From NCBI RefSeq assembly GCF_023091155.1, contig NZ_JAHWXK010000001.1:1984001-2048000 (forward strand): DNA of 64,000 nucleotides. The letters are read 5' to 3'. The notes beneath the pieces were generated by a model. It was given only the letters and a program-made list of their open reading frames with translations. It ran no database searches and had not been told where the DNA came from. Shown here in pieces: positions 1 through 64,000 of the stretch. Both the position numbers and the translations under genes were made by a program. Source of the stretch: Microbacterium sufflavum. GTDB lineage: Bacteria > Actinomycetota > Actinomycetes > Actinomycetales > Microbacteriaceae. Each line of letters starts with the position of its first letter. The stretch's first letter is position 1.

Positions 1-786
1 TCCGGTGCCCAGCAGGGCTACCTGTTCGTGCTGACCGATGAGACGCGGGCGGTGGAGGTGGCCCGCATGAAGGACGAGTTCGTGGGCATGATCTCGCACG
101 AGCTGCGCACGCCGCTCAGCGCGATCATCGGCTTCCTCGACCTGCTGCAGAACGATCCGGGCCAGCCGCTGACCGAGGATCAGCAGGAGTTCGTCGGGAT
201 CATCGAGCGCAACGCGAAGCGCCTGCTCAACCTGGTGGGCGACCTGCTGTTCACCGCCCAGGTGGAGTCGGGGCGCTTCCCGTTGGAGCGCGTGGAGGCC
301 GACGTCGCCGAGCTCGTGCGGTCGGCGGTCGCATCCGCGGGCCCGCACGCGCAGCGGGAGGGCATCGAGCTGGTGGCGGACGCGGGCGACGAGCCGATCC
401 GGCTGCTCGTGGATCCGGGGCGGATCGGGCAGGCCGTCGACAATCTCCTGTCGAACGCGATCAAGTTCACGCCGAGCGGCGGCCGGGTCACGGCGGCCGT
501 GCGGCGCGTGGACGGCGGCGTGCAGATCTCGGTCGCGGACACCGGCGTCGGCATCCCGGAGGACGAGCAGGGCATGCTCTTCACGCGGTTCTTCCGGGCC
601 TCGACGGCCACGCGGAATGCCGTGCCCGGCGTGGGGCTCGGCCTCACGATCACCCGCGCGATCGTGCTGGCGCACGGCGGTTCGATGGACGTGACGAGTC
701 AGGAGGGCGTGGGGACCGAGTTCCGCTTCGTCCTGCCGGCGGCGCCCAAGACCGAGGTGCTGCAGACCCTGAGCCGCGCGGACTGA
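1..786 (+). CDS. Sensor histidine kinase, C-terminal part (5' end outside window)
   Basis: The reading frame is open from the first base, so the gene starts upstream; 261 residues are visible. The first residues (GYLFVLTDET) look like the end of a PAS-type sensory domain leading into the kinase core. The dimerisation/phosphoacceptor domain carries the H-box SHELRTPLSAIIGF, with the histidine codon at 97-99. The ATP-binding domain shows the N-box (DNLLSNAIKFTP), G1 (DTGVGIPEDEQ), F-box (FTRFFRAS) and G2 (GVGLGLTITRAIV) in the usual order, so the catalytic part is intact. The protein would autophosphorylate and pass phosphate to a response regulator, which is not in the window. The signal it senses cannot be told from this fragment. 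Confidence 0.93.
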   Translation, partial: SGAQQGYLFVLTDETRAVEVARMKDEFVGMISHELRTPLSAIIGFLDLLQNDPGQPLTEDQQEFVGIIERNAKRLLNLVGDLLFTAQVESGRFPLERVEADVAELVRSAVASAGPHAQREGIELVADAGDEPIRLLVDPGRIGQAVDNLLSNAIKFTPSGGRVTAAVRRVDGGVQISVADTGVGIPEDEQGMLFTRFFRASTATRNAVPGVGLGLTITRAIVLAHGGSMDVTSQEGVGTEFRFVLPAAPKTEVLQTLSRAD

Positions 787-862
787 CCCGGACCTCCTCG
801 TCCGCAGCATCCTGATAGTCTGGTCGGCTCGCTGTGCGCGGGCGGAAGGACGGCCACGCACT

Positions 863-2551
863 GTGGGGTACATCGACGCATCAGGCATCTCGCTGACGCT
901 TCCCGACGGAAGACCGCTGCTCGACGAGGTCTCGTTCCGGGTCGGCGCCGGCTCGACGAGCGCGCTCATCGGGCCGAACGGCGCGGGCAAGACCACGCTC
1001 CTGCGGATCATCCGCGGCGACCAGGCGGCCGACGACGGCGTCGTCACCATCGACGGCGGACTCGGCGTGATGGATCAGTTCGTCGGGCACGGCGAGCCGG
1101 GGCAGACCGTGCATGAGCTCCTCGTGCGCGTCGCCCCCGCCCGCATCCGCGCCGCCGCCGAAGCCCTCGACGCGGCGGAGAACGCCCTGATCGACCGTGA
1201 TGAGCACGACACGCAGATGGCGTACGCCGCAGCCATCGCGGAGTACGCCGACGCCGGCGGCTACGAGCACGAGACCGTATGGGACCAGTGCACGATGGCG
1301 GCGCTCGGCGTGCCGTTCGAGCGGGCGCGGTACCGCGAGCTCACGTCGCTGTCCGGCGGCGAGCAGAAGCGCCTGGCGCTCGAGGCCCTGCTGCGCGGAC
1401 CCGACGCGGTGCTCCTGCTCGACGAGCCGGACAACTACCTCGACGTCCCGACCAAGCGGTGGCTGGAGGAACAGCTGCGGCAGACCGCGAAGACCGTGCT
1501 GCTCGTGTCGCACGACCGCGAGCTGCTCGCCCGCGCGGCCGACCGGCTCATCACGCTCGAACCAGGGGCGGCCGGTTCGACGGCGTGGGTGCACGGCGGC
1601 GGCTTCGCGACCTACCCGCAGGCGCGCATCGACCGCATGGAGCGGCTCGACGAGCTGCGCCGTCGGTGGGACGAGCAGCACGAGAAGCTGCGCGTGCTGG
1701 TCGCGAACCTCAAGGTGAAGGCCTCGGCGAACGACGGCTTCGCCTCCCGCTACCAGGCGGCGCAGACGCGACTGCGCAAGTTCGAGGAGGCGGGGCCGCC
1801 CGAGGAGCGTCCGCCCGCGCAGGAGTTCGACATGCGCCTGCGGGGCTCGCGCACGGGCAAGCGCGCCGTGGTGGCCGAGCGGCTCGAGCTCACCGGGCTC
1901 ATGCGTCCCTTCGACGCGGAAGTGTGGTTCGGCGACCGCGTGGCCGTGCTGGGCTCGAACGGCTCGGGCAAGTCGCACTTCCTGCGACTGCTCGCGCGCG
2001 GCGGCAGCGACCCCGACCCGACCCTGGGTCACGTCTCCTCCGCCGCGGAAGACCTGAGTCCCGTCGCGCACACCGGTCGCGCGGTGCTGGGGGCGCGCGT
2101 GGTGCCGGGGCTGTTCGCGCAGACCCACACGCACCCGGAGTTCGTCGGACGCACGCTGCTGGAGATCCTGCACCGCGGCGACGACCGCCGGGCGGGGATG
2201 CCCCGGGACGCCGCGAGCTCGGCGCTCGACCGCTACGGGCTGGTGCGGCAGGCGCTGCAGACGTTCGAGTCGCTGTCCGGTGGGCAGCAGGCGCGGTTCC
2301 AGGTGCTGCTGCTGGAGTTGTCCGGCGCGACCCTGCTGCTGCTCGACGAGCCGACCGACAACCTCGACCTGGAGTCGGCGGAGGCGTTGGAGCAGGCGCT
2401 GGCGCGGTTCGAGGGGACGGTGCTCGCGGTCACGCACGACCGCTGGTTCGCGCGGTCGTTCGACCGGTTCCTCGTGTTCGGCTCCGACGGCGAGGTGTAC
2501 GAGTCGGACGAGCCGGTGTGGGACGAGCGCCGCGTGGCACGGGCCCGGTGA
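863..2551 (+). CDS. ABC-F family ATP-binding protein (ribosome-associated)
   Basis: The 562-residue product has two ABC ATPase domains and no membrane segments, which is the ABC-F plan. Domain 1 has Walker A GPNGAGKTT near residues 37-45, signature LSGGEQKR and Walker B LLLDEPDNYLD. A charged linker follows, then domain 2 with GSNGSGKSH, LSGGQQAR and LLLDEPTDNLD. ABC-F proteins act on the ribosome in translation or antibiotic protection; this member cannot be assigned to a drug class from sequence. The GTG start is chosen because the frame opens with the normal N-terminal strand. A possible -10 box TAGTCT lies at 816-821 and a weak GGAAGG at 844-849. It is transcribed apart from the kinase, 76 bases away. 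Confidence 0.93.
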   Translation: MGYIDASGISLTLPDGRPLLDEVSFRVGAGSTSALIGPNGAGKTTLLRIIRGDQAADDGVVTIDGGLGVMDQFVGHGEPGQTVHELLVRVAPARIRAAAEALDAAENALIDRDEHDTQMAYAAAIAEYADAGGYEHETVWDQCTMAALGVPFERARYRELTSLSGGEQKRLALEALLRGPDAVLLLDEPDNYLDVPTKRWLEEQLRQTAKTVLLVSHDRELLARAADRLITLEPGAAGSTAWVHGGGFATYPQARIDRMERLDELRRRWDEQHEKLRVLVANLKVKASANDGFASRYQAAQTRLRKFEEAGPPEERPPAQEFDMRLRGSRTGKRAVVAERLELTGLMRPFDAEVWFGDRVAVLGSNGSGKSHFLRLLARGGSDPDPTLGHVSSAAEDLSPVAHTGRAVLGARVVPGLFAQTHTHPEFVGRTLLEILHRGDDRRAGMPRDAASSALDRYGLVRQALQTFESLSGGQQARFQVLLLELSGATLLLLDEPTDNLDLESAEALEQALARFEGTVLAVTHDRWFARSFDRFLVFGSDGEVYESDEPVWDERRVARAR

Positions 2552-2582
2552 CCGCGGGCACGCGCCCCCTCGGGGTGCCCGG

Positions 2583-2588
2583 TAGGCT
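2583..2588 (+). promoter_or_regulatory. -10 box TAGGCT of guaB3, leaderless spacing
   Basis: TAGGCT ends 6 bases before the GTG start at 2595 and there is no Shine-Dalgarno sequence, which suggests a leaderless transcript. Confidence 0.55.
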
Positions 2589-2594
2589 GGACGG

Positions 2595-3716
2595 GTGACC
2601 ATGGAGATCGAGCTCGGCCGAGGAAAGCGCGCCCGTCGCGCGTACACGTTCGACGACATCGCGGTCGTGCCCTCGCGGCGCACGCGCAACCCGGAGGACG
2701 TGTCGACCGCCTGGACGATCGATGCCTTCGGCTTCGAGATCCCGGTGCTCGGCGCGCCGATGGACTCCGTCGTGAGCCCGCGCACCGCCATCATGCTCGG
2801 CCAGCTGGGCGGCCTGGGCGTGCTCGACCTCGAGGGTCTGTGGACCCGGTACGAGGACCCGGAGCCGCTGCTCGCGGAGATCGCGGGTCTCGCCGACGAC
2901 CGGGCGACCGTGCGCATGCAGGAGCTGTACGCCGAGCCGATCAAGCCCGAGCTCATCACGCGGCGCCTGGCCGAGATCCGCGAGGCCGGTGTCACCGTCG
3001 CCGGTTCCCTCACGCCGCAGCGCACCCAGGAGTTCTACGACACCGTGGCCGCGGCGGGTGTCGACCTGTTCGTCATCCGCGGCACCACCGTCTCGGCGGA
3101 GCACGTGTCGAGCGTGGCAGAGCCGCTCAACCTCAAGAAGTTCATCTACGACCTCGACGTCCCGGTCATCGTGGGCGGCGCGGCCACCTACACCGCGGCG
3201 CTGCACCTGATGCGCACGGGCGCGGCCGGCGTGCTGGTCGGCTTCGGCGGGGGAGCGGCGTCCACCACGCGCGCCACCCTCGGCATCCACGCCCCGATGG
3301 CCACTGCGGTCTCCGACGTCGCCGCTGCGCGCCGCGACTACCTCGACGAGTCGGGCGGGCGCTACGTGCACGTGATCGCCGACGGCGGCGTCGGTACCTC
3401 GGGCGACATCGTGAAGGCTCTCGCGATGGGCGCCGACGCGGTCATGCTCGGCGTGGCTCTCGCCCGCGCGACCGACGCGCCGGGGCAGGGTTTCCACTGG
3501 GGCCCCGAGGCGCACCACCCCAAGCTCCCGCGCGGCCGCCGGGTCGAGGTGGGCGGCATCGGCACGCTCGAGGAGATCCTGTACGGCCCTGCGCCCGTGG
3601 CCGACGGCACCGCGAACCTCATCGGCGCGCTGCGCAAGTCGATGGCGACCACCGGATACTCCGACCTCAAGGAGTTCCAGCGGGTCGAGGTCGTGCTCGC
3701 CCCGTACGAGGCCTGA
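2595..3716 (+). CDS. guaB3: GuaB3-type IMP dehydrogenase-related protein
   Basis: The 373-residue protein is an IMP-dehydrogenase TIM barrel without CBS domains, the size of actinobacterial GuaB3. The N-terminal TFDDIAVVPSR and the GAPMDSVV segment are typical of the family, and VIADGGVGTSGDI is the phosphate-binding region. The catalytic loop that reads G-x-G-S-I-C-T-T-R in true IMP dehydrogenases reads GGGAASTTR at residues 218-226, so the catalytic cysteine is replaced by Ser223. From this I infer it does not make XMP by the standard thioimidate mechanism. Its location one cassette upstream of guaA fits a link with guanine nucleotide metabolism, but its reaction is unproven. The GTG start at 2595 is favoured by the leaderless -10 box; ATG at 2601 is an alternative. 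Confidence 0.88.
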   Translation: MTMEIELGRGKRARRAYTFDDIAVVPSRRTRNPEDVSTAWTIDAFGFEIPVLGAPMDSVVSPRTAIMLGQLGGLGVLDLEGLWTRYEDPEPLLAEIAGLADDRATVRMQELYAEPIKPELITRRLAEIREAGVTVAGSLTPQRTQEFYDTVAAAGVDLFVIRGTTVSAEHVSSVAEPLNLKKFIYDLDVPVIVGGAATYTAALHLMRTGAAGVLVGFGGGAASTTRATLGIHAPMATAVSDVAAARRDYLDESGGRYVHVIADGGVGTSGDIVKALAMGADAVMLGVALARATDAPGQGFHWGPEAHHPKLPRGRRVEVGGIGTLEEILYGPAPVADGTANLIGALRKSMATTGYSDLKEFQRVEVVLAPYEA

Positions 3717-3733
3717 GCCGCCGCCGCTGCACC

Positions 3734-4534
3734 GTGACCGCCCCCGCCCCGTTCCCGCCGACCCTCCGTGAGGTCATGCTGCGCGGACGCTGGATCGGCA
3801 TGCTGCTGCTGTGCCTCGTGGTCGCCGGGGTGTTCGCGTGGCTCGGGCAGTGGCAGCTGGAGCGCGCGATCGAGACCGACCCGCCGCCGCCCGGCGTGAC
3901 CGAGCAGGTGCGGCCGCTGTCCGACGTGGTCGAGCCGGGGCAGTACCTCGCCGAACCCCTCGTGGGGCAGCGGGTCGAGACGAGCGGGACGTGGATCCCG
4001 GACGACTTCCTGGTGGTGTCGAGCCGCTTCAACGACGGCGTCGAGGGGTTCTGGGTCACCGGACAGCTGCGGGTGGACGAGCGTGTGTCGATCGCGGTGG
4101 CGATCGGCTGGGCTCCCGACCGCGCGGCCGCCGATGCCGCGGTGGAGCGCCTGGCCGCGGAGGCCGACGGTCGCCCGGTCGAGGTGGCGGGGCGCATCAT
4201 CTCGGACGAGGGGCCGTCGGTGCCGCCGCGCAGCGACCCGGAGCGTCTCGACCGCATGTCGCCCGCCGCGCTGCTCAGCCGCTGGCACGACACGGAGCAG
4301 CTCGACGTGTACCGCCCGTACCTCGCCTCGACCACCGCGACGGCGGGCCTCGAGGACATCTCCTCGCCGGCGCCCGATGAGCAGTCGCCGGTGAACTGGC
4401 TCAACGTGTTCTACGCGGTGGAGTGGGCGATCTTCGCGGGCTTCGCGTTCTACCTCTGGTACCGCCTGGCGAAGGACGCGTGGGAGCGCGAGGTCGAGGA
4501 GTTCGAGGACGCGGCGGCGGCCGAGAGCGCCTGA
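3734..4534 (+). CDS. SURF1-family cytochrome oxidase assembly protein
   Basis: The 266-residue protein has the SURF1 plan: a transmembrane helix near residues 17-38 (GMLLLCLVVAGVFAWLGQWQ, with the family's GxWQ-type ending), a long extracytoplasmic domain, and a second helix near 230-250 (AVEWAIFAGFAFYLWYRLAK). SURF1 proteins help insert haem into the large subunit of aa3-type cytochrome c oxidase at the membrane. The GTG start at 3734 follows the guaB3 stop by 17 bases, so the two are probably cotranscribed. The C-terminus is acidic and cytoplasmic. No oxidase subunit genes are in the window, so the partner is inferred. Confidence 0.88.
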   Translation: MTAPAPFPPTLREVMLRGRWIGMLLLCLVVAGVFAWLGQWQLERAIETDPPPPGVTEQVRPLSDVVEPGQYLAEPLVGQRVETSGTWIPDDFLVVSSRFNDGVEGFWVTGQLRVDERVSIAVAIGWAPDRAAADAAVERLAAEADGRPVEVAGRIISDEGPSVPPRSDPERLDRMSPAALLSRWHDTEQLDVYRPYLASTTATAGLEDISSPAPDEQSPVNWLNVFYAVEWAIFAGFAFYLWYRLAKDAWEREVEEFEDAAAAESA

Positions 4535-4620
4535 ACGGCGTGCGCATCCGCGCGACCTCCGGTGCGCTTCTGCGCGCGGCCGTGCCCCGATGTGAACCTT
4601 CGTCAGGGGTGCGCGCGGCC

Positions 4621-4642
4621 CTTCGGTGAGCAGTCGGTGACC
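4621..4642 (+). promoter_or_regulatory. Candidate Pho box (two 11-base direct repeats)
   Basis: Two adjacent 11-base units, CTTCGGTGAGC and AGTCGGTGACC, read on the minus strand as GCTCACCGAAG and GGTCACCGACT. These resemble the 11-base direct repeats (G[T/G]TCACC core) bound by PhoP in actinobacteria. They lie 15 bases upstream of the -35 box of a secreted nuclease/nucleotidase gene, which is a sensible phosphate-starvation target. This is inference from pattern. Confidence 0.4.
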
Positions 4643-4657
4643 ATCGTGAAAACTCCG

Positions 4658-4686
4658 TTGAGGATGTCCGACCCGCTTCGTATGCT
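4658..4686 (+). promoter_or_regulatory. Promoter of the secreted nuclease gene
   Basis: TTGAGG at 4658-4663 and TATGCT at 4681-4686 are separated by 17 bases, a good housekeeping-type promoter. It would give a leader of about 80 bases ending in AGGAG (4761-4765) before ATG 4775. The rest of 4535-4774 holds the Pho-box-like repeats and nothing else I recognise. Confidence 0.6.
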
Positions 4687-4774
4687 CGCTCCATGTGCGC
4701 ACGCTGGGAGTTCCCGATGCGTGCGGTGACAGCGTCCTGAGCAGGGTCGATACACGATCGAGGAGACAGCACCG

Positions 4775-7700
4775 ATGATGTCCGCTTCAGAGCACGGGGA
4801 GCCCATGACCCCCGTCTCGCACCGCAGAACCAGGGGGCGCATCGGCGCTCTCGCCGTGACCTGCGTCGCCACCCTGGGCCTCGGCTCGCTGGTCGCGACG
4901 CCCGCCGTCGCCGATCCGACCGGGACCGGGGTGGTGATCAATGAGGCGTACCTCTCCGGAGGCAGTGCCGGTGCGGCGTACACGAACAAGTTCGTGGAGC
5001 TGTACAACCCCACGTCCGAGGCGGTGTCGCTCGACGGCATGTCCCTGCAGTACCGCTCGGCGACCGGCTCGGCGGCGTTCACCGGGATCGCGCCGCTCAC
5101 CGGCAGCATCCCCGCCGGCGGCTACTTCCTGGTGCAGGGCAACAGCAACGGCACGAACGGCGCCGCGCTGCCCACGCCCGACGCGGTCACCGGCCTCACC
5201 CCGAGCGGCACGAACGGCACCATCGCCCTGGTCGAGGGCACCACGGCGATCACGCTCGCCCCCGGGTCCGCTGCGGGAGCCGACGGCGTCGTCGACCTGC
5301 TCGGCTACGGCACCTCCAACACGTTCGAGACGAAGGCGGCCACGGCGCCGTCGGGCAACACCGATGTGCGGTCGCTGAACCGCACGAACGGCGCGGACAC
5401 CGACGACAACAGCGTCGACTTCTCGCTGTCCGCCACCATCACCCCGCAGAACTCCGGTGGCACCGACCCCGGCACCGACCCGGGCACCGACCCCGGCACG
5501 GAGCCGCAGAAGGCGACCATCGCCGAGGTGCAGGGCACCACCGATGTCTCGCCACTGAACGGCACGCGCGTGCAGGTCGAGGGCGTCGTCACCGCCGACT
5601 ACCGCACGGGCGGCTACAAGGGCATCGTCATCCAGACCCAGGGCTCGGGCGGCGCGACCGACGCGACCCCCGGCGCCTCCGACGGCGTCTTCGTCTTCCT
5701 GAACGCGCTGGCCCCCACGCTCGCGATCGGCGACCTGGTCTCGGTCACCGGCACCGTGAGCGAGTACTACGGCCAGACGCAGGTGAACCCGGCCGCCGCG
5801 GCGGACGTGACGGTGGTCACGCCGGGCGTCGGCGTGCCCGCGGTCACTCCGCTGCCCGCCACGGTGCAGGGCGCCGACCGGGAGCAGTACGAGAACATGC
5901 TCGTCGCGCCCGAGGGCACCTACCGCCTGGCGTCGAGCCACCAGCTGTACAACTACGGCACGCTGTGGCTGAACGCAGGAGATGCCCTGGCCGTGAAGAG
6001 CACCGAGACCACGCGTCCCGGTGCCGACGCCGCCGCGATCGCCGCGGCCAACCGCGCCAATCGCATCCTGCTCGACGACGGCTGGTCGATCCAGGTGACC
6101 AACAGCGGCCACCCGGGTCAGCAGCCCTACTTCACGAAGGACCAGGTCGTCCGCAACGGCGACACGGTCGACTTCGGCGACAACGGCTACGTGCTGCAGT
6201 GGGGCTTCGACGACTGGCGTCTGCAGCCGGTCGTGCCGATCGACGACTCCTCGCCCGCCGAGCTGAAGGTCGGCTTCGCGGCGACGAACCCGCGTCCGAC
6301 GGAGGCGCCCGAGGTGGGCGGCGACGTGCAGGTGGCGTCGTTCAACGTCTACAACTACTTCACGACGCTGAAGAGCGAGAACTCCAACGCGCGGGGCGCC
6401 GCGAACGCCGCGCAGTTCGCGATCCAGAAGTCCAAGATCGTCGCGGCGATCAACGGCCTCGACGCCGAGATCGTCTCGCTCATGGAGATCGAGAATTCGG
6501 TCAAGCTCGGCAAGCCGGTCGACACGGCGCTGAAGGATCTGGTCGCCGGCCTGAACGCCGACGCCGGCAGCGACGTGTGGGGCTACGTGCCCACGCCCGA
6601 GGCGCTGAACGATGCGGCGACGACCGACTACATCACCAACGCGATCATCTACAAGAAGGACGCCGTGAAGCGGGTCGGTGACAGTCTCACGACGACCGAC
6701 GAGTCGGTGTGGGGCAACGCGCGCGAGCCGATCGCGCAGGCGTTCGACATCGACGGCCGCGTGGTCACCGTGGTCGCGAACCACCTGAAGTCGAAGTCGC
6801 CGCCCGAGGGTGCGGGGGCGGAGCCGGCCGACGGCCAGGGCTTCTTCAACGCCGACCGCGTGGCGCAGGCGAACGCGATCCTCGCCTTCACGGCGGAGCT
6901 GGAAGAGACGACCGGCAGCAGCGACATGCTCCTGATCGGCGACTTCAACGCCTACGGCAAGGAAGATCCGATCGACGTCTTCACCTCCCAGGGGTGGAGC
7001 GACCTGGTCGCCGACGAGACCGACGGTCAGTACACGTACACGTTCGACGGCGAGCTCGGCTCGCTCGACCACGTGATCGCGTCGCCGTCGCTCGTCTCGT
7101 CGATCACCGGCGCGGGCGTCTGGGGCATCAACTCGCCGGAGTGGAGCGACCGCGGCTACGCGTTCGGCGCCACCGAGGAGGGCACCCCGTACCGCTCCAG
7201 CGACCACGACCCGATCATCGTCGGCGTCTCCGCGGAGATCCCGCCGGTGAGCATCGACGTGGTCACGGTGAACGACTTCCACGGCCGCATCGAGGCCGAC
7301 GGGGCCGCGGCCGGTGCCGCGGTGCTCGCCGGTGCGGTGCAGCAGTTCCGTGACGCGAACCCGAACCTGATCTTCGCGGGAGCCGGCGACCTGATCGGCG
7401 CGTCGACGTTCACCTCCTTCATCAACGACGACAACCCCACGATCGACGCGCTCAACGCGGCGGGCCTCGATGTGAGCGCCGCGGGCAACCACGAGTTCGA
7501 CCAGGGCTGGGAGGACCTGCGCGATCGCGTGCAGGACCGTGCGGACTGGGAGTACATCTCGTCGAACGTGTTCGTCACCGAGACCGGTGAGCCCGCGCTC
7601 GCCCCGGCCTGGGTGAAGGAGGTCGACGGCGTGCGCGTCGGGTTCGTCGGCGCCGTCACGGAAGACCTCGACTCGCTGGTGTCCCCGGAGGGCATCGCCG

Positions 7701-9406
7701 ATCTCGAGGTGCGCAGCATCGTCGACTCCGTCAACGCGGTGGCCGACGACCTGCGCGACGGTGACGCGTCCAACGGCGAGGCGGATGTCGTGATCCTGCT
7801 CGTGCACGAGGGGGCCGAGAGCACCGCGCTGTCGGCCATCACGGAGGACTCCCCGCTGGGTGAGATCGTCTACGGGGTGGACGACGACGTGGACGCGATC
7901 GTGTCGGCGCACACGCACCTCGCGTACAACCACGTGATCGACGGTCGCCCCGTGGTCTCCGCCGGTCAGTACGGCGAGAACCTCGGGCTGATGAACCTGC
8001 AGGTCGACCCGACCACGAAGGAGCTGCTCTCGATCACCAACGAGATCAAGCCGCTCACGGCCGCAGGCAAGCCGCTGTACCCGGCGGTGCCGGAGGTGCA
8101 GGCGATCGTCGACGCCGCCAAGGCCGAGGCCGACGTGCTGGGCGCCGTGAAGGTGGGCGACATCACCGCCGACTTCAACCGGGCGCGGCAGACGAACGGC
8201 TCGGAGAACCGCGGCGGCGAGTCCACGATCGGCAACTTCGTGGCCGACGTGCAGCAGTGGTCCACGGGCGCCGACCTGGCGCTCATGAACCCGGGAGGCA
8301 TCCGCGCGAATCTCACGTACGCGTCGTCGTCCGCGAGCGATCCGAACGGCAACGTCACGTACCGCGAGGCGGCCACGGTCCAGCCCTTCGCCAACACGCT
8401 GGTCACCCTGACCCTCACCGGCACGCAGCTCAAGGGCGTGCTCGAGGAGCAGTGGCAGCCGGCGGGGTCGGCACGTCCGTTCCTCAAGCTCGGCGTCTCG
8501 AAGGGTCTCGTCTACACGTACGACCCGACCGCGGCGCAGGGCTCGCGCATCACGTCGATCACGCTGAACGGCGTCCCGGTCGACCCGGACGCGCAGTACA
8601 CGGTGGCGGCGAACTCGTTCCTCGCGGCGGGTGGCGACAACTTCGCCACCTTCAAGGAGGGCGCGGGCAAGCGCGACACCGGCAAGATCGACCTGCAGTC
8701 GATGGTGGACTGGTTCGACGCGAACAAGACCGCGACGCCCGATCTCGCCCAGCGCGCGGTCGGCGTGACGCTCAGCCCGGCCGATGCCGACGGGTACAGC
8801 GCCGGCGACCAGGTGACGGTGTCGCTCTCGTCGCTCGCGTTCAGCGGGGGAGAGGCCGCACCGGGCGAGGTGACGCTGTCGCTCGGTGACACGGCGCTCG
8901 CCTCGGGCACGGTCGACCCGGCCGTGGTCGACACCACGGACGAGGGTGGCCGTGCGGCGCTCACGTTCGCGGTGCCGTCCGGGGTGTTCGGCGACCAGGT
9001 GCTGACGGTGAACGTCCCCGCGACGGGCACCACGGTGCAGGTGCCCCTCACGATCGCCGGCCAGGAGGAGTTCGCCGGCACGATCGAGCTCGGCTCCTCC
9101 AAGGTGGCCGCGGGCAAGAAGCTCACGGTCACGGGCGAGGGGTATGTGCCGGGCGAGACCGTGACGATCGCGCTGCAGCCCAAGAAGGGCGCGGCGGTGC
9201 AGGTCGGCACGGTGCAGGTCGGCGCCGACGGGACGTTCACCACGCAGGTGACCGTGCCGAAGAGCGCACAGCCGGGCAAGTACACGGTCTCGGCGGCTCA
9301 GGCCGACGGTGACGCGGCGACCGCGACCGTCACGGTGAACCGTGCGGGCGGCATCGTCGGCGCGATCATCGACTGGCTGTGGGACCTCATCTCCGGCTGG
9401 TTCTGA
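4775..9406 (+). CDS. Secreted ExeM/NucH-like nuclease fused to a 5'-nucleotidase
   Basis: The 1543-residue protein begins with a signal peptide (cleavage near residues 46/47, AVA-DP). A lamin-tail domain follows (about 50-215), then a GTDP-repeat linker (about 227-243). An OB-like region leads into an endonuclease/exonuclease/phosphatase domain (about 520-815), with VASFNVYNYF, IGDFNAYGKEDP and SSDHDPIIVG. Next comes a calcineurin-type 5'-nucleotidase from about residue 829 (VVTVNDFHGRIEADG, AAGNHEFDQGW, HTHL) with its C-terminal nucleotidase domain (ENRGGESTIGNFVADV). Two Ig-like repeats end the chain, with a short hydrophobic/tryptophan-rich tail and no sortase motif. The protein would degrade extracellular DNA or RNA and release phosphate from the nucleotides. 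The Pho-box-like repeats upstream fit this. The start has AGGAG nine bases ahead. Confidence 0.92.
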   Translation: MMSASEHGEPMTPVSHRRTRGRIGALAVTCVATLGLGSLVATPAVADPTGTGVVINEAYLSGGSAGAAYTNKFVELYNPTSEAVSLDGMSLQYRSATGSAAFTGIAPLTGSIPAGGYFLVQGNSNGTNGAALPTPDAVTGLTPSGTNGTIALVEGTTAITLAPGSAAGADGVVDLLGYGTSNTFETKAATAPSGNTDVRSLNRTNGADTDDNSVDFSLSATITPQNSGGTDPGTDPGTDPGTEPQKATIAEVQGTTDVSPLNGTRVQVEGVVTADYRTGGYKGIVIQTQGSGGATDATPGASDGVFVFLNALAPTLAIGDLVSVTGTVSEYYGQTQVNPAAAADVTVVTPGVGVPAVTPLPATVQGADREQYENMLVAPEGTYRLASSHQLYNYGTLWLNAGDALAVKSTETTRPGADAAAIAAANRANRILLDDGWSIQVTNSGHPGQQPYFTKDQVVRNGDTVDFGDNGYVLQWGFDDWRLQPVVPIDDSSPAELKVGFAATNPRPTEAPEVGGDVQVASFNVYNYFTTLKSENSNARGAANAAQFAIQKSKIVAAINGLDAEIVSLMEIENSVKLGKPVDTALKDLVAGLNADAGSDVWGYVPTPEALNDAATTDYITNAIIYKKDAVKRVGDSLTTTDESVWGNAREPIAQAFDIDGRVVTVVANHLKSKSPPEGAGAEPADGQGFFNADRVAQANAILAFTAELEETTGSSDMLLIGDFNAYGKEDPIDVFTSQGWSDLVADETDGQYTYTFDGELGSLDHVIASPSLVSSITGAGVWGINSPEWSDRGYAFGATEEGTPYRSSDHDPIIVGVSAEIPPVSIDVVTVNDFHGRIEADGAAAGAAVLAGAVQQFRDANPNLIFAGAGDLIGASTFTSFINDDNPTIDALNAAGLDVSAAGNHEFDQGWEDLRDRVQDRADWEYISSNVFVTETGEPALAPAWVKEVDGVRVGFVGAVTEDLDSLVSPEGIADLEVRSIVDSVNAVADDLRDGDASNGEADVVILLVHEGAESTALSAITEDSPLGEIVYGVDDDVDAIVSAHTHLAYNHVIDGRPVVSAGQYGENLGLMNLQVDPTTKELLSITNEIKPLTAAGKPLYPAVPEVQAIVDAAKAEADVLGAVKVGDITADFNRARQTNGSENRGGESTIGNFVADVQQWSTGADLALMNPGGIRANLTYASSSASDPNGNVTYREAATVQPFANTLVTLTLTGTQLKGVLEEQWQPAGSARPFLKLGVSKGLVYTYDPTAAQGSRITSITLNGVPVDPDAQYTVAANSFLAAGGDNFATFKEGAGKRDTGKIDLQSMVDWFDANKTATPDLAQRAVGVTLSPADADGYSAGDQVTVSLSSLAFSGGEAAPGEVTLSLGDTALASGTVDPAVVDTTDEGGRAALTFAVPSGVFGDQVLTVNVPATGTTVQVPLTIAGQEEFAGTIELGSSKVAAGKKLTVTGEGYVPGETVTIALQPKKGAAVQVGTVQVGADGTFTTQVTVPKSAQPGKYTVSAAQADGDAATATVTVNRAGGIVGAIIDWLWDLISGWF
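5461..5505 (+). repeat. In-frame Gly-Thr-Asp-Pro linker repeats
   Basis: Near-identical 12-base units encode GTDPGTDPGTDPGTEP between the lamin-tail and nuclease domains. This is a flexible linker of the kind common in secreted multidomain enzymes and is a site where copy number could vary. Confidence 0.75.
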
Positions 9407-9427
9407 GTCCGGAGCGGATGATCGCAG

Positions 9428-9461
9428 CGGAGGCCGTCGGGAGCGATCCCGGCGGCCTCCG
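9428..9461 (+). terminator. Terminator after the nuclease gene
   Basis: CGGAGGCCG (9428-9436) pairs perfectly with CGGCCTCCG (9453-9461). After one mismatch an inner CGGGA/TCCCG stem closes on a GCGA loop. It starts 22 bases after the stop codon. Confidence 0.8.
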
Positions 9462-9515
9462 TCGTGCCGCGGGCGACGGAGCCGCCGGCCGGATTCGGCA
9501 TCGGGCGACCCCGAC

Positions 9516-9521
9516 TAGACT
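9516..9521 (+). promoter_or_regulatory. -10 box TAGACT of the DUF3817-guaA operon, leaderless spacing
   Basis: TAGACT ends 6 bases before ATG 9528, with a possible -35 TTCGGC at 9494-9499 (16-base spacer). There is no Shine-Dalgarno sequence. Confidence 0.6.
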
Positions 9522-9527
9522 GGACCC

Positions 9528-10040
9528 ATGCCCGAACCGAAAGTCGCCAGCTTTCCGGCGATCCGCGGTGCGCTGAAGTTCTACCAGATCGCGTCGATCA
9601 TCACGGGAGTCATGCTGCTCCTGCTGCTGACCGAGATGGTGCTCAAGTACACGCCGATCCACCTCGAGCTCTTCGCGGGAGGCTCCGGCGGACCGCTCTG
9701 GTTCGCGGGCGTGATCGCGGGCCCCGACTGCCAGTGGTGGTCGCTGTTCGCCCCGATGACGAACTCCTGCGAGATGACGTCGCTGGGCGACGGCTTCAAC
9801 CTGTCGCTGTTCATCCTGGTGGCCCACGGCTGGTTCTACGTGGTCTACCTGTTCGCATGCTTCCGCATGTGGAGCCTGATGCGCTGGCCGTTCCCGCGGT
9901 TCATCCTGCTCGCCCTCGGCGGTGTCGTGCCGCTGCTGTCGTTCTTCATGGAGGCCATCGTCGCCCGTGAAGTGAAGTCCTATCTCGCCACCCGGGAGGC
10001 CGAGGAGGCCTCCGCGACCGCCCCGGAAGGTGTCCGTTGA
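9528..10040 (+). CDS. DUF3817 integral membrane protein
   Basis: The 170-residue protein has three to four hydrophobic helices: near 17-38 ([20 protein letters not shown]), 88-110 ([20 protein letters not shown]) and 125-145 ([20 protein letters not shown]). The pattern, including the HGW motif in the middle helix, matches the DUF3817 family, which in actinobacteria commonly lies just upstream of guaA. The biochemical role is unknown. The loop near residues 68-84 has two cysteines that could form an extracellular disulphide. The gene overlaps guaA by four bases (TTGA), so the two are translationally coupled. Confidence 0.85.
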
Positions 10041-11623
10041 CCGAACAGTCCGAGACCCAGCAGCGCCCCGCGCTCGTCGTCGACTTCGGCGCGCAGTACG
10101 CGCAGCTGATCGCCCGTCGTGTGCGGGAGGCCGGCGTCTACAGCGAGATCGTGCCGCACACGGCCACGGCCGCGGAGATCGCCGCCAAGAACCCGGTGGC
10201 GATCATCCTGTCCGGCGGCCCGTCGTCGGTGTACGAGGAGGGGGCGCCGAAGCTCGACCCCGCCGTGTTCGACCTCGACGTGCCCACGCTGGGCATCTGC
10301 TACGGCTTCCAGTACATGGCGCAGACCCTCGGCGGCGAGGTCGCGAACACCGGGCTGCGCGAGTACGGCGCCACCGATGCCGTGATCTCCGGCGACGGCG
10401 GCGTCCTGCTGGGCGGGCAGCCCGCGGAGCAGAACGTGTGGATGAGTCACGGCGACCAGGTCGCGAAGGCGCCGGAGGGCTTCGAGGTCCTCGCCACGAC
10501 CGAGGCGACCAAGGTCGCGGCGTTCGCGAACGAGGAGCGCCGTTTCTACGGCGTGCAGTGGCACCCCGAGGTCAAGCACTCCGACCACGGCCAGCGCGTG
10601 CTGGAGAACTTCCTCCACAAGGGCGCGGGCCTCGCGTCCGACTGGAACCCCGACAACGTGATCGCCGAGCAGGTCGAGCGCATCCGCGAGCAGGTCGGCG
10701 ACGCCCGCGTCATCTCCGCGCTGTCCGGCGGCGTCGACTCCGCGGTCTCGACCGCCCTCGTCCACAAGGCCATCGGCGACCAGCTCACGGCGGTGTTCGT
10801 CGACCACGGGCTGCTCCGCAAGGGCGAGCGCGAGCAGGTCGAGAAGGACTACGTCGAGTCGACCGGCGTGCGGCTCATCACGGTCGACGCGGCCGAGACC
10901 TTCCTCGGACACCTGAAGGGTGTGACCGACCCGGAGGAGAAGCGCAAGATCATCGGCCGCGAGTTCATCCGCGCGTTCGAGAAGGTGCAGCTCGACCTCG
11001 TCGAAGAGGCGAAGGCCGACGGCGGCGCCCCGGTGAAGTTCCTCGTGCAGGGCACGCTCTACCCCGACGTGGTGGAGTCCGGCGGAGGCGCGGGCACCGC
11101 GAACATCAAGTCGCATCACAACGTGGGCGGCCTGCCCGACGACCTCGACTTCGAGCTGATCGAGCCGCTGCGGGCCCTGTTCAAAGACGAGGTGCGTGCG
11201 ATCGGCCGTGAGCTGGGCATCCCCGAGGCAATCGTCGGACGGCAGCCGTTTCCGGGGCCCGGCCTCGGCATCCGGATCATCGGTGAGGTCACCGCTGACC
11301 GTCTCGAGATTCTGCGTGAGGCCGACGCCATCGCCCGCGAAGAGCTGACGAAGGCGGGTCTCGACCAGGAGATCTGGCAGTGCCCCGTGGTGCTGCTGGC
11401 CGACGTGCGCTCGGTGGGCGTGCAGGGCGACGGCCGCACGTACGGCCACCCGATCGTGCTGCGTCCGGTGTCGAGCGAAGACGCCATGACCGCCGACTGG
11501 ACGCGCCTGCCGTACGACGTGCTGTCGAAGATCTCGAACCGCATCACGAACGGGGTGCGCGACGTGAACCGGGTCGTGCTCGATGTCACGTCGAAGCCCC
11601 CGGGGACGATCGAGTGGGAGTGA
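10037..11623 (+). CDS. guaA: GMP synthase (glutamine-hydrolysing)
   Basis: The 528-residue enzyme converts XMP to GMP using ATP and glutamine in the cytoplasm. The N-terminal class I glutamine amidotransferase domain has the nucleophile motif GICYG and the His/Glu motif GVQWHPEV. The ATP-pyrophosphatase domain has the P-loop [14 protein letters not shown], and the C-terminal dimerisation domain ends [17 protein letters not shown], the normal family ending. The start is the rare TTG at 10037, which overlaps the upstream stop in TTGA. It is placed here because the next in-frame starts would cut into the amidotransferase domain. Confidence 0.97.
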
Positions 11624-11671
11624 CGGGGGGCGAGTGATCGGCTCCCGCGTCCGCCGAGGAGGTGCGAGACG

Positions 11672-13060
11672 ATGACCGAGGAGTCCCCACCCGTGCTTCC
11701 GGACGCGGACTACCTGGTGCTGTCCAGCCGCCTCATCCCGGGGCTCGACGGCGGATACACGATCGCGACCCTCGCCCGCGCCCGGATGCTGGCCGCGGCG
11801 GGCGTCGGCGACGGCGCCGGACCGGAACTGCTGACGTTCGATCCGGGTACCGCCGCCGACCATGCGGAGCATCGACGGGTGTTCACGGAGCGCGGCGCGC
11901 TGTCCGACCCGGGGCGCATGCGCAACCTCTTCGATGAGGCCGTCGCACCTGAGGGCGGGGCGGCCGCGTGGCTGCGGGAGACCGCCGATGCCGCCGTCGT
12001 CGCCGACCCCGACGTCGAGTACCGGGTGCTGCGCGACGTCGAGGACCGCCCGTTCGCCGCGCTCCCGGTGATCCCGGGCAACCCGGACTGGCACCTGACC
12101 GACGAGCCGGTGCTGGTGTACGACGCCGCGGGAGCAGTGGCCGGCGCCCTGCGCGGCTTCCGCGGCCTGTACCGGGCGTGGCTCGACCACGTCGTGGCCG
12201 CCTCGGGCGACCGTCGCGTCGTCGTGATCTGCGAGTCGCGGCAGCTGGGCGAGCTCATCGCCGACTGGGACGACCCGCGCGTGCGCATCGTCCACACGAT
12301 CCACACGATGCACGTGGAGGCGCCGTACACGCCGGACGCGACCATGAACACGCTGTGGACGCGGTGGTTCCGCCTGGCCGACCGCTTCGACGCGGTGGTC
12401 TGGCCGACCGCGACGCAGCGTGACGACGTGGTCGCGCGTTTCGGGGCGTCCGCGAATCACGTCGTGGTGCCCAACCCGATCGCGCCGGTCACGGCCCGCG
12501 CCGACCTGCGCGAAGACGGTCTCGTGGTGGTGCTGGGACGTCTCGCGCCCGGCAAGCGCATCGACCACGCGATCCGTGCGTTCCTCGCCGCCGACGTCGC
12601 CGGCACGCGACTGGAGATCTGGGGCACGGGGCCGGAGCAGGAGAAGCTGGCGGCGCTGATCGCCCAGCTCGACGCGGGCGACCGCGTGGTGCTCGGCGGG
12701 TATGCCGACGACCCGGCCACGGTGCTCGACCGGGCGTCGCTGCTGCTCACGTCGACCGCGTTCGAGGGGCAGCCGCTCGGGGTCGTGGAGGCGCTGCTGC
12801 ACGGCACACCGGTCGTGTCCTACGACGTCCGCTACGGCATCCGCGATGTGCTGGGGGCGGGTGGCGGCGTGCTGGTGCCCGCGGGCGACGAGGGCGCACT
12901 GGCGACCGCGCTCCGCGATCTGCTGACCGACGCCGATCGTCTGGCCGTGCTGCGCGCCGAGGCGCCGTCGGTCGCGGCGGCCTGGAGCCCCGAGCGCTCC
13001 CTCGCCGCCCTCACGGGCGTGGTCGCCGAGGTCTCCGCCCGCCCCTCTCGACGCGCCTGA
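11672..13060 (+). CDS. GT4-family glycosyltransferase (teichoic-acid glucosyltransferase-like)
   Basis: The 462-residue protein ends in a GT-B glycosyltransferase domain. VVVLGRLAPGKRIDHAIRAF (about 289-308), the WGTGPEQ motif and FEGQPLGVVEALLHGTPVVSYD are the nucleotide-sugar binding signature of GT4 enzymes. The N-terminal half (SSRLIPGLDGGYTIATLARA ... HTIHTMH) resembles TagE-like poly(glycerol-phosphate) glucosyltransferases. It therefore probably decorates a cell-wall polymer in the cytoplasm, but the sugar and acceptor cannot be read. GAGGAGG lies 8-9 bases before the ATG. It follows guaA by 48 bases on the same strand and may be cotranscribed. Confidence 0.82.
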   Translation: MTEESPPVLPDADYLVLSSRLIPGLDGGYTIATLARARMLAAAGVGDGAGPELLTFDPGTAADHAEHRRVFTERGALSDPGRMRNLFDEAVAPEGGAAAWLRETADAAVVADPDVEYRVLRDVEDRPFAALPVIPGNPDWHLTDEPVLVYDAAGAVAGALRGFRGLYRAWLDHVVAASGDRRVVVICESRQLGELIADWDDPRVRIVHTIHTMHVEAPYTPDATMNTLWTRWFRLADRFDAVVWPTATQRDDVVARFGASANHVVVPNPIAPVTARADLREDGLVVVLGRLAPGKRIDHAIRAFLAADVAGTRLEIWGTGPEQEKLAALIAQLDAGDRVVLGGYADDPATVLDRASLLLTSTAFEGQPLGVVEALLHGTPVVSYDVRYGIRDVLGAGGGVLVPAGDEGALATALRDLLTDADRLAVLRAEAPSVAAAWSPERSLAALTGVVAEVSARPSRRA

Positions 13061-13101
13061 TCCGCGGCGGCGCGGACGTCGGAGGAAAAGTTCTCCGTCG
13101 A

Positions 13102-13128
13102 TGTCGATCCGGGCCGTTCCCGTTCGAC
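13102..13128 (+). promoter_or_regulatory. Candidate ECF42 sigma-factor promoter
   Basis: TGTCGA at 13102-13107 is followed after 17 bases by CGAC at 13125-13128. From memory, published ECF42 promoters have TGTCGA at -35 and CGA(T/C)-type -10 elements. The site lies ahead of the DGPF gene and the ECF42-type sigma gene, so positive autoregulation is likely. Confidence 0.6.
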
Positions 13129-13178
13129 GTCTTCAGTGAGAGGGTCGAGAGACGGCCCCATCCGACAAGGAGAACATC

Positions 13179-13607
13179 ATGAAGTTCATGCTCATCATGC
13201 GCGCGACCGACGACGCGGTGGCGGCGTACCAGGAGATGCCCTTCGAGCAGGTCATCGAGGCCATGGGCCGATACAACGAGTCGATGATGAAGGCGGGCGT
13301 GCTGGTCGCCGGCGAGGGTCTGACGGACGCCGCGGAGGGCTTCGTGGTGGACTTCAGCGCCGACAAGCCGCTGATCACCGATGGCCCCTACGGGGAGACG
13401 AAGGAGCTGTTCAACGGCTTCTGGATCGTGGAGGTGTCGTCGCGCGAGGAGGCTGCGGAGTGGGCGAGCCGTGCGCCGCTCGGACCCGGGTCGTACCTCG
13501 AGGTGCGCCGCGTGACCGGCCCGGAGGACTTCCCCGCCGACAACGAGTGGATCGAGAAGGAGGCGGGCTGGCGCGAGGAGCAGGCCCGCCGCGCCGAGCA
13601 GCAGTGA
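13179..13607 (+). CDS. YCII-related DGPF-domain protein
   Basis: The 142-residue protein is a YCII-related (DGPF) protein. The family motif appears as TDGPYGETKEL (about 67-77), here with Tyr in place of Phe, after an N-terminal MKFMLIMRATDDAV strand. DGPF proteins are almost always next to ECF42 sigma factors, as here, where the sigma gene begins 10 bases downstream. Their biochemical role is not settled; a ferredoxin-like barrel that could bind a small ligand is the usual fold. AAGGAG lies ahead of the ATG. The C-terminus is an extra charged helix. Confidence 0.88.
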   Translation: MKFMLIMRATDDAVAAYQEMPFEQVIEAMGRYNESMMKAGVLVAGEGLTDAAEGFVVDFSADKPLITDGPYGETKELFNGFWIVEVSSREEAAEWASRAPLGPGSYLEVRRVTGPEDFPADNEWIEKEAGWREEQARRAEQQ

Positions 13608-13617
13608 CCGCCGGCCG

Positions 13618-14904
13618 ATGGACGCGCACGACGTGACGGCACGCTCCGCCCCCGCAGAGGGGTCGGCGGAGCGGGCCGTCGCCGCGGTGTGGCGCATCGA
13701 GTCCGCACGCATCGTGGGCACGCTCACCCGCATGGTCGGCGACTTCGGGCTCGCCGAGGATCTGGCGCAGGAGGCGCTGGTCGACGCACTGCGCCAGTGG
13801 CCCGTCGACGGGGTGCCGCGCAATGCGGCCGCGTGGCTCACCGGGGTCGCCAAGCGCAAGGCGGTGGACGCGTGGCGGCGTCGGGAGCGGCTGGACGACC
13901 GTCTGGCCCTGATCGCGCACGACCTGGAGCGCGAGCAGGCCGAGGTGCGGGATCCGTCGGACCCCGATGAGGTCGACGACGACGTGCTGCGGCTCATCTT
14001 CATCGCGTGCCACCCCGTGCTGTCGAGGGAGGCGCAGGTCGCGCTGACCCTCCGCGTGGTCGGCGGGTTGTCGAGCGAGGAGATCGCCCGGGCGTTCCTG
14101 GTGCCGACCGCGACCGTGCAGCAGCGCATCGTGCGGGCCAAGAAGACGCTCGCGGCGGCCCATGCGCCGTTCGAGGTGCCGCCGCGCGACGAGCATGCGC
14201 AGCGGCTCGGGGCGGTCCTGGGCGTGCTGTATCTGGTGTTCAACGAGGCGCACGCGGCGAGCAGCGGCCCGGAGTGGATGCGTCCGGAGCTGAGCGAGGA
14301 GGCGATCCGTCTCGCGCGCGTGCTGGCGGCGCTGATGCCGCGCGAGCCGGAGGTGCACGGTCTGCTCGCGCTGATGGAGCTCACCGCCGCCCGGTTCCCG
14401 GCCCGCCGCGACGCGAACGGCGACCCGGTGCTGCTCGCGGATCAGGATCGTGGCCGCTGGGATCGCAGTCGCATCGTCCGGGGTCGCGCCGCGCTGGCGA
14501 CGGCGGACGGGTTGGGACGCGGTCGCGGGGTGTACGGCCTGCAGGCGGCGATCGCGGAGTGCCATGCCATCGCGGCCTCGGTCGACGACACCGACTGGGA
14601 TCGGATCGTGCTGCTGTACGAGGCGCTCGGTCGCCTGGCCCCGTCCCCGGTCGTGGAGCTGAACCGCGCCGCGGCGGTGGCGATGGCCACGGGCCCCGCG
14701 TCGGCGCTGCGCATCGTCGACCAGCTCGCGGCGTCGGGCGCGCTGCGCGGCTATCACCTGCTCCCGGCGACGCGTGGCGAGCTGCTGCGGCGTCTCGGGC
14801 GGGAAGACGAGGCCCGCAGCGAGTTCGCGGTCGCCGCGGGCATCGCGGGCAACGACCGCGAGCGTGCGCTGCTGGAGCGCAAGGCCCGCGGGGCGGTGAG
14901 CTGA
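13618..14904 (+). CDS. ECF42-type RNA polymerase sigma factor with C-terminal extension
   Basis: The 428-residue protein has sigma-2 (about 22-90: GTLTRMVGDFGLAEDLAQEA) and sigma-4 (about 130-180: LTLRVVGGLSSEEIARAFLVPTATVQQR split over the helix-turn-helix). A roughly 240-residue TPR/DUF6596-like extension follows (LGVLYLVFNEAHAA onward). That extension and the DGPF partner define the ECF42 group, which lacks an ordinary anti-sigma factor; the extension is thought to control activity. No transmembrane anti-sigma gene is present. The sequence at 13102-13128 is probably its own target promoter. The ATG at 13618 lies 10 bases beyond the DGPF stop. Confidence 0.92.
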   Translation: MDAHDVTARSAPAEGSAERAVAAVWRIESARIVGTLTRMVGDFGLAEDLAQEALVDALRQWPVDGVPRNAAAWLTGVAKRKAVDAWRRRERLDDRLALIAHDLEREQAEVRDPSDPDEVDDDVLRLIFIACHPVLSREAQVALTLRVVGGLSSEEIARAFLVPTATVQQRIVRAKKTLAAAHAPFEVPPRDEHAQRLGAVLGVLYLVFNEAHAASSGPEWMRPELSEEAIRLARVLAALMPREPEVHGLLALMELTAARFPARRDANGDPVLLADQDRGRWDRSRIVRGRAALATADGLGRGRGVYGLQAAIAECHAIAASVDDTDWDRIVLLYEALGRLAPSPVVELNRAAAVAMATGPASALRIVDQLAASGALRGYHLLPATRGELLRRLGREDEARSEFAVAAGIAGNDRERALLERKARGAVS

Positions 14905-14961
14905 GCCCCGCCGTAGGGCCGGGCCATCCCCGCGAGGACGGGTCCGGGGGAAACGAAAAGA

Positions 14962-15001
14962 CCCGCCCCTCACGGATGCTGTCGCAGCCGTGAGGGACGG
15001 G
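14962..15001 (-). terminator. Terminator between sigma gene and GlsB-like gene
   Basis: CCCGCCCCTCACGG (14962-14975) pairs with CCGTGAGGGACGGG (14988-15001) with one mismatch and a 12-base loop. A CTTTTCGTTT tract follows on the minus strand, so it mainly serves the minus-strand gene and may act in both directions. Confidence 0.8.
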
Positions 15002-15038
15002 CGTGATGACGCGGGGGCGCGTCGAGTGGGGTCGCGCG

Positions 15039-15311
15039 TCAGTCGTTGACCTTCTGGCCACGGCCGACGATGAGGCCGTAGATCAGCAGCACGATGATCG
15101 AGCCGCCGATGGCGAGGAGCCAGGTTCCGAGGTCCCAGAACTCCGTGAGAGGACGGTTGAGGATCAGGCTGCCGAGCCATCCTCCGAGCAGGGCGCCGAC
15201 GACGCCGAGCAGCAGCGTGACGAACCACCCGCCTCCCTGCTTACCGGGCAGGATCAGCTTGGCGATGGCTCCGGCGATGAGGCCGAGGAGAAGAAAGCCG
15301 AGAAAGCTCAT
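15039..15311 (-). CDS. GlsB/YeaQ/YmgE family membrane protein
   Basis: The 90-residue protein has three glycine-rich transmembrane segments: FLGFLLLGLIAGAIAKLILP, FVTLLLGVVGALLGGWLGSL and LLAIGGSIIVLLIYGLIVGR. This is the GlsB/YeaQ/YmgE (transglycosylase-associated) family, often induced in stress or stationary phase, with no known enzymatic role. I chose the ATG at 15311 because AAGGAG precedes it by 7 bases and the family begins M-S/G-F-L-G; an in-frame ATG at 15365 lacks this support. Confidence 0.88.
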   Translation of the reverse strand: MSFLGFLLLGLIAGAIAKLILPGKQGGGWFVTLLLGVVGALLGGWLGSLILNRPLTEFWDLGTWLLAIGGSIIVLLIYGLIVGRGQKVND

Positions 15312-15423
15312 GGTCAGCTCCTTGATGTCGGGAGCCCCGGGGTGCCGGGGCTTCGTGATATCCACAGTGCCGCGATCGGCAGTCGCGTGCCAACCCCTTG
15401 CGCCGCACTCCCCGGATATGGCA

Positions 15424-15457
15424 AGAGGCCCGCCTCCCCGAGGGGAGACGGGCCTCT
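15424..15457 (-). terminator. Terminator of the BI-1-like gene
   Basis: AGAGGCCCG (15424-15432) pairs with CGGGCCTCT (15449-15457). After one mismatch, CTCCC/GGGAG closes on a 4-base loop. It begins 13 bases after the BI-1 gene stop on the minus strand. Confidence 0.8.
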
Positions 15458-15470
15458 GTCGCGACGGGCG

Positions 15471-16397
15471 TCAGTTGTTGCCGCGGGCGATCGCGATGAT
15501 CCGCAGGATCTCCACGTACAGCCAGACGACGGTGACCATGATGCCGAAGGCGCCGAGCCAGCCGTACTTGCGGGGAGCGCCGTTGCGCACACCCTGCTGG
15601 ATCTGGTCGAAGTCGAGCACCAGCGAATACGCGGCCATGATGACCACGAGCACGCCGATGATCAGACCGAGCGGGATACCCATGATCTTCGCGCTGTACA
15701 GACCGAAGGCTTGCTCAGCGGGCAGGACGTTCGTCCACATCAGCACGAGGTTCAGCAGCGAGAAGACCAGATAGCCGATCATGGCTACGAGGAAGATCTT
15801 GGTGGCCTTCTTGGAGGCACGGATCTTGCCGCTCGCGAACAGTGCCAGGGTGACGCCGACCACAGCGATCGTGGCGAGCGTCGCCTGCAACACGATGCCC
15901 GGCCAGCGGACCTCGAAGAACGCGGAGATGCCGCCGATGAACAGGCCCTCGAACGCCGCGTAGGCGAAGATCAGCGCGGGGCGGACCGTCTTGCGCGAGG
16001 TGAAGGTGATGACCATCGCGAGCACGAAGCCGCCGAGCGCACCGATGATCCACGGCAGCATGTTGACGGTGTTGCCGCCGTACGGGTCGAAGCGCGGGGC
16101 CGAGATGCCGCCGAGGGTCCACACCCAGCCGACCGCGGCGGTGACGAGGAGGATCGCGAACAGTCCAGCGGTCTTCCACACCGTGTCCTCGACCGACATG
16201 CGGTCGGTCTCGATGGCGCCGGCGGGCGGCGCCGCGTACATGCCCTCGAGCTGCGCGTTGGTGGCGGCGTCGACGGAGGCGTGCGTGAACGAGGCGTTCT
16301 GCGCACCCTGAGCAGCCTGCGGAGCGCCGGGATATGTCGCGACGTTGCGCGGGTCCTGCTGCTGGAACGCAGGATTGTTGAAAGCGAAGTTGCTCAT
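15471..16397 (-). CDS. Bax inhibitor-1/YccA family membrane protein
   Basis: The 308-residue protein has an N-terminal Asn/Gln-rich cytoplasmic stretch (about 1-70) and then seven hydrophobic segments from about residue 75 to 300. This is the size and pattern of actinobacterial Bax inhibitor-1/YccA-like proteins. The last helix (FGIMVTVVWLYVEILRIIAI) and the YSLVLDFDQIQ segment, with its acidic pair, are the conserved end of the family, which in structural homologues forms a pH-sensitive calcium leak. The substrate in this organism is unknown. The gene is divergent from the glycerophosphodiesterase gene, with a 90-base shared promoter region. A GGAGTGAGG ribosome site lies ahead of the ATG. 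Confidence 0.9.
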   Translation of the reverse strand: MSNFAFNNPAFQQQDPRNVATYPGAPQAAQGAQNASFTHASVDAATNAQLEGMYAAPPAGAIETDRMSVEDTVWKTAGLFAILLVTAAVGWVWTLGGISAPRFDPYGGNTVNMLPWIIGALGGFVLAMVITFTSRKTVRPALIFAYAAFEGLFIGGISAFFEVRWPGIVLQATLATIAVVGVTLALFASGKIRASKKATKIFLVAMIGYLVFSLLNLVLMWTNVLPAEQAFGLYSAKIMGIPLGLIIGVLVVIMAAYSLVLDFDQIQQGVRNGAPRKYGWLGAFGIMVTVVWLYVEILRIIAIARGNN

Positions 16398-16475
16398 TGG
16401 TGGGCCTCACTCCAAAGGGGGGTAGTAGGTCGCTTTCCTCCACGATACCCGGGCGGCGACACGCGCGGGGTGTTC

Positions 16476-16481
16476 TACGCT
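16476..16481 (+). promoter_or_regulatory. -10 box TACGCT of the glycerophosphodiesterase gene, leaderless spacing
   Basis: TACGCT ends 6 bases before GTG 16488. This spacing, repeated at many genes here, is the reason for choosing 16488 over the in-frame GTG at 16482. Confidence 0.5.
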
Positions 16482-16487
16482 GTGAGC

Positions 16488-17474
16488 GTGCCCAGGAAAA
16501 ACCCGCTCGTGATCGGGCATCGCGGAGCCCCCGGCTATCGCCCGGAGCACAGCCGCTCCTCCTATGAGCTCGCGCTGGCGATGGGCGTGGACGCGGTCGA
16601 GCCCGACGTGGTGGCGACGAAGGACGGGGTGCTGATCGTGCGCCACGAGAACGAGATCTCGGGCACGACCGACGTCGCGGAACACCCCGAGTTCGCCGAT
16701 CGCCGGACGACCAAGCGCGTGGACGGCGCGACGCTGACCGGCTGGTTCACCGAGGACTTCACGTGGGACGAGCTCGCCACGCTGCGCACCCGCGAGCGGC
16801 TGCCCGAGGTGCGGGTGTCGAGCGCGAGCTTCGACGGGGGCCAGGCGATCCTGCGGCTGCGTGAGGTGCTCGACCTCGTGCGCGAGGGGTCGGTGGAGCA
16901 CAGCAGGGAGATCGGCGTGGTGCTGGAGGTGAAGCACGCCACCTACTTCGCGAGTGCCGGTCTCGACCTGGCGCCGCTCATCGCCGCGGAGCTGCGCGAG
17001 GCCGGATGGGCGGACGGCGCGCTGCCGCTGGTGATCGAGAGCTTCGAGTCGACCGTGCTGCGGCAGCTGCGCGCCCTCGGGATGCCGGCGTCGTACGTGT
17101 ATCTGATCGAGGCGAAGGGGCGTCCGTACGACCTGGCCGTCGCGCAGGGGAAGCGGGCGCGCACGTACCCCGAGACGGTGACGCCCGCGGGGCTCGACGC
17201 GCTGGTGGGTGAGGTGGACGGCATCAGCGTCGACAAGAAGATGCTGCTGGCCGAGGGGAACACGATCGTCGCGGATGCCCACGCCCGCGGCCTGTCGGTG
17301 TTCACGTGGACCTGCCGCCCCGAGAACGCGTTCCTCGCCCCGCGGTTCCGCGGCGACGGCGGGCGCGGGGCGTTCGGCGACTACGAGGCCGAGTGGGACG
17401 CGATCGCGCGGCAGGGCGTGGACGGCGTGTTCGTCGACCACCCCGACCTGGGTGTCGCGTTCTTCCGGGGCTGA
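16488..17474 (+). CDS. Glycerophosphodiester phosphodiesterase
   Basis: The 328-residue protein is a GDPD TIM barrel without a signal peptide. IGHRGAPGYRPEHS (about 8-21) has the catalytic His-Arg and the metal/acid residues. GVDAVEPDVVATKDGVLIVRHE continues the active site, and VFVDHPDLG closes the barrel. It hydrolyses glycerophosphodiesters to glycerol-3-phosphate and an alcohol. The absence of an export signal means it acts in the cytoplasm or is released by an unseen route. The open frame extends far upstream, but that part is antisense to the BI-1 gene, so the start is taken at the GTG behind the -10 box. It is convergent with the YccF gene, only 10 bases away. Confidence 0.9.
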   Translation: MPRKNPLVIGHRGAPGYRPEHSRSSYELALAMGVDAVEPDVVATKDGVLIVRHENEISGTTDVAEHPEFADRRTTKRVDGATLTGWFTEDFTWDELATLRTRERLPEVRVSSASFDGGQAILRLREVLDLVREGSVEHSREIGVVLEVKHATYFASAGLDLAPLIAAELREAGWADGALPLVIESFESTVLRQLRALGMPASYVYLIEAKGRPYDLAVAQGKRARTYPETVTPAGLDALVGEVDGISVDKKMLLAEGNTIVADAHARGLSVFTWTCRPENAFLAPRFRGDGGRGAFGDYEAEWDAIARQGVDGVFVDHPDLGVAFFRG

Positions 17475-17484
17475 CGTCCGCGGG

Positions 17485-17883
17485 TCAGAGCGTACGGTCG
17501 AAGGCGCCGCGGCGGGTGGAGACGATCTCCTTGCCGAGGGGCATGAGGGAGACCGGGATCATCTTGAAGTCGGCGATGCCCATCGGGATGCCGATGATGG
17601 TGACGCACAGGGCGAGGCCGGAGACGATGTGCCCGATCGCGAGCCACCAGCCCGCGAGGATGACCCAGAGCACGTTGCCGAGGAACGAGCCGACGCCGGC
17701 GGTCGGCTTGCTGACGACCTCGCGGCCGAAGGGCCAGATGGCGTAGCGGGCGATGCGGAACGAGGCGATCGCCCAGGGGATCGTGACGATCGGGATGCAC
17801 AGCAGCACTCCGGCGAGCAGATAGCCGAGGAAGAGGGCCCAGCCGGCGAGGATGACCCAGATGATGTTGAGGATCGTGCGCAT
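17485..17883 (-). CDS. YccF-domain inner-membrane protein
   Basis: The 132-residue protein consists of two similar halves. Each begins with an [I/V]LAGWx(L) hydrophobic segment (WVILAGWALFLGYLLAGVLL and WVILAGWWLAIGHIVSGLAL) followed by IPIVTIPWAIASF or IGIPMGIADF. This internal duplication and the WPFGREVV/MPLGKEIV motifs define the YccF domain. The family is membrane-bound and has no known function. No Shine-Dalgarno is obvious and the start ATG is at 17883. The gene is divergent from the ABC transporter pair by 89 bases. Confidence 0.88.
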   Translation of the reverse strand: MRTILNIIWVILAGWALFLGYLLAGVLLCIPIVTIPWAIASFRIARYAIWPFGREVVSKPTAGVGSFLGNVLWVILAGWWLAIGHIVSGLALCVTIIGIPMGIADFKMIPVSLMPLGKEIVSTRRGAFDRTL

Positions 17884-17972
17884 TCTGCGATTGTGTCATC
17901 CGGTCGCGGGCGCGGCTGGGGATCCGCCCGGAGGTCCCGGGTGGGCGCGCGAACCGATGCCAGACTGACCGC

Positions 17973-18989
17973 ATGACCGGAATATTGGTGCAGGACGTCA
18001 GCAGGGCCTTCGGGACGGTGCAGGCCGTACGCTCGGCCACCCTCCGCGCGGAACCGGGCAAGGTGACCGGACTGGTCGGGCCCAACGGTGCGGGCAAGAC
18101 CACGCTGCTGCTCATGCTCGCGTCGCTCCTGGCACCCGACACGGGCACGATCCGCATCGGCGGCGTCGACCCGGCCGAAGATCCGCTCGCGGCCCGGCGA
18201 CTGCTCGGCTGGATGCCCGACGCCCTCGGCGCCTGGCCCTCGCTCACCGCCCGCGAGACCATCGTCACGACCGCCCGGCTCTACGGCATCACCGCTGCGG
18301 ACGCCGCCGTCCGCGCCCAGCAGCTGCTCGCCCTCGTCGGCCTGGGCGAGCTCGCCGACTCGCCGGCCAAGGTGCTGTCGCGCGGACAGAAGCAGAAGCT
18401 CGGCCTCGCCCGCGCCCTCGTGCACGACCCCCAGGTGCTGCTCCTCGACGAGCCGGCCTCCGGACTCGACCCCGAAGCGCGCGTGCAGCTGCGGGTGCTG
18501 CTGCGCCGGTTCGCGGCCGAGGGTCGCACGATCCTCATCTCCAGCCACATCCTGTCGGAGCTCGAGGAGGTCGTCGACGACGCCGTGTTCCTCGTCGCCG
18601 GATCGGTGGTCGACGCCGCCCCCGCGCAGAGCAGCGTGCGCGCGTGGCGCATCCGCCTGGCGGGCGTCACCCCGGAGCGTCTGAGCGCCGACACCTGGCA
18701 GGTCGCATCGCAGCTCGGCCTCGCGCCCGAGTCGCTCGCCGTCGACCGCGGCGCCGTGCTCGTGGGGTTCGCCGGGGAGGACGCGGCCGCCCAGTCGCTG
18801 CGGCGGCTCGTGGAGGCGGGACTACCCGTGGCGGAGTTCGCGCCGGCGCAGAGCGACCTCGAGCACACGTTCCTGCACCTGCAGCACCCCGCGCCCGCAC
18901 AGCCGGCGACCGCGCCGACCCCGCCACCGCCCGCCCCGCCCGCGGCCACATCGCCCGCGACCACCGAAGGAACGGAGGCCGGCGCATGA
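17973..18989 (+). CDS. ABC transporter ATP-binding protein (ABC-2 type)
   Basis: The 338-residue ATPase has Walker A GPNGAGKTT (about 36-44), a Q-loop region, signature LSRGQKQKLGLAR (arginine in place of the second residue of SGGQ, common in ABC-2 systems), Walker B LLLDEPASGLD and the H-loop SSHILSELEE. An accessory domain follows and the chain ends in about 45 residues rich in Pro, Ala and Thr. It energises the permease encoded next. The ATG overlaps no other gene, and a CAGACT box ends 6 bases before it, so it may be leaderless. It overlaps the permease start by ATGA. The substrate is unknown. Confidence 0.92.
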   Translation: MTGILVQDVSRAFGTVQAVRSATLRAEPGKVTGLVGPNGAGKTTLLLMLASLLAPDTGTIRIGGVDPAEDPLAARRLLGWMPDALGAWPSLTARETIVTTARLYGITAADAAVRAQQLLALVGLGELADSPAKVLSRGQKQKLGLARALVHDPQVLLLDEPASGLDPEARVQLRVLLRRFAAEGRTILISSHILSELEEVVDDAVFLVAGSVVDAAPAQSSVRAWRIRLAGVTPERLSADTWQVASQLGLAPESLAVDRGAVLVGFAGEDAAAQSLRRLVEAGLPVAEFAPAQSDLEHTFLHLQHPAPAQPATAPTPPPPAPPAATSPATTEGTEAGA

Positions 18990-20005
18990 GTCTCGCGAAC
19001 ATCGGCATCATCGCCCGGCTCGAACTCACGCAGCGGCTGCGGAGCGTCGGCTGGTACGTGCTCCTCGGCGTCTTCGCCCTCGTGCTGCTGGGCATCACCG
19101 GGCTCGCGTTCGCCGTGTACTCCTGGGGCGACGCGGTCGGCGCCGGGGTGTACTCCATCGTCGTCAACATCGTGCTGCTGCTCGTGGTGCTCGTCTCGCC
19201 GACGCTCAGCGGCAACGCGATCAACGGCGACCGCGATGCCGCCACCCTCGGCGCCATCCAGGTCACGGCCGCGTCGACCGGCGACATCATGCTGGGCAAG
19301 CTCCTCGCCGCCATCGCGACCGGTGGGGCGTTCCTGCTCGTCGCCGTGCCGTTCCTGGCGCTGTCGTTGCTCGGTGGCGGCGCCGATCCGCTCGTGCTCC
19401 TGGTGTCACTGCTCGTGCTCGCGGCCGAGATCGTGGTGGTGGCCGCGATCGGGGTCGGGCTCAGCGGGCTCATCGCGCGCCCCCTGTTCTCCGTCGCGGC
19501 CACCTACCTCGTCGTCTCGGGGCTCGTGGTGGGCACGCTGATCGTCTTCGCGCTGGGCGGCATGGCCATCCGCAGCGAGGCCACCAGCTACAGCCGTCCG
19601 TACGACGCGAACGGCAACGTCGAGTGCGACCGGTGGGAGGTGTCGACGACCTACGAGGCGCCGCGCTTCGACCTGGTGTGGTGGGCGCTCGCCGCGAACC
19701 CGTTCGTGGTGCTCGCGGACGCCACGCCCACCGAGTTCTCCAGGGACGGGTACCCCGTCGACCTGTTCGGCCAGATCAAGTACGGCCTGCGCAGCGCCCA
19801 GCAGTCACCGCTGGAGCAGCGGTGGGACGAGTGCGACACGGACGGGAACTACCGCACGCCGCAGGAGGTCATCGAGTCGTCGGTGCCCAGCTGGTTCGTG
19901 GGGCTCGGGGTGCAGGTCGTGATCGCCGGATCGCTGTTCGCCGGGGCCTGGGCGCGCACCCGCACGCCCGCGCGACGCCTGCCGCCCGGCACGCGGATCG
20001 CCTGA
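18986..20005 (+). CDS. ABC-2 type transporter permease
   Basis: The 339-residue protein has six predicted membrane segments: near 20-45, 55-80, 105-130, 135-160, 165-190, and a last one near 300-320 after a long extracytoplasmic loop (about 195-295). The two cysteines of that loop (NVECDRWE and WDECDTDG) may pair. This plan fits the permease of an ABC-2 exporter working with the ATPase encoded immediately upstream, with which it is coupled by a 4-base ATGA overlap. The frame is open further upstream, but that part lies within the ATPase gene. No substrate can be assigned. Confidence 0.88.
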   Translation: MSLANIGIIARLELTQRLRSVGWYVLLGVFALVLLGITGLAFAVYSWGDAVGAGVYSIVVNIVLLLVVLVSPTLSGNAINGDRDAATLGAIQVTAASTGDIMLGKLLAAIATGGAFLLVAVPFLALSLLGGGADPLVLLVSLLVLAAEIVVVAAIGVGLSGLIARPLFSVAATYLVVSGLVVGTLIVFALGGMAIRSEATSYSRPYDANGNVECDRWEVSTTYEAPRFDLVWWALAANPFVVLADATPTEFSRDGYPVDLFGQIKYGLRSAQQSPLEQRWDECDTDGNYRTPQEVIESSVPSWFVGLGVQVVIAGSLFAGAWARTRTPARRLPPGTRIA

Positions 20006-20017
20006 CGGTACGGGAGG

Positions 20018-20743
20018 TCACGCCCTGTGCTCGGATTCTCTGACCCAGCTCGAGTACTCGACGAGTGCTCTGACGTCCGACGCCGCCAACACGCGAAGGT
20101 CGTCGTCGGGGAACAGGGTCTGAACGGTGAGCACAGGATGGCCCTCCGCATCGAGACGACTTCCCACGGCTTCGAGGTTGAGCGGATCGGCGCGGACGAT
20201 TCGAGCGTGTGCATCGCGCACCTGCGCGAGCGTGTGGGCGGAGGCTACGACGCGGAGATCGTCGCCGAAGAACGGGCGTAGTCGATCCCGCACCGTGTCG
20301 ACGTCGTACGCCACCACGTAGTGAAGGTAGTGGCGTGACCCGTGACGCTCCTGGCACAACGGAACCCACTCGGCCGCGAGGGGCGGATCGTCGGAGAACA
20401 GCAGGTTCGCTACGTCCTCGGTGAACGGCGCGTCGAACGGCGCGGGAACATGCTCCTCGATTCCGCGGAATCTCGCCGGCGGTTCGCGCGTTAACGCTGG
20501 ACGCGCCGAGATCACCCGGAGCGCACGCTCCGTCACCGTTGCCTGGATCTGCACGAGGCCGCCGTCCTGAGCGGCCAGAAGTTCGGCGCTCGGATCGGTG
20601 AGACGCAGTCGCGCTCCTGGAAGCGGTGGTTCGGAGGGGCGCTCGATCTCAAGCTGGGAATCGCCCTCTCGTCGAAGAGCGCCCGTGCATGTCACCGTCG
20701 AGCCCACGCCGAGGAATGCTGTAAGGGGTTCGATAGGGGGCAT
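20018..20743 (-). CDS. Hypothetical protein, probably cytoplasmic
   Basis: I do not recognise this 241-residue protein. It has no signal peptide or membrane segment. The N-terminal 80 residues (GVGSTVTCTGALRREGDSQLE ... VQIQATVTER) look like a small beta-rich domain, and the rest is mixed with many Asp and Arg residues. The start is uncertain: ATG 20743 shares a base with the stop of the upstream gene (TGATG), and ATG 20749 lies two codons earlier. Either way it is coupled to the small secreted protein gene. Both genes have visibly lower GC than their surroundings, which suggests later acquisition. Confidence 0.7.
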   Translation of the reverse strand: MPPIEPLTAFLGVGSTVTCTGALRREGDSQLEIERPSEPPLPGARLRLTDPSAELLAAQDGGLVQIQATVTERALRVISARPALTREPPARFRGIEEHVPAPFDAPFTEDVANLLFSDDPPLAAEWVPLCQERHGSRHYLHYVVAYDVDTVRDRLRPFFGDDLRVVASAHTLAQVRDAHARIVRADPLNLEAVGSRLDAEGHPVLTVQTLFPDDDLRVLAASDVRALVEYSSWVRESEHRA

Positions 20744-21066
20744 CAGCATCCGCAGAGGTCGTAGGGGTTGTCTTCCAGGACCCAGAGCGCGTATTTATAA
20801 GGCGGCCATGGGTAACCGGGAGCCTTCGTGTCGCGACGGCACTGGTGATCATAGAGGCCGTACTTGGCCGCGAGGCCAGACGACTTCAGGTGCTTCCAGC
20901 GAGCTTCGCAGGTGCTGATCGATTTGAAACCGCTTTGCCATGGACGCCAATGCATCGCCGCGCTAGCCTGCTCTGCTGTCCCGATGGTCAGCATGAAGGC
21001 CAACAGGGCCGTCAAAATAGCGGCGGAGCATCGGGATCCCCGCCCGGAATTGACTGTCGTTTGCAC
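20743..21066 (-). CDS. Small secreted cysteine-containing protein, unknown
   Basis: The 107-residue product has a signal peptide (AAILTALLAFMLTIGTAEQASA, in two halves around residue 26, cleavage near 36-38). The mature part of about 70 residues is rich in Trp, Tyr, Lys and Pro. Mature cysteines at 53, 76, 105 and 107 could form two disulphides; the chain ends CGC. I do not recognise the family. The GTG start at 21066 is chosen because GAGGGAG lies 7 bases before it. The coding sequence is of lower GC than its neighbours and contains the AT-rich run GTATTTATAA. It precedes and overlaps the unknown cytoplasmic gene, so the two may work as a unit. Confidence 0.7.
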   Translation of the reverse strand: MQTTVNSGRGSRCSAAILTALLAFMLTIGTAEQASAAMHWRPWQSGFKSISTCEARWKHLKSSGLAAKYGLYDHQCRRDTKAPGYPWPPYKYALWVLEDNPYDLCGC

Positions 21067-21214
21067 GTTGCTACTCCCTCGAAACTGGTGGACCCGGGCA
21101 TCAGGACCGGTCGGAATCCGGGCCTCGTGCGGGCCACGGTAAGTCGAAGTCGCGGGTACGCGGACGCAGGGGTTTTGGGATATCGGGATGAAACAGCGAC
21201 GGAGGCCGCGGGAT

Positions 21215-21247
21215 CGCCACCCGCCGTTCACCGTCCGTGCACCGGGC
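21215..21247 (+). promoter_or_regulatory. Candidate Pho box (three 11-base repeats)
   Basis: Three contiguous 11-base units, CGCCACCCGCC, GTTCACCGTCC and GTGCACCGGGC, share CACC in register; the second is a perfect GTTCACC core. This matches the direct-repeat form of actinobacterial PhoP sites. It lies about 83 bases ahead of the phytase-like surface protein gene. The remaining intergenic sequence from 21067 to 21329 shows no gene. Confidence 0.45.
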
Positions 21248-21329
21248 GGACCGACGGCGTCCACCGGGGGTCGGTGGTCTGGGCTCGTACCCGTCTGAGC
21301 CCGTCCGGGCGATCCCTCCAGGAGACTCC

Positions 21330-24300
21330 ATGCCCCGCTTGCAGTCCGCAGCGGCGGTCGCGGCGGTGTGCGCACTGAGCGCCGCCGCCCTGCTCGCCGC
21401 CCCCGCCGCGGTCGCCGCCACCGGCGTCCGTCCGACCGAAGAGACCGCGCCGGTCGCCGACCCGTCGGGGCTCGTACTGAACGAGATCGTCTACGACGAC
21501 GCGCCCACCGGGCTCGCCGACCAGGTCGAGCTGTACAACGCGGGCGACACCCCCGTGGACCTCGCGGGCTGGACCATCGCCGACGAGAAGCGCGACAGCG
21601 TCGGTCGAGCACCGGAGGGCATGGTGCTGGCGCCCGGCGAGTTCCTCGTGCTCGTGAAGGACGTGGACTTCCCGTTCGGGCTCGGCAAGGGCGACGAGGT
21701 CGTGCTCGTCGACCCCAGCGGCGTCGAGGTCGACTCCTACGCGTACGACAACACGGCCCCGCTGTCGGTATGGGCGCGCTGCCCCGACGGCACGGGGGCC
21801 TGGGCGCCGGCGACCGCGGTGACCCCGGGAGCGCCCAACGACTGCAGCGTCGCGCCCGTCGACGGCTCGATCCGCATCAACGAGGTCGACTCGCAGCCCG
21901 CCGACTGGGTGGAGTTCCACAACCCGGGCACCGAGGCGCTCGACCTCTCCGGATACGAGATCCGCGACAACTCCGACGACCACCGCTGGACGTTCCTGCC
22001 GGGCACGCAGATCGCGGCGGGACAGTTCCTCGTGGTGGAGGAGGGCACGATCGGCCTGGTCGACGGCGTCGAGACCGCGTTCCGCGACCCGATCGGCATC
22101 GGCAGCGCCGACCGCATCCGTCTCTTCGACGCGTCGGGAGCGATGATCGACGACACGCTGCCCTGGCAGGGTCATGCCGTGATCGACGGGGACGCCGCCG
22201 CGGCCACTCTGGCCCGCTGCCCCGACGGGGTCGGCGCGTTCGTGCTCGCCTACGCGACCCCGGGAGCGGCGAACTCCTGCGTCCTGCCGTCGGTCGCGAT
22301 CAACGAGATCGAGTCGAACGGCGACGCCACCGACTGGGTCGAGGTCATCAACACCGGCAGCACGCCGGTCGACCTGTCGGGGTGGACCGTGATGGACAAC
22401 GACCCGGTCGGGCACGCCGCCGAGACCACGCCGCTTCCCGCCGGCACCGTGCTGGCGCCCGGCGGCTACCTGGTGTTCGACCAGCCCGAGGACTTCGTCT
22501 TCGGGCTCGGCAACGGCGACACCGTGACGATCCGCGACGCGAACGGCACCGCGGTCGATCAGCACGTGTACCCCGCACACGCCGAGGGTGTGTGGGCGCG
22601 CTGCGCCGACGGCTCGGGCGAGTTCATCGATGCACCAGCCGCCACCAAGGGAGCGCGCAACGCCTGCGGCAACCCGGTGCGCATCAACGAGGTGGAGTCT
22701 GACGGCGGCTCGCCCGACGACTGGGTCGAGCTCGTGAACCCGACGACGGCGGCCCTCGACGTGTCGGGCATCGTCGTGAAGGACGACGACGACGCGCACG
22801 CCTACGCGATCCCCGCCGGCACCTCGATCGCCGCGGGCGGCTACCTCGTGATCGAGCGCGCGCAGCTCGGGTTCGGCCTCGGCGGAGGCGACGCGGTGCG
22901 TTTGTTCGACGGCGATCTGCTCGTCGACGAGACCAGCTGGGGTGAGGGGCACGCGGCCGTCACCTGGGGCCGCTGCCCCGATCTGACGGGCGCCTTCGCG
23001 GTCACTGCGGAGTCGACCAAGGGTGCAGCGAACGTGTGCGCCGGCGAGGTGCCGGTGGGCGTGTGGCCCGGCTCCGCGGAGGTGCGCGTGGTCGACGAGA
23101 CCCCGACGTTCCTGGAGGACAGCTCCGGCCTCGACGTGCAGGAGACGGCCGACGGTGCGGTGCTGTGGGCCGTGGACAACGGCGAGGGGCGCATCTGGAA
23201 GCTCGATGCGCACGCCGACGGCTCGGTCGAGAAGGCCGACGGCTGGGACGAGGGCAAGCGCGTCCGCTTCCAGAAGGATGCGCAGGACCCCGGCGCCGCC
23301 GGCCCCGACACCGAGGGCATCACGGTCGACGGCGACGGCTTCGTCTACGTCGCCTCCGAGCGCGACAACAGCGCGAAGGGCGTGAACCGGAACGTCGTGC
23401 TGAAGGTCGACCCCGAGGCGAACGCCGGAGACCTGGTCGCCCTGCAGGAGTGGGATCTGACGGCACTGCTTCCCGCGGTCGGCGCGAACCTCGGCGTGGA
23501 GGCCGTGCAGTGGGTGCCGGACGCGGCGCTCGCCGGGAAGCTCTTCGACGACACCACGGGCGCCGCCTACGACCCCGCTGACCACGCCGGTCACGGCAGC
23601 GGCCTGTTCCTGGTCGCGGTGGAGGACAACGGGCACGTCTACGCTTTCGCGCTCGCCGCGGACGGCACCGCGACCCTGGTGTCGGAGCTCGCGCCGGGTC
23701 TCGCCGGCGTCATGGCCCTCGACTGGGACACGGTGCGGAACACGCTGTGGGCGGTCTGCGACGACGGCTGCCAGGGTCGTTCGGCCGAGATCACCCTCAA
23801 CGGCACCGCACAGCCGGGCATCGCCCACTATGCGCGACCAGCGGGCATGCCCGACATCAACAACGAGGGCTTCGCGACCGCGCCGGCCTCGCTGTCTGTC
23901 GACGGACAGCGCCCGGTGTGGTGGTTCGCCGACGGCTTCGCCGCGCAGGCGCTGCGCACGGGCACGCTGCCAGGCGGCGTGGACGGCGAGAACCCGGGCA
24001 CCGGCACGCCGCCGCTGCCGGGGACCGACCTCGTCGACGGCAACCGCCACGGCGTGACGGTCGACCCGGCGGTCGCGAGCCGGGGCCAGCGGGTCACGGT
24101 CACGGTCGGCTCCGCCGCCGCCGGCACCGCCGCCGAGGTGTGGCTGTACTCCGACCCGGTGCGCCTCGCCACGGGGACCCTCTCGGCGACGGGCGCCCTC
24201 ACGGTCACGGTCCCGGCGGACGCGGCCCTTGGTGCCCACCGCATCGCGGTCTACGCGGCGGACGGAGCCCTGCTGGGCTGGGCTGACCTGCGCATCGCGG

Positions 24301-24428
24301 AGGGCACGGGCGCCGCGGGCGGCCTCGCTGCCACGGGCGCAGAGCTTCCGGTCGCGGCGGCGGTGCTGGCGCTCGTGCTGCTCACGTCCGGTGCGGTGGC
24401 GGTCGGACGCCGCCGTCGCGCGCACTGA
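21330..24428 (+). CDS. Cell-wall-anchored lamin-tail / phytase-like protein
   Basis: The 1032-residue protein has a signal peptide (residues 1 to about 30). Four lamin-tail domains follow (about 45-170, 178-315, 318-450, 450-570). Each ends in an R-C-P/A-D segment and a closing cysteine (for example LARCPDGVGAFV ... ANSC), so each domain probably carries one disulphide. Residues about 580-880 form a beta-propeller (GLDVQETADGAVLWAVDNGE, EGITVDGDGFVYVASE) resembling the esterase-like/phytase-like family. An Ig-like segment follows, then LAATG at 999-1003, a hydrophobic helix and an RRRRAH tail, the pattern of a class E sortase substrate. It would be fixed to the wall and act on an extracellular, perhaps phosphorylated, substrate. 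AGGAG precedes the ATG. Confidence 0.85.
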   Translation: MPRLQSAAAVAAVCALSAAALLAAPAAVAATGVRPTEETAPVADPSGLVLNEIVYDDAPTGLADQVELYNAGDTPVDLAGWTIADEKRDSVGRAPEGMVLAPGEFLVLVKDVDFPFGLGKGDEVVLVDPSGVEVDSYAYDNTAPLSVWARCPDGTGAWAPATAVTPGAPNDCSVAPVDGSIRINEVDSQPADWVEFHNPGTEALDLSGYEIRDNSDDHRWTFLPGTQIAAGQFLVVEEGTIGLVDGVETAFRDPIGIGSADRIRLFDASGAMIDDTLPWQGHAVIDGDAAAATLARCPDGVGAFVLAYATPGAANSCVLPSVAINEIESNGDATDWVEVINTGSTPVDLSGWTVMDNDPVGHAAETTPLPAGTVLAPGGYLVFDQPEDFVFGLGNGDTVTIRDANGTAVDQHVYPAHAEGVWARCADGSGEFIDAPAATKGARNACGNPVRINEVESDGGSPDDWVELVNPTTAALDVSGIVVKDDDDAHAYAIPAGTSIAAGGYLVIERAQLGFGLGGGDAVRLFDGDLLVDETSWGEGHAAVTWGRCPDLTGAFAVTAESTKGAANVCAGEVPVGVWPGSAEVRVVDETPTFLEDSSGLDVQETADGAVLWAVDNGEGRIWKLDAHADGSVEKADGWDEGKRVRFQKDAQDPGAAGPDTEGITVDGDGFVYVASERDNSAKGVNRNVVLKVDPEANAGDLVALQEWDLTALLPAVGANLGVEAVQWVPDAALAGKLFDDTTGAAYDPADHAGHGSGLFLVAVEDNGHVYAFALAADGTATLVSELAPGLAGVMALDWDTVRNTLWAVCDDGCQGRSAEITLNGTAQPGIAHYARPAGMPDINNEGFATAPASLSVDGQRPVWWFADGFAAQALRTGTLPGGVDGENPGTGTPPLPGTDLVDGNRHGVTVDPAVASRGQRVTVTVGSAAAGTAAEVWLYSDPVRLATGTLSATGALTVTVPADAALGAHRIAVYAADGALLGWADLRIAEGTGAAGGLAATGAELPVAAAVLALVLLTSGAVAVGRRRRAH

Positions 24429-24435
24429 TCGGGCG

Positions 24436-24468
24436 GAGGGGCGCGCGGGCGAGGCTCGCGCGCCCCTC
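24436..24468 (+). terminator. Terminator after the surface-protein gene
   Basis: GAGGGGCGCGCG (24436-24447) pairs perfectly with CGCGCGCCCCTC (24457-24468) around a 9-base loop, 8 bases after the stop. Confidence 0.8.
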
Positions 24469-24514
24469 TCGGCGTACGTACGACTCCCGCGACCGCGATG
24501 TCGGTGCCGCCGCC

Positions 24515-24520
24515 TAGACT
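24515..24520 (+). promoter_or_regulatory. -10 box TAGACT of pcrA
   Basis: TAGACT ends 9 bases before ATG 24530. The intervening CGTAAGGTC has only a weak AAGG, so the transcript leader is at most a few bases. Confidence 0.5.
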
Positions 24521-24529
24521 CGTAAGGTC

Positions 24530-26998
24530 ATGACCGAAGCCCCTCTCATCGTCCCCGGATCCGTCGGCCCCCAGTCCTCCGGCGCCCCCGCACAGGACGA
24601 CCTCCTCGCCGGCCTGAACCCGCAGCAGCTCGAGGCCGTCACCTACCGCGGCCCCGCACTCCTGATCGTCGCGGGGGCGGGGTCGGGCAAGACCAGCGTG
24701 CTCACGCGCCGCATCGCCTCGCTGCTCCGCAACCGCGAGGCGTGGCCGAGCCAGATCCTCGCCATCACCTTCACGAACAAGGCCGCCGGCGAGATGCGCG
24801 AGCGTGTCGAGGGCATCATCGGCGACGCCGCGCGGGGCATGTGGATCTCTACCTTCCACTCGGCCTGCGTGCGCATCCTCCGCCGCGAAGCGCAGCAGTT
24901 CGGCTTCACGAAGAACTTCACGATCTACGACTCCGGCGACTCGCGCGCGCTCATCAAGCGCCTGGTCAAGGAGCACGAGGCCGACGCGTACGGCCTCACC
25001 CCCGCCTCGGTGCAGGGGCGCATCTCCAAGCTCAAGAACGAGCTGTCCGACGCCGAGTCCTATGCGCGCCAGGCGAACATGACCGATCCGGCGGAGCGCG
25101 TGTTCGTCGAGGTGTTCGCCGACTACCAGCGGCAGCTGCAGCGCGCGAACGCGTTCGACTTCGACGACCTGATCGGGCAGACCGTGTACCTGTTCCGGGC
25201 GTTCCCGCAGGTCGCGGACACGTATCGGCGGCGGTTCCGGCACATCCTGGTCGACGAGTACCAGGACACCAACCACGCCCAGTACGCGCTCATCCACGAA
25301 CTCACGCGTCCGGTGTCGGGTGTCGGATCGGCGCCCGATCCGTATGCCTCGAACGGCATGATGATCTTCGAGCCCGACCCCGAGCCCTCCGCGGGCGCGG
25401 GCGAACCGGGAGCCTCGCTCACGGTGGTCGGCGACTCCGACCAATCGATCTACGCGTTCCGCGGCGCCGACATCCGCAACATCAGCGAGTTCGAGCGCGA
25501 CTTCCCCGGCGCGAAGGTCGTGCTGCTGGAGCAGAACTACCGCTCTACGCAGAACATCCTCTCCGCGGCGAACGCCGTGATCGGCAACAACTTCGACCGC
25601 AAGGACAAGAAGCTCTGGAGCGACCGGGGCGACGGTGACAAGATCATCGGGTTCACCGGCTACTCGCAGCACGACGAGGCGCAGTTCGTCGCCGACGAGG
25701 TCGAGGCGCTGCACCGCGCCGGCATGCCGTACTCCGAGATGGCCGTGTTCTATCGCACGAACTCGCAGTCGCGCGCGCTGGAGGAGATCTTCATCCGCTC
25801 GGCCGTGCCCTACAAGATCATGGGCGGCACCAAGTTCTACGAGCGCGCCGAGATCAAGGACGCGCTGGCCTACCTGGTCGCCGTCGCGAACCCGGCCGAT
25901 GAGATGGCGGTGCGCCGCATCCTCAACAAGCCGCGGCGCGGCATCGGCGATGTGACCGAGACCGCGATCGCCCGGTTCGCCGACGAGCACGGCATCACGT
26001 TCCGGGAGGCGCTGTCGATGCCCGGTCAGCTCGGTGTCGGGCCCAAGATCCAGGCCGCGATCGCGCAGCTCGACGCCGTGCTCGCGGAGGCGACCGCGAT
26101 CATGCTGCCCGCCACGGGCGAGGTGCCGCCGCCCACGTCGGTCGCCGACGGTCTGAGCCTGCTGCTGTCCAAGAGCGGCTACCTCGACGCGCTGCGCGCC
26201 AGCCGCGACCCGCAGGACGAGGCGCGCGTGGAGAACCTCGACGAGTTCGTCGCCGTGACCCGCGACTTCGCGCGCAACAACCCCGAGGGCACGATCACCG
26301 ACTTCCTCACCGAGGTCGCCCTGGTGTCCGACGCCGACGACCTCGACGACGAGTCGGGGTCGGTGTCGCTCATGACGATGCACACCGCCAAGGGCCTGGA
26401 GTACGACGCGGTGTTCGTGACGGGTGTGGAGGAAGACCTCATCCCGCACCGCATCTCGGCGGGGGAGCCCGGGGGGCCGCAGGAGGAGCGTCGACTGTTC
26501 TACGTCGGCATCACCCGCGCCCGCAAGCGCCTGCACCTGTCGCTCGCGATGACGCGGGCTCAGTTCGGCGAGGTGTCGGTGGCGATGCCGAGCCGGTTCC
26601 TGCAGGAGATCCCCGCGGCGCTGATCGATTGGCGGCAGTCGCCCGGCGACGTGAACTCGCGCGGCGGCATGCAGTCGAGGGCGCTCAACGCGCGGCGCTC
26701 GGGCGGCTTCGGCGGTTCGGGCTCCGGCGACCGGTTCGGCGTCAAGCCGCTGCCGCGGGAGTCGCTCAAGCCCCTGTCGACCGCGATGGACAAGATCCCC
26801 AACCGGGTGACGGCCAAGATGCGCGACAACGGCGACCTGGAGCTCGCGGCGGGCGACCGCATCCGGCACGTCGACTTCGGCGAGGGCCGCGTGGACGCGG
26901 TCACGGGCGAGGGGGCGAAGCGGATCGCCCACGTGCGGTTCGACACGGCGGGGCAGAAGAAGCTGCTCATCAAGGTCGCGCCGATCGAGAAGCTGTAG
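24530..26998 (+). CDS. pcrA: UvrD/PcrA-type ATP-dependent DNA helicase
   Basis: The 822-residue SF1A helicase has the full motif series: the Q-motif LNPQQLEAV, Walker A GAGSGKTS (about 46-53), VDEYQDTN (motif II), QSIYAFRGAD (III), QNYRSTQNIL (IV), TMHTAKGLEYDAVF (V) and FYVGITRARKRL (VI). A C-terminal Tudor-like domain (GDRIRHVDFGEGRVDAV) that binds RNA polymerase in PcrA is present. An extra Gly/Ser/Asp-rich insertion of about 30 residues lies between motifs II and III (about 262-297). It unwinds DNA 3'-5' in nucleotide excision repair and in clearing replication or transcription conflicts. Confidence 0.95.
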   Translation: MTEAPLIVPGSVGPQSSGAPAQDDLLAGLNPQQLEAVTYRGPALLIVAGAGSGKTSVLTRRIASLLRNREAWPSQILAITFTNKAAGEMRERVEGIIGDAARGMWISTFHSACVRILRREAQQFGFTKNFTIYDSGDSRALIKRLVKEHEADAYGLTPASVQGRISKLKNELSDAESYARQANMTDPAERVFVEVFADYQRQLQRANAFDFDDLIGQTVYLFRAFPQVADTYRRRFRHILVDEYQDTNHAQYALIHELTRPVSGVGSAPDPYASNGMMIFEPDPEPSAGAGEPGASLTVVGDSDQSIYAFRGADIRNISEFERDFPGAKVVLLEQNYRSTQNILSAANAVIGNNFDRKDKKLWSDRGDGDKIIGFTGYSQHDEAQFVADEVEALHRAGMPYSEMAVFYRTNSQSRALEEIFIRSAVPYKIMGGTKFYERAEIKDALAYLVAVANPADEMAVRRILNKPRRGIGDVTETAIARFADEHGITFREALSMPGQLGVGPKIQAAIAQLDAVLAEATAIMLPATGEVPPPTSVADGLSLLLSKSGYLDALRASRDPQDEARVENLDEFVAVTRDFARNNPEGTITDFLTEVALVSDADDLDDESGSVSLMTMHTAKGLEYDAVFVTGVEEDLIPHRISAGEPGGPQEERRLFYVGITRARKRLHLSLAMTRAQFGEVSVAMPSRFLQEIPAALIDWRQSPGDVNSRGGMQSRALNARRSGGFGGSGSGDRFGVKPLPRESLKPLSTAMDKIPNRVTAKMRDNGDLELAAGDRIRHVDFGEGRVDAVTGEGAKRIAHVRFDTAGQKKLLIKVAPIEKL

Positions 26999-27030
26999 CG
27001 CCGCGCGCGGGGCCGGAACACGCAGACGGT

Positions 27031-27036
27031 TAGGCT
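27031..27036 (+). promoter_or_regulatory. -10 box TAGGCT of the SseB-like gene
   Basis: TAGGCT ends 7 bases before ATG 27044, again with no Shine-Dalgarno sequence. Confidence 0.55.
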
Positions 27037-27043
27037 GGCTCAT

Positions 27044-28333
27044 ATGGCCCTCTTCTCCCGCCGCAAGAAGTCCGGCGACGACGCTGTCGCTTCCCCCGAG
27101 GTCGAGTCCACCCCGGTCGAGTCTCCTGAGACGACCGCGCCCGAGGTGACCGCGCCTGAGACGACCGCACCCGAGGGAACCGCGCCCGAGGGAACCGCGT
27201 CCGAGGCGAGCGCGCCCGAGGGAACTGCCTCCGCGACCAGAGCGCCGGCGACCGAGGGTACGGATCCTGCGCCCGAGGCCGCCGCGACGCCGACCGTGGG
27301 AATCTCCGTGCAGGCGTTCCGCGGCGTCGGCGCCGAGGCCGGCCCCGAGGTCGCGCCCCCCGCTGCCGAGCCGGACCCCAGCGCCCCCACGGTCACCTCT
27401 CCCGCCACCGCCACCTCTCCCGCCACCGCTTCCGCACCCTCCGCGACCGTCCCCGCCGCGCGCCCGACCGGGCAGCCCGCGACGCCGCAGGAGCGGAAGC
27501 TGCCGCTGGCCCCGGCCCTCCCGCCGGAGCAGACGGAGAGCGTTCCCGGCATGAAGGACAACGTCCTGCTGCGCGAGGCCCTGGCCCAGATCGAGGCCGG
27601 AGCGTCCAACGAGCAGCTGCTCGGGGTGCTGCGGCAGGCGCTGCAGAGTCACCTGTTCATCCGCGTGAACGGCGACGCCAGGGAGCAGATCAGCGAGGGC
27701 AAGCCGCTCGCGGTCGCGGTCGTGCGCGACGGCGACCGTCAGTTCATGCTCGCGTTCAGCTCGGCGGCCGCGGTGCGCGACTCCGTGCAGCTCGAGGGTG
27801 ACCCCTCCGCGACGTCGGCGGTCGCGCAGCCGTCCACCTCGGTCATGCAGCACGTGGTCGCGGGGGAGTTCGCCGGACTCATCATCGACAACGCCTCGGC
27901 GCCGCACCGCGTGGTGTTCCCCACGGAGCTGCTGGAGAAGACGCTCGAGCAGGCCGACACCGAGATGACGGTCAAGTCCCTGATCGCCGGTCCGCGCGCG
28001 CAGGACACCCCCGCGAAGGTGGGGGAGGCCCTCGCGACGACGCGTATGTGGGTGGCCGTGAACGACGGATCCGGAACCGGTCAGGTCGGCATCGCCGAGG
28101 CCCAGACCGCCGACGGACGCCGGTTCCTGCAGCTCTTCTCGCACCCGCTGGAGGTCATCGCCCTGGGGCGTGGCGACCGGCCGCTGCCGTTCGAGCCGGA
28201 GCAGCTGGCGAAGGTGCTCACGAGTCACGCCGAGATGGCGGGCGTGATCGTGGACTCCGCCGGTCCGTCGATCGTGGTGGAGCGCGACGCCCTCGCACCG
28301 GTCCTCGTCCGCGCCGTGCAGATCGACGACTGA
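27044..28333 (+). CDS. SseB-family protein with low-complexity N-terminus
   Basis: The 429-residue protein has about 165 residues of Ala/Pro/Thr/Glu-rich sequence, including TAPEG-like pentapeptide repeats at about 31-61. Two SseB-like domains follow: about 175-290 (LLREALAQIEAGASNEQLLG ... MLAFSSAAAVRD) and 300-425 (EMTVKSLIAGPR ... VWVAVNDG-like and DGRRFLQLFSHP). SseB domains occur in cytoplasmic proteins of unclear function in actinobacteria and enhance serine-sensitivity effects in E. coli. There is no signal peptide. The duplicated domain and disordered tail suggest a binding or scaffold role rather than an enzyme; this is inference. Confidence 0.8.
   Translation: MALFSRRKKSGDDAVASPEVESTPVESPETTAPEVTAPETTAPEGTAPEGTASEASAPEGTASATRAPATEGTDPAPEAAATPTVGISVQAFRGVGAEAGPEVAPPAAEPDPSAPTVTSPATATSPATASAPSATVPAARPTGQPATPQERKLPLAPALPPEQTESVPGMKDNVLLREALAQIEAGASNEQLLGVLRQALQSHLFIRVNGDAREQISEGKPLAVAVVRDGDRQFMLAFSSAAAVRDSVQLEGDPSATSAVAQPSTSVMQHVVAGEFAGLIIDNASAPHRVVFPTELLEKTLEQADTEMTVKSLIAGPRAQDTPAKVGEALATTRMWVAVNDGSGTGQVGIAEAQTADGRRFLQLFSHPLEVIALGRGDRPLPFEPEQLAKVLTSHAEMAGVIVDSAGPSIVVERDALAPVLVRAVQIDD
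27134..27226 (+). repeat. In-frame Thr-Ala-Pro-Glu pentapeptide repeats
   Basis: Six degenerate 15-base units encode the motif T-[A/S]-[P/S]-E-x in the SseB-like protein. Units such as TAPEGTAPEG are nearly identical in DNA, so the count may vary between strains. Confidence 0.7.
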
Positions 28334-28345
28334 GCCGAGCGTGTT

Positions 28346-28362
28346 CCCCCGGCCGCCGGGGG
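28346..28362 (+). terminator. Possible terminator after the SseB-like gene
   Basis: CCCCCGGC and GCCGGGGG flank a single base, giving a compact hairpin 13 bases after the stop. It lacks a clear T-run. Confidence 0.5.
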
Positions 28363-28385
28363 TTCCGCCCGTCGGGGGTGCGCCC

Positions 28386-28391
28386 TAGGGT
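28386..28391 (+). promoter_or_regulatory. -10 box TAGGGT of the LigD-like polymerase gene, leaderless spacing
   Basis: TAGGGT ends 6 bases before ATG 28398. TTCCGC at 28363-28368 is a possible -35 with a 17-base spacer. Confidence 0.55.
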
Positions 28392-28397
28392 CGGATC

Positions 28398-29468
28398 ATG
28401 GCCTCCGAACGCGTGACCCTGACCGTCTCCGACCCCGACGGGGAGCGCGAGGTCTCCCTCTCCAGCCCGAACCGGGTGGTGTGGCCCGACCTCGGCATCA
28501 CCAAGGCCGAGCTGGCGGAGTACGTGCAGCAGGTCGCGCAGCCGTTCCTGTCGGCCAACGGCCATCGCCCCGTGTCCCTCGAACGGTTCCGCGACGGCGT
28601 GGGCGCGAGCGGGGAGCCGAGGGCGGAGGGCTTCTTCTCGAAGAACCCACCCAAGGGCACCCCCGACTTCGTCGATGCCGTGACCGTGACGTACAACAGC
28701 GGCCGCCGACACCCGCAGATCGTGCTCACCCGGCCCAGCGCGATCGTGTGGGCGGTGCAGATGAACACGATCGTGTTCCACCCGTGGGCGTCGCTGGCGG
28801 AGAACTCCGACAACCCGGTGGAGCTGCGCATCGACCTCGACCCCCAGCCCGGCACCGGCTTCGCCGAGGCCGTGCCCGCGGCCCACGCGCTGCGGGAGGT
28901 GCTGCGCGAGGCCGGTCTGGAGGCGTTCGCGAAGACGAGCGGCAACCGCGGCCTGCACGTGTTCGCGCCGATCGAGCCGACGCACGAGTTCCTCGACGTG
29001 CGGCACGCGGTGATCGCGGCAGGGCGCGAGCTGGAACGACGCATGCCCGACCGGGTCACGACGAACTGGTGGAAGGAGGAGCGCGGCGAGCGGCTGTTCG
29101 TGGACTTCAACCAGGCCAACCGCGACCGCACCATGGCCGGCGCCTACAGCCCCCGTGCGCTCCCGGGAGCGACCGTCTCGACGCCGGTGCACTGGGACGA
29201 GCTCGACGACGTCGATCCGCGCTCGTTCACGGTGCGCAGCATCCCGCAGCGACTCGACGACATCGGCGACCCGTGGGCCGACATGCAGGCGACGCCGGGA
29301 CGCATCGACACCCTCCTGGAGTGGTGGGAGCGAGACCTGGCGGCGGGGCTGGGCGAGCTGCCGTTCCCGCCCGAGTTCCCCAAGATGCCCGGCGAGCCGC
29401 CGCGCGTGCAGCCCAGCAAGAAGAACGCCGCGAACTGGGACGAGAACGGCAACCCCGTCGAGGACTGA
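28398..29468 (+). CDS. LigD-type primase-polymerase (stand-alone)
   Basis: The 356-residue protein is the polymerase domain of bacterial LigD as a separate protein. RIDLDPQPG (about 149-157) carries the two metal-binding aspartates, KTSGNRGLHVFAPI is the nucleotide-binding loop, and VDFNQANRDRT holds the third acidic residue. An N-terminal NRVVWPDLGITKAEL is also typical. Such enzymes add nucleotides, often ribonucleotides, at DNA breaks in non-homologous end joining or stationary-phase repair. It is convergent with an ATP-dependent ligase gene 6 bases away, so the polymerase and ligase activities are on separate chains. No Ku gene is in the window. Confidence 0.92.
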   Translation: MASERVTLTVSDPDGEREVSLSSPNRVVWPDLGITKAELAEYVQQVAQPFLSANGHRPVSLERFRDGVGASGEPRAEGFFSKNPPKGTPDFVDAVTVTYNSGRRHPQIVLTRPSAIVWAVQMNTIVFHPWASLAENSDNPVELRIDLDPQPGTGFAEAVPAAHALREVLREAGLEAFAKTSGNRGLHVFAPIEPTHEFLDVRHAVIAAGRELERRMPDRVTTNWWKEERGERLFVDFNQANRDRTMAGAYSPRALPGATVSTPVHWDELDDVDPRSFTVRSIPQRLDDIGDPWADMQATPGRIDTLLEWWERDLAAGLGELPFPPEFPKMPGEPPRVQPSKKNAANWDENGNPVED

Positions 29469-29474
29469 CGCGGC

Positions 29475-30518
29475 TCAGCTGAGCACGTCGGCGAGGTCGT
29501 AACCCGCGACCGTGTCGAGCTGGTCGTACGTGCAGGAGCGCGCGTCCCGGTCGGGTCGCCACCGCTCGAACTGCACCGTGTGGCGGAAGCGCGCACCCTC
29601 CAGCTGGTCGTACCGCACCTCCAGCACGCGCTCGGGGCGGAGGCGCACGAACGACACGTCCTTCGACCCGCTGAACCGCGAACGCTCACCCTCGCCCGTC
29701 ACGGCCGCTCCGGAGGCGTCGCGCTCCACGAGCGGCGCGAGCTCCTCCACCAGCTGCTGGCGCCGCGCGTCGCTCCAGGCCGCGACACCGCCGACCTGGC
29801 GCAGTGTCCCGTCGGCGTCGTACAGCCCGACCAGCAGCGAGCCCACCCCTGAGCCGGACTTGTGGATGCGGTAGCCGAGCGCGACCACGTCGGCGGTGCG
29901 GGCATGCTTGATCTTGAGCAGGGTGCGCTTGCCCGGCGCGTAGGGCTGGTCGAGCGGCTTCGCCACGACGCCGTCGAGCCCGGCACCCTCGAACTCCTCG
30001 AGCCAGCGGACGGCGGCGTCGCGGTCGCGCGTGGTGCGGGTGAGGTGCAGGGGATGCTCGACCGCCTCCATCACGCTCTCCAGCCGGGCGCGCCTCGTCT
30101 CGAAGCTCTGCGTCTGCAGGTCGTCTTCGCCGTACGCGAGCAGGTCGAAGGCCACGAACATGGCAGGGGTCTCCGCGGCGAGCTTCGCGACGCGCGAGGC
30201 GGCCGGGTGGATGCGCTGGCTGAGGGCTTCCCAGTCCAGCCGCTGCGCTCCCTGCGGCCCGGTCGCCACCACGATCTCCCCGTCGAGCAGGCACGGGCCG
30301 GGGAGCAGCTCAGGGATCACGTCGACGAGCTCGGGGAAGTAGCGCGTGAGGGGCTTCGCGCCGCGGGATCCGATCTCGACGGTCTCGCCGTCCCAGGCGA
30401 TCAGCCCGCGGAAGCCGTCCCACTTCGGCTCGAAGAGCAGTCCGCCGGGATGCTTCACGGGGTCGGGCACCGTGGCGGTCGCCTTGGCGAGCATGGGGGC
30501 GGGGATCTCGTAGCGCAT
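29475..30518 (-). CDS. ATP-dependent DNA ligase (LigC-like)
   Basis: The 347-residue protein is a compact ATP-dependent DNA ligase. Motif I EPKWDG has the adenylated lysine at residue 32. LDGEIVV (motif III), FVAFDLLAYG (IIIa), DGVVAKPLDQPYAPGKR (IV) and TLLKIKHARTADVV (V) follow, then an OB-fold domain with VGSLLVGLYD and VEVRYDQL-type motif VI (VLEVRYDQLEGARFRHTVQF in two parts). It lacks extra polymerase or nuclease domains, which is the LigC form. It seals nicks using ATP and probably works with the convergent LigD-type polymerase. The FAD oxidoreductase gene lies 46 bases upstream on the same strand. Confidence 0.92.
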   Translation of the reverse strand: MRYEIPAPMLAKATATVPDPVKHPGGLLFEPKWDGFRGLIAWDGETVEIGSRGAKPLTRYFPELVDVIPELLPGPCLLDGEIVVATGPQGAQRLDWEALSQRIHPAASRVAKLAAETPAMFVAFDLLAYGEDDLQTQSFETRRARLESVMEAVEHPLHLTRTTRDRDAAVRWLEEFEGAGLDGVVAKPLDQPYAPGKRTLLKIKHARTADVVALGYRIHKSGSGVGSLLVGLYDADGTLRQVGGVAAWSDARRQQLVEELAPLVERDASGAAVTGEGERSRFSGSKDVSFVRLRPERVLEVRYDQLEGARFRHTVQFERWRPDRDARSCTYDQLDTVAGYDLADVLS

Positions 30519-30564
30519 GCACCCATCCTGGACCGCGGGCGTCGCGGGGAGGAAGGGGTTGCGG

Positions 30565-32019
30565 TCAGCCGAACAGGTCGCCCAGCTCCGCCGGCGTGCC
30601 CGCGTCGCGCAGCACGGTGTGCGCCGCGTGCCAGCCGGCCATGCCGTTGACCGCGGGGCCGGGCGGGGTCGAGGCCGAGGCGAGGTACACGCCGGGCATC
30701 GGGGTGCGCCAGGGTGCGGGGGAGAGCACGGGACGCCGCAGCGCCTGCCGCATGTCGAACACGCCCCCGGAGATGTCGCCGCCGATCTCGGCCGGGTTGA
30801 GGGCCTCGCGGGAGGACGCCGGCACCGCGTGGTGGGCGAGGATGCGGTCGCGGAACCCCGGAGCGAACCGCTCGACCTGTGCCGTGATGAGCTCGGTGGG
30901 GTCGAGGTCGCTGCCGCCGGGGACGTGGATGTAGGCCCACAGCACGGCCTTGCCCTCCGGAGCCCGCGTCGGGTCGAACACCGAGGGCTGCACCGCGAGC
31001 ACGTAGGGCCGGTCGCTCACGCGCCCGATCGCCACCGCGTTCTCGCTGTTCCACACCTCGTCGCGGTCTCCGGCCACGTGCACGGTCGGGGCGTTCCGCA
31101 CGTGCGGGTTGGCCCACGGCACGGGGCCGTCCAGGGCGAAGTCGACCTTGGCGGCGGCCGCACCGTAGCGGTAGGCACGCACGGCCCTGGCATAGCGGGC
31201 GGGGATGTCGGGGTGCGTGAGGGCGAGCCGCGGCGAGGTGTTCAGCAGCAGCACGTCGCCGCGCGCGGGGTCGCCCCCGTCGAGGCTGGCGAGGTCGCCG
31301 ACGTGCACCCCGGTCTCGACGGTGCCGCCGTGCGCCTCGAGATCGGCGATCAGGGCGTCCGCGATGGTCTGGGATCCCCCGCGCGGGTACGGCCACCCTC
31401 CGGCGTGCGCGAGCGCGGCCAGCAGCAGCCCCGCCGCCGCGCCCGCGAGCGTCGGCTGCGGCGAGTTCGCGTGCGCCACGACCCCCGCCATCAGGGCGGC
31501 GGCCTCGTCGGTGCGGAAGGCGGCGCGGGCGAGGGGAGTGCCCTGATCCAGCATCCGCACCGCGTAGCGCGCCGCGGTGACGGGGTCGCGCGGGATGCGC
31601 AGGAGCTGGTTGCCGGTGAAGTCGGTCACGCCGTCGATGTGCGTGGTGAGCGGCCGCAGTCGTCGCAGCCAGGCGTCGCGGTCGGGCCCGAGGTCGGCCG
31701 CGGTGCGTTCGAGGTCGCGCCACGCGATGGCCGCTCGCCCGTCGTCGAGCGGGTGGGCGAAGGAGATGTCGGGCCGGATCCACGTGACGCGCTCGTCGAG
31801 GCCGAAGGCCCGGAAGAACGGCGAGGCGAGGGCGGCGGGGTGCACGGCGGAGCACACATCGTGCCGGAACCCCGGGAGCGTGGTCCCCTCGGTCGTGCGC
31901 AGGCCACCGCCCGCGGTGTCCGCCGCTTCGAGCACGCGTACCCGGTATCCGGCTCTGGCCAGCGCGACGCCCGCCGAGAGGCCGTTCGGTCCGGAGCCGA
32001 TGATCGTCGCGAGGGGCAT
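30565..32019 (-). CDS. FAD-dependent oxidoreductase (phytoene-desaturase-like)
   Basis: The 484-residue protein begins with an FAD-binding Rossmann motif IIGSGPNGLSAGVALARAG (about 6-24) and the VRVLEA strand. It ends with PGVYLASASTPPGPAVNGMAG, the C-terminal FAD contact of the amine-oxidase/CrtI-like superfamily. PRGGSQTIADALIADLEAHG and GDVLLLNTSPRLAL are also family features. Related proteins are annotated as NAD(P)/FAD-dependent oxidoreductases; the substrate is not known and no carotenoid genes are adjacent. I take ATG 32019 because it starts exactly at the nucleotide-binding strand; the frame remains open upstream through the divergent gene. Confidence 0.85.
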   Translation of the reverse strand: MPLATIIGSGPNGLSAGVALARAGYRVRVLEAADTAGGGLRTTEGTTLPGFRHDVCSAVHPAALASPFFRAFGLDERVTWIRPDISFAHPLDDGRAAIAWRDLERTAADLGPDRDAWLRRLRPLTTHIDGVTDFTGNQLLRIPRDPVTAARYAVRMLDQGTPLARAAFRTDEAAALMAGVVAHANSPQPTLAGAAAGLLLAALAHAGGWPYPRGGSQTIADALIADLEAHGGTVETGVHVGDLASLDGGDPARGDVLLLNTSPRLALTHPDIPARYARAVRAYRYGAAAAKVDFALDGPVPWANPHVRNAPTVHVAGDRDEVWNSENAVAIGRVSDRPYVLAVQPSVFDPTRAPEGKAVLWAYIHVPGGSDLDPTELITAQVERFAPGFRDRILAHHAVPASSREALNPAEIGGDISGGVFDMRQALRRPVLSPAPWRTPMPGVYLASASTPPGPAVNGMAGWHAAHTVLRDAGTPAELGDLFG

Positions 32020-32083
32020 GGCGCCAGTCTCGCACGCGGCAGACGGTCGGCCGAGGGGGTTGCGCCGTGCGATCCTGGAAGGG

Positions 32084-32569
32084 ATGAATGAAGTCCAGGG
32101 CCCGACCCCCGCCGGCACCTCCCGTCCGTACCGCTCGCTGCCGGAGGCGCTCCGCGCCCACCGCATCGATCCGGTGAACCACGCCTTCATCGGCGAGATC
32201 GTGGACCAGATCGGGGTGACCTCCCTGATCGACCGCGGTCGCTACATCGAGGCCATCCGCCGGGGCGACGGCGCGGCGCTGCACATCGGCCGCACCTACA
32301 CCAACGGATTCACGGAGGACGAGGTGGTCACGGTGGGCTCGACCCGCCTGCGCCTGCAGCCGAGCGAGGGGCGCGCACCGTACTTCTACGTCACGCACCC
32401 GAGCGAGTTCGCGCCGCCGACCGCCGTGCGGGCCAAGCGCTCCTCCGCGCCGCGCACTCCCGCGGCCCCGCGCACGCCCGCGGCGCCCAAGCCCGTCGAG
32501 CGCGACTACGGCGTGTGCGACGTGTGCTTCATGGTGAAGACGCCCGCGGGCGGCTGCGGCTGCGACTGA
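32084..32569 (+). CDS. Hypothetical protein with cysteine-rich C-terminus
   Basis: I do not recognise this 161-residue protein. Residues 20-105 look folded (ALRAHRIDPVNHAFIGEIVDQ ... GRAPYFYVTHPSEF). A basic Ala/Pro-rich linker with two RTPAAP units follows (about 120-138), and the end has DVCFMVKTPAGGCGCD plus one more Cys at VCDVC, giving five cysteines in CxxC and CGC arrangements that could bind zinc. There is no signal peptide. The start at ATG 32084 lies 64 bases from the divergent oxidoreductase start, with a possible -10 GATCCT at 32071-32076. Confidence 0.72.
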   Translation: MNEVQGPTPAGTSRPYRSLPEALRAHRIDPVNHAFIGEIVDQIGVTSLIDRGRYIEAIRRGDGAALHIGRTYTNGFTEDEVVTVGSTRLRLQPSEGRAPYFYVTHPSEFAPPTAVRAKRSSAPRTPAAPRTPAAPKPVERDYGVCDVCFMVKTPAGGCGCD

Positions 32570-32599
32570 CCCGCGACCGTGTGATGCAGGCGCCCGGCG

Positions 32600-33835
32600 T
32601 CAGGCGAAGGCACTCATCCCCGTGATGTCGCGGCCGAGCAGCAGCGCCTGCACCGACTCCGTGCCCTCGTAGGTGTGGATGGCCTCGATGTCGGCGAGGT
32701 GCTGCATCACGCCGTTCTCCAGCAGGATGCCGTTGCCGCCGAGCAGGTCGCGGGCGGTCGCGGCGATGCGGCGGGCGGCGCGGGTGTTGTGGAACTTCGC
32801 AAGCGAGGCCTGGGTCGGCCGCAGCTGCCCCGCCTGCTCCAGGTCGGCCATCCGGCGGCAGTACAGCTGCATCGCCGTGAGGTCCTCCAGCATGTGCGTC
32901 AGCCGCTCCTGCACCATCTGGAACTTGGCGAGCGGCTTGCCGAACTGCACGCGCTCCTTCGCGTAGGCCAGCGCGGCCTCGTAGCAGGCGGTCGCGTGGC
33001 CGAGGGCCGACCACGCGACACCCGAGCGCGTGGCGTACAGCACGGTCGACGCATCCTTGAAGCTCGTCGTCCCCGGGAGCACGGCGTCGAGGGGCACGCG
33101 CACGTCGTCGAGGCGGATGTGGGCCTGGTGGATCGCGCGCAGCGAGGCCTTGCCGCGGATCACGGTGCCGGTGTAGCCCGGGGTGTCCTGCTCGACGAGG
33201 AAGCAGCGCACGGCGCCGTGCTCCGCGGCCGACTCGTCGTCGACCCGGGCCCAGACGAACGTGATGCCGCCCGAGGCGCCGTTGCCGATCCACTTCTTGG
33301 TGCCGCGGAGCACCCAGGAGTCGCCGTCGCGGCGCGCGGTGGTCTCCAGGGAGACGGAGTCGGACCCGTGGTCGGGCTCGGTCAGTGCGAACGAGCCGAG
33401 CACGGAGCCGTCCGCCAGCGCAGTGAGCCACCGTTCCTGCTGGGCGGGGGAGCCGAACAGTGCGAGGGTTCGAAGGGCCAGGCCGCCCTGCACCGCGAGG
33501 ATCGTGCCGAGGGAGCCGTCGCCGCGGGAGATCTCCATGTTGACCAGCCCGGCGGCGAGCGGGGAGAGGCGCGTGAGCGACGGGTGGTCGATGCCGTCGA
33601 CCACGAGGTCCAGCTCGCCCATGCGGCGGGCGGCGTCGAGGGGGTACTCGGCGCGGTCCCAGGCCTCGGCCATCTGCGGGGCGACCTCGTCGACGTACGC
33701 CTTGGCGCGGTCCCAGGCCTCGCGGTCGGCCGCGGGGATGTCGGTGAACACGGCGTAGTAGTCGCTGTCCTGCCGGCCGGTGACGTCGTACGACGAGACG
33801 CGCTCGCCGGGGAACGGGGAGGCTTCGATGCTCAT
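32600..33835 (-). CDS. Acyl-CoA dehydrogenase
   Basis: The 411-residue protein has the three acyl-CoA dehydrogenase regions. SFALTEPDHGSDS and WVLRGTKKWIGNG are the FAD and substrate signatures in the middle beta-domain, and ARRIAATARDLLGGNGIL with HTYEGTESVQALLLGRDITG is the C-terminal helical domain. EGTE is in the position that in glutaryl- and related CoA dehydrogenases carries the catalytic glutamate. It would oxidise an acyl-CoA to the enoyl-CoA, passing electrons to ETF; the glutaryl-CoA type is the nearest guess. The start is at ATG 33835 behind AAGGAG. A TetR gene lies upstream on the same strand, with an operator-like repeat in between. Confidence 0.9.
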   Translation of the reverse strand: MSIEASPFPGERVSSYDVTGRQDSDYYAVFTDIPAADREAWDRAKAYVDEVAPQMAEAWDRAEYPLDAARRMGELDLVVDGIDHPSLTRLSPLAAGLVNMEISRGDGSLGTILAVQGGLALRTLALFGSPAQQERWLTALADGSVLGSFALTEPDHGSDSVSLETTARRDGDSWVLRGTKKWIGNGASGGITFVWARVDDESAAEHGAVRCFLVEQDTPGYTGTVIRGKASLRAIHQAHIRLDDVRVPLDAVLPGTTSFKDASTVLYATRSGVAWSALGHATACYEAALAYAKERVQFGKPLAKFQMVQERLTHMLEDLTAMQLYCRRMADLEQAGQLRPTQASLAKFHNTRAARRIAATARDLLGGNGILLENGVMQHLADIEAIHTYEGTESVQALLLGRDITGMSAFA

Positions 33836-33855
33836 GGGTGCTCCTTCGTGGACCT

Positions 33856-33877
33856 GAGTATCGTACTCCTCGATACT
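33856..33877 (-). promoter_or_regulatory. TetR-type operator before the acyl-CoA dehydrogenase gene
   Basis: AGTATCG (33857-33863) and CGATACT (33871-33877) are perfect inverted arms around 7 bases. An overlapping GAGTA-TCG-TACTC palindrome sits at 33856-33868, and a TACGAT -10-like hexamer lies inside it on the minus strand. The adjacent TetR gene is the likely regulator. Confidence 0.55.
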
Positions 33878-33908
33878 GGGTCCCACGAGCCCCGAGCCCG
33901 CCGCGGTA

Positions 33909-34571
33909 TCAGTCGAGCCGGGAGCGCAGCCGCCGTGTGACCTCCGCGACGGGCATCGCCCGCGGGAACACCGCCACCACCACGTCGTCCGGGGCATCCG
34001 CGGCGGACCCGTCCGCGACGCCGTAGCGGCGCCGCACATCCGCGAGCGCCGACTGCAGGGTCGACAGCGGCACCTTCCTGCGGCCACGCAGCAGCTGTCG
34101 CAGCACGTGATTGTGCACCGCGGTGACGAGCGCCGCGAACCCGACCGCGTCGAGCGGATCGACGCCGGGGAGGGCACCGCGCAGGTACTCGTCGAACAGT
34201 CGCTCGTAGCGGAACACCGTGATGATCTCCCGCTCGCGCAGCACCGGCACCTGGCGCACGATCTGGTAGCGGCGACGTGCCATCTCAGGGTCGCTGGAGA
34301 AGTGCGCGAACACCGATTCCGACGCCGCGCACACCGCGGCCCACGGGTCGTCGTGCCCCTCGGCGAGGAACTCCCTGAGCTGATCCAGCAGGACCTCGTG
34401 GTCGGCGAAGACCACATCCTCCTTGCCGCCGAACTGTCGGAAGAAGGTCGAGCGGGACACCCCCGCGGCCTTCGCGATCTGCTCGACGGAGGTCTGATCG
34501 AAGCCCTGGGTCCGGAAGAGCTCGAGGGCGGCGGCGACGACGGCGTCGCGCGATTCGGGGAAGTCTCGCAT
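33909..34571 (-). CDS. TetR-family regulator of the acyl-CoA dehydrogenase
   Basis: The 220-residue protein has an N-terminal TetR helix-turn-helix: RDAVVAAALELFRTQGFDQTSVEQIAKAAGVSRSTFFRQF spans residues about 7-46 (quoted here only to mark the region by its ends, RDAVV and FFRQF). The remaining 170 residues form the ligand domain, which I cannot assign to a compound. It lies 73 bases upstream of the acyl-CoA dehydrogenase gene on the same strand, with an inverted repeat in the gap, so it probably represses that gene. A TAGGAT box ends 6 bases before the ATG, so the gene appears leaderless. Confidence 0.87.
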   Translation of the reverse strand: MRDFPESRDAVVAAALELFRTQGFDQTSVEQIAKAAGVSRSTFFRQFGGKEDVVFADHEVLLDQLREFLAEGHDDPWAAVCAASESVFAHFSSDPEMARRRYQIVRQVPVLREREIITVFRYERLFDEYLRGALPGVDPLDAVGFAALVTAVHNHVLRQLLRGRRKVPLSTLQSALADVRRRYGVADGSAADAPDDVVVAVFPRAMPVAEVTRRLRSRLD

Positions 34572-34577
34572 GACGAA

Positions 34578-34583
34578 ATCCTA
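34578..34583 (-). promoter_or_regulatory. -10 box TAGGAT of the TetR gene, leaderless spacing
   Basis: On the minus strand TAGGAT ends 6 bases before ATG 34571, with no Shine-Dalgarno sequence. Confidence 0.5.
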
Positions 34584-34653
34584 GGTCCTCGTCGGCCGGC
34601 CGCCGCGGTCATCGCCGCCCGCCCCGCGCTCCGGAGCGGTCAGGCCGAGGTAG

Positions 34654-34659
34654 TAGGCT
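34654..34659 (+). promoter_or_regulatory. -10 box TAGGCT of sucCD
   Basis: TAGGCT lies 69 bases before the sucC start, giving a leader of about 62 bases with a GAAGGA ribosome site near its end. Confidence 0.5.
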
Positions 34660-34669
34660 GGGGGACTGG

Positions 34670-34687
34670 TCGATGTCTCGACATCGA
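34670..34687 (+). promoter_or_regulatory. Palindrome in the sucCD leader
   Basis: TCGATGTC and GACATCGA are perfect 8-base inverted arms around 2 bases. The short centre favours a protein-binding operator over an RNA hairpin. It begins 10 bases after the -10 box, where a bound repressor would block transcription start or escape. Confidence 0.5.
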
Positions 34688-34728
34688 GAGAATCACCAGA
34701 CCAACAGCAGCCCAGTGAAGGAACCACA

Positions 34729-35895
34729 GTGGATCTGTACGAGTACCAGGCACGAGACGTTTTCGAGAAGTACGGAGTGCCGGTCCTCGCCGGCATCGTC
34801 GCCGACACCCCCGAGGAGGTGAAGGCGGCCGCCGAGAAGATCGGCGGTGTGGTGGTCGTCAAGGCCCAGGTCAAGACCGGTGGCCGCGGCAAGGCCGGCG
34901 GTGTCAAGGTCGCCAAGACCCCCGATGAGGCGTACGAGGCCGCGAAGGCGATCCTCGGCCTCGACATCAAGGGCCACGTCGTCAAGCGCGTCATGGTCGC
35001 GCAGGGCGCTCGCATCGCCGAGGAGTTCTACTTCTCCGTGCTGCTGGACCGCGCGAACCGCTCGTACCTGAGCCTCTGCTCGGTCGAGGGCGGCATGGAG
35101 ATCGAGGAGCTCGCGGTCGAGCGCCCCGAGGCCCTCGCCCGCGTCGAGGTCAACCCGCTCACGGGCATCGACAAGGACAAGGCGGTCGAGATCGCCCGCG
35201 CCGCGAACTTCCCGGAGGACCTCGTCGAGAAGGTCGCCGACGTGTTCGTGAAGCTCTACGACGTCTACAAGGGCGAGGACGCGACGCTGGTCGAGGTCAA
35301 CCCGCTCGTCCGCACCGAGGAGGGCGACATCATCGCCCTCGACGGCAAGGTCACGCTCGACGACAACGCGTCGGAGATCCGCCACCCCGAGCACGAGGCG
35401 CTCGAGGACAAGGACGCCGCCGACCCGCTCGAGGCCAAGGCCAAGCAGAGCGGCCTGAACTACGTCAAGCTCGACGGCGAGGTCGGCATCATCGGCAACG
35501 GCGCGGGTCTGGTCATGTCCACGCTCGACGTGGTGGCCTACGCGGGTGAGAACCACAACGGCGTCAAGCCGGCCAACTTCCTCGACATCGGCGGCGGCGC
35601 CTCGGCCGAGGTCATGGCGGCGGGCCTCGACGTCATCCTCGGCGACCCGCAGGTCAAGAGCGTGTTCGTCAACGTGTTCGGTGGCATCACGGCGTGCGAC
35701 GCCGTGGCCAACGGCATCAAGGGGGCACTGGAGACCCTCGGCGACACGGCCTCGAAGCCGCTCGTCGTCCGTCTCGACGGCAACCGCGTCGAGGAGGGCC
35801 GCGCGATCCTCGCGGAGTACGCGCACCCGCTCGTGACCCTGGCCGCAACCATGGACGAGGGCGCCGACAAGGCCGCCGAGCTCGCCAACGCCTGA
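34729..35895 (+). CDS. sucC: Succinyl-CoA synthetase beta subunit
   Basis: The 388-residue protein is the ATP-grasp (beta) subunit of succinyl-CoA synthetase. [19 protein letters not shown] is the normal N-terminus (19 residues), [18 protein letters not shown] is the nucleotide-binding loop, LVEVNPLV carries a metal ligand, and [16 protein letters not shown] is the conserved C-terminal turn that faces the alpha-subunit histidine. With SucD it interconverts succinyl-CoA and succinate with nucleotide phosphorylation in the TCA cycle. Start GTG 34729 follows GAAGGA. SucD begins 19 bases after the stop. The palindrome in the leader suggests transcriptional control. Confidence 0.97.
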
Positions 35896-35901
35896 GACTG
35901 A

Positions 35902-36816
<915 letters not shown>

Positions 36817-36831
36817 GGCGTACACTGGTAG

Positions 36832-36863
36832 CGAAGGCCCCGGGCTCCACCCCGGGGCCTTCG
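36832..36863 (+). terminator. sucCD terminator
   Basis: CGAAGGCCCCGGG (36832-36844) pairs perfectly over 13 bases with CCCGGGGCCTTCG (36851-36863) around a 6-base loop. It runs directly into the 17-base tandem repeats. Confidence 0.85.
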
Positions 36864-36911
36864 TCGTGTCCGGGGCATCGTCGTGTCCGGGGCATCGTCG
36901 TGTCCGGGGCA
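36861..36911. repeat. Three perfect 17-base tandem repeats
   Basis: The unit TCGTCGTGTCCGGGGCA occurs at 36861-36877, 36878-36894 and 36895-36911 without change, then decays into a partial fourth copy to about 36928. The first copy starts inside the sucCD terminator stem and the array ends near the stop of the TetR gene at 36944. No function is evident; slippage is the likely origin. Confidence 0.9.
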
Positions 36912-36943
36912 TCGTCGTGCCCAGGTCCTCGTCGCGTCCGGTC

Positions 36944-37522
36944 TCAGTGCGCCGACGTCACGGCGTCGAGCAGGCGGTCGAGTGCGCGGTGTGCCTGCCG
37001 TCGCGCCGCGGTGTCGTCGGGGCGGGCGGCCAGCCACAGGGCGAGCTCGTTCATGGCGCCGGACAGCGCGGCGGTGAGGGCGTCGACCTGTGCGGACGGG
37101 ACCCCGGCCTCGCGCAGTCCCGCACGCAGCTCCTGCTCCGGCCCCTCGGCGTCGAGGCGACGCCACTGCTCCCAGCCGAGCACGGCGGGGCCGTCGACGA
37201 GGAGCACGCGCGCGGCGGTTCCCGCGGTGATGGCGTCGAGGAAGGCGTGGCTGCCGTCGCGGAGCGCGGCGGGGCCGGGGGTGTCGCGCGTGGCGGTCGC
37301 GATGGCGGCGGCGACCCGCTCCTGCGCGGCGGCGGCGACGGCCGCGAACAGTCCGGGCTTCGAGTCGTAGTGGTGGTACACGGCGCCGCGCGTCACGCCC
37401 GCGGCCCGGGCGATGTCGTCGACCGAGGCCGCCGCGTATCCTCGTGCGGCGAAGTGCGCGGTGGCGGTGTCGAGGATGCGGCGGGCCGTGGCGGCGGCGT
37501 CGGCGGCGGAGGCGCGGGGCAT
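36944..37522 (-). CDS. TetR-family regulator divergent from a VOC protein
   Basis: The 192-residue protein has a classic TetR N-terminus: RRILDTATAHFAARGYAAAS and VDDIARAAGVTRGAVYHHYD (about 14-54) form the three-helix DNA-binding domain, ending in the family's G-A-[V/L]-Y-x-H-[F/Y] motif. The ligand domain is Ala-rich and unassigned. Start ATG 37522 has AAAGGA ahead and a -10-like TAGAAT at 37552-37557 on the minus strand. It probably represses itself and the divergent VOC gene through the inverted repeats between them. Confidence 0.9.
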   Translation of the reverse strand: MPRASAADAAATARRILDTATAHFAARGYAAASVDDIARAAGVTRGAVYHHYDSKPGLFAAVAAAAQERVAAAIATATRDTPGPAALRDGSHAFLDAITAGTAARVLLVDGPAVLGWEQWRRLDAEGPEQELRAGLREAGVPSAQVDALTAALSGAMNELALWLAARPDDTAARRQAHRALDRLLDAVTSAH

Positions 37523-37529
37523 GCGGGTT

Positions 37530-37590
37530 CCTTTACGTACGTGTTGTATGTATTCTAGCCGGACGAATACAAACACGCAGTATGTAAAGG
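37530..37590. promoter_or_regulatory. Paired inverted TetR operators in the divergent region
   Basis: The 26-base segments 37530-37555 and 37565-37590 are imperfect inverted copies: both read CCTTTAC(A/G)TAC ... GTATTC outward-in. They fill most of the gap between the TetR and VOC starts and overlap the -10 box on the minus side and the ribosome site on the plus side. Confidence 0.6.
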
Positions 37591-37597
37591 AGTGACG

Positions 37598-37999
37598 ATG
37601 GAGATCACCAGCTTCTACCCGGTGCTGATGGTGGACGACGTGTCCGCGGCAGCGCGGTTCTATCGCGAGGAGCTCGGATTCGACACGACGTTCGAGTCCG
37701 ACTGGTACGTGAGCCTGCGCTTCGACGGGGGAGAGCTCGCGATCCTCGACCGTACGCACGAGACCATCCCGGAGGGCTTCCGCGCACCGGTCACCGGACT
37801 GCTGCTGAACGTCGAGGTGCCAGACGCCGCCGCCGAGCACGCCCGGCTGGTGGGGGAGCGCGGACTGACCGAACGGCTGGCCCTGCGCGATGAGGACTTC
37901 GGTCAGCGGCACTTCATCGTCGAGGCTCCCGGCGGGGTGCTGATCGACGTGATCGAGCCGATCGAGCCGTCCGCCGAGTTCGCCGCCGCCTACGCCTGA
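37598..37999 (+). CDS. VOC (glyoxalase/bleomycin-resistance) superfamily protein
   Basis: The 133-residue protein is a vicinal-oxygen-chelate domain: [20 protein letters not shown] and FVIVEAPGG-like [20 protein letters not shown] are the two beta-alpha-beta-beta-beta modules. The first metal-ligand position is not the usual His or Gln, so metal binding is doubtful. Members detoxify methylglyoxal, cleave aromatics or bind drugs. The divergent TetR gene suggests an inducible resistance or detoxification role. Start ATG 37598 is chosen because AAGGAG ends 5 bases before it; the GTG at 37592 overlaps that ribosome site. Confidence 0.88.
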
Positions 38000-38011
38000 G
38001 GCCCAGGGAAA

Positions 38012-38051
38012 CCACGGAGGGGCGGGTGCCGCAGCACCCGCCCCTCCGTGG
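38012..38051. terminator. Bidirectional terminator between VOC and permease genes
   Basis: An 18-base perfect stem (38012-38029 with 38034-38051) closes on CGCA. It sits between two convergent genes, 12 bases after one stop and 9 bases before the other. Confidence 0.9.
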
Positions 38052-38060
38052 ATCCGCTCG

Positions 38061-39536
38061 TCAGATCCCGACGCCGAACAGCGCCTCGATGGGTCCGCGT
38101 GCGAAGAAGATCAGGAAGCCGGCACCGACCACCCACAGCAGCGGGCTGATGGTCTTCGCTCGGCCGGAGAACGCGTGGATGAGCACCCAGCTCACGAAGC
38201 CCGCGCCGATGCCGTTCGCGATCGAGTACGTCAGCGGCATCACGGAGACCGTGAGGAACACCGGCAGCAGCACGCGGAAGTCGCCGAAGTCGATGTGCCG
38301 GATCTGCGCCATCATCATGGCACCGACGATGATCAGGGCCGCCGCGGCGATCTCGGTCGGGACGATCGAGGTGAGCGGGGTCAGGAACATCGCGATCAGG
38401 AACACCACGCCGGTCACGACGTTGGCCAGGCCCGTGCGGGCACCCTCGCCGATCCCCGCGCCCGACTCGATGAACACCGTGCTCGACGACGACGAGGTCG
38501 CGCCACCCGCGATCGCACCGACGCCCTCGACCACCAGCGCCGACTTGATGCGCGGGAAGTCGCCGTTGTCGTCGGCCAGGTTCGCCTCCTTCGCGAGACC
38601 CGTCATGGTGCCCATCGCGTCGAAGAAGTTCGTGAAGAGCAGGGTGAAGACGATCATCACGAGCGCGACGAGGCTGACCTTGCCGAGGTCGAACGAGAAG
38701 TCCACCGCGCCGATCAGGCTCAGGTCGGGCACGCCCACGGGGGAGCCGTTCAGCGCGGGAACCGTCAGACCCCAGCCGCCCGGGTTGATCACGTTGCCCT
38801 CGTCGTCGAAGCCGCGGGCGCCGATGTGCCAGACGGCCTCGACGATCACGGCGAGCACGGTGCCGCCGATCAGGCCGATCAGCATGCCGCCCTTGATGCG
38901 CAGCGCGACGAGGATGCCCGTCAGCAGCAGCGTGATCACGAACAGCAGGCTCGGCACGGTCGCGACGGAGCCGTTGACCCCGAGCCCGACGGGCGGCGAG
39001 GAGGCACCGGTCGCGGTGACGAAGCCGGAGTTGACGAAGCCGATGAACGCGATGAACAGGCCGATGCCGACCGTGATCGCGATCTTGAGCTGGAACGGCA
39101 CCGCGTCGAAGATCGCCTTGCGCAGTCCGGTGGCGGCGAGCAGCACGATCACGACGCCGTTGATCATCACCAGCGCCATGGCCTCGGGCCAGGTCACCTG
39201 GCCGACCACGGAGAACGCGACGAACGCGTTGATGCCGAGTCCGGCGGCGAAGCCGAACGGCAGACGCGTGACGAGCCCGAACAGGATCGTCATGACGCCG
39301 GCGGTCAGGGCGGTCGCGGCACCGACCGCGTTGAAGTCCAGCATGTTCCCGGCGACGTCGGGTTTGCCGGACAGGATGATCGGGTTGAGGATCACGATGT
39401 AGGCCATCGTGACGAACGTCACCAGGCCCCCTCGGATCTCGGTGCCGATCGTCGATCCGCGCTTGCTGATCTCGAAGAAGCGGTCCAGGGCGCCGGTGGG
39501 CTCGGCGGTCGCCGGGGCGGGCGGGGCAGTTGTCAT
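38061..39536 (-). CDS. NCS2-family (AzgA-like) purine permease
   Basis: The 491-residue protein has 12-14 hydrophobic segments and the AzgA-type NCS2 motifs. GGLVTFVTMAYIVILNPIIL is in the first helix, LPFGFAAGLGINAFVAF carries the conserved NA(F/Y) turn, NFFDAMGTMTGLAKEA is the family signature in the TM8 region, and SSSSSTVFIESGAGIGEGARTG, split here by description, begins the next substrate-binding segment. It probably imports hypoxanthine, guanine or adenine with protons. Its neighbourhood of purN, purH and, further upstream, guaA fits purine salvage. GGAGG precedes the ATG. Confidence 0.92.
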   Translation of the reverse strand: MTTAPPAPATAEPTGALDRFFEISKRGSTIGTEIRGGLVTFVTMAYIVILNPIILSGKPDVAGNMLDFNAVGAATALTAGVMTILFGLVTRLPFGFAAGLGINAFVAFSVVGQVTWPEAMALVMINGVVIVLLAATGLRKAIFDAVPFQLKIAITVGIGLFIAFIGFVNSGFVTATGASSPPVGLGVNGSVATVPSLLFVITLLLTGILVALRIKGGMLIGLIGGTVLAVIVEAVWHIGARGFDDEGNVINPGGWGLTVPALNGSPVGVPDLSLIGAVDFSFDLGKVSLVALVMIVFTLLFTNFFDAMGTMTGLAKEANLADDNGDFPRIKSALVVEGVGAIAGGATSSSSSTVFIESGAGIGEGARTGLANVVTGVVFLIAMFLTPLTSIVPTEIAAAALIIVGAMMMAQIRHIDFGDFRVLLPVFLTVSVMPLTYSIANGIGAGFVSWVLIHAFSGRAKTISPLLWVVGAGFLIFFARGPIEALFGVGI

Positions 39537-39611
39537 CGGGTAACCTCCGGAGAAACGCTACCGTGTCGCCCGCCCCGCGCGCGCCCCGAGGAGCCGCACG
39601 GCAACTCGTCG

Positions 39612-39617
39612 TAGTCT
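39612..39617 (+). promoter_or_regulatory. -10 box TAGTCT of the PerM-like gene
   Basis: TAGTCT ends 9 bases before ATG 39627. No Shine-Dalgarno sequence is present in between. Confidence 0.45.
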
Positions 39618-39626
39618 CGAATCGCT

Positions 39627-41006
39627 ATGCAACGCCTCCTCGTCGCGCTCCTTGCCGCCTTCGACGCCGCCATCGCGGCCGCGGTCGGACTGGCCGTGCT
39701 CCTGGCGCCGCTGACGCTGCTGTGGACGGTCGCGTTCGGCGTCACGGCCGACTGGGGCGCGCTCTGGCCCCTCACGGGCACGCTCTGGGAGTTCGGGCAC
39801 GGCGTCCCGCTCGAGGTCACGATCCCCGACGAGCTCCTCGTCACGCTGGGCATCCCCGCGCAGGCCGCATCGTTCGCGGTCTCGATCACGCCCCTGCTGC
39901 TGCTGTTCTTCACGCTCCTGTTCGCCGCGCGCTCCGGAGCGCGCGCCGCCCACGCGGGGGCGTGGCTGCTGGGTGCCCTGTCCGGCTCCGCCGTGTTCGC
40001 CGCGATCTCCACACTGGTCGCGCTGACGGCACGGCTCGATGCGGTGCGCACGCCGCTGCCGCTCGCGATCCTGCTGCCCGCCGCCGTCTATCTGGTGGGC
40101 GCCGTCTGCGGCGCCGTCCGGGTGGCCTGGGACGACGGCGACGGCGGCCTCCTCGACCGCCTGCACGACCGCCTCGACGCGCGGGAGGACTGGGCTCCCG
40201 TGCCCGCGGCGATCGTCCGGGGTGCGGCCTTCGTCCTGGTCGGCGTGACCGGAGCGGCGGCGCTCGCCGTGGCCCTGTCGGTGCTGACCCGCGGCGGTGA
40301 CGTGGTCGCGCTGTTCCAGGGTGCGCGCGTCGACGCGCTCGGCGCCACCGTGCTCACGCTCGCGCAGCTGGCGTATCTGCCCACCCTGATCGTGTGGGCG
40401 GCGGCGTGGCTCGCCGGTCCCGGCTTCGCGGTCGGCGCCGGCACCGCGGTGTCGCCCGCCGGCACCCAGCTCGGCGTGGTCCCCGGCATCCCCGTGTTCG
40501 GGCTGCTGCCGGAGAACACCTCCATGTGGATGCTGATCGTGGTGCTCGTCCCCGTCGCGGCCGGCGCGTTCGCGGGCTGGGCCGTGCGCTCCCGGCTCGT
40601 CTGGGAGGGCACACCGCTCGGGCTGCTGCAGCGCGCCGTCATCGCGGTGGGCATCGCCGCGGTGACGGCGGGAGTCGCGGGGCTCGCGGCCGAGCTCGCG
40701 AACGGGTCGATGGGACCGGGGCGCCTGGGCGTCGTCGGTCCCGCCGTGCTTCCCTTCGCCCTCGCGCTCGGCGCCGAGGTGCTCGTGGGCGCGGCGATCC
40801 TGCTGCTCGCGCCGCGCAACCGGGAAGAACTCGCCGAGGAGCGCACCGACCGCTGGCTCGCCGAGATGACCGAGGCCGAGCGCGACCGCGGGCCGCTTCC
40901 CGCCGAGCCGACCGCATGGCCGTCCCTCACCGACGACACCGCTCCGCTCGGCGACCTGCGCGTCCCGCCGCTGCCCGACGGCGACGACCGCGACCGTCGC
41001 GGCTGA
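39627..41006 (+). CDS. DUF6350 / PerM-like multi-pass membrane protein
   Basis: The 459-residue protein has about nine or ten membrane segments (for example AAFDAAIAAAVGLAVLLAPL, LLLLFFTLLFAARSG, AAGAFAGWAVRS near the middle) and a cytoplasmic acidic C-terminus. It is the counterpart of the mycobacterial membrane protein PerM, which in that genus also stands just before purN and purH and is involved in cell division and persistence. Residues about 180-200 form a cytoplasmic loop rich in Asp. A functional transfer to this organism is inference from family and synteny. It precedes purN by 61 bases. Confidence 0.82.
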   Translation: MQRLLVALLAAFDAAIAAAVGLAVLLAPLTLLWTVAFGVTADWGALWPLTGTLWEFGHGVPLEVTIPDELLVTLGIPAQAASFAVSITPLLLLFFTLLFAARSGARAAHAGAWLLGALSGSAVFAAISTLVALTARLDAVRTPLPLAILLPAAVYLVGAVCGAVRVAWDDGDGGLLDRLHDRLDAREDWAPVPAAIVRGAAFVLVGVTGAAALAVALSVLTRGGDVVALFQGARVDALGATVLTLAQLAYLPTLIVWAAAWLAGPGFAVGAGTAVSPAGTQLGVVPGIPVFGLLPENTSMWMLIVVLVPVAAGAFAGWAVRSRLVWEGTPLGLLQRAVIAVGIAAVTAGVAGLAAELANGSMGPGRLGVVGPAVLPFALALGAEVLVGAAILLLAPRNREELAEERTDRWLAEMTEAERDRGPLPAEPTAWPSLTDDTAPLGDLRVPPLPDGDDRDRRG

Positions 41007-41055
41007 TCCTCGCCGCCCGCGCAGCCGCCCGCGCAGGGCGGTCCGCATGCGCCGG

Positions 41056-41061
41056 TAGACT
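41056..41061 (+). promoter_or_regulatory. -10 box TAGACT of purN, leaderless spacing
   Basis: TAGACT ends 6 bases before GTG 41068, the same box and spacing as at 9516-9528. Confidence 0.55.
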
Positions 41062-41067
41062 GGGCGC

Positions 41068-41646
41068 GTGCTCACGGTCGCCGTTCTCATCTCGGGCGCC
41101 GGCTCGAACCTTCGCGCCCTCCTCGAGGCCGCTCGTCACCCCGATTTCCCGGCCAGAGTGGTCGTCGTCGGCGCGGATCGCGAAGCAGAGGGGCTGGCGC
41201 ACGCCGAGGAGTTCGGCATCCCCAGCTTCACCGTCCCGTGGCACGAGCACGAGAGCCGCGAGGCCTGGGGCGAGGAGCTCGGCAGGCAGCTGGCGGTGTG
41301 GAGTCCCGACCTGGTGGTCCTCAGCGGGCTCATGCGTCTGCTGCCGGCGTCGCTGGTCGCCGCGTACGCCCCGCGGATCATCAACACGCACCCGGCGTAC
41401 CTCCCGGAGTTCCCCGGGGCCCACGGCGTGCGCGACGCCCTCGCGGCCGGAGTGCGCGAGACCGGGGCGAGCGTGATCGTGGTCGACGACGGCGTGGACA
41501 CCGGCCCGATCCTGGCGCAGGAGCGCGTCCCGATCCGCGCCGACGACACCGAGCACACCCTGCACGAGCGCATCAAGCCCGTCGAGCGCCGCCTGCTCAT
41601 CGACGTCGTCCGTCGCATCGCGACCGGCGATCTCGTCCTGACCTGA
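41068..41646 (+). CDS. purN: Phosphoribosylglycinamide formyltransferase
   Basis: The 192-residue enzyme transfers a formyl group from 10-formyltetrahydrofolate to GAR in purine synthesis. [16 protein letters not shown] (about 5-20) binds the substrate phosphate. [20 protein letters not shown] holds the catalytic Asn-His pair, and [14 protein letters not shown] contains the catalytic aspartate. Length and order are normal for PurN. The start is a GTG with a leaderless promoter. PurH starts 42 bases downstream with its own ribosome site, so both are likely read together. Confidence 0.96.
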
Positions 41647-41688
41647 ACCCCCCGAACCCCCGCACGCCCCCGCACGAAGGAGCCCATC

Positions 41689-43296
41689 ATGGCCGGCCCC
41701 CGCCACGACCCCACGCTCTACCGCGATCGCGACACCGTGCCGATCCGGCGCGCCCTCGTCTCGGTCAGCGACAAGACCGATCTGCTCGTGCTCGCCGCGG
41801 CCCTCGCCGACGCCGGGGTCGAGATCGTGTCGACCGGCTCGACCGCCTCGACCATCCGCGACGCCGGCTTCGAGGTCACCGACGTGGCCGCGGTCACGGG
41901 CGTGGCCGAGATGCTCGACGGCCGCGTGAAGACGCTGCACCCCAAGGTGCACGGCGGCCTGCTCGCCGATCTGCGCCTCGAGGACCACGAGCGCCAGCTC
42001 GAGGAGCTCGACATCGCCCCGTTCGAGCTGGTGGTGGTGAACCTGTACCCGTTCGTGGAGACCGTGGCCTCCGGCGCCGTGGGCGACGACGTGGTGGAGC
42101 AGATCGACATCGGCGGGCCCGCCATGGTCCGCGCTGCGGCGAAGAACCACGCGAACGTCGCGATCGTGGTCTCGCCCGAGTCCTACCCGGCGATCGTGTC
42201 GGCCGTCGCCGACGGCGGCACCACGCTCGGCCAGCGCCGTGAGCTCGCCGCGCGCGCCTTCGCCCACACCGCCGCCTACGACACGGCCGTGGCGCAGTGG
42301 TTCGCCGAGGGCACGCTCACCGAGCCCGGCGATCTCCCCGCACACCTCACGATCCAGGCCGAGCGCCTCGCGACCCTCCGCTACGGCGAGAACTCGCACC
42401 AGCGCGGGGCCATCTACACCCGCGCCGGCGGCCACGGCATCGCCCAGGCCACGCAGCTGCAGGGCAAGGAGATGTCGTACAACAACTACGTCGACGCGGA
42501 TGCCGCGCTGCGCGCCGCGTACGACATGATCAAGCCCGCCGTCGCGATCATCAAGCACGCGAACCCGTGCGGGATCGCCACGACCGCGCCGAACGCGCTC
42601 GACCCGATCGCCAGCGCACACCTGCGCGCACACGAGTGCGACCCGGTCTCGGCGTACGGCGGGGTCATCGCCGCGAACGGCACCGTCACGCTGAAGATGG
42701 CCGAGAACCTGAAGGACATCTTCACCGAGGTCATCGTCGCGCCGTCGTTCGAGCCCGCCGCGCTCGAGGTGTTCAAGGCCAAGAAGAACCTGCGTCTGCT
42801 GCAGCTGCCCGAAGACTGGCAGCAGGAGCGCATGGACGTGCGGCTGGTGTCGGGCGGGCTGCTGCTGCAGGACGCCGACCGCTTCCCCGACGACATCGTG
42901 TCGGTCGCGAAGGACTGGGAGCTGGTGTCGGGTGAGCGTCCGAGCGACGAGGAGATGGAGAACCTGATCTTCGCGTGGAAGGCCTGCCGCGCGGTGAAGT
43001 CGAACGCGATCGTGCTGGCGAAGGACAACGCCACGGTCGGCGTCGGCATGGGTCAGGTCAACCGCGTCGACTCGTGCCGCCTCGCGGTCGAGCGAGCGGG
43101 CGACAGGGCGGCCGGATCGGTCGCCGCCTCCGATGCCTTCTTCCCGTTCGCCGACGGTGCGCAGGTGCTCATCGACGCGGGTGTCACCGCGATCGTGCAG
43201 CCGGGTGGGTCGGTGCGCGACGAGGAGGTCGTCGACGCCGCGCGCAAGGCGGGCGTGACGATGTTCTTCACCGGGGAGCGTCACTTCTTCCACTGA
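41689..43296 (+). CDS. purH: Bifunctional AICAR transformylase / IMP cyclohydrolase
   Basis: The 535-residue enzyme makes the last two steps to IMP. The N-terminal cyclohydrolase (MGS-like) domain reads [38 protein letters not shown] and [18 protein letters not shown], where the KTLHPK motif is catalytic. The transformylase domain includes [25 protein letters not shown] with the catalytic Lys-His, and [10 protein letters not shown] and [20 protein letters not shown] [16 protein letters not shown] near the end. GAAGGAG precedes the ATG. A terminator follows. Confidence 0.97.
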
Positions 43297-43314
43297 CCTC
43301 CGCGCATCCGCGTC

Positions 43315-43347
43315 CGGGACCCGCTCTCCTCGGGAGGGCGGGTTCCG
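43315..43347 (+). terminator. purH terminator
   Basis: A 15-pair stem with two G-T wobbles joins 43315-43329 to 43333-43347 across a 3-base loop, 18 bases after the stop. Confidence 0.75.
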
Positions 43348-43421
43348 TCGTCTCCGGGGCCTTCACTGTCGTGTCCGATTTCCGCCAGCCGGGGTCGGTG
43401 GTCGGTGGCAGAGTGGAGGAC

Positions 43422-44936
43422 ATGAGCCTCCCCGTGATCGACTTCGACGAGCGGTACCGCGCCATCAGTGCGCGCGACACCCGCTTCGACGGGCAGTTCG
43501 TGACCGCGGTCCGCTCGACCGGGATCTACTGCCGGCCGAGCTGCCCTGCCCGCACCCCGAAGCCGCAGAACGTCACGTTCTATCCCACGAGTGCGGCCGC
43601 GCACGAGGCCGGCTACCGCGCCTGCAAGCGCTGCCTGCCCGAGGCCGCACCGGGGTCGCCCGCGTGGGACGTGCGCGGAGACACGGCGGCGCGCGCCATG
43701 CGGCTGATCGCGACCGGGGTCGTGGAGCGCGAAGGCGTGCCGGGCCTCGCCGCCCGCCTGGGTTACTCCAGCCGGCACCTCACGCGGCTGCTGACCACCG
43801 AGCTCGGCGCCGGCCCGCTCGCGCTCGCCAGGGCGCACCGCGCGCACACGGCCCGCATGCTGCTCGTGGGCACGGACATGCCGGTGGCGGATGTGGCGTT
43901 CGCCGCGGGGTTCCAGAGCATCCGCCAGTGCAACGACACGATCCGCGAGGTGTTCGGCCTCACGCCGGGCGAGCTGCGGGCGCGGCGACGCACTCCGGCG
44001 TCCGACGTGCCGGGGGCGATCGACCTGGCCCTGCCGTACCGCGGCCCGTTCGACGCGGCCGGGGTGTTCGCGTGGATGGCGGCCAGGGCGGTCGCGGGGG
44101 TCGAGGAGGCGCGGTCCGACGCGTTCGCGCGCCACCTGCGCATGCCGGGCGGCCCCGCGTGGTTCGAGGTGCGGCAGGACGGCGAGCGGCTGCGGCTGCG
44201 GGCTCGCGTCGCACGCCTGAGCGACCTGGCGCCGCTGGTGTCGACCGCGCGGCGCCTGTTCGACCTCGACGCCGACCCCCTCGCGATCGACGAGGCCCTG
44301 GCCGCGCATCCGTCGCTGGCGACGCTGGTCGCACGCACGCCGGGGATCCGGGTGCCCGGTGCCGCGGATCCGCACGAGATGCTGATCCGGGCGATGATCG
44401 GGCAGCAGATCACCGTCGTCGCCGCCCGCACCGCGCTCACCGCACTCACCGAGGCGCTGGGGGAGAAGACACCCGAGGGGCTGCTGTTCCCCACCATGAC
44501 CGCGATCGCGGAGCACGGGGCCGAGGTGCTGCGGGGCCCCGCGGCCCGGATCCGCGCGGTCACGGGGGCCGCCGCGGCCCTCGCCGACGGCAGCCTCACG
44601 CTGACCGTGGGCGATGACGGCGCGGAGCAGCGCGCGGCCCTGCTGGCCATGCCGGGGATCGGACCGTGGACGGCGGACTACGTGCGGATGCGTGTGCTCG
44701 GCGACCCCGACATCCTGCTCCCCGGCGATGTCGCGCTGCGCGCGGGCGCGGCGGCGGTGGGACTCCCCGGCGAGCCGAAGCCCCTGGTCGCCTGGGCCGA
44801 GCGCACGGCCCCCTGGCGGAGCTACCTCAGCGCGCACCTGTGGCGTGCGGCACCCCAGCGCCCCGCGGGGCCGCGGTCGCCTGCCGCCCGCGCGGCCGCG
44901 ACCGACGACGAGACCCAGACGAAGGAGACGCCATGA
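43422..44936 (+). CDS. Ada-type sensor fused to AlkA DNA glycosylase
   Basis: The 504-residue protein joins four parts. The N-terminal Ada methyl-phosphotriester domain has zinc cysteines 37, 41, 68 and 71 (YCRPSCPA ... ACKRCLPE), with Cys37 as the methyl acceptor. An AraC-type helix-turn-helix follows (about 85-180). An AlkA N-terminal domain comes next, and then the HhH glycosylase domain, with [18 protein letters not shown] and the catalytic aspartate in LLPGDVALR. It would sense methylated DNA, activate repair genes and excise alkylated bases. GTGGAGGAC precedes the ATG. It overlaps the Ogt gene by ATGA, so both act against alkylation damage. Confidence 0.94.
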
Positions 44937-45430
44937 CCGCCCTGATCCAGACCATCGACACCCCGGACGGCCCGTTCACGATCCTGGCCGACGCCGAGCA
45001 GCGCGTCCTCGCCTCCGGGTGGACCGACGACGTGGAGGCGATCCTCGGTCGCCTCTCCGCCGCCGCCCGTCCGGAGGAGCTGCGCGACGCCGAGACCGAC
45101 GCGGCGGCTGCCGCCCTGGCCTATTACGCCGGTGACGTGTCGGCGATCGACGCCGTCGCGGTGAAGCAGACCGGAACCGCCCTCCAGCGCGCGGGGTGGG
45201 ATGCGCTGCGCGGCATCGAGCCGGGTCGGCCGCTCACCTACACGGGCTTCGCCGCGCGCCTCGGCAATCCGAACGCGGTGCGCGCGGCGGCGTCGATCTG
45301 CGCCCGCAACGCCCCGGCCCTGTTCGTCCCGTGCCATCGGGTGCTGCGCACCGACGGCTCGCTGGGCGGCTTCGCGTGGGGTCTCGCCGTGAAGCAGAGC
45401 CTCCTGGCCCGTGAGAGCGCCGCGCGCTGA
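44933..45430 (+). CDS. ogt: Methylated-DNA-protein-cysteine methyltransferase
   Basis: The 165-residue protein repairs O6-methylguanine by transferring the methyl group to its own cysteine. The active-site motif is [20 protein letters not shown], in which PCHR holds the acceptor Cys. [21 protein letters not shown] is the helix-turn-helix with the arginine finger, and the N-terminal ribonuclease-like domain ([15 protein letters not shown]) is present. The gene is read with the Ada-AlkA gene through a 4-base overlap, giving a complete small alkylation-response operon, and is followed by a terminator. Confidence 0.95.
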
Positions 45431-45438
45431 GCCGTCCG

Positions 45439-45472
45439 AAGCCCCGCCCCGTCTCCACGCGGGACGGGGCTT
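45439..45472 (+). terminator. Terminator of the ada-alkA/ogt operon
   Basis: AAGCCCCG (45439-45446) pairs with CGGGGCTT (45465-45472). After a mismatch CCC/GGG extends the stem around a 10-base loop. TT follows. Confidence 0.7.
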
Positions 45473-45494
45473 TCGGCTGCCGCGGGAATTCCTC

Positions 45495-45524
45495 TTGCGC
45501 CCAGCTGGTTCACAGGAATAGGCT
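45495..45524 (+). promoter_or_regulatory. Promoter of the ABC exporter operon
   Basis: TTGCGC (45495-45500) and TAGGCT (45519-45524) are 18 bases apart. Transcription would start near 45531 and give a leader of about 210 bases before the first transporter gene. The 311-base gap 45431-45741 holds the ogt terminator, this promoter, a 21-codon frame, and two hairpins. Confidence 0.6.
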
Positions 45525-45577
45525 GATGGGCTGTCGCGCCAACCGGACGACCTCGCCGAGCCCATGAGGAGGACACC

Positions 45578-45643
45578 ATGACCACGATCGCCGCCGCGCA
45601 GATCGCCACTCTCGGCTCGACCCCGGTGCGCCCGCTCTCCTAG
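45578..45643 (+). CDS. Candidate 21-residue leader peptide
   Basis: ATG 45578 follows GAGGAGG by about 5 bases, the strongest ribosome site in this region. The frame runs 21 codons to TAG at 45641. The peptide begins [12 protein letters not shown] and ends VRPLS. It has no signal or membrane segment and lies between the promoter and the exporter genes, with hairpins at and after its stop. This is the arrangement of a regulatory upstream peptide. Whether it is translated is not known. Confidence 0.55.
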
Positions 45644-45700
45644 AGCCGCCGCCCCGTTCTGCACCGGATGCCGGGCTCCAGGAGCCCGCTCTCGCATCCG
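45634..45700 (+). promoter_or_regulatory. Leader hairpins (possible attenuator)
   Basis: GCTCT-CCT-AGAGC (45634-45646) folds exactly over the stop codon of the leader peptide. Next, CGGATGC (45665-45671) pairs with GCATCCG (45694-45700), enclosing CGGGCTCC/GGAGCCCG (45672-45679, 45681-45688). A pyrimidine-rich tract follows. CCCGCTCTC occurs both in the last codons of the leader (45631-45639) and in the second hairpin's 3' side (45685-45693), which would allow competing folds. Confidence 0.45.
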
Positions 45701-45741
45701 TCCCTCTTCCTCTTCGTTTCGCCTCGACTCCTCTGAGAGAC

Positions 45742-47667
45742 ATGTCTTCCTCGTCTTCCGCGCACAATCCGTCGTCCACCCTGTCCACCCCCGCCGCGCT
45801 GTGGCGGCTCAAGCCCTTCGTGAAGCCGGTCGTCTGGCGTCTCGCCGGAGGGGCCGCGAGCGCTCTCGCCGCCGCTCTCATCGCGTTGATGATCCCGATC
45901 GTGCTCGAGCAGATCATCGGCGGACCGGTCCGCTCCGGTCACATCGATGCGATCGTGTGGGGCGCGGCCGCCGTGTTCGCCCTGGCGCTCGGCGAGGCGC
46001 TCATGGTGTGGCTCCGCCGTCAGTTCGTGCTGTTCCCCGCCACGCAGGTCGAGTACACGATGCGCACGGAGCTGTACTCGCGGCTGCAGACGCTGCCGGT
46101 CGCGTTCCATGACCGCTGGCAGTCGGGACAGCTGCTGAGCCGCATGATGCAGGACATCGGTCTCATCCGCCGCTGGCTCGCGTTCGGCCTCGTGCTGCTC
46201 GTGGTCAATGTGCTCACGATCATCATCGGCTCGGTGCTGCTGTTCCGCTGGCACTGGCTGCTGGGCACGATCTTCCTGGTGACCGCGATCCCGCTGTGGA
46301 TCCGCGGCTACCTGTTCGAGAAGCGCTACGGCGCCCTCACCCGCCGCAGTCAGGACCAGGCGGGCGACCTCGCCACGAGCGTCGAGGAGAGCGTGCACGG
46401 CATCCGCGTGCTGAAGGCGTTCGGCCGCGGCAAGCACGCCCTGCGTCGCTTCAGCCGTCAGGCGGAGACGCTGCGCGAGACCGAGATGAGCAAGGCCGGC
46501 GCGATCGCGTCCATCTGGTTCTGGCTCGACCTGATGCCGCAGATCGCGTTCGGCCTGAGCCTGATGTCGGGCATCTGGCTGATCTCGCAGGGCGCGATCA
46601 CCGAGGCGGAGCTGTTCGCCTTCTTCGCGATGGCGGTGGTGCTGCGCTGGCCCATCGAGTCGATCGGCTTCCTGTTCTCGTTCATGCTCGACGCCCGCAC
46701 GGCGACCGACCGCGTGTTCGAGATCTTCTCCGAGACCAACACCATCACGGACCCGGAGCACCCGGTGCACATCGACGAGCCGCGGGGCGAACTCGCGTTC
46801 GAGAGTGCTCACTTCCGCTACCAGGACGCGGGTGCCGACGAGCGCGACCTGCTCGACGGCATCGACCTCGTGCTGCGGCCCGGCGAGACCATGGCGCTCG
46901 TCGGCCTGACCGGAAGCGGCAAGACCACGCTCACGACGCTCCCCACGCGGCTGTACGACGTGACGGGCGGACGGGTCACTCTCGACGGCGTCGATGTGCG
47001 CGACCTGCCGCTCGCGGAGCTGCGTCGGCACATCGCGATGGCGTTCGAGGACGCGACGCTGTTCTCGGCGTCGGTGCGCGAGAACGTGCTGCTCGGACGC
47101 GCCGACCTCGACATGCACAGCGACGAGGGGGAGCGCGTGCTGCGCGAGGCCCTCGACGTCGCCCAGGCGTCGTTCGTCGACACGCTGCCGGAGGGGGTCG
47201 AGACGGTGATCGGCGAGGAGGGCCTGAGCCTGTCCGGCGGGCAGCGGCAGCGTCTGGCGCTCGCGCGTGCCGTCGCCGCCGCGCCCAAGGTCCTCGTGCT
47301 CGACGACCCGCTGTCGGCGCTCGACGTCGACACCGAGGCCCTGGTGGAGGAGGCCCTGCGGCACGTGCTGGCCGACACCACGGCGCTGATCGTGGCGCAC
47401 CGCCCGTCGACGGTCGCCCTGGCCGATCGGGTCGCGCTGTTGGAGGCCGGCAGGGTCACCGCGGTCGGCACGCACGCGGAGCTTCTGAAGACCAGCCGCC
47501 ACTACCGTCACGTCATCTCGAGCCTGGAGGCCGAGGAGGCGGCGCGCACCGGCGCGATCCCGGTCATCCGCGACACCGAGGCGGAGATCCACGATGCGGT
47601 GCAGGACGGCCTCCGGGAGGACGCCGCCGACGACGATCTGATGAGCGAGAAGGAGGTGCAGCGATGA
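45742..47667 (+). CDS. ABC exporter half-transporter, degenerate ATPase site
   Basis: The 641-residue protein has a six-helix membrane domain (about 20-320) and an ABC ATPase domain (about 355-590). Walker A is [13 protein letters not shown], the signature is LSGGQRQR, and the Walker B strand reads [12 protein letters not shown]: the residue after the Walker B aspartate is Asp rather than the catalytic Glu. The His switch is present (IVAHRPST). This is the degenerate half of a heterodimeric type IV exporter. It pairs with the next gene, with which it shares an ATGA overlap. The substrate may be a drug or lipid. No strong ribosome site precedes ATG 45742. Confidence 0.93.
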
Positions 47668-49478
47668 GCTCCACGCTCACCGGCACCCAGGACGAGGACC
47701 GTTCCCGCCTGACCCGCGAGGAGAGCAGGGCGATCCGCAAGCGGTCGCTGCGCCTGCTCGGCTCGCTCGTGCGGCCGCTCAAGCCGCAGATCGTGCTCGC
47801 CGCGGTGGTGCTCGTGATCTCGACGGCGCTGCAGGTCGCCGGTCCGATCCTGATCAGCATCGGGCTCGACCGTGCACTGCCGGCCGTGATCGGGAACGCC
47901 GACTGGATGCCGACGTTCGTGGTGGGCGGGATCTACCTGCTGGCCGGTGCGCTCGCGGCCGCCCTGATCGCCTGGTACGTGATCATCGCGGCGAAGCTGA
48001 CGCAGGCGATCCTGCTTGATCTGCGCAAGCGCATCTTCCTGCACACCCAGCGGCTGAGCCTGGAGTTCCACGAGTCGTACACCTCGGGGCGCATCATCTC
48101 GCGACAGACGAGCGACCTCGACTCGATCAGGGAGCTGCTGGACGGCGGCCTGAACGAGCTCGTGTCGGGCGTGCTGTTCGGGCTGTTCACCTTCATCGCG
48201 CTGTGCGTGTGGGACTGGCAGTCCGGCCTCATCCTCGCGCTCGGCGGGGTGCCGCTGTTCTTCCTGATGCGCTGGTTCTACTCGCGCTCGCAGCTGGTGT
48301 ACCGCGAGTCGCGCGTGATCAGCGCCAAGGTCATCGTGCAGTTCGTGGAGACCATGACCGGCATCCGCGCGGTGAAGGCGTTCCGCAAGGAGCCGCGCAA
48401 CGACGAGGCGTTCCAGCAGGTCGCCGGCGACTACCGCGACGTGAACCGCCGCTCGATGCTGCTGTTCGGCACGTTCGAGCCGGGGCTCATGGGCGTCGCG
48501 GCTCTGGTGCTCGGGACCGTCGTGCTGTGGGGCGGCATCCGGGTGTCGACGGGGGCCCTCACGGTCGGCGTGCTGCTGTCCGCCGTGCTGTATGTGCGCA
48601 ACTTCTTCGCGCCGATGCAGGAGATCGCGATGTTCCTGAACTCCTACCAGTCCGCGACCGCGGCGCTGGAGAAGGTGTCCGGCGTGCTCGAGGAGGTGCC
48701 GACGGTGCCCGACCCCGAGAAGCCGGTGGACCTGTGGGAGTCGCGCGGACACGTCGAGTTCGACGAGGTCACGTTCGGGTACAACGGCGAGAAGACGATC
48801 CTCCCGAACTTCTCGCTCGACATCCCGGCCGGGCAGACGATCGCCCTCGTGGGGACGACCGGTGCGGGCAAGTCGACGCTGGCCAAGCTCATCTCGCGCT
48901 TCTACGACCCCTCGGAGGGTCGGGTGACCCTCGACGGCGTCGACCTGCGCTCGCTGCACCCGAAGGACCTCCGTCGTGCGATCGTGATGGTCACGCAGGA
49001 GGCGTACCTGTTCAGCGGGACGGTCGCGGACAACATCGCCCTGGGCAAGCCGGACGCCTCGCTCGACGAGATCAAGGCCGCCGCCCGCGCGGTGGGCGCC
49101 GACGGCTTCATCTCGGCGCTGCCCGACGGCTACAACACCGACGTGAACAAGCGCGGTGGGCGCGTCTCGGCGGGGCAGCGACAGCTGATCTCGTTCGCGC
49201 GCGCCTTCCTCGCCGACCCGGCGGTGCTCATCCTCGACGAGGCCACCGCCTCGCTCGACATCCCTTCCGAGCGGCTGATCCAGGACGCGCTGCAGACGCT
49301 GCTCGCTGACCGGACGGCGATCATCATCGCGCACCGGCTGTCGACGGTCGCGATCGCCGACCGGGTGCTCGTGATGGAGCACGGCCGCATCATCGAGGAC
49401 GACACCCCGGAGGCGCTCATCGGCGGCTCCGGCAAGTTCGCGCAGCTGCACGCCGCGTGGCAGGAGACGCTCGTCTGA
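47664..49478 (+). CDS. ABC exporter half-transporter, catalytic subunit
   Basis: The 604-residue protein has a six-helix membrane domain (about 40-330) and an ATPase domain with Walker [14 protein letters not shown], a slightly degenerate signature VSAGQRQL, Walker [14 protein letters not shown] with the catalytic Glu, and IIAHRLSTV. Its intact Glu site is completed by the partner's LSGGQ signature, while its own SAGQ faces the partner's Asp site. This gives one working and one degenerate site, as in BmrCD and TM287/288. It follows the partner by a 4-base overlap, and the pair ends in a terminator. Confidence 0.93.
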
Positions 49479-49495
49479 CGGCGTCCGCGTGCGCG

Positions 49496-49529
49496 GAGGG
49501 CCGGGTCTCCCCGTGGAGGCCGGGCCCTC
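49496..49529 (+). terminator. Possible terminator of the exporter operon
   Basis: GAGGGCC (49496-49502) pairs with GGCCCTC (49523-49529), and CTCC/GGAG pairs nearer the loop with internal bulges. It begins 18 bases after the stop. Confidence 0.6.
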
Positions 49530-49558
49530 GGCGCATCGCCGCCGTCGGTACGGGTCGG

Positions 49559-49564
49559 TAGCAT
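49559..49564 (+). promoter_or_regulatory. -10 box TAGCAT of the coiled-coil gene, leaderless spacing
   Basis: TAGCAT ends 6 bases before ATG 49571. Confidence 0.5.
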
Positions 49565-49570
49565 CGAGGT

Positions 49571-50383
49571 ATGGACCCCGTGCTGCTCCTCGCCGAGTGG
49601 TGGTGGATCGCGCCGACCGCCGCCGCCGGCGCGACCGCTGGTGCGATCGGGCTGCGCCGCCGCAGCACACGGAGCGGGCGGCGGCTCGAGTACGACGCGG
49701 CCCGACACGATCTGCGGATCGCGCAGCAGACGGCGGTCGCTCGGCGCACGACGCTGAAGATCGCGCGCGCCGATCTCGCGAGGGTCACGGCGGAGCGCGC
49801 CGCGCAGCGGGCCACGGCCGAGCAGGTCGCGGGGGCGCGACGGATGCTGCGGGAGCGGGAGCGCGACGCACGCGCGGCGTCGGCGGAGGTGCGGGCTCGG
49901 CGGGTGCGGGTGAACGCGGCCCGTGCGGCGATCCCGGCCGGCTCGGCGCCGCGGCCGCTGGAGCGGCTGTACGCCGAGCACGACGCGGTCACGGCCCGGT
50001 GGATGCGGTACGAGACCGACCCTGCGCTGCAGATCGCGTATCCGGCGATGACCGATGTCAAGCGCCCGGAGACCGCCGCCTACCTGCGTGCCGCGGGCAC
50101 GGCGGTGGAGGCGCGCCGCGGCACCACGGGGCGGATCACGGCGGCGGAGTTCGCCGCCTACCGCGACGCGGTCGCGGAGCTGGAGCGCGCGTTCGAGGCG
50201 GCGGAGCATGCGGCCAGGGTGCACGCGGGGGAGGCGCCGACCACTCCCGCGTGGCAGGATGCCGCGCACGACATGGTGAACCGCTCGGTCGAGGCGATCG
50301 ACCGCGCCGCGGGAGCCGCCGCCTCGGCACTGGCCGCGTGGAGCAGCCGCCGCAGCCGCCCCCGGTCGGACGACGACGCCTGA
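49571..50383 (+). CDS. Membrane-anchored coiled-coil protein, unknown
   Basis: I do not recognise this 270-residue protein. A hydrophobic N-terminus (VLLLAEWWWIAPTAAAGATA, about 4-23) is followed by a long Arg/Ala/Glu-rich alpha-helical region with heptad-like spacing (about 40-130), then a helical segment with AYPAMTDVKRPETAAYLRAA, and an Ala-rich end. The pattern suggests a single membrane anchor or uncleaved signal and a cytoplasmic coiled coil, so a structural or septation-related role is possible but unproven. Its stop codon lies directly against the stop of the convergent racemase gene (TGA/TCA, no spacer). Confidence 0.72.
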   Translation: MDPVLLLAEWWWIAPTAAAGATAGAIGLRRRSTRSGRRLEYDAARHDLRIAQQTAVARRTTLKIARADLARVTAERAAQRATAEQVAGARRMLRERERDARAASAEVRARRVRVNAARAAIPAGSAPRPLERLYAEHDAVTARWMRYETDPALQIAYPAMTDVKRPETAAYLRAAGTAVEARRGTTGRITAAEFAAYRDAVAELERAFEAAEHAARVHAGEAPTTPAWQDAAHDMVNRSVEAIDRAAGAAASALAAWSSRRSRPRSDDDA

Positions 50384-51442
50384 TCAGCCCGCACCGGGTC
50401 GACGCCCGGCTCGGTACTCGCGCGTTATCAGCGGGGAGAGCCGCACCAGGAGCTCTTCACCGACCGTGCCGATGAGTTCGGCCAGGCTCGTCGCGTCGAG
50501 CTCCCCGCGGGCGCCCGGCCCCCACACGGCCACCTCCTCGCCGATCGCCGCCCGCGGCCAGGGGCGCACCACGCTCTCGGTCGGCCCGATCCGCAGCACG
50601 CGTCGGGCGCCGGCGGCCGTTCCGACCTCGAAACAGCCGGCGAGGGTCGAGGGGAGGCCGTCGAGACTGCCGATCCCGATCGTGACGGCCTCGGCGTCCA
50701 CGCGGATCACCGGGGCGAGCAGCGTGGAGGCGAGGGCGATGTCGTCCGGCGGCGGCGCCCCCACCGACCGGATCCCGTACGCGAAGGCCCCGAAGCGCAC
50801 CAGGTCGAAGCGGAACTCGGAGCGGGCGGCGCCCGCGGCGCTGGCAGCCAGATGCCGCACGGTCGGCGTGAGGCCCAGCGCCTCCGCCCGCTGCACCGCC
50901 TCCCGGAACGCGGCTCGCGCCAGGTCGTCGTCGCGGTCGCTCACCTCGGCGATGTGGCTCCAGATGCCCTCGACCCTGATCGCTCCCGCGGCCTCCAGCT
51001 CCGCCGCCCGCCGGACCACCTCGGTCCACTGCTCGGGGCGGATCCCGCTGCGATGCAGACCCGTGTCGATCTTGAGGTGCACGGGCTGCGGGCGACGCTG
51101 GTTCACCTCGACGATACGTTCCAGGTAGTCGGCGTCACCCACCCCGAGGGTGACGCCCGCGCGCACCGCCGCCGCGATCTCGCTCCGGGTCATGGTCACC
51201 CACGCGAAGACCCGCGCGTCGGGGCCGGCGGCGGCGCGCGCGCGCACCGCGGTGGCGCTGTCGAACGCCCCGAACCAGCGCACTCCTTCGGCGGCCGCAG
51301 CCGTGACGACCCGTTCGAGCCCGTGTCCGTACGCGTCGCACTTCACGATCATCATGACCTCGGCGGGCGCGCTCCGGCGCTGCAGTTCGCGGATGTTGGC
51401 GCGCAGCCGACGCAGATCCACGACCAGTCGGGGGAGGGTCAT
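50384..51442 (-). CDS. Alanine racemase homologue with PLP lysine but degenerate C-terminal domain
   Basis: The 352-residue protein has a complete fold-type III TIM barrel. MMIVKCDAYGHG puts the PLP lysine at residue 34. HLKIDTGLHRSG (122-133), RHLAASAA and LVRFGAFAYGIRS (214-226) are the further cofactor contacts; the arginine of the last motif is kept. The C-terminal beta-domain is shortened and changed: the stretch holding the second catalytic base (a Tyr in VGYG/VSYG-type motifs) is absent, and the sequence runs AVTIGIGSLDGLP (252-264). It therefore supplies Lys but probably no Tyr. ATG 51442 overlaps the short racemase by ATGA; an earlier in-frame ATG at 51481 lies inside that gene. Confidence 0.88.
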   Translation of the reverse strand: MTLPRLVVDLRRLRANIRELQRRSAPAEVMMIVKCDAYGHGLERVVTAAAAEGVRWFGAFDSATAVRARAAAGPDARVFAWVTMTRSEIAAAVRAGVTLGVGDADYLERIVEVNQRRPQPVHLKIDTGLHRSGIRPEQWTEVVRRAAELEAAGAIRVEGIWSHIAEVSDRDDDLARAAFREAVQRAEALGLTPTVRHLAASAAGAARSEFRFDLVRFGAFAYGIRSVGAPPPDDIALASTLLAPVIRVDAEAVTIGIGSLDGLPSTLAGCFEVGTAAGARRVLRIGPTESVVRPWPRAAIGEEVAVWGPGARGELDATSLAELIGTVGEELLVRLSPLITREYRAGRRPGAG

Positions 51443-52116
51443 GGTGTCTCCTCTCGCGCGGCGCGCAGCCCGAGCGCGCACACGAGCTCGGCGGCCGTCC
51501 AGCCGGTGATGCGGGTCCAGTCGGCCAGTGCGTGCCGCGCGGGACCGGGCCCGCCGAAGTACACGACCTCCTCACCGTGCCGGATCGGCGCGTGACCGAT
51601 GTCGACGACGCACACGTCCATCGCCACCCGTCCGATGATCGGGAACAGCCGGCCGCGGATCTCGACGTCGGCCTCGTTCCCGAGCGCCCGGGGGATGCCG
51701 TGGCCGAACCCGCCGGTCACGAGCGCCACACGGGTGTCGGTGCCCGCATGGTGCGTGTGGTTGTACGACACCCCTTCGCCCGCCCGCAGCTCCTTGGTGG
51801 AGAGGACGCGCCCGGCGACGCGCATCACGGGCTCCGTGTCCGCACCGGGCCAGCCGAACAGGCGCGCGGGATCGATCGTCGCCGGCTCGTCGCACGGGGT
51901 CAGGCCCGACCGGGCCGCGCTGCGCCCGGCCGAGGCGTCGAAGATCGCGTGGCGGATACCGGCGTCGTGCGCGATCCCCGCCACCCAGGTCAGGCCGTGT
52001 CCCCACGCATCCCGGCGCAGGTCGATCACCGGGACGCCGACGCTCGCCGCCGCCTGACGGTGCGCGTTCGAGGCGAGTGCGGCGCGGGAGAGGCGGGCAC
52101 GGATCAGGGCGTTCAG
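51439..52116 (-). CDS. Short alanine racemase homologue retaining the Tyr domain; CTG start
   Basis: The 225-residue protein is a cut-down racemase. The first 75 residues resemble the barrel start, but the PLP-lysine motif reads DLRRDAWGHG: the lysine position is Arg34 and the Tyr38 equivalent is Trp. Most of the barrel is missing. The C-terminal domain is well kept: AGEGVSYNHTHHAG (112-125) with the catalytic-type Tyr118, FGHGIPRALGN, and GRVAMDVCVVDIG with the Met-Asp pair. Start is inferred as CTG 52116 overlapping the upstream stop in CTGA. This matches the 4-base overlaps of the other operon junctions, and no ATG, GTG or TTG is available nearby. It may be a partner of the full-length homologue. 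Confidence 0.8.
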   Translation of the reverse strand: MNALIRARLSRAALASNAHRQAAASVGVPVIDLRRDAWGHGLTWVAGIAHDAGIRHAIFDASAGRSAARSGLTPCDEPATIDPARLFGWPGADTEPVMRVAGRVLSTKELRAGEGVSYNHTHHAGTDTRVALVTGGFGHGIPRALGNEADVEIRGRLFPIIGRVAMDVCVVDIGHAPIRHGEEVVYFGGPGPARHALADWTRITGWTAAELVCALGLRAAREETP

Positions 52117-53138
52117 AATCCCATCGCCTTCTGGAACCGGGGCCGGTGGCCGGTGCGGATGCCGAGCACGCTCGGCTTCACCTCGTACACTCCCGTGCCC
52201 CAGTTCCCCTCGATGATCACGGGACCCGTCGGGGTGACCGCCACGTCCCATCCGACGTACTGCACCTGCGGCACGCGGCGGGCAGCCCGGTCGATCAGCG
52301 CGATCACCTCGTCGTACAGCGGCAACTGGAAATCGGCGATCCGGTAGCCCGTGTCGGGATGGAATCGGTGGACGTTGCCGTGGGAGTCGTAGCCGTCGCC
52401 GAGGGCCCGCCCGGTGTCCGCGTCGAGCATGGTGTAGAAGCCGCCCCAGTCCATCTGGTCGGCGGCCTGGCCGCGACCGAACTTCTGGGCGATGGACAGG
52501 ATATGCGTCCGATGGCCGTCGAAGAACGCCGTGATTCGCGTGGAGTTTACGGTCCCCGGGCACACCGCCGACAGCGCGTCGTGCTGCACGATGTTCTCCT
52601 CGACGAGCAGCTCGCCGTTCTCCATCAGCCGGTGGTGGAACGCGTCCCAGTCGGATACGTCTGCGCCGTGGTACCGGTGGATCGCATGGCCGGAGCGCCC
52701 GAGCTGCTGCTTGGTGATCAGCGTCTGGTGCCGGTCCGCGAACGAGCGCAGAGCGTCCGCATTGTCGTTGTCCAGCAGCATCCACTCCCGCCCCAACAGG
52801 TCAGAGAACACGCGCACGAACTCCCACTTGTCGTGGAAGATGTGCCGGTAGTCGGCGTGGTCGAACAGGTAGGACAGCCGATTCGACAGCGGATGCGTCA
52901 TCATGGTGCGGCGCTCCGCCGCCGTGAGCATCGCGAAGTCGTAGTCGACGTAGTCCTGGAAGCCGACCTGGTGGAAGGCCGCCTCCCTGAGCATGTCGAC
53001 GAGCACCGCAACCGTGCGCTGATCATGGTGCGTCGCCACCGCACGCGCACGGCGCATCAACGAACCCACGTCGATGCGCCGTGCGCGACCCAGCAGATAG
53101 CGGAGGCGGATCACGCCGGCGTGAACGGTCGAGCTCAC
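52113..53138 (-). CDS. ATP-grasp protein of the sugar-transfer-associated type
   Basis: The 341-residue protein has a C-terminal ATP-grasp domain. HQTLITKQQLGRSGHAIH is the lysine-containing nucleotide loop, ELLVEENIVQHDAL carries the adenine-contacting Glu, VNSTRITAFFDGH is the central beta-strand, and VGWDVAVTPTGPVIIEGN ends in the metal-binding Glu-Gly-Asn. This pattern belongs to the ATP-grasp family called sugar-transfer-associated or alpha-L-glutamate-ligase-related. Such enzymes join an acyl phosphate to an amine. Because it lies between a hydroxylase and two racemase-like genes, I infer that it ligates an unusual amino acid to a cell-wall precursor or small peptide. It overlaps its neighbours by GTGA and CTGA. 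Confidence 0.87.
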   Translation of the reverse strand: MSSTVHAGVIRLRYLLGRARRIDVGSLMRRARAVATHHDQRTVAVLVDMLREAAFHQVGFQDYVDYDFAMLTAAERRTMMTHPLSNRLSYLFDHADYRHIFHDKWEFVRVFSDLLGREWMLLDNDNADALRSFADRHQTLITKQQLGRSGHAIHRYHGADVSDWDAFHHRLMENGELLVEENIVQHDALSAVCPGTVNSTRITAFFDGHRTHILSIAQKFGRGQAADQMDWGGFYTMLDADTGRALGDGYDSHGNVHRFHPDTGYRIADFQLPLYDEVIALIDRAARRVPQVQYVGWDVAVTPTGPVIIEGNWGTGVYEVKPSVLGIRTGHRPRFQKAMGF

Positions 53139-54118
53139 TGCCCGGCGGGGTCGTTCTCGACGACGCGGGGGCGACGGGTGCGGCGTCCGGCCGACGCGCC
53201 GGGGTCACCCGTGATGATGACGCGCTGGAGCCAGCGGTCGGTGCCGTCGTAGCGCGGCTCGAAGCTGGTCCGGGCGTGGAGCACGCGACGGTTGTCGAAC
53301 AGCAGCAGGTCGCCCGCCTTCAGATTCACGGCGATACGGGCGGCGTCCGCCGCGTCGTGGAAGCGCCGCAGCGCGGCGGCCGCCTCCTCGTCGCCCTCGA
53401 CGGCGGCCGCGCAGTCCATGTCCATGCGCACGAAGCGCTCGCCGTCCTCGCCGTACAGGACCGGTCCACGGACCCCGTCCTCGGGTCGTCCCGTGCCGCC
53501 CGATGCCTTGTCGATGCCGTGCAGGAATCGGGGCTCGCGCAGGATCCGCTCGTCTTCCGGGCTCAGGACCACGCGGTCGATCGGAGCGAGGGCCGTGTCG
53601 GCGTTCACATCGCCGCGCACGCACAGCAGGCCCACGTAGTGCGGGTGGGCGTCGTCGAACGCGTCCTCCGTGTGCCAGTCGAGCAAGCCGCGGCTGCCCG
53701 TGCCGACCGCGTCGTATTCGTGGCCCTTCACCGGCGCGACGTTCTGGATCTGGGCGCCGGCGTGCTGGCGCGCGAACGCGAAGATCTCCCCCGCGGTTCC
53801 GGCGAGGGCGAGCAGCGTGGCCTCCGTGACGGGGTCCCGGTCCTGATTCTGGAACTCGAGCTGCCACCCCTCCGGGGTGCGCCCCATCTGCTCCTGGTCC
53901 ACGGTGAAGCCGGTGAAGAGGACTGCGCCGTCGGGGACGTCGGCGGCCGCGAAGCGCCGGATCACCGCGACGGTGTCGGGGTCCTCCGCGGCGAGTGCGG
54001 CGGTCGCCGACGCCAGCAGGTCGTCGAAGGCCGCGTCGTCGCGGTAGATGCCGCGGCGCCCCACGGCGAGGGCGGAAAGGGCGTCGAGTGCCGCGGGAGC
54101 GAGGGCGTGCGTGATCAT
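53135..54118 (-). CDS. Fe(II)/2-oxoglutarate amino-acid beta-hydroxylase (AsnO/VioC-like)
   Basis: The 327-residue enzyme belongs to the clavaminate-synthase-like dioxygenases. The iron triad is His149-x-Glu151 (LLDWHTEDAFDDAHPHYVGL) and His281 (NRRVLHARTSF). Arg295 lies 14 residues after His281, as in VioC, and should bind 2-oxoglutarate. Enzymes of this group hydroxylate the beta-carbon of free Asn, Arg or enduracididine. The HTE form and length fit, but the substrate is not given. GGGAG lies ahead of ATG 54118. The gene starts the operon with the ATP-grasp and racemase-like genes, so 3-hydroxylation of an amino acid used by that pathway is likely. Confidence 0.9.
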   Translation of the reverse strand: MITHALAPAALDALSALAVGRRGIYRDDAAFDDLLASATAALAAEDPDTVAVIRRFAAADVPDGAVLFTGFTVDQEQMGRTPEGWQLEFQNQDRDPVTEATLLALAGTAGEIFAFARQHAGAQIQNVAPVKGHEYDAVGTGSRGLLDWHTEDAFDDAHPHYVGLLCVRGDVNADTALAPIDRVVLSPEDERILREPRFLHGIDKASGGTGRPEDGVRGPVLYGEDGERFVRMDMDCAAAVEGDEEAAAALRRFHDAADAARIAVNLKAGDLLLFDNRRVLHARTSFEPRYDGTDRWLQRVIITGDPGASAGRRTRRPRVVENDPAGQ

Positions 54119-54174
54119 CGCGTCGCTCCCGTCGTCTCGATGGGCGCGCAGAGGCAGAGAGGCATGGTGAGCAT
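54115..54174 (-). CDS. Candidate 19-residue upstream peptide with two cysteine codons
   Basis: On the minus strand an ATG at 54174 opens a 19-codon frame (MLTMPLCLCAPI..., with Leu-Cys-Leu-Cys at 6-9) whose TGA overlaps the hydroxylase start by ATGA. Cysteine-containing upstream frames joined to the next gene by a 4-base overlap are known as cysteine attenuators in mycobacteria. The ribosome site is weak, so this is only a candidate. Confidence 0.35.
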   Translation of the reverse strand: MLTMPLCLCAPIETTGATR

Positions 54175-54217
54175 GGGTATCGCTTTCTTCGAGGGGGGCC
54201 GCAGCTGCGGCACGACA

Positions 54218-54251
54218 ACGATACCAACTAAGGGGTAACACGTTACTAAGG
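54218..54251 (-). promoter_or_regulatory. Promoter/operator region of the hydroxylase operon
   Basis: A perfect inverted repeat GTAAC-AC-GTTAC (54235-54246) sits between two direct copies of ACTAAGG (54227-54233 and 54245-54251). TATCGT (54218-54223, minus strand) may be the -10 box. The segment is much more AT-rich than its surroundings. The rest of 54119-54336 has the possible upstream peptide and the GNAT terminator. Confidence 0.4.
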
Positions 54252-54292
54252 AGCGGCTGAGTCGCTACGGGAGGTGGCTCAGCCGGGGGCGA

Positions 54293-54327
54293 CGGGGTCT
54301 CGATGGGGGAGGGGATTCGAGACCCCG
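54293..54327 (-). terminator. Terminator of the GNAT gene
   Basis: CGGGGTCTCGA (54293-54303) pairs perfectly with TCGAGACCCCG (54317-54327) across a 13-base loop. It begins 10 bases after the GNAT stop on the minus strand. Confidence 0.7.
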
Positions 54328-54336
54328 CCGCCGGTC

Positions 54337-54795
54337 TCAGGGCTCGACGCGGATCTCGGCGATGACCTCGCCGTAGGCCGTCTCGCCGACCGGGGTGAAG
54401 CCGACGCGACGGAAGAAGGCCTCCGGCCCCTCCTCGCCCGCCTCGTAGATGACGTTGACGTGGTCGACGCCGCGGCGGCGGGCCTCCTCGATGAGGCTCT
54501 CGACCGCGAAGCGACCGACCCCGCGGCCCTGGTCGTCGGCGTCGACGTTGATGCGCCACAGCACGGAGCGGAAGTGCTCCTCGGGGGCCTCGTCGTCGAA
54601 GTTCGCGCTGACGAAGCCGACGACCTCGTTGCGGTCGAGGATGACGCGCTGCCACGACGTCTGCGGGTTGATCACGGTTGCCGCGATGCCGTACGACACC
54701 GGAGCGAGGAACTGCTCCTGTCCGGGCTTGAGCGACAGGTTGTTCACGGCGACGATCGTCGCAGCGGAGAGTTCGACCATGCGCAGTTCGGACAT
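54337..54795 (-). CDS. GNAT-family N-acetyltransferase
   Basis: The 152-residue protein has the acetyl-CoA binding motif A as VDADDQGRGVGRFAVESLIE (about 87-106, with the RGxGR/A turn), preceded by a beta-strand (VLWRINV), followed by VDHVNVIYEAGEEGPEAFF and FRRVGFTPVGETAYGE. This is a full-length single-domain GNAT. The substrate is unknown. A TAGCCT box ends 6 bases before ATG 54795, so it appears leaderless. It is divergent from the isocitrate dehydrogenase gene by 175 bases. Confidence 0.88.
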   Translation of the reverse strand: MSELRMVELSAATIVAVNNLSLKPGQEQFLAPVSYGIAATVINPQTSWQRVILDRNEVVGFVSANFDDEAPEEHFRSVLWRINVDADDQGRGVGRFAVESLIEEARRRGVDHVNVIYEAGEEGPEAFFRRVGFTPVGETAYGEVIAEIRVEP

Positions 54796-54801
54796 GCCCC
54801 C

Positions 54802-54807
54802 AGGCTA
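54802..54807 (-). promoter_or_regulatory. -10 box TAGCCT of the GNAT gene, leaderless spacing
   Basis: On the minus strand TAGCCT ends 6 bases before ATG 54795. Confidence 0.5.
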
Positions 54808-54970
54808 GCCCCTCCCGGCGGACTCGACACGTCCCGGCTGAACATTTTCGGACCGGGGGAGGCGGGCGCACATCGTCGGCGGGAGGCGTCCAGCGGGCGG
54901 GCGGGGCGTCGAGCGCGCTCGGGGTATCTTGGTATCGAGACAAATCGCCCCGTGAACGGAGAACCTCCCG

Positions 54971-57190
<2,220 letters not shown>

Positions 57191-57194
57191 GACG

Positions 57195-57236
57195 ACGAGA
57201 AGGGGGCGGATGCTGCGGCATCCGCCCCCTTCTCGT
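57195..57236. terminator. Bidirectional terminator of icd and the L,D-transpeptidase gene
   Basis: A 19-base perfect stem (57195-57213 with 57218-57236) closes on TGCG. It lies between two convergent genes and is the longest hairpin in the window. Confidence 0.92.
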
Positions 57237-57256
57237 ATCCGCGGACCCGAGGTGCG

Positions 57257-58747
57257 TCAGTTGTGGACGGAGACCTCGAGGCCCACGGGCGACCAGTCGT
57301 AGACGTACTTCGCGAGGTCGATCGGCAGGTTCACGCAGCCGTGGCTCATGCGGTTGCCGAAGTTGTTGTGCCAGTACGTGCCGTGGAAGCCGATGTTCGT
57401 GGTGAACCAGGTGATCCACGGGACGTTCTCGGTGCAGTACGGGGCGCCGGGGTAGCAGCCCATGTCCTGCATGCGCGTGTGGGCGAAGACCTTGAAGTTG
57501 CCCGTCGGCGTCGGAGTGCCGGGCAGCCCGGTCGAGACGGCCCACGACTTCACGACCGCATTGTTCTCGTACAGCGTGGCCCGCTGCGAGCTCAGGTCGA
57601 TGTCGATGCGACGGAACAGGTTGACCGTCTCGAACGGCGTCTCGGTGACGGTCAGCGCGAACACACCGTCGCCGGCGGCGAGCTGGGTCGCGAACTGCTC
57701 CGCGATCTGGGAGGTGTCACCCAGCGCGCGTCCGGTGACGCCCTCCTGCTCGGCGCGCAGCACGGTGCCGGCCGAGTCGACGATGACGGTCGCATTGACC
57801 GGGGCGCGGTCGACCGCGGCCGGAAGCGCGTCGACGGTCGCCTGGATCGCCTGCGGGTCGGCCTGGATGCGCAGCTGACCTTCGTCGTCCACGACGGTCA
57901 GCCAGGAGGCGGCCGTGGCGGGGTCGATCGGGACCGTGCGCTCCTCGCCGACGTAGAAGCCGATCGTGGCGAGCATGGTGTTGAGTTCGCTCGCCGTGGC
58001 GGTCGCGTCGGCGTCGCTCACGGAGGGAAGGGCCTCGGCGGGGCCGCCCGGATACTCGAAGGAGGTGCGACCGTCGCCGACCGCGTCGACGAACGCCGTG
58101 CCGAGGTCGCCGAGGTCGATGCCGGTGCCGGCTTCCGAAGGCGTGATCGTGTACGCGCCGGTCGCGGCGTCGAACACGACTCCCGCATCGACCGGGTCGA
58201 CGAAACTCGCGGGAACGGCGTCCCGCAGGGCGGCCGTGGCCTTCTCGGGGTCGAGGGTGATGTCGGCCGGTACCGGGTCTCCCATCCAGGACCCGAGGTT
58301 CCAGAGCGGGTGGGCGGCGAAAGCGGCATCGGCCAGGGCGGTGGCATCGGCCGTGGCGCCCAGGTCGGCGCCCGTGAGGACCGCGCCGTCGCCCTCACCC
58401 GTGAGCGTGACCTCCGTCTGCGCCAGGTGCGTGCTGATCGCGTCGGCGGCGGCGCCCGGCGTCATCCATCCGACGGGGATGCCCGCGACGGTCGTCCCCG
58501 GTGCGATGAGGATCGCGGAGGCCGCTCCCGCGCCGAGCAGGACGACTCCGACGCCGAGACCGATCCACAGGCCGAGGCGGCGCTTCTTGGGAGACGGTTC
58601 GATCGGAGCCCAGGCCAGGGGCTGCTCACCGGTGTGCGGCGGAACCGTCTCGGTGGGCGCATCCGCGGGCGCGAGCACGCTGGTGGGCGTGCCGTCGTCG
58701 GCAGGAGCTCCCGTCGCAGCGCCCGGTACGGAAATCACATCGGTCAC
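57257..58747 (-). CDS. L,D-transpeptidase with two peptidoglycan-binding-like repeats
   Basis: The 496-residue protein has a cytoplasmic Pro/Ala-rich N-terminus (about 1-55), a KKRRLGLWIGLGVG... membrane helix (about 55-80) and two PG-binding-4/Ldt-N type repeats in the extracytoplasmic part (about 85-360). The C-terminal YkuD domain has GFHGTYWHNNFGN and MSHGCVNLPIDLA, where the His and Cys of SHGCVN are catalytic. It forms 3-3 cross-links in peptidoglycan or anchors proteins to it. Cys residues in MGCYPGAPYC may form a disulphide. Start GTG 58747 follows a G-rich site. It is convergent with icd and followed by the shared terminator. Confidence 0.93.
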   Translation of the reverse strand: MTDVISVPGAATGAPADDGTPTSVLAPADAPTETVPPHTGEQPLAWAPIEPSPKKRRLGLWIGLGVGVVLLGAGAASAILIAPGTTVAGIPVGWMTPGAAADAISTHLAQTEVTLTGEGDGAVLTGADLGATADATALADAAFAAHPLWNLGSWMGDPVPADITLDPEKATAALRDAVPASFVDPVDAGVVFDAATGAYTITPSEAGTGIDLGDLGTAFVDAVGDGRTSFEYPGGPAEALPSVSDADATATASELNTMLATIGFYVGEERTVPIDPATAASWLTVVDDEGQLRIQADPQAIQATVDALPAAVDRAPVNATVIVDSAGTVLRAEQEGVTGRALGDTSQIAEQFATQLAAGDGVFALTVTETPFETVNLFRRIDIDLSSQRATLYENNAVVKSWAVSTGLPGTPTPTGNFKVFAHTRMQDMGCYPGAPYCTENVPWITWFTTNIGFHGTYWHNNFGNRMSHGCVNLPIDLAKYVYDWSPVGLEVSVHN

Positions 58748-58806
58748 GAACTACACCCCCCGCGGTTCTGACGCATCCAGTCTCTCAATGGTACGGGATG
58801 GCAGGT

Positions 58807-58844
58807 AACGGGGAGGCAACGGTCTGCTACCCTGCCTCCCCGTT
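58807..58844 (-). terminator. Terminator of the ridA gene
   Basis: AACGGGGAGGCA (58807-58818) pairs perfectly with TGCCTCCCCGTT (58833-58844) around a 14-base loop, 24 bases after the ridA stop on the minus strand. Confidence 0.7.
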
Positions 58845-58868
58845 CTCCGGACACGTCCGGCTGCGCGG

Positions 58869-59273
58869 TCAGTCGATGACGGCGAGACCGTCGATCTCGA
58901 CGAGCATCTCCTCGCGCGGAAGGCCGGTGAAGACGGTGGTGCGCGAGGGCAGGACCCCGCTCGTCGTGTGCGCCTCGACGAACGCGCCGTAGGCCTCGTT
59001 CATGATGGGGAAGTCCTCGCGCTTGGTCAGGTAGACGCGGAGCATCACGACGTCGTCGAACGTGGCGCCGGACGCCTCGACGATCGCCTTGACGTTCTCG
59101 AGCGTGCGGGTGGTCTGTGCCGCGACATCGCCGGGGTGGAGGTACTCGTTCGTGACGGGGTCGACCGGGCCCTGGCCGGAGACCTGCACGATCGGGCCCT
59201 TGCGCACTCCCTGCGAGAAGGTGTGGGCGGGGGCGGGGGCGGCGTCGGTCGAAACTCGTGTCTTCGCGGTCAT
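58869..59273 (-). CDS. RidA-family enamine/imine deaminase
   Basis: The 134-residue protein is a YjgF/YER057c/UK114 protein. VQVSGQGPVDPVTNEYLHPG is the N-terminal strand, and PSRTTVFTGLPREEMLVEIDG has the substrate-binding arginine (PSRTTV) and the catalytic glutamate in VEIDG. RidA hydrolyses reactive 2-aminoacrylate and related imines to keto-acids and ammonia. The divergent gene, 25 bases away, encodes a D-serine-dehydratase-like enzyme, whose reaction would make that intermediate. The first 15 residues are an extension not usual in the family. A TAGGCT box ends 6 bases before the ATG. Confidence 0.93.
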   Translation of the reverse strand: MTAKTRVSTDAAPAPAHTFSQGVRKGPIVQVSGQGPVDPVTNEYLHPGDVAAQTTRTLENVKAIVEASGATFDDVVMLRVYLTKREDFPIMNEAYGAFVEAHTTSGVLPSRTTVFTGLPREEMLVEIDGLAVID

Positions 59274-59279
59274 GCCGCC

Positions 59280-59292
59280 AGCCTAGTAGCCT
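59280..59292. promoter_or_regulatory. Back-to-back leaderless -10 boxes of ridA and the dehydratase gene
   Basis: TAGGCT on the minus strand (59280-59285) serves ridA and TAGCCT on the plus strand (59287-59292) serves the dehydratase. They are separated by one base, and each ends 6 bases before its start codon. Only 25 bases separate the two genes, so the -35 regions must lie inside the opposite coding sequences. Confidence 0.55.
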
Positions 59293-59298
59293 TGTTAG

Positions 59299-60516
59299 AT
59301 GCCTCTACAAATTCCGGATCCCGTTCTCGGCGCCTGGGCGAAGGGGTTCCCGGCGCGCGCCGCAGGGCTGCGGCTCTCCGAGGTCGGGCAGGCCGGACTG
59401 CACCTCTCCGACCTGGTCACGCCGGTGCTCACGGTGCACGCCGACGCGCTGACGCACAACGAGCAGACCGTGTTCGCGTGGGCCGCACAGCAGGGCGTGG
59501 GCCTGGCCCCGCACGGCAAGACCACGATGGCCCCCGCGCTGTGGCAGCGGCTGCTCGACGCGGGCGCCTGGGGCATCTCCGTCGCGACGCCCTGGCAAGC
59601 GGAAGTGGCCGTGACCGCCGGAGTGCCGACCGTCCTGATCGCCAACGCGGTCACGGATGCGGCCGCCGCCCGTCGCCTCGGCGAACTGCTCGCCGCCGAC
59701 CACGACCTGCGGATCCTGTGCTGGGCGGACGCGGTCGACGGCGTCCGCATCCTCGCCGATGCCCTCTCCGATGCTGCCCGCCCCCTCGACGTGCTCGTGG
59801 AGCTGGGCGGCGCGCACGGACGCACGGGTGCCCGCAGCGTGGAGGAGGGCGAGCGCATCGCCGCCGCGATCACTGCCGCACCGGGCCTGCGCCTCGCCGG
59901 AGTGACCGGATACGAGGGGCCGTTCGGGCCGGATCGGTCCGCGGCGTCGGTCGCCGCGGTCGACGCCTACCTGGACACCCTGGTCGAGCTGCACCGCCGA
60001 CTCGACTACCCGGAGGGGCCTCGTCCGGTCGTGAGCGCGGGCGGGAGCTCCTTCCCCGACCGGGCCGCCGCCGTGCTGTCGCCGCTCGCTCCCGAAGCCG
60101 ACGTGGTGCTGCGCTCCGGAGCGTTCCAGATCCACGACGACGGGTTCTACGCCCGCATGTCGCCCTTCGGCCCGCTGACCGGTACGGCACCGCTGCGGTC
60201 GGCCATGCACGCCTGGTCGCGCGTGGTCTCCCAGCCCGAGGACGCCCTGGCGCTGCTCGACGCCGGACGCCGTGACGTGCCGTTCGACCTCGACCTGCCG
60301 GTGCCGCAGAGCGTCGAGGGCGAGATCACGGCGCTCAACGATCAACATGCTTTCCTGCGGCTCGCGGACGGCGCCGCGGTCGCGGTCGGCGAGGTCGTGC
60401 GGCTCGGGCTCTCGCACCCGTGCACCGCGTTCGACAAGTGGCGGGTGGTCGCGGTGATCGACGATCCCGACGCGGACGACCCTCGAGTGATCGGAGCGGT
60501 GGCGACGTGCTTCTGA
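59299..60516 (+). CDS. DSD1-type D-serine dehydratase / D-threonine aldolase-like enzyme
   Basis: The 405-residue protein is a fold-type III PLP enzyme. LAPHGKTTMAPAL (about 69-81) gives the PLP lysine at residue 74. SVATPWQAEVAVTAGV and LVELGGAHGRTGARS continue the barrel. The C-terminal zinc-type motif His-Pro-Cys lies at 373-375 (LSHPCTAFDKW), as in eukaryotic-type D-serine dehydratase and D-threonine aldolase. It probably dehydrates D-Ser or D-Thr; aldolase activity is an alternative. The gene is leaderless and overlaps the following fusion gene by 10 bases, so the two are cotranscribed. Confidence 0.9.
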   Translation: MPLQIPDPVLGAWAKGFPARAAGLRLSEVGQAGLHLSDLVTPVLTVHADALTHNEQTVFAWAAQQGVGLAPHGKTTMAPALWQRLLDAGAWGISVATPWQAEVAVTAGVPTVLIANAVTDAAAARRLGELLAADHDLRILCWADAVDGVRILADALSDAARPLDVLVELGGAHGRTGARSVEEGERIAAAITAAPGLRLAGVTGYEGPFGPDRSAASVAAVDAYLDTLVELHRRLDYPEGPRPVVSAGGSSFPDRAAAVLSPLAPEADVVLRSGAFQIHDDGFYARMSPFGPLTGTAPLRSAMHAWSRVVSQPEDALALLDAGRRDVPFDLDLPVPQSVEGEITALNDQHAFLRLADGAAVAVGEVVRLGLSHPCTAFDKWRVVAVIDDPDADDPRVIGAVATCF

Positions 60517-63500
60517 GTGCGGAGAAGGCAGCGGCCGGGCTGGTCAGGGTCTACCGCTCGGCCACGGTCGTCGACGGCTCCGGTGCGCCGCGGTTCACGG
60601 CCGACGTGGCGGTGGAGGGCGCGCGGATCGTCGCGGTCGTGCCCGAACGGGAGGACGCGCAGCTCGAGCTGCCCGAGGGCGGCGTGGAGGTGGAGGCCTC
60701 CGGCCTCGTGCTCGCGCCCGGCTTCATCGACATGCATGCGCACAGCGACCTCGCGGTGCTGAGCGGTGCCGCGCACGACGCGAAGATCCGTCAGGGCGTG
60801 ACCTGCGAGGTGCTCGGTCAGGACGGCCTCGGGTACGCGCCGCTCGACGACGCGACAGCCGCGGTGATCCCCGCGCAGATCGCGGGGTGGAACGGCCTGC
60901 CCACCACGGTGCCGTGGCGGTCGATGAGCGATCTGCTGGCAGAGATCGACGCCGCCGCGGTCGCGAACGCCGCGGTGCTCGTTCCGCAGGGGAACCTCCG
61001 GATGATGGTGGTCGGGCACGAGAACCGCGCGGCGACCGCGGAGGAGATCGAGGCGATGGCCGCGCTGCTCGGCGAGGCTCTGGACGCGGGGGCGTTCGGC
61101 ATGTCGAGCGGCCTGACCTATACACCGGGCATGTACGCCGACACCGCGGAGCTCGAGGCCCTGTGCCGTGTGGTCGCCGAGCGCGGGGGATACTGGGCGC
61201 CGCACACCCGCAGCTACGGCGCGGCCGCGTTGGATGCGTACCGCGAGGCCGTCGAGATCGGCCGTCGCACGGGTTGCCCGGTGCACCTGACGCACGCCAC
61301 GATGAACTTTGCCCCCAACCGCGGCCGGGCCGACGAGCTGCTCGAGATCGTCGACGCGGCGATCGCGGACGGCGTCGACGTGACGCTCGACACCTATCCG
61401 TATCTCCCCGGCGCGACCACGCTCTCTGCCCTGTTGCCCAGCCGGCTGGCGGCGTCGGGCGACCTGCTGGCCGCCATCGCCGGACTGGATGCCGAGGGGC
61501 GCGAGGCCGTCCGCGTGGAGCTGGAGGAGCTCGGCTGCGACGGCTTCCACGGGGAGCGTGCCGACTGGTCGGCCATCCAGATCTCCGGCACCGCGAATCC
61601 GGCTCTCGCGGGCCTCGTCGGCCGCACGGTCGCCGAGATCGCGAACGACTCGAGGCGGCGGGCCGTCGACGTGGTGCTCGACACGATCCTCGAGGACGCC
61701 GGGGCGACCGGCGTGCTGATGCACATCGGCGACGAGGACAACGTGCGCGCGATCATGCGGCACCCGCGGCATTCCGGCGGCAGTGACGGCATCCTGATCG
61801 GGGCCCGTCCGCACCCTCGCGGCCGCGGCACGTTCGCGCGCTACCTGGGGCATTACGTGCGCGAGCTCGGGGTGCTGACGCTGGAGGAGGCCGTGCGCCA
61901 CCTCTCGGGCAACCCCGCGGCTCGTCTGGGACTCGACCGCGGCGATGCGCCTCGCGGCATCATCCGCGTCGGCGCCACCGCAGACCTGGTGCTGTTCGAT
62001 CCGCTCACGGTCGCCGCGGGCGCCACGTTCGAGGAGCCGCATCGGCCGCCGATCGGCGTCCACGAGGTGCTGGTGGCGGGCGTGCCCGTGGTCCTGGACG
62101 GCGTCGTGACCGGTGCCGTCGCCGGACGGGCCCTGCGCCTGCCGCCGCCCGCGCACCGGGCGACCGTGCCGGCGATCGCGGCGCACGTCGATGCCGCGGC
62201 GGCTCGGTTCGCGTGGCGGCCGGACACCCCGATCGACGCGGTGCCCGAGCTGTCCGCGTCCGTCGACTGGCTGGGCGGGGGAGGCCAGGGGACCGGTCAG
62301 GGCATCCGTCTCACGCTGGATGACGCCCTCGGGGCCGCGGCCGCTCGCGCCGGCCGCGTCGGGGACGAGGCGTTCCGCGTGACCGTGTCCGCCGACGGGG
62401 TCGAGATCCGCGGTGCGAGTCCGCTCGGGGTCTTCCGCGGCGCCACCGTGCTGCGGCAGCTGCGCGACCCCGACGCCCCTGCGCAGGCCGAGGTGCTGCT
62501 TCCGGCCGGTGTGTGGGAGGGGGCGCCGGCGTACGGCTGGCGCGGCGTCATGCTCGACGTGGCGCGGCACTTCCGCCCGGTCGACGACGTGCGGCGCCTG
62601 ATCGACCTGCTGGCGCTGCACCACCTGAACATCCTGCAGCTGCACCTCACCGACGATCAGGGCTGGCGGTTCGAAGTGCCCGGCTACCCGCGGTTGACGG
62701 AGGTCGGCGCGCGACGGGAGGCCACCCAGCGCGGGCACGGGCCCGAGGCCACGGTCGAGCCCGGCGTGCACGAGGGCTTCTACACGACGGACGAGCTGCG
62801 CGACCTCGTCCGTTATGCGGCGGAGCGCGGCGTGACCCTGGTGCCGGAGGTCGAGCTGCCCGGGCACATCCAGGCCGCGCTGGCCGCGTACCCCGAGCTC
62901 GGCAACACCGATGTGGGCGTGCCGGCGAGCGGCCCGTGGGAGCGGTTCGGCGTGAACGCGCGTACGCTCGCCCCGACGGAGGCGGCGTTGGCCTTCGGCC
63001 GTGCGGCGATCGATGCCCTCTGCGACGTGTTCGACGCGGAGTGGATCGGGATCGGCGGGGACGAGGTGCCCGTGACGGAGTGGGCGCAGAGCGAGGCGGC
63101 AGCGGAGCGGATGCGCGCGCTGGGCCTGGCGACGCCGCATGACGTGCAGCCCTGGTTCACCGCGCACTTCGTGGCGCACGTGCGCGCGCGGGGGCGCACG
63201 GCGCTCGCGTGGGACGAGGTGCTGGAGGGCGAGGTGCCGGAGGGCGTGCGCATCCTCGCGTGGCGCGGACCCGTCGCGATGCGGGAGGCACTGAGCCGCG
63301 GGATCCCCGTGGTGGCGTGCCCCGACCTGGAGGTCTACCTCGACTATCCGCAGTCGGAGTCGCCCGAGGAGCCGATCAGGGTGGGACCCCCGCTGCCGCT
63401 CGCCCGCGCGTACTCGCTCCGGATCGAGGTTGGTGCGGTGGGCGGTCAGGCGAACGTGTGGAGCGAGCACCTGCCCAGCCGGGACCGCGTGGACTTCGCG

Positions 63501-63776
63501 ATGTTCCCGCGGCTCGCCGCGATCGCCGAGCGGCTGTGGGAGGGCGGGGAGCCGCGGCCGTTCGCGGACTTCATGCGGCGGCTTCCGACGCATCTGCGTC
63601 GCCTGGCGGCGGCGGGGGTGCGGTATCGTCCGCAGGATGGCCCGTCCCCGGATCAGCGCCGCCCCGGCGTTCCGGGAAAGCCGCTGACGGTGGAGGCGCG
63701 CGAGGCCATCGTCGCGGGGCTGGTGGAGCGGCTCCTGGACGGCTCTGCGGCACGGGCCCGCGCGGCTCGAAAGTAA
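60507..63776 (+). CDS. N-acyl-D-amino-acid deacylase fused to GH20 beta-N-acetylhexosaminidase
   Basis: The 1089-residue protein is a single uninterrupted frame with two enzymes. Residues 1 to about 543 form an amidohydrolase of the D-aminoacylase type: GFIDMHAHSDL with His77 and His79, VHLTHATMNF with His260 and His263, TLDTYPYLPGATTLSALLPS, and SDGILIGARPHPRGRGTFAR with Asp427. Residues about 555-1089 form a complete GH20: an N-terminal GH20b-like domain, GWRGVMLDVARHFRP, LHLTDDQGWRFEVPGYPRL, and the catalytic Asp852-Glu853 in IGIGGDEVPVTEW. There is no signal peptide, so it acts in the cytoplasm on imported material. The GTG start overlaps the dehydratase gene by 10 bases and has GGAG upstream. 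Confidence 0.92.
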   Translation: MLLSAEKAAAGLVRVYRSATVVDGSGAPRFTADVAVEGARIVAVVPEREDAQLELPEGGVEVEASGLVLAPGFIDMHAHSDLAVLSGAAHDAKIRQGVTCEVLGQDGLGYAPLDDATAAVIPAQIAGWNGLPTTVPWRSMSDLLAEIDAAAVANAAVLVPQGNLRMMVVGHENRAATAEEIEAMAALLGEALDAGAFGMSSGLTYTPGMYADTAELEALCRVVAERGGYWAPHTRSYGAAALDAYREAVEIGRRTGCPVHLTHATMNFAPNRGRADELLEIVDAAIADGVDVTLDTYPYLPGATTLSALLPSRLAASGDLLAAIAGLDAEGREAVRVELEELGCDGFHGERADWSAIQISGTANPALAGLVGRTVAEIANDSRRRAVDVVLDTILEDAGATGVLMHIGDEDNVRAIMRHPRHSGGSDGILIGARPHPRGRGTFARYLGHYVRELGVLTLEEAVRHLSGNPAARLGLDRGDAPRGIIRVGATADLVLFDPLTVAAGATFEEPHRPPIGVHEVLVAGVPVVLDGVVTGAVAGRALRLPPPAHRATVPAIAAHVDAAAARFAWRPDTPIDAVPELSASVDWLGGGGQGTGQGIRLTLDDALGAAAARAGRVGDEAFRVTVSADGVEIRGASPLGVFRGATVLRQLRDPDAPAQAEVLLPAGVWEGAPAYGWRGVMLDVARHFRPVDDVRRLIDLLALHHLNILQLHLTDDQGWRFEVPGYPRLTEVGARREATQRGHGPEATVEPGVHEGFYTTDELRDLVRYAAERGVTLVPEVELPGHIQAALAAYPELGNTDVGVPASGPWERFGVNARTLAPTEAALAFGRAAIDALCDVFDAEWIGIGGDEVPVTEWAQSEAAAERMRALGLATPHDVQPWFTAHFVAHVRARGRTALAWDEVLEGEVPEGVRILAWRGPVAMREALSRGIPVVACPDLEVYLDYPQSESPEEPIRVGPPLPLARAYSLRIEVGAVGGQANVWSEHLPSRDRVDFAMFPRLAAIAERLWEGGEPRPFADFMRRLPTHLRRLAAAGVRYRPQDGPSPDQRRPGVPGKPLTVEAREAIVAGLVERLLDGSAARARAARK

Positions 63777-63819
63777 TGTAACGTTTCGGTAACCCTGGCC
63801 GCGGCCTCGCGGGCAGAGG

Positions 63820-63854
63820 TTGCGCAATTTTTGTTCGTAAGGTCTACTAACAAA
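63820..63854 (+). promoter_or_regulatory. Leaderless promoter and palindromic operator of the ROK gene
   Basis: TTTGTTCGTA (63830-63839) and TACTAACAAA (63845-63854) are 10-base inverted arms, 9 matching, around 5 bases. TTGCGC (63820-63825) and TCTACT (63843-63848) have a 17-base spacer, so the operator covers the -10 box. Only 7 bases separate TCTACT from ATG 63856. A bound repressor would block transcription, probably the ROK protein itself. Confidence 0.6.
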
Positions 63855-63855
63855 C

Positions 63856-64000
63856 ATGTCCGTTTCGGATGATCAGCGCCCCGCGGCGACGACAGACTTC
63901 GTCGCCGCGAACGCGCACGCCTTCGGGCCCGCGCGGCACCTGCGCTCGCGCACCAAGGTGCTCCCCGAGCACGCCCGCGGACACAACCGCGCCCTCGTGC
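63856..64000 (+). CDS. ROK-family transcriptional regulator, start only
   Basis: The first 48 codons are visible before the window ends. TKVLPEHARGHNRALV (about 33-48) is the lead-in to the winged helix of ROK-family repressors of the XylR/NagC type, in which R-x-H-N-R-x-x-[V/L] precedes the first helix. The gene is next to a GH20/deacylase fusion, so regulation of amino-sugar catabolism is the natural inference. The effector and the rest of the protein are beyond the window. Confidence 0.75.
   Translation, partial: MSVSDDQRPAATTDFVAANAHAFGPARHLRSRTKVLPEHARGHNRALV

Follow-up and report, generated by a model that had tools for sequence, protein, structure and literature searches.

Complementary alanine racemase homologues of Microbacteriaceae may share a single composite active site

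Introduction

Alanine racemases of the Alr/DadX type (Pfam PF01168 and PF00842, NCBIfam TIGR00492) are fold type III pyridoxal phosphate (PLP) enzymes that work as homodimers with two active sites. Each site lies between the N-domain of one subunit and the C-domain of its partner, and the PLP lysine and the catalytic tyrosine are both encoded in one gene. Their product, D-alanine, is required for peptidoglycan. The broad-specificity and lysine racemases Bsr, Bar and Lyr act on basic amino acids, as the names of their PDB entries also state, and carry an intact Lys and Tyr in one chain. For alanine racemase, one report labels the residues Lys39, Tyr265', Tyr284', Arg219, Arg309 and His168 (PMC3245724). 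A heterodimer from an otherwise homodimeric PLP family is found in serine palmitoyltransferase (SPT1/SPT2, or LCB1/LCB2), for which one paper describes an SPT1 without the PLP lysine and presumes a single site (PMC6148460).

Here, we analysed two adjacent racemase homologues of a Microbacterium genome. The first-pass annotation of this DNA had proposed that the two would rebuild one active site as a 1:1 heterodimer and knew of no described racemase of this kind. In titles and abstract openings of the open-access PMC literature, we likewise found no description of a heterodimeric, heteromeric or split alanine racemase, and none of the titles listed from the open-access PMC literature on type B walls, D-ornithine and MurT/GatD concerned this enzyme.

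Results

The window, which is the whole stretch of 64,000 nucleotides analysed, carries the two homologues on its minus strand. The long half (50384..51442; 352 aa, ATG at 51442) was identified by Pfam, alignment and predicted fold as a full-length alanine racemase barrel with the PLP lysine K34 (codon 51341..51343) within VKCDAYGHG. Pfam Ala_racemase_N matched it with 175.8 bits, and Ala_racemase_C reached 22.9 bits, under the cut-off of 25. In alignment with the intact alr of the same genome, some 19 residues of the catalytic tyrosine region are absent from the long protein, as is the GRxAMD motif (shown on the M. sufflavum copy L141, 99% identical). The short half (51439..52116; 225 aa if started at CTG 52116) retains the tyrosine segment and GRxAMD in alignment with the same alr. 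It consists of three barrel units and an intact C-terminal domain, with R34 (codon 52015..52017) at the expected lysine position, Y118 (codon 51763..51765) in SYN, and the motif GRVAMD. Thus, the residues that had been read from the letters alone all proved correct, as did the coupling of the adjacent genes by ATGA (51439..51442), which contains both the short-gene stop and the long-gene start. The further claim that the short homologue had lost most of the barrel held in so far as its sole Pfam match was Ala_racemase_C (106.2 bits), but three strand-helix barrel units persist in its AlphaFold2 model.

Upstream of the short gene and in the same direction lie a PF14397 ATP-grasp gene (52113..53138) and a TauD-type Fe/2-oxoglutarate oxygenase gene (53135..54118), the first gene of this accessory cassette, so that the minus-strand order is oxygenase, ATP-grasp, short, long, with a 4-base overlap at each junction. 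The ATP-grasp stop overlaps the short-gene start as CTGA (52113-52116). No ATG, GTG or TTG lies near upstream of the conserved N-terminus of the short protein, for which we infer a non-standard CTG start or coupled re-initiation; a near-identical database protein (P0004) is 196 aa long, 29 fewer. When the start nearest the stop was taken, the 4-base overlap between long and short genes recurred in 24 of 30 loci. The oxygenase came nearest to GntD/VioC-like amino acid beta-hydroxylases, with scores under their NCBIfam cut-offs, and is perhaps an enzyme of this kind. The same four-gene cassette was found in M. sufflavum (99% identical), M. schleiferi FXH-192 and Microbacterium sp. 67-17 (L141-L143), which make up three of the best 80 named loci (193 found). 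Besides the window copy, the genome holds a second racemase pair at C1:2976351 and, elsewhere, the separate intact alr.

The predicted structures showed the fold of an alanine racemase subunit (barrel plus C-terminal beta domain), and the long and short chains, each predicted singly, folded confidently onto one such subunit. PDB 4beu, 4dyj and 4dza were among the structural matches. Judged by sequence, neither homodimer would build a complete active site.

Conservation of the catalytic residues was analysed in 150 distinct long proteins (the best 30 loci and the best 120 database matches) and 149 distinct short proteins (the best 30 loci and the best 119 database matches, without P0004, a truncated database version of the window's own short protein). 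Among these best-scoring Microbacterium relatives, the PLP Lys was present in 150/150 long rows and the catalytic Tyr in 0/150; conversely, the Tyr was present in 149/149 short rows and the Lys in 0/149. The Lys column of the short rows held Arg in 139 of 149 and a gap in three, and the Tyr column of the long rows was empty in all but one of the 150, which had Asp. Equivalents of Tyr43, Arg136, His166 and Arg219 were kept in all 150 long proteins, and Arg309, Met312 and Asp313 were kept beside Tyr265 in all 149 short ones (for Tyr43, Arg136, His166, Met312 and Asp313 we take the labels to follow the usual alanine racemase numbering). The best 80 of 193 named loci had the same Lys/Tyr pattern, with Lys-column gaps in one long and five short rows. 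Constraint is mirrored between the two families: columns with at least 95% of one residue numbered 54 of 238 in the barrel and 23 of 131 in the C-terminal domain of the long family, against 2 of 238 and 30 of 131 in the short family. Pairwise distances within the long and short families correlated (r = 0.82; 0 of 500 permutations as high), a correlation that is also expected from shared species history alone.

Chance is excluded as the source of the complementary pattern, because it held in 150 long and 149 short proteins, in 80/80 named loci and in all 73 two-unit loci whose members were not both intact. Sequencing error or pseudogene decay was rejected as well, since the same pattern recurs in many genomes and no internal stops occurred among the matches listed for the 59 Microbacterium genomes. 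An alignment artefact does not explain the missing tyrosine, where a gap of about 19 residues leaves the column empty in 149 of 150 rows, with Asp in one. Both proteins missed the 168-bit cut-off of TIGR00492 (NCBIfam alr; long 127.4, short 93.3). Of the PLP lysine in V-K-x-x-A-Y-G-H-G and the tyrosine of this model, each half has one and the pair together has both. Neither protein should therefore be filed alone as an alanine racemase, each being under the cut-off and without a defining residue; the pair, judged from these sequences, should work like one.

The first-pass annotation had named the finding of either protein widely without the other as a refutation. This was not seen: both genes were adjacent in 30/30 best loci of the Microbacterium genus survey and lay together on one strand in 80/80 best named loci (193 found), with the matched segments at most 400 bases apart in 79 and 412 in one. 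Among 59 Microbacterium genomes, including that of the window, a short-type match with E ≤ 5e-35 was present in 48 and missing from 11, one of which is only 81% complete. Class-wide (246 genomes), matches with E < 1e-40 occurred only in Microbacterium, among the matches listed. A mobile-element gene was considered and rejected, most named copies being at one conserved chromosomal locus.

In a survey of 199 Microbacteriaceae genomes, loci were taken where matches looked tandem or unusual, and states were scored for 110 loci in 102 genomes; as loci were chosen by score or tandem look, the counts are no random sample. Of these loci, 73 were complementary pairs, spread over 68 genomes and 29 genera, and in another 23, from 23 genomes and 9 genera, both copies of the pair were intact. 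Single intact genes made up 13 more, and the last was the only lone half of the survey, a Lys half at a contig end (L135). A mismatched pair was found in 0 of the 96 two-unit loci analysed, and complementary pairs and intact tandem pairs never occurred in the same genome among the 110 loci analysed; seven of 16 intact-tandem genomes searched again had a third match elsewhere. In 113 family genomes, comparison of the two match tables by eye revealed no orphan long halves other than short fragments: each further long-profile match either overlapped with a match of the C-terminal profile or was part of a pair or fusion. In the other family genomes, the survey covered the higher-scoring matches. 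The Lys-less partner had about 319-385 residues in nine loci and near 215-270 in most. Separately, the GRxAMD motif had Asn for Asp in one copy of the intact tandems of genera g34, g58 and g62 (L085, L087, L091, L092, L094, L095, L096, L099 and L105), possibly an early specificity change.

Flanking genes set apart two chromosomal places of these racemases (TsaE and DUF7455 were checked by Pfam). All 23 intact tandems lay at the tsaE place, together with nine of the 13 intact genes that stand alone. Split loci numbered 13 there, as adjacent genes in the order long-short in g101 and as fusions in g48, g97 and g75. The second place is marked by a GyrB/ParE-type topoisomerase, DUF7455 and sigma-70, plus GatD/MurT or, alternatively, an ATP-grasp and a CofE-like protein; of the 60 split loci outside the tsaE place, 59 had at least two of these flanks. 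The exception is the window copy, whose sole flank is ATP-grasp. Matches to GatD, MurT and the CofE-like protein were above Pfam and below NCBIfam cut-offs. Among the best 80 named loci (193 found), 61 had the ATP-grasp and 16 GatD/MurT, and three had neither within the stretch covered. Replacement of GatD/MurT by ATP-grasp and CofE-like genes at the core locus is an apparent non-orthologous swap (examples: L032, 10118-11884; L033, 10362-12379), and since the pair equally stands beside GatD/MurT, it has no fixed ligase partner.

That split pairs occupy two places implies either more than one origin of the split or relocation of a pair. Trees were built with at most two or three rows per genus and state. 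The barrel tree required five or six state changes and rejected a single clade of the 63 Lys-only rows (p = 7e-5); without the fusions, the rejection was only weak (p = 0.037). A retest of the barrel tree left out 11 of its 105 rows. The C-domain tree, poorly resolved over 133 columns with many open forks, needed two changes. As the two trees disagree, we claim no number of origins.

A single open frame encodes both halves, the Lys part ahead of the Tyr part, in ten genomes: G115, G188, G243 and G286 of genus g48; G164, G221 and G265 of g97; and G142, G204 and G254 of g75. In the g75 fusions (L248-L250), a broken C-terminal domain is followed by a second C-terminal domain, with the frame continuing into TsaE; these second parts hold no barrel, and their Lys-column letters are meaningless. 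In genus g37 (L253, L254), one intact racemase shares an open frame with a TsaE-like stretch. For eight of the ten genomes (not G164 and G265), all matches to either profile lay inside the fused frame, as did strong matches to the curated alr model, the cut-off of which was passed by two of the eight whole frames; G142 and G254 each had one weak further alr match (28.4 and 20 bits). No D-amino acid transaminase over the cut-off was found in these eight genomes, by a model that passes in only one of 14 control genomes. Because the fused frame holds all substantial alanine racemase matches, the split-site enzyme is probably the source of D-alanine there, and, D-alanine being needed for peptidoglycan, these frames are the strongest pointer to catalytic competence of the split architecture. 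In the protein database search, no fused proteins were among the best 120 of 1434 matches, the longest of which had 394 aa.

To relate the pair to wall chemistry, we compared a few named species, the pair-less side being M. invictum and M. lacticum. All 11 pair-less Microbacterium genomes had an ATP-grasp match, and in seven of them the core locus retained the sigma factor, the CofE-like gene, one or two ATP-grasps and the topoisomerase, with the pair missing. Two pair-less genomes (L232, L233) had two tandem ATP-grasp genes there. The pair-less genomes include M. lacticum (G037), M. invictum (G013), Ca. M. phytovorans (G008), Microbacterium sp. Root180 (G012), a MAG (G018) and G048, whose Alr is 99.7% identical to that of M. 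flavum. The wall diamino acid of M. lacticum is L-Lys. According to a table in PMC10978784, M. invictum has lysine and M. schleiferi ornithine; the same paper reports L-ornithine, not D-ornithine, for its own Microbacterium strain ET2. For the pair-bearing M. sufflavum, PMC10757982 gives D-ornithine, as for the type strains of its cluster V and three of four species of cluster IV. Among the species so covered, M. oxydans, M. paraoxydans, M. hydrocarbonoxydans, M. maritypicum, M. hydrothermale and M. proteolyticum carry the pair. Exceptions named in PMC10757982 are M. gubbeenense and M. enclense with L-Lys and M. radiodurans with D-Orn. Ornithine is given for M. betulae in PMC11319209, and the long protein of this species is among the database matches. 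In another genus of the family, Rhodoluna lacicola has wall D-diaminobutyrate (PMC4156110). Pair presence thus agrees with ornithine versus lysine walls in the few named species checked, and none contradicts the link.

Discussion

We consider it very probable that the two proteins are obligate partners in a heterodimer, that its one active site is composite, and that they derive from duplicated racemases. Complex formation, catalysis, loss history and substrate are drawn here from the sequences, their complementarity, co-occurrence, fusions and synteny. From the long subunit would come the barrel with PLP and Lys34, together with the Arg/His residues for binding cofactor and substrate, and the short subunit would reach across the dimer interface with Tyr118 and the GRxAMD side of the site. 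The mirror-image second site would be dead, because the short subunit lacks the lysine and the long subunit the tyrosine. Racemisation would proceed by two bases, Lys and Tyr, as is usual for the fold. Duplicated homodimeric racemases may have undergone complementary losses that locked the copies together, and in some lineages the two copies would have been joined into one chain. The natural single-frame fusions lend strong support, as far as sequences go, to the 1:1 heterodimer first proposed for the window.

The long protein is full-length, is predicted to be well folded and keeps all checked barrel residues, so it might act alone, as a homodimer in which some other base replaces the tyrosine, with the short protein as a regulator or stabiliser. 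We give this only a slim chance: Tyr, Arg309, Met312 and Asp313, which a regulator would not need, are kept in 149/149 short proteins; the fusions join complementary halves and hold all substantial Alr matches in eight genomes; and no long half lacked a short one in the loci checked, except one at a contig end. That both are pseudoenzymes without racemase activity, for example PLP carriers or scaffolds of cell-wall genes, would fit the lack of an essential residue in each and scores (127.4 and 93.3) under the alr cut-off of 168 bits. Such a role seems very improbable when the tested catalytic positions are kept between the two proteins, invariant over 80-150 rows, and eight genomes lack both a further substantial Alr match and a D-amino acid transaminase that passes its cut-off.

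For the obligate heterodimer, the substrate is the less certain part. Tentatively, and on a balance close to even, we regard the pair as a D-diamino acid racemase supplying D-ornithine for the type B peptidoglycan of M. sufflavum. The main-locus pair adjoins lipid II-modifying genes, and its product would be a D-amino acid for the type B cross-bridge, used with these neighbouring enzymes. A heterodimer that is a redundant alanine racemase is a possibility we take seriously but do not favour. Since D-alanine is the probable product of the fused forms at the alr-tsaE place, the split alone implies no new substrate, and the split fold suits alanine; against redundancy, Microbacterium retains a separate intact alr, pair presence fits the wall diamino acid in the few species checked, and 0 of 23 intact-tandem genomes had a split pair among the loci analysed, although a third match appeared in seven of the 16 searched again. 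For the pair of the window, a non-alanine substrate, allowed for in the first-pass annotation, is favoured because the genome has its separate intact alr.

A wider scenario for the heterodimer, which we put forward as conjecture and rather doubt in its entirety, is a ratchet in Microbacteriaceae. Complementary breakdown of racemase copies at two places, probably more than once, would have led to an obligate one-site heterodimer, fused in some lineages to a single-chain enzyme that in some genera became the sole alanine racemase. The version beside the topoisomerase and sigma factor would be the D-ornithine/D-diaminobutyrate racemase of type B peptidoglycan, and the window copy, with its VioC-like hydroxylase and ATP-grasp, would lead to a hydroxylated variant.

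If the heterodimer is real, two genes would between them encode the active site that a homodimeric alanine racemase shares between its subunits, a natural split of the enzyme. It would also be a candidate for making the D-diamino acid characteristic of many type B walls. With intact tandem, full-length, truncated and fused forms in one family, the origin of obligate heteromers would become directly testable. Many such genes are labelled simply 'alanine racemase' in databases, which calls for caution.

Compared with the described systems, the pair has the fold, PLP lysine and catalytic tyrosine of Alr/DadX and would have an active site similarly shared between an N-domain and a C-domain. Unlike in Alr/DadX, the two residues are on two proteins, and one of the two sites is proposed to be lost. 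Bsr, Bar and Lyr have the same fold (PDB 4beu, 4dyj, 4dza) and are not the nearest to the pair by sequence. By analogy, the nearest described arrangement is that of serine palmitoyltransferase, also a heterodimer with presumably a single site, which belongs to the alpha-oxoamine synthases, a different PLP family. The racemase pair differs from it in that its short half also lacks most of the barrel, and in that intact, truncated and fused relatives are found within one bacterial family.
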